9,498 nucleotides of DNA from Acidobacteriota bacterium. Its GTDB lineage: Bacteria; Acidobacteriota; Terriglobia; Terriglobales; Acidobacteriaceae. Shown one piece after another: positions 1 to 9,498 of this stretch (position 1 is its first letter; the number at the start of each line of letters is the position of its first letter). The translations under genes and the position numbers were made by a program. The notes beneath the pieces were generated by a model. The model was not told where the DNA came from, ran no database searches, and saw nothing but the letters and a program-made list of their open reading frames with translations. The stretch lies in assembly GCA_021793595.1 (NCBI GenBank), contig JAJYSL010000168.1, positions 1 to 9,498 on the forward strand, in the 5' to 3' direction.

Positions 1-464
1 CGCCGAGCGCGCTGCTGGACTGGAATAACAATTATGGCGACAATCCGGACAAGGCGGTGTGCTTTCATTGCTCAAACCTGCCAAAACATTTCTTCAACGA
101 TGTCGTGATGGATTTTCAGGCGATCATTGCGGGCACGGTGGGCAAAGAAAACACCTTTGGCACCTGCGTGGGCCGCGTCAAAGCGGGCACCATGAGCTAT
201 GCTCGATTTTCGACTGATGACCGCAACGGCGAGATGCGCGGTTATGTCGGCGGCGGCCAATTCACGAACGACCCGCTGGAGACCTTCGGTGGCGCGGGCG
301 TGGTGGAGATTCCGCGGCTGCAGAGCCTGCTGCGCTTCATCTGCCAAGAAGGCTTCGAGCACCATGTCGCCGCCAACTTCTCGGAGAGCGCAAGTGCCGT
401 CTACGAAGCCGCCAGCAACTATCTCGACTGGAATATCTATTTCCACGAGCCGGAAGAAGATTAG
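1..464 (+). CDS. L-fucose/L-arabinose isomerase-family protein, C-terminal part (5' end outside window)
   Basis: The frame is open from the left edge (first full codon at base 3) to TAG at 462-464, giving about 153 residues of a larger protein. Recognisable family segments are SALLDWNNNYGDNPDKAV, FHCSNLP, IIAGTVGKENTFGTCVGRVK, FGGAGVVEIP and the C-terminal GFEHHVAANFS. From the family, these enzymes are cytoplasmic, metal-dependent aldose-ketose isomerases. The paired histidines at 360-365 sit where AraA-type enzymes carry an HH(T/V) metal-ligand motif; that alignment is from memory. The true substrate (L-fucose, L-arabinose or another aldose) cannot be decided from this fragment. The convergent neighbour is an arabinofuranosidase operon, which makes L-arabinose an attractive guess. 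The internal GTG at 57 is only a codon inside the gene, not a start. Confidence 0.82.
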   Translation, partial: PSALLDWNNNYGDNPDKAVCFHCSNLPKHFFNDVVMDFQAIIAGTVGKENTFGTCVGRVKAGTMSYARFSTDDRNGEMRGYVGGGQFTNDPLETFGGAGVVEIPRLQSLLRFICQEGFEHHVAANFSESASAVYEAASNYLDWNIYFHEPEED

Positions 465-484
465 CGTCTCTCGCGGCACGCCTC

Positions 485-505
485 CCCCGGACTAAAAGTC
501 CGGGG
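485..505. terminator. GC-rich hairpin between convergent genes (possible bidirectional terminator or dispersed repeat)
   Basis: CCCCGGACT (485-493) and AGTCCGGGG (497-505) form a perfect 9-bp stem with an AAA loop. It lies 20 bp after the isomerase stop and 15 bp before the end of the mutarotase gene on the other strand, so it could terminate both. There is no clear U-tract on the + strand: GGCTACC follows. Intrinsic termination is therefore not certain. The motif with its following GGCTACC also resembles a short palindromic repeat I associate with acidobacterial spacers, so it may be a repeat copy rather than a dedicated terminator. Confidence 0.5.
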
Positions 506-520
506 CTACCCGAGGAGAGT

Positions 521-1657
521 TTATTTCTGCGTTGAGAAAATATATTCTGTGATGCTATGAAATGTCTCGCCGGGTTTGAGTTCGGTCGACGGAAATGCTG
601 GGTGGTTTGGAGAATCCGGGAAATGCTGCGTTTCCAAACATAACGCGGCGCGTTTCTCATAGACATGGCCATGTTTCCCATGAGCCGTGCCGTCGAGGAA
701 ATTTCCAGAATAAAACTGCACCCCAGGTTGCGTCGTTTTGACAGTCAATACGCGGCCGCTCTTCGGATCCATGACCTGGGCCGCCTCATGCAGGGCAGAT
801 CCCTTTGACGCATCGTTCAGCACAAAGTTCTGATCGTACCCTTTGGCAAATTTCAATTGTTTATTATCCTGATCGATCCGCTTTCCAATCACCGTGGGTG
901 TACGAAAATCGAATGGCGTCCCCGCAACCGGCGCCAATTCGCCGGTTGGAATCAATCCGGCATTCACCGACGTGTAGTGATCCGCCGGGATGGTCATCAC
1001 CTCGTCGAGGATGTTCCCATGGCCTTCTCCGGCCAAATTGAAATAGCTGTGATTGGTCAGGTTCAGCACGGTGTCGGCGTCGGTGGTCGCGGAGTATTCG
1101 ATTTTCAAGGCATGTGCGCTTAGCGTATATCGAACGTGAGTCGTCAATGTTCCTGGATATCCCTGATCCCCATTTTTGCTGACGAGAGTCATTTCCACCC
1201 CATTTGGAATCTCATGGGCCGTCCACACTCGCTTGTCGAATCCGACGGTTCCGCCGTGGAGGCTGTTCTCGCCGTCATTCTTTGGCACTTCATACCGCTT
1301 GCCATCCAGAACAAATGTGCCATGTCCGATGCGGTTGCCGTAGCGTCCTACAATCGCGCCAAAGTATGTTTTGGGGTCACCCAGGTAGCCGGCAAGGGAG
1401 TCATAGCCTAGTACCACATCGGCGACTTTACCGTTGCGATCCGGAACATCGAGCGAGACCAGACGGGCGCCGTAGGTCATGACCCGGGCCGTTAAGTCGC
1501 CTTCGTGTAGCGTGAATATTTCAATTGTTGTTCCGTCTGGCATGGTGCCGAAGACTGACTTCTTAACCTCCGCCTGCATACACAACCCCTCGAGACCAAG
1601 AATGCACAACAAGCAAATATACGCGAATGCTCTGCGCCTTACGGTAACAACGTTCAT
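521..1657 (-). CDS. galM: Aldose 1-epimerase (galactose mutarotase family), predicted exported
   Basis: The 378-residue protein interconverts alpha and beta anomers of aldoses. Family landmarks are in order and at proper spacing: GRYGNRI (104-110, substrate Arg109), ENSLHGG with His134, TNHSYFNLAG with the presumed catalytic acid His203, KGYDQNFVL with Asp275, and LETQHFPDSPNHP with the presumed catalytic base Glu342. About 29 N-terminal residues precede the enzyme: an RRR n-region, a hydrophobic stretch (AFAYICLLCIL), and a possible signal peptidase I site after MQA. This suggests a periplasmic enzyme rather than the cytoplasmic Leloir one. The ATG at 1657 is supported by AGGGAG at 1664-1669 with 6-nt spacing. 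Only 10 bp separate it from the upstream arabinofuranosidase, so the two are probably one transcript. The in vivo substrate may be arabinose, xylose or galactose. Confidence 0.93.
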   Translation of the reverse strand: MNVVTVRRRAFAYICLLCILGLEGLCMQAEVKKSVFGTMPDGTTIEIFTLHEGDLTARVMTYGARLVSLDVPDRNGKVADVVLGYDSLAGYLGDPKTYFGAIVGRYGNRIGHGTFVLDGKRYEVPKNDGENSLHGGTVGFDKRVWTAHEIPNGVEMTLVSKNGDQGYPGTLTTHVRYTLSAHALKIEYSATTDADTVLNLTNHSYFNLAGEGHGNILDEVMTIPADHYTSVNAGLIPTGELAPVAGTPFDFRTPTVIGKRIDQDNKQLKFAKGYDQNFVLNDASKGSALHEAAQVMDPKSGRVLTVKTTQPGVQFYSGNFLDGTAHGKHGHVYEKRAALCLETQHFPDSPNHPAFPSTELKPGETFHSITEYIFSTQK

Positions 1658-1663
1658 TACACA

Positions 1664-1670
1664 CTCCCTA
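1664..1670 (-). promoter_or_regulatory. Ribosome binding site of the mutarotase overlapping the upstream stop codon
   Basis: On the minus strand the sequence reads TAGGGAG followed by TGTGTA and the ATG. The TAG (1670-1668) ends the arabinofuranosidase gene, and the purine-rich AGGGAG (1669-1664) shares its last two bases. A ribosome finishing the first gene therefore stands on the Shine-Dalgarno of the second, which suggests translational coupling. Confidence 0.7.
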
Positions 1671-3596
1671 TTGCAGCGTTATATCGACGACCTGAATCGA
1701 GTACGGTGGAAAGGTGTGGCGCCAATCGGAGGAAACGTCACTGATCTCACTTTGGACCGGGACCATTCGTGTGGGGTCCGCAAGTGAGTTGGTTTCCTCA
1801 GTCGAATGCCCGCTGAGCGTCGTCAATGCGGCGGCTCCCGTGGGTCTGTTTTTGCCGGTCAGCTGAATCTCGAGCGACTGCGCCTTGGACGAGGCATTGA
1901 CCACCTTCACGTACAGCATTCGATTCGACGCGTCCCTGGTGACAGAAGTGAACAGCAGCGGAGGCGCGCCCTTCAATGAGGATGCGGGCACTTTGTTGCC
2001 GACGTGGCTGCTGAACATCACTTGGACATAATAGCTGGGCGAACCGTAACTGTGCAGCGCGTCGTAGCCGATCAAATCCGGAACCCACTGCGACGCCCCG
2101 GGATTAACGTTGACAAATAATGGTGCATAGCTGGCCATGATCACGATGTCGCTATTACGTTCCAGGCCCGTCAGCCAAGCGGCATCCGCCAAAGCGGCTC
2201 CCATATCAGGCGTTGGCGAACCCTCGCGGGTAGCCCACTCTCCGACGAAGATCTTCGGGCCCTTACGATCAGTGTTGTCGTAGTGATGGGTGTCGTCGAA
2301 AAATTCCTGCGCCGTGCGATAGAAATGATCGTCGATCACGTCAGGCATCCGGCTCTTCACCGGAGCGGTTGCGATCACCTGCAGCCTGGGATATGCCTTT
2401 TTAATCGCGTCGTAGAATTGCGCGAACCTGCCATCATAGCTGCCGGATTTGTCGAATTCATCCTCGTTTCCCACTTCGACATAAGTCAGAGGAAAAGGAG
2501 CCGGATGCCCGTCCTTCGCCCGCACGGCTCCCCATGTTGTCTCGGGGCCGCCGCTGACGTATTGAATTTCCTCCAGCGCGCTCTGGACGTACGGCGCAAG
2601 CTCCGGACCCGGTGTCACATGCTCCTGTCCCATGGAGTAGCCGGCATATACGGCCAGCACCGGCTGCATGTGCAGGTCCTGACACCATTCCAGAAATTCC
2701 AGCAGTCCCAGTCCGTCGGAGCTGTGATAGCCCCAAGGGCTGGGATGCGTGGGCCGATCGACCAGTGGGCCAAGAGTCTCCTTCCAGGGATACCGGTCGG
2801 CAATGTGGTTGCCTTCCAAATAGTTTCCGCCGGGAAGGCGCAGGAACGCCGGATGCATGGCCGCGAGCTTTTCCATCAGGCCGATGCGGTTGCCATTGGG
2901 TGTGTTGTCGTAGGTCGGCGGAAACAGTGAGACAAGGCTGAACCAGACCGTTCCCGGTTGCGCCACCGTCAGAACAAGGTGGTTGCTGGAGGAGGTTGCG
3001 ATTTGTCCGGTTTGCAACGCAACCTTATATTGCTTCCACTCCGCTGTCAGCGAGGGTACACTGGCGCTCGCGACGACGGCGCCCGTACTGTTATTCACCA
3101 CGCTCATTGTTACTGGACCCGATGAATCGTGGTCAGCCTTGGCATAGAAGGAGCCAGCATACGTGGTATTGGGTCGAAGCGGGATACCCCAGTAGCCGTT
3201 GTTTACGATGCCAGCCGCATCGGAATTATCGGCTCGCTGCACCGTCAGTTTCAGACTGCTGGTCAGGGCAGTGCTGGGACCTGTGGACTTGTCGATCTTC
3301 ATCGACGCGCGCACATTTCCCTCCCGCAAAATTCGCCAGTGGTCGGGGTGATTCGGATTGTCTTGAAAGGCGCGGTTGCGGATCAGCTCCGCATAAATTC
3401 CCCCGTCATAGGAATGATTGATTTCCTCGGTCATCAATCCATACAGGGTTGGACTGACGTTTGCGACAGATGTGTCCGTCTGGATTTTCATCACGGCTCC
3501 CGCGCTCTGGGTCGCCGGCTGTTGCGCGAGCAACAACGGTACCAACGTCGCGATACCGAAGATGGTTCCCCCCAGGCGGTGAATCGATCCAATCAT
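1668..3596 (-). CDS. Exported GH51 alpha-L-arabinofuranosidase with inserted CBM4/9-like domain
   Basis: The 642-residue protein should hydrolyse terminal alpha-L-arabinofuranosyl residues from arabinoxylan, arabinan or similar polymers. An N-terminal signal (about 1-25, hydrophobic TIFGIATLVPLLLA) predicts export. The family start VSPTLYGLMTEEINHSYDGG lies at 48-67, followed by a beta-rich stretch (about 80-225) resembling a CBM4/9 carbohydrate-binding module. The (beta/alpha)8 core begins near FLRLPGGNYLEG (251-262). Likely catalytic residues are the acid/base Glu378 in VEVGNEDEF and the nucleophile Glu453 in FVGEWATREG. A C-terminal beta domain ends in YSIQVVDITLQ. The layout matches the eukaryote-like GH51 subgroup. 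An in-frame ATG at 3614 would add six residues, but the best Shine-Dalgarno lies inside those codons, so 3596 is preferred. It is the first gene of an operon with the mutarotase. Confidence 0.9.
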   Translation of the reverse strand: MIGSIHRLGGTIFGIATLVPLLLAQQPATQSAGAVMKIQTDTSVANVSPTLYGLMTEEINHSYDGGIYAELIRNRAFQDNPNHPDHWRILREGNVRASMKIDKSTGPSTALTSSLKLTVQRADNSDAAGIVNNGYWGIPLRPNTTYAGSFYAKADHDSSGPVTMSVVNNSTGAVVASASVPSLTAEWKQYKVALQTGQIATSSSNHLVLTVAQPGTVWFSLVSLFPPTYDNTPNGNRIGLMEKLAAMHPAFLRLPGGNYLEGNHIADRYPWKETLGPLVDRPTHPSPWGYHSSDGLGLLEFLEWCQDLHMQPVLAVYAGYSMGQEHVTPGPELAPYVQSALEEIQYVSGGPETTWGAVRAKDGHPAPFPLTYVEVGNEDEFDKSGSYDGRFAQFYDAIKKAYPRLQVIATAPVKSRMPDVIDDHFYRTAQEFFDDTHHYDNTDRKGPKIFVGEWATREGSPTPDMGAALADAAWLTGLERNSDIVIMASYAPLFVNVNPGASQWVPDLIGYDALHSYGSPSYYVQVMFSSHVGNKVPASSLKGAPPLLFTSVTRDASNRMLYVKVVNASSKAQSLEIQLTGKNRPTGAAALTTLSGHSTEETNSLADPTRMVPVQSEISDVSSDWRHTFPPYSIQVVDITLQ

Positions 3597-3602
3597 GGCA
3601 CA

Positions 3603-3608
3603 TCCTCC
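3603..3608 (-). promoter_or_regulatory. Shine-Dalgarno GGAGGA that fixes the arabinofuranosidase start
   Basis: The minus strand reads GGAGGA, then TGTGCC, then ATG at 3596. The motif is nearly the full anti-16S complement at 6-nt spacing. It lies within codons 3-4 of the longer alternative frame starting at 3614, which therefore is unlikely to be the initiation site. Confidence 0.75.
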
Positions 3609-4031
3609 ATTCACAAAGTCAATCCATGCGTTTCACAAAACTTCGGCGTCTCAAGAAACTGCGGCGCAGGGAACGTTCGGCCACGCATTCTCCTATCCTT
3701 GCCACTGTATCGAGAACTGGCGAGGGATGCGAACCGGCTCGACGGGCCGCATTGAGTTCTGCGGTGTGGAACTGCAGTGAGCGCCGATCTGCGTGCCTGA
3801 ACCCACAAAGGTGACCAATGGCTGCGGCGAGATCGTACCAATCCTCTCATTTCGTTAATGTTCTGCCTGTCATTCGTCGATAGTCAGGACATAGGCGGAT
3901 GGAGTCTTTGAGTTGCGGCTGAACGGACTGCACTTGTTCCCAGAGATAGCCGAATTTGCGGCGTTGTCCAGCGCAGACGGTCAAAATGCGATTCAAGAAA
4001 AGTAGACCAGGCTGGTGAGAAAACAGGGTAT
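3609..4031. other. Divergent intergenic region between the sugar operon and the chemosensory cluster; no gene recognised
   Basis: These roughly 420 bases separate the leftward arabinofuranosidase operon from the rightward che genes, so promoters in both directions are expected here. Short open frames exist on both strands, but none has a good ribosome binding site or a recognisable sequence. I found no convincing sigma-70 or sigma-28 promoter, no long palindrome and no RNA gene. A weak TTGTCC (about 3964) with TGCGAT 17 bases later is the nearest thing to a + strand promoter and is not annotated as one. Confidence 0.5.
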
Positions 4032-4041
4032 GGAAGAAGCG

Positions 4042-4572
4042 ATGAACGGACCGAGCACGGAAGATTTGTATGAGGCGATCTGTCGAGCGACAGAGCAGGT
4101 ATTTGCCACCATGCTGAATATGGAGATCGAGCCCGGTGCGCCGATCTTCGAGCATGACTACACCGGGCGCTTTGACGGGGTGGTTTCCTTTGTCGGCATG
4201 GCGGGCGAATGGCTGGGAACCGGCGGCCTTTCCTGTGACGCAGTGTTTGCCCGTCGGATTGCGGGCTCCTTTTTGATGATGGACTTTCCCACCGTCGACG
4301 ATGATGTGTTGGACGCCATCGGCGAACTGACCAACATCATCATCGGCAACGTAAAAGGAACCATAGAGCAATCCGTCGGCCCGATGGCGTTAAGCACTCC
4401 CACCTGCATTGTGGGACATGATCTGACAGCTCGTTCGCTAGGCCGGAACCGCTGGACGGTCATCCGCTTCCGCTGCGGGGAAGACAAACTGGACGTGATG
4501 ATGTATCTGATTCCACGAAGTCCATTCGACCGGGAGGTGGAGAGCCGTCGGCGGATGATGGTCGGTTCATAA
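4042..4572 (+). CDS. cheX: CheX-type chemotaxis phosphatase-domain protein
   Basis: The 176-residue protein matches the CheC/CheX/FliY fold. CheX is known to dephosphorylate CheY-P in the cytoplasm. The hallmark E-x2-N motif is in DAIGELTNIIIGNVK (91-105), giving Glu95 and Asn98 as the presumed catalytic pair. The N-terminal helix (LYEAICRATEQVFATMLNME) and the following GRFDGVVSFVGMAGEWLG strand pair are also typical. Only one E-x2-N motif is seen, as in CheX rather than two-site CheC. The start at 4042 is chosen because GGAAG at 4032-4036 lies 5 nt upstream; in-frame GTG at 4015 and ATG at 4030 would add 9 or 4 residues and have poorer sites. It is first in the che cluster, 103 bp before the response regulator, its likely substrate. 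Confidence 0.8.
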   Translation: MNGPSTEDLYEAICRATEQVFATMLNMEIEPGAPIFEHDYTGRFDGVVSFVGMAGEWLGTGGLSCDAVFARRIAGSFLMMDFPTVDDDVLDAIGELTNIIIGNVKGTIEQSVGPMALSTPTCIVGHDLTARSLGRNRWTVIRFRCGEDKLDVMMYLIPRSPFDREVESRRRMMVGS

Positions 4573-4675
4573 CACGCTGGATCGCAAGTCGCGAATGGGT
4601 GGCATCCGTCGTTTCAAAGTTAGATCGCTTGGGGTTAGTCAAAAGAACTATGAAAGGGAAGCAGGCGCGAATCGT

Positions 4676-5050
4676 ATGTCGAAAGCAATGGTAGTGGACG
4701 ACTCACGCACAATTCGAATCATTCTGACAAAAATGTTGACGGAACTTGGATTCGAAGTCTGTCCGGCGGCCGATGGAAAAGAGGCGCTGCAGGTGGTGGA
4801 GCGCGAACAGGGAAGCTTCTCCGCAATCATGGCGGATTGGAACATGCCGGAGATGACCGGACTGGAACTGGTCAAACATCTGCGTTCCGACCCGCGACTG
4901 AGCGCGGTACCCATCATGATGATCACCACCGAGACGGAAACTCGCCAGGTGTTGGCGGCGCTGGAGGCAGGGGCGAATGAGTACGTGATGAAGCCTTTCA
5001 GCCGGGACATCATCGCCGACAAGCTACGCCTGATGGGAGTTCTGGAGTAG
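4676..5050 (+). CDS. cheY: CheY-type single-domain response regulator
   Basis: The 124-residue receiver domain has no output domain, as in CheY. The key residues are present at CheY spacing: Asp8/Asp9 in VVDDS for Mg2+, phosphoacceptor Asp54 in ADWNMPEMTG, Thr84 in ITTE, Tyr103 and Lys106 in EYVMKPF. DWNMP with Tyr at the position of E. coli Tyr106 is a strong resemblance to chemotaxis CheY rather than a generic receiver. It should accept phosphate from the downstream CheA and lose it through the upstream CheX. The frame extends open to 4595, but the receiver fold begins right at ATG 4676, which follows a modest GCAGGCG purine-rich site (4661-4667). The protein ends exactly at the receiver boundary (LRLMGVLE). 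Confidence 0.88.
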   Translation: MSKAMVVDDSRTIRIILTKMLTELGFEVCPAADGKEALQVVEREQGSFSAIMADWNMPEMTGLELVKHLRSDPRLSAVPIMMITTETETRQVLAALEAGANEYVMKPFSRDIIADKLRLMGVLE

Positions 5051-5185
5051 ACCCGCCGGGGGAATCAGGGCATAGGGTTACCTGAGACTTTCTCTCATTG
5101 CCGCGTGTTTCTCGATGTGCGTGTTCCGCGCCGATATTGGAAGATTCAACCCGCCGCGGGCGCGGATGTGTATCAGGAGTTCAGT

Positions 5186-5192
5186 GAAGGAG
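5186..5192 (+). promoter_or_regulatory. Shine-Dalgarno GAAGGAG of cheA
   Basis: GAAGGAG lies 8 nt before ATG 5201. It decides the start against the longer open frame reaching back to 5105, whose extra 32 residues have no HPt character. Confidence 0.75.
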
Positions 5193-5200
5193 AAACATTG

Positions 5201-7615
5201 ATGAACGGCGCGGATGGCATGGACGACATTGTGAAAGAGTTCATTGTCGAAAGCACGGAAAACCTCGATCAATTGGACCGTGACCTGATCAGCCTGGAGA
5301 AGAATCCCACCTCAAAAGAACTTCTGGGCTCCATCTTTCGGGCAGTTCACACCGTGAAAGGAACCACCGGATTCCTGGGCTTTTCAAAATTGGAACAGGT
5401 GGCCCACGCCGGCGAAAGTCTCCTGAGCCGGCTACGCGAAGGCGTCCTGGTGCTGTCTCCTTCAATCATCAGCGGATTGCTGGCCATGGTGGATGCGGTG
5501 CGCACCATGCTGGCCACCATCGAGAAGACTGGGTCGGACGGAGATACGGATTACGCACCGCTGATCCAGTTTCTGACGCAGTTGCAGGCACAGCAGCCTG
5601 ACGACAAAATCCAGGACGGTCAAATGGCGCCCGCGTCTTCATTCTGCGTGGTGGAGCGGGAGCAGTCACAGGACACGATCAAACCGAGCACCTCCGAGGA
5701 GGATGGCGACGATCAATTACCGCTGGGACAAATTCTGGTGGAGAACGATCTTGTGAAGGAAGAGCAACTGGCTAGCGCTCTCGACCAGCAAATGCAAGGC
5801 GATCCGCGAAGGGTTGGGGAGATTCTTGTGTCCTGTGGAGCGGTGCATCCAGAGGATGTACTGGAAGCATTGCAGGCCCAGAATGACGGGGTCACCCCAA
5901 ATCTTTCCAGCAACAACATTCGCGTCGATGTGGGACAGCTGGACAAGCTGATGAACCTGGTGGGGGAACTGGTGTTGGCTCGCAATCAGATTCTGCAATT
6001 CAGTACGACGCAGCAGGACTCAGCCTTCCTGAACACCACGCAGCGTTTGAGCCTGATCACGACGGAGTTGCAGGAAGGCGTGATGAAGACCCGCATGCAG
6101 CCGATCGAAAACGTTTGGGGGAAATTTCCTCGCGTGGTGCGCGATCTGGCTCTCGCCTGCGGCAAGCGGGTACAGGTGGTGATGGAAGGTAAGGACACCG
6201 AGCTCGACAAGACCATTTTGGAGGCCATCAAGGATCCGCTGACCCATTTGATCCGTAACGCGGTCGATCATGGCCTCGAATCCCCGTCGCAGCGCGAAGC
6301 CGCGGGCAAATCGCCCGAGGGACGGCTGTTTTTGCGCGCTTATCACGAGGGAGGGCAGGTCAATATTGAAATCTCCGACGATGGTGGGGGCATCGACCTG
6401 AGCGCTGTGAGAGCGAAAGCTGTGGAACGGGGATTGATTCCGCAGGAACAGGCCACGCGGATGAGCGAGCGCGAGGCGTACCAATTGATTTTTCTGCCGG
6501 GATTTTCCACCGCGCAAAAGGTGACGAATGTATCCGGTCGGGGTGTTGGCATGGACGTCGTCAAGACCAACATCGAAAAAATTGGCGGCACGGTGGACCT
6601 GCAAAGTGCTGCGGGTTCAGGAACGACTGTAAAAATCAAGATCCCGCTGACGCTGGCGATTATTCCTGCGCTAATTGTGACCTGCGGCGGCGAACGCTAT
6701 GCCATCCCGCAGGTGAGCCTGCTGGAGTTGGTGCGGCTGGAAGGCAATGGCGCGCGGCAGGGCATCGAGAGCGTTCATGGCGCTCCGGTCTATCGTTTGC
6801 GCGGCAATCTGCTGTCGCTGGTCTATCTCCATCGCGAACTCCATTTCGATTCCGTCGCCGCCCCTGATTCCCTCCAGAAAGATGTCGTGAACATCGCGGT
6901 GCTGCAGGCAGACGACTGTCAGTTTGGACTGATCGTGGATGAAGTGAACGATACGGAAGAGATCGTGGTGAAGCCGCTGGGAGAGCTGCTAAAAGGTCTT
7001 TCAGTATATACCGGGGCGACAATCATGGGCGACGGGCGAGTGGCCCTGATCCTCGATGTCCTTGGACTGGCGCAGCATGCCGGCGTGATCAGCGAAGTGC
7101 ATCGGCGCAAGCTTTCCGAAGATGCGACACCGGCCGCCGAACGAGCCCAGGAGCGCAAAACCTTGCTGCTGTTCCAGAGCCCGGATGAGGGACGGATGGC
7201 GATTTCTCTCTCCGATGTCACGCGCCTGGAGACCTTTTCACGATCTTCGATCGAGCGCACAGGCGAGCAGCAGGTGGTGCAGTATCGCGGGACCATCCTG
7301 CCGCTGGTGCATGTTTCCCGCATGTTGGAGGAGCGCCGGCTCCTGCCTCGGGGCCCTTCTGCCACCGAGGAGGACAAGGTGCAGGTGATCGTTCACACAC
7401 GCAACCGGCGCAGCGTTGGCCTGGTGGTGGAACGAATCCTCGATATTGTCGAAGACGATCTGGGCACACGGCGACCGTCCAGCCGCGATGGCGTATTGGG
7501 TTCATTCGTGGTCCAGGGTAAAGTCACGGAACTCCTGGATGTAGACGGCGTGATTCGCCAGCAGGATCCCACCTTCTTTGATCCGGAGCAGTTACTCACA
7601 GGAGTTGCATCATGA
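5201..7615 (+). CDS. cheA: Chemotaxis histidine kinase CheA with MshEN-like insert and two CheW-like domains
   Basis: The 804-residue cytoplasmic kinase phosphorylates itself and then CheY. Domains in order: HPt/P1 (about 7-110) with phospho-site His50 in RAVHTVKGTTGFLGF; a short acidic linker; a tandem GspE-N/MshEN-like motif (174-197 and 204-227) where P2 normally lies; P3 dimerisation helices (about 240-300); P4 ATPase with N-box HLIRNAVDHGLES (349-361), G1 SDDGGGID (392-399), F-box FLPGFSTA (431-438) and G2 GRGVGMDVV (446-454); P5 CheW-like (about 482-625); and a second CheW-like domain (about 653-785). All kinase boxes look intact. The extra CheW domain makes it longer than typical CheA of about 650 residues. 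A strong ribosome site before ATG 5201 sets the start. Its last codons overlap cheW by ATGA. Confidence 0.95.
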   Translation: MNGADGMDDIVKEFIVESTENLDQLDRDLISLEKNPTSKELLGSIFRAVHTVKGTTGFLGFSKLEQVAHAGESLLSRLREGVLVLSPSIISGLLAMVDAVRTMLATIEKTGSDGDTDYAPLIQFLTQLQAQQPDDKIQDGQMAPASSFCVVEREQSQDTIKPSTSEEDGDDQLPLGQILVENDLVKEEQLASALDQQMQGDPRRVGEILVSCGAVHPEDVLEALQAQNDGVTPNLSSNNIRVDVGQLDKLMNLVGELVLARNQILQFSTTQQDSAFLNTTQRLSLITTELQEGVMKTRMQPIENVWGKFPRVVRDLALACGKRVQVVMEGKDTELDKTILEAIKDPLTHLIRNAVDHGLESPSQREAAGKSPEGRLFLRAYHEGGQVNIEISDDGGGIDLSAVRAKAVERGLIPQEQATRMSEREAYQLIFLPGFSTAQKVTNVSGRGVGMDVVKTNIEKIGGTVDLQSAAGSGTTVKIKIPLTLAIIPALIVTCGGERYAIPQVSLLELVRLEGNGARQGIESVHGAPVYRLRGNLLSLVYLHRELHFDSVAAPDSLQKDVVNIAVLQADDCQFGLIVDEVNDTEEIVVKPLGELLKGLSVYTGATIMGDGRVALILDVLGLAQHAGVISEVHRRKLSEDATPAAERAQERKTLLLFQSPDEGRMAISLSDVTRLETFSRSSIERTGEQQVVQYRGTILPLVHVSRMLEERRLLPRGPSATEEDKVQVIVHTRNRRSVGLVVERILDIVEDDLGTRRPSSRDGVLGSFVVQGKVTELLDVDGVIRQQDPTFFDPEQLLTGVAS

Positions 7616-8055
7616 GCGATCTACAGCAGTTTGCCACCTTTTTTCTCGGGGACAGTTATTTCGGCGTAGAGGTGGAGCGGGTGCAGGAAATTCTGCGCAG
7701 CCAGGAGATGACTCCGGTTCCACTGTCGTCGCCGGTGATCCGCGGTCTGATCAACCTGCGCGGCCAGATCGTCACCGCCATCGACCTGCGGCGCCGGCTC
7801 GGATTGCCGTCACCCATCGACGGGCAGCCGCTGATGAACGTGGTGGTCCGCAGCTCCGGCGGCAGCGTCAGCCTGCTGGTCGATGACATTGGGGACGTGG
7901 TGGAGGCGGAACAATCGACATTCGAGCGTCCTCCGGACACCCTCGACGGGGATGCCAGAAAGATGATCCGCGGCGTGCACAAGCTGGACGAACGACTCAT
8001 GCATGTGCTCGACACCGAGGAAGTATTGATTGGATTTTTCGAAGGTCAGAGTTAA
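7612..8055 (+). CDS. cheW: Chemotaxis adaptor CheW
   Basis: The 147-residue protein is a single CheW domain linking receptors to CheA in cytoplasmic arrays. It shows the family pattern: FFLGDSYFGVEVERVQEI at the start (10-27), PVIRGLINLRGQIVTAIDLR (41-60) with Arg50 in the NLRG motif at the receptor/kinase interface, LLVDDIGDVVEA (88-99), and the terminal HVLDTEEVL strand-helix. Length and start fit the family. AGGAG at 7600-7604, 7 nt before ATG 7612, lies inside the end of cheA, and the ATG overlaps the cheA TGA as ATGA. This indicates translational coupling and co-stoichiometric expression. A 78-bp gap follows before the receptor gene. Confidence 0.94.
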   Translation: MSDLQQFATFFLGDSYFGVEVERVQEILRSQEMTPVPLSSPVIRGLINLRGQIVTAIDLRRRLGLPSPIDGQPLMNVVVRSSGGSVSLLVDDIGDVVEAEQSTFERPPDTLDGDARKMIRGVHKLDERLMHVLDTEEVLIGFFEGQS

Positions 8056-8133
8056 GCCAGGCTGCAGCGGCAGAATGGCCACGCAAACGACCGCAACGGA
8101 ACGCAACAAAATCAGAGAAACGAAGGGGTTGAT

Positions 8134-9408
8134 ATGGAAACGATGTTGGAGAAAAGTCAAAAGAATGGCAAGCCGAACGGAGCTTTTGTGCATGTCAAGG
8201 CAGGGAAAAAGTCTTCGCATCTCGGCTTGATGACAGAAGAAGCGGATCTTGCCCAGGAAACCATACGCCTGGCAAGGGCAGCCAAGGAAGGCTGGCTCAG
8301 CGAGCGATTCGATACCAGCATGTTCCAAGGGCGGGATCTGGAGGTCGCAACCGCCCTCAACGAAATGCTGGATGCGATTGTGCTTCCCGTGAACGTGACC
8401 GCCAGCTATGTGCAGGACATTTCCAGGGGAGTGATTCCAACCAAAATTACAGACACGTACAACGGAGATTTCAACGCGATCAAGAACAGCCTGAACGCGT
8501 GCATCGATTCTCTGGGCGGCTTGATCTGCGAAATGAATCGCATGTCGGAAGAACACGATAAAGGCGACATCGACGTGGTCATTCCCGAAGACCACTTCGA
8601 AGGCGCCTATCGCACGATGGCCCACGGCATCAACACCATGGTGCAGGGCCACATTACGGTCAAGAAGAAGGCGATGGCCTGCATTGCAGAGCTTGGATGT
8701 GGCAATCTGGACGCTCCCCTCGACAAGTTTCCCGGCAAGAAAGTATTTATCAACGACACCATTGAGCAACTTCGCACCAATCTCAAGTCTTTGATCCGCG
8801 AAATGAATCGCATGTCGGAGGAGCACGATAAAGGCGACATCGACGTGGTCATTCCCGAAGACCACTTCGGAGGCGCCTATCGCACGATGGCCCACGGCAT
8901 CAACGTCATGGTGCAGGGTCACATCACAGTGAAGAAGAAGGCTATGGCCTGCGTGGCAGAGTTCGGTCGAGGCAACTTCGAAGCAGTCCTGGAAAAGTTC
9001 CCCGGCAAAAAGGCTTTCATCAACGAGACGATTGAGCAGGTTCGTGCCAACCTAAAAGCTCTGATTACCGATGCCAGTGAGTTGTCCAAAGCCGCAGTGG
9101 AAGGAAAACTAACCACCCGCGCCGACGTCGACAAGCATCAGGGTGATTTTCGTAAGATTGTTCAAGGTGTCAATAATACGCTAGACGCGGTGATCGGGCC
9201 GTTAAATGTGGCTGCCGCGTACGTGGATGAGATTTCCAAGGGAACAATTCCGCCCAAGATCTCGGATACCTACAACGGTGATTTCAATACGATCAAGAAC
9301 AATCTAAACGCGTGTATCGACGGCCTCGGTGGACTTGCAGAAGCCAATGAGATTCTGCAGCAAATGGCAGCTAACGATTACACAAGTCGTGTCCAAGGGT
9401 CGTACTAA
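8134..9408 (+). CDS. Soluble poly-HAMP methyl-accepting receptor, N-terminal part ending at an in-frame TAA
   Basis: The 424-residue open frame starts at ATG 8134 with AAGGGG at 8123-8128, 5 nt upstream. It is a chain of HAMP-like helical units. Residues 76-130 and 347-401 are related repeats (38 of 55 identical), each with ISxGxIPxKIxDTYNGDF. Between them lie two 90-residue tandem copies, 130-219 and 220-309 (75 of 90 identical), beginning LIxEMNRMSEEHDKGDID. There is no hydrophobic segment long enough to cross a membrane, so the receptor is predicted cytoplasmic. Such proteins normally end in an MCP signalling hairpin that binds CheW and CheA. That part is missing here because TAA at 9406-9408 stops the frame, although matching receptor sequence continues after it. 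The gene follows cheW, its natural partner. Confidence 0.8.
   Translation: METMLEKSQKNGKPNGAFVHVKAGKKSSHLGLMTEEADLAQETIRLARAAKEGWLSERFDTSMFQGRDLEVATALNEMLDAIVLPVNVTASYVQDISRGVIPTKITDTYNGDFNAIKNSLNACIDSLGGLICEMNRMSEEHDKGDIDVVIPEDHFEGAYRTMAHGINTMVQGHITVKKKAMACIAELGCGNLDAPLDKFPGKKVFINDTIEQLRTNLKSLIREMNRMSEEHDKGDIDVVIPEDHFGGAYRTMAHGINVMVQGHITVKKKAMACVAEFGRGNFEAVLEKFPGKKAFINETIEQVRANLKALITDASELSKAAVEGKLTTRADVDKHQGDFRKIVQGVNNTLDAVIGPLNVAAAYVDEISKGTIPPKISDTYNGDFNTIKNNLNACIDGLGGLAEANEILQQMAANDYTSRVQGSY
8359..8523 (+). repeat. HAMP-type repeat A, first copy
   Basis: Codes for residues 76-130 of the receptor. It aligns without gaps to 9172-9336, sharing 38 of 55 residues including DTYNGDF and LNACID. 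DNA identity is lower than the protein match, so this is an old duplication. Confidence 0.75.
8521..8790 (+). repeat. 270-bp tandem repeat B, first copy
   Basis: Codes for residues 130-219. The following 270 bp are a gap-free second copy. The first 114 bp differ at only 4 positions between copies; the remaining 156 bp differ at about 39. Confidence 0.9.
8791..9060 (+). repeat. 270-bp tandem repeat B, second copy
   Basis: Codes for residues 220-309. Its left part (8791-8904) is almost a base-for-base copy of 8521-8634, including synonymous sites. Its right part has diverged by about one base in four. Confidence 0.9.
9172..9336 (+). repeat. HAMP-type repeat A, second copy
   Basis: Codes for residues 347-401, the partner of 8359-8523. 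It flanks the B repeats on the other side, giving the order A-B-B-spacer HAMP-A'. Confidence 0.75.
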
Positions 9409-9498
9409 GGGATCTTTGCGGATGTAGCGGAAGCTACGAACAAGACTGCGGATACGCTCACAGCCAGCATGCGCGCCATCGGTCAGAACTCCCACACA
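9409..9498 (+). pseudogene. Continuation of the receptor reading frame after the stop (runs off window)
   Basis: The 30 codons after the TAA stay open in the same frame and read GIFADVAEATNKTADTL, then TASMRAIGQNSHT. This looks like the end of a HAMP unit leading into the MCP signalling helix. It aligns with earlier units in the same protein, where YNGDF and HQGDF correspond to Y-stop-G-I-F. It is therefore most likely the severed 3' part of the same gene. An in-frame ATG at 9469 could in principle restart translation, but it has no clear ribosome site. Confidence 0.6.

What the first reader, a model, noticed from the sequence alone, without database searches (positions are those of the whole stretch)
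5720..5881. CheA carries a tandem MshEN/GspE-N-like motif in place of the P2 domain
CheA residues 174-197 and 204-227 each fit the 24-residue pattern (R)LGxxLVxxGxIxxxxLxxALxxQ, separated by six residues, close to the spacing known for c-di-GMP-binding MshEN domains. The second half has Arg204 with VG and Gln227; the first half has Pro174 in place of Arg and Asp183 in place of Gly. This sits where P2, the CheY-docking domain, usually is. If it binds c-di-GMP or a related ligand, the second messenger would act directly on the chemotaxis kinase; if it does not bind, it may be a new docking module for CheY.
Basis: partly seen in the sequence, partly recalled or inferred. Interest (0 to 1): 0.7.

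Follow-up and report, generated by a model that had tools for sequence, protein, structure and literature searches.

The report
Chemotaxis kinase with c-di-GMP-sensor-like domain
[quoted passage not shown] such fusions were listed in 2016, but I found no experimental test of one.

Summary
CheA (window 5201-7615) holds two 24-residue MshEN motifs (aa 174-197, 204-227) that meet 17 of 22 key positions; 2000 shuffles reached at most 14. Sequence, predicted fold (MshE with c-di-GMP is the top PDB hit) and a 41.8% match to c-di-GMP-binding E. coli NfrB make it an MshEN_N domain. No Pfam P2 was found. Gly176, Gly206, Gln197 and Gln227, four ligand contacts in MshE, are invariant in 53 of 53 aligned CheAs, window included. 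Most likely c-di-GMP binds here and tunes the kinase; binding is inferred, and some leucine contacts are changed. The architecture is not new: Wang et al. 2016 name CheA among MshEN fusions. Added here: this CheA group's spread over several phyla, its mostly conserved GDPR spacer, one case inside a flagellar operon, and a related Nostoc CheA with a bare linker instead.

The parts
5201..7615 (+). cheA: P1 (Hpt, His50) - MshEN_N - P3 - P4 - CheW-like domain - second CheW-like stretch; 804 aa plus stop
   Evidence: H-box 50, N-box 349, G1 393, G2 446
5600..5716 (+). low-confidence, presumably flexible linker between P1 and the MshEN_N domain (aa 134-172)
   Evidence: pLDDT under 50 in the full-length model
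5720..5791 (+). MshEN motif I (aa 174-197); predicted helices 175-181 and 187-198
5792..5809 (+). spacer MQGDPR (aa 198-203)
   Evidence: G200, D201, P202 in 52 of 53 rows and R203 in 51 of 53; absent in L017 and L054
5810..5881 (+). MshEN motif II (aa 204-227); predicted helices 205-211 and 217-229
5912..6091 (+). P3 dimerisation domain (aa 238-297), about 10 residues after the MshEN_N domain
   Evidence: Pfam H-kinase_dim 2e-17
4015..4572 (+). cheX-like gene (ELTN at aa 104-107 of the ORF)
   Evidence: Pfam CheX 5.7e-18; motif found
4595..5050 (+). cheY-like single receiver; the true start may lie downstream of the first ATG of this mechanical ORF (inference)
   Evidence: Pfam Response_reg 1e-26, residues 32-144
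7612..8055 (+). cheW
   Evidence: Pfam CheW 2.4e-31
8134..9408 (+). poly-HAMP chemoreceptor-like ORF, ended by an in-frame TAA at 9406-9408
   Evidence: Pfam HAMP_2 4.2e-64

Best explanation
CheA residues 174-227 form an MshEN_N domain: four short helices in two pseudo-symmetric halves, the c-di-GMP-binding subdomain of MshE/PilB ATPases without its alpha/beta second subdomain. Shown here: sequence relationship, predicted fold, no Pfam P2, conservation of the Gly and Gln contacts. Inferred: one c-di-GMP molecule binds between the halves as in MshE (backbone amides of Gly176 and Gly206 to the guanine Hoogsteen edges, Gln197 and Gln227 to ribose and phosphate, Leu175/Val220/Leu224 and Leu190/Leu194/Val205 under the two bases, Arg204 on one base; assignments transferred from Wang et al. 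2016). The domain hangs on a long flexible linker from P1 but only about ten residues ahead of the P3 dimer bundle, so ligand binding would stiffen or re-dock it against P3/P4 (perhaps through the GDPR spacer) and change how readily P1 is phosphorylated. Cellular c-di-GMP would thus set the gain of the CheA-CheY/CheX pathway at the kinase itself.
Confidence: 0.58

Rival explanations
1. The MshEN_N module is a docking module: it holds a protein partner (CheY in place of P2, CheX, or a PilZ-type adaptor, as the N-terminal domain of Xanthomonas PilB holds PilZ) without binding c-di-GMP itself.
For: It sits where P2 would be and no P2 is found. GDPR and Pro217, not ligand contacts, are near-invariant. 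Xanthomonas PilB-PilZ complexes are among the fold hits at 1.7-1.9 A, and that PilB is said not to bind c-di-GMP.
Against: Both Gly and both Gln contacts are invariant in 53 of 53 rows, which docking alone does not obviously require. The Nostoc CheA with the same gene set has a bare linker, so a CheY dock there is not essential. Rmsd hardly separates the cases: MshE 1.0 A, bound PilF chains 0.8-1.9 A (one NMR model 7.9), Xanthomonas PilB 1.7-1.9, XpsE 3.3.
Confidence: 0.22
2. A vestigial or purely structural module: the domain derives from MshEN but has lost its ligand through Pro174, Asp183, Val205 and Val220 and serves as a spacer that places P1.
For: Five of 22 key positions depart from the consensus; Asp183 occurs only in this sequence of 53; leucine contacts erode in some phyla.
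Against: NfrB departs at the same two motif I positions and at its last Gln and still binds. Gly and Gln contacts are held across 53 rows and in a second CheA group across 23 (22 for one Gln).
Confidence: 0.13
3. The ligand is another cyclic dinucleotide such as 3',3'-cGAMP rather than c-di-GMP.
For: MshE binds cGAMP weakly (KD 3.3e-4 M); the changed leucines could shift preference; no host genome is held to look for synthases.
Against: Gly at position 3, whose backbone recognises guanine in MshE, is kept in both halves; the best-matching structures hold c-di-GMP.
Confidence: 0.05
4. Chance resemblance of amphipathic helices.
For: Short helical pattern; weak Foldseek E-values.
Against: 0 of 2000 shuffles reach the score; profile E-value 2.8e-20, and 13 of 14 PDB hits at E up to 1 are PilB, PilF or MshE.
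Confidence: 0.01

Closest known systems
MshEN_N subdomain of Vibrio cholerae MshE (PDB 5htl)
   Same: Four-helix, two-motif fold; Gly3 and Gln24 of both motifs; 38% identity, 1.0 A
   Different: Host protein is a CheA, not an ATPase; no PF05157 match (second subdomain) in CheA; spacer 6 instead of 5; Pro at the motif I start; Val for two leucines
T. thermophilus PilF GSPII-B and GSPII-C
   Same: PilF is the best sequence match; GSPII-C has Pro at a motif start and GSPII-B lacks both Arg, yet both bind
   Different: Tandem domains ahead of a traffic ATPase
E. coli NfrB C-terminal MshEN domain
   Same: 41.8% identity; Pro at I-1 and non-Gly at I-10; binds c-di-GMP with Kd 1.0 uM
   Different: Fused to a glycosyltransferase; spacer of 4; motif I ends in Arg
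MshEN-CheA fusions named by Wang et al. 2016 (PMC5013675)
   Same: Same combination, MshEN with CheA, named once in the main text
   Different: Details are in a supplementary table not seen, so it is unknown whether this CheA group is in it; the one mention of CheA in the main text reports no assay
Nostoc sp. C052 plasmid CheA (L046)
   Same: Neighbours CheX and CheY (other strand), CheW, MCP, CheB, CheR; 45.1% identity over 99%
   Different: No MshEN match; a linker only between P1 and P3

Membership tests
MshEN_N domain | two tandem 24-residue motifs with a short spacer | tested here: met
   17 of 22 key positions, spacer 6; 2000 shuffles at most 14
MshEN_N domain | sequence homology to MshE/PilB/PilF N-terminal domains | tested here: met
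MshEN_N domain | four-helix fold of MshEN_N | tested here: met
   predicted models only; PDB matches
MshEN_N domain | Gly at position 3 and Gln at position 24 of both motifs | tested here: met
   window yes; 53 of 53 rows; one of nine further loci, L019, lacks the first Gln
MshEN_N domain | Leu at 2, 17 and 21 of both motifs (guanine-holding clusters) | tested here: inconclusive
   window: Leu at I-2, I-17, I-21 and II-21; Val at II-2 and II-17
MshEN_N domain | Arg/Lys/Leu at position 1 of each motif | tested here: inconclusive
   motif II Arg204 yes; motif I Pro174 no, but NfrB (Pro) binds and PilF GSPII-C has Pro
MshEN_N domain | c-di-GMP binding | not testable with these tools
   needs ITC, DRaCALA or MST
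Full MshEN (Pfam PF05157, second subdomain) | MshEN_C subdomain | tested here: not met
   no PF05157 match at E up to 10 in CheA; in a GspE the model covers residues 62-146
CheA with P2 (P1-P2-P3-P4-P5) | P2 CheY-docking domain between P1 and P3 | tested here: not met
   no P2 match at E up to 10; none among the precomputed Pfam domains of the 55 listed proteins (P2 accession recalled). A divergent P2 that Pfam misses is not excluded
CheA histidine kinase | P1 His, P3, P4 N/G1/G2 boxes, CheW-like domain | tested here: met

The most novel reading that the evidence does not exclude
c-di-GMP is a direct allosteric ligand of the chemotaxis kinase in a CheA group found in several phyla: an MshEN_N module between P1 and P3, with a GDPR spacer that docks on the kinase core, lets the second messenger set kinase gain for flagella in some bacteria and for type IV pili or secretion in others, with no adaptor protein between.
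Probability: 0.38. Interest if true: 0.72.

Novelty: new member of a known kind. Interest (0 to 1): 0.42.

Why it matters
Routes known from c-di-GMP to taxis act on other components: a c-di-GMP-binding adaptor on a chemotaxis methyltransferase (seen here only as a cited title) and PilZ or CheY-like effectors at the motor (recalled). A c-di-GMP site inside CheA would put the sessile-motile switch and the chemotaxis switch in one protein, and can be tested with one small soluble domain. The conserved spacer gives a concrete hypothesis about how the signal would reach the kinase core.

Tried and rejected
Pfam PF05157 as the test of membership: set aside as uninformative. Pfam DUF4388 (PF14332) matched weakly and under its cut-off (0.0034 whole protein, 0.00012 for the piece). 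I read this as a half-motif shared with that model: a 635-aa MshEN-positive Gemmatimonadota ORF (L014) runs on into what looks like DUF4388 sequence (by eye, not scanned). CheA is not called a DUF4388 protein.

No genome is held for the window, so synthases and flagella of this organism were not tested. The genome-contig scan used the single pattern GDPRR[VI]GEI (25 stretches, 6 confirmed): it is a lower bound, it holds no Acidobacteriota, and GDPR in L001-L006 is there by selection. Two CheAs found by other means, L017 and L054, lack GDPR.

Tree: quick method, SH-aLRT only, seven long end branches flagged; 3 changes of MshEN presence among 50 rows (41 with, 9 without). It shows clustering, not one clade, and cannot tell gain from loss. 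Rows: 32 picked by hand of the 79 proteins held, plus all 18 locus CheAs in that script.

Literature: seven searches (listed 20 of 54, 11 of 11, 4 of 4, 0, 15 of 53, 10 of 10, 0) showed no experimental MshEN-CheA paper in the listings. Read: PMC5013675 parts 1-3 of 7 plus term searches; passages only of PMC11731258, PMC12943098, PMC10519070, PMC10212136, PMC10333796, PMC7288161, PMC8669469, PMC12564702. Listed papers such as PMC5812497, PMC8316039, PMC5544727, PMC9061725 and PMC8844925 were not opened. Supplements could not be read.

Full report
What is there. The window holds a chemotaxis cluster on the + strand: CheX (4015-4572), CheY (4595-5050), CheA (5201-7615), CheW (7612-8055) and a poly-HAMP receptor-like ORF (8134-9408). 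CheA has an Hpt domain (10-101), a dimerisation domain (238-297), an ATPase domain and two CheW-like stretches, and no P2 match. Its kinase landmarks are intact: His50, N-box 349, G1 393, G2 446.

The observation. Residues 174-197 and 204-227 carry two copies of the MshEN motif six residues apart. Scored on 11 key positions each, with R/K/L allowed at the first, they meet 9 and 8. This is the best pair anywhere in the protein (17 of 22); the best of 2000 shuffles is 14. The finding is real and at the stated coordinates.

Are the ligand contacts kept? In 53 rows, window included (the 55 less two near-copies, P0014 and P0055), Gly3, Gln24, Gly3', Leu21' and Gln24' are invariant and Arg1' is in 50. 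Five of nine invariant positions are among 12 ligand contacts of 54 positions (p 0.019; rows were selected on this region, so this is indicative only). In a second CheA group, found with P0054, itself a distant hit (26 proteins, 23 distinct domains), both Gly and Gln24' are in 23 of 23 and Gln24 in 22 of 23. In nine CheAs from loci both Gly and Gln24' are in 9 of 9 and Gln24 in 8 of 9. The leucine clusters are held less well: Val in 43 of 53 at 2' and 51 of 53 at 17', Ala or Arg at position 21 in three distant loci. Position 1 of motif I is free (Pro in 18 of 53; not R/K/L in 35). Asp183 is unique to the window among the 53. The best argument that the window's motif I departures are harmless is NfrB: its motif I starts with Pro, has Gln at position 10 and even Arg at position 24, and it binds c-di-GMP with Kd 1.0 uM (passages of PMC8669469). 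PilF GSPII-C also has Pro at one motif start and binds (passages of PMC11731258). NfrB keeps the motif II leucines that the window has as Val, so it does not settle those.

Where else. The CheA type occurs in records titled Omnitrophota, Gemmatimonadota, Acidimicrobiia, Actinomycetes and Planctomycetota (6 loci), in proteins named Acidobacteriaceae, Candidatus Acidiferrum and Deltaproteobacteria and Desulfobacterales, and, more distantly, in a Pseudomonas sp. HR96 plasmid CheA (1.2e-11). It is a minority: in 101 Gemmatimonadota genomes, 5 of 76 CheA dimer-domain places have the MshEN match beside them in the same frame (compared by eye; E up to 1e-6 in both; a few genomes had only part of their candidates scored). 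Eight of nine genomes examined have an FlhA-family match, one of them partial; the one without is the Omnitrophota MAG (MAGs are incomplete). In G080 one such CheA lies inside the flagellar operon, between FliP and a receptor followed by CheY, CheR, FliR, FlhB and FlhA; in G004 it lies about 12 kb from FlhA with FliM, FliR, FlhB, CheR, CheY and receptors near. In the Omnitrophota locus it lies downstream of a GspE with MshEN and PilZ domains, a T2SSF protein and PilM/N/O-like genes, the PilO match being under its cut-off. A second such CheA of G080 sits with CheW, a receptor, CheY, CheB, CheR and CheX, a set like the window's. GGDEF matches occur in 6 of 6 genomes (6 to 18 each; 8 of 14 controls).

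P2. Nostoc sp. C052 CheA (45.1% identity, neighbours CheX, CheY, CheW, MCP, CheB, CheR) has a bare linker between P1 and P3. So MshEN occupies the place of P2, but a relative does without either; that MshEN replaced a P2 is not shown. A quick tree needs three changes of MshEN presence among 50 rows and cannot tell gain from loss.

How it most likely works. The module is one short linker ahead of the dimer bundle and one long flexible linker behind P1. I infer that c-di-GMP binds between its halves and changes its docking on the kinase core, altering P1 phosphorylation. The spacer GDPR, near-invariant in the 53 rows where MshE is said to have non-conserved residues, is the most unusual feature and could be a docking surface; it is absent in L017 and L054. 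Docking without a ligand is the main rival; the invariant Gln and Gly contacts argue against it as the sole role.

Novelty. Wang et al. 2016 state that MshEN is found with CheA and CheX, and PMC8669469 repeats that the domain seems involved in chemotaxis. Seven library searches listed no experimental study of such a CheA (not every listed paper was opened, and subscription papers are mostly missing from the library). I therefore file it as a new member of a known kind, with direct c-di-GMP control of CheA as an open, easily tested prediction.

Noticed in passing
window 9406-9408: The poly-HAMP receptor ORF ends at an in-frame TAA, after which the same frame stays open to the window end with receptor-like sequence: a sequencing error, a pseudogene or a real short form.
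   Followed up: partly
L047:5992-8784: Microvirga lotononidis plasmid CheA has, between P1 and P3, two copies of a roughly 33-residue repeat (GTLAxQVLERxLKPGEVSLDELERAFxEAPG) and no MshEN match.
   Followed up: no
G016:C12, G054:C75, G098:C21 and other Gemmatimonadota contigs: An MshEN-positive ORF, often of about 385 aa, recurs roughly 4.4-5 kb from a CheA without an MshEN match of its own (by eye), as if MshEN were supplied in trans.
   Followed up: no
window 5792-5809: The spacer between the motifs is near-invariant GDPR in this CheA group (51-52 of 53), although the spacer of MshE is described as non-conserved.
   Followed up: partly
L001:136-2328: Omnitrophota GspE carries both an MshEN and a C-terminal PilZ domain, upstream of the MshEN-CheA cluster.
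   Followed up: no
window 521-3614: Upstream genes on the - strand look by eye like an aldose epimerase and an alpha-L-arabinofuranosidase, unrelated to motility; not scanned.
   Followed up: no
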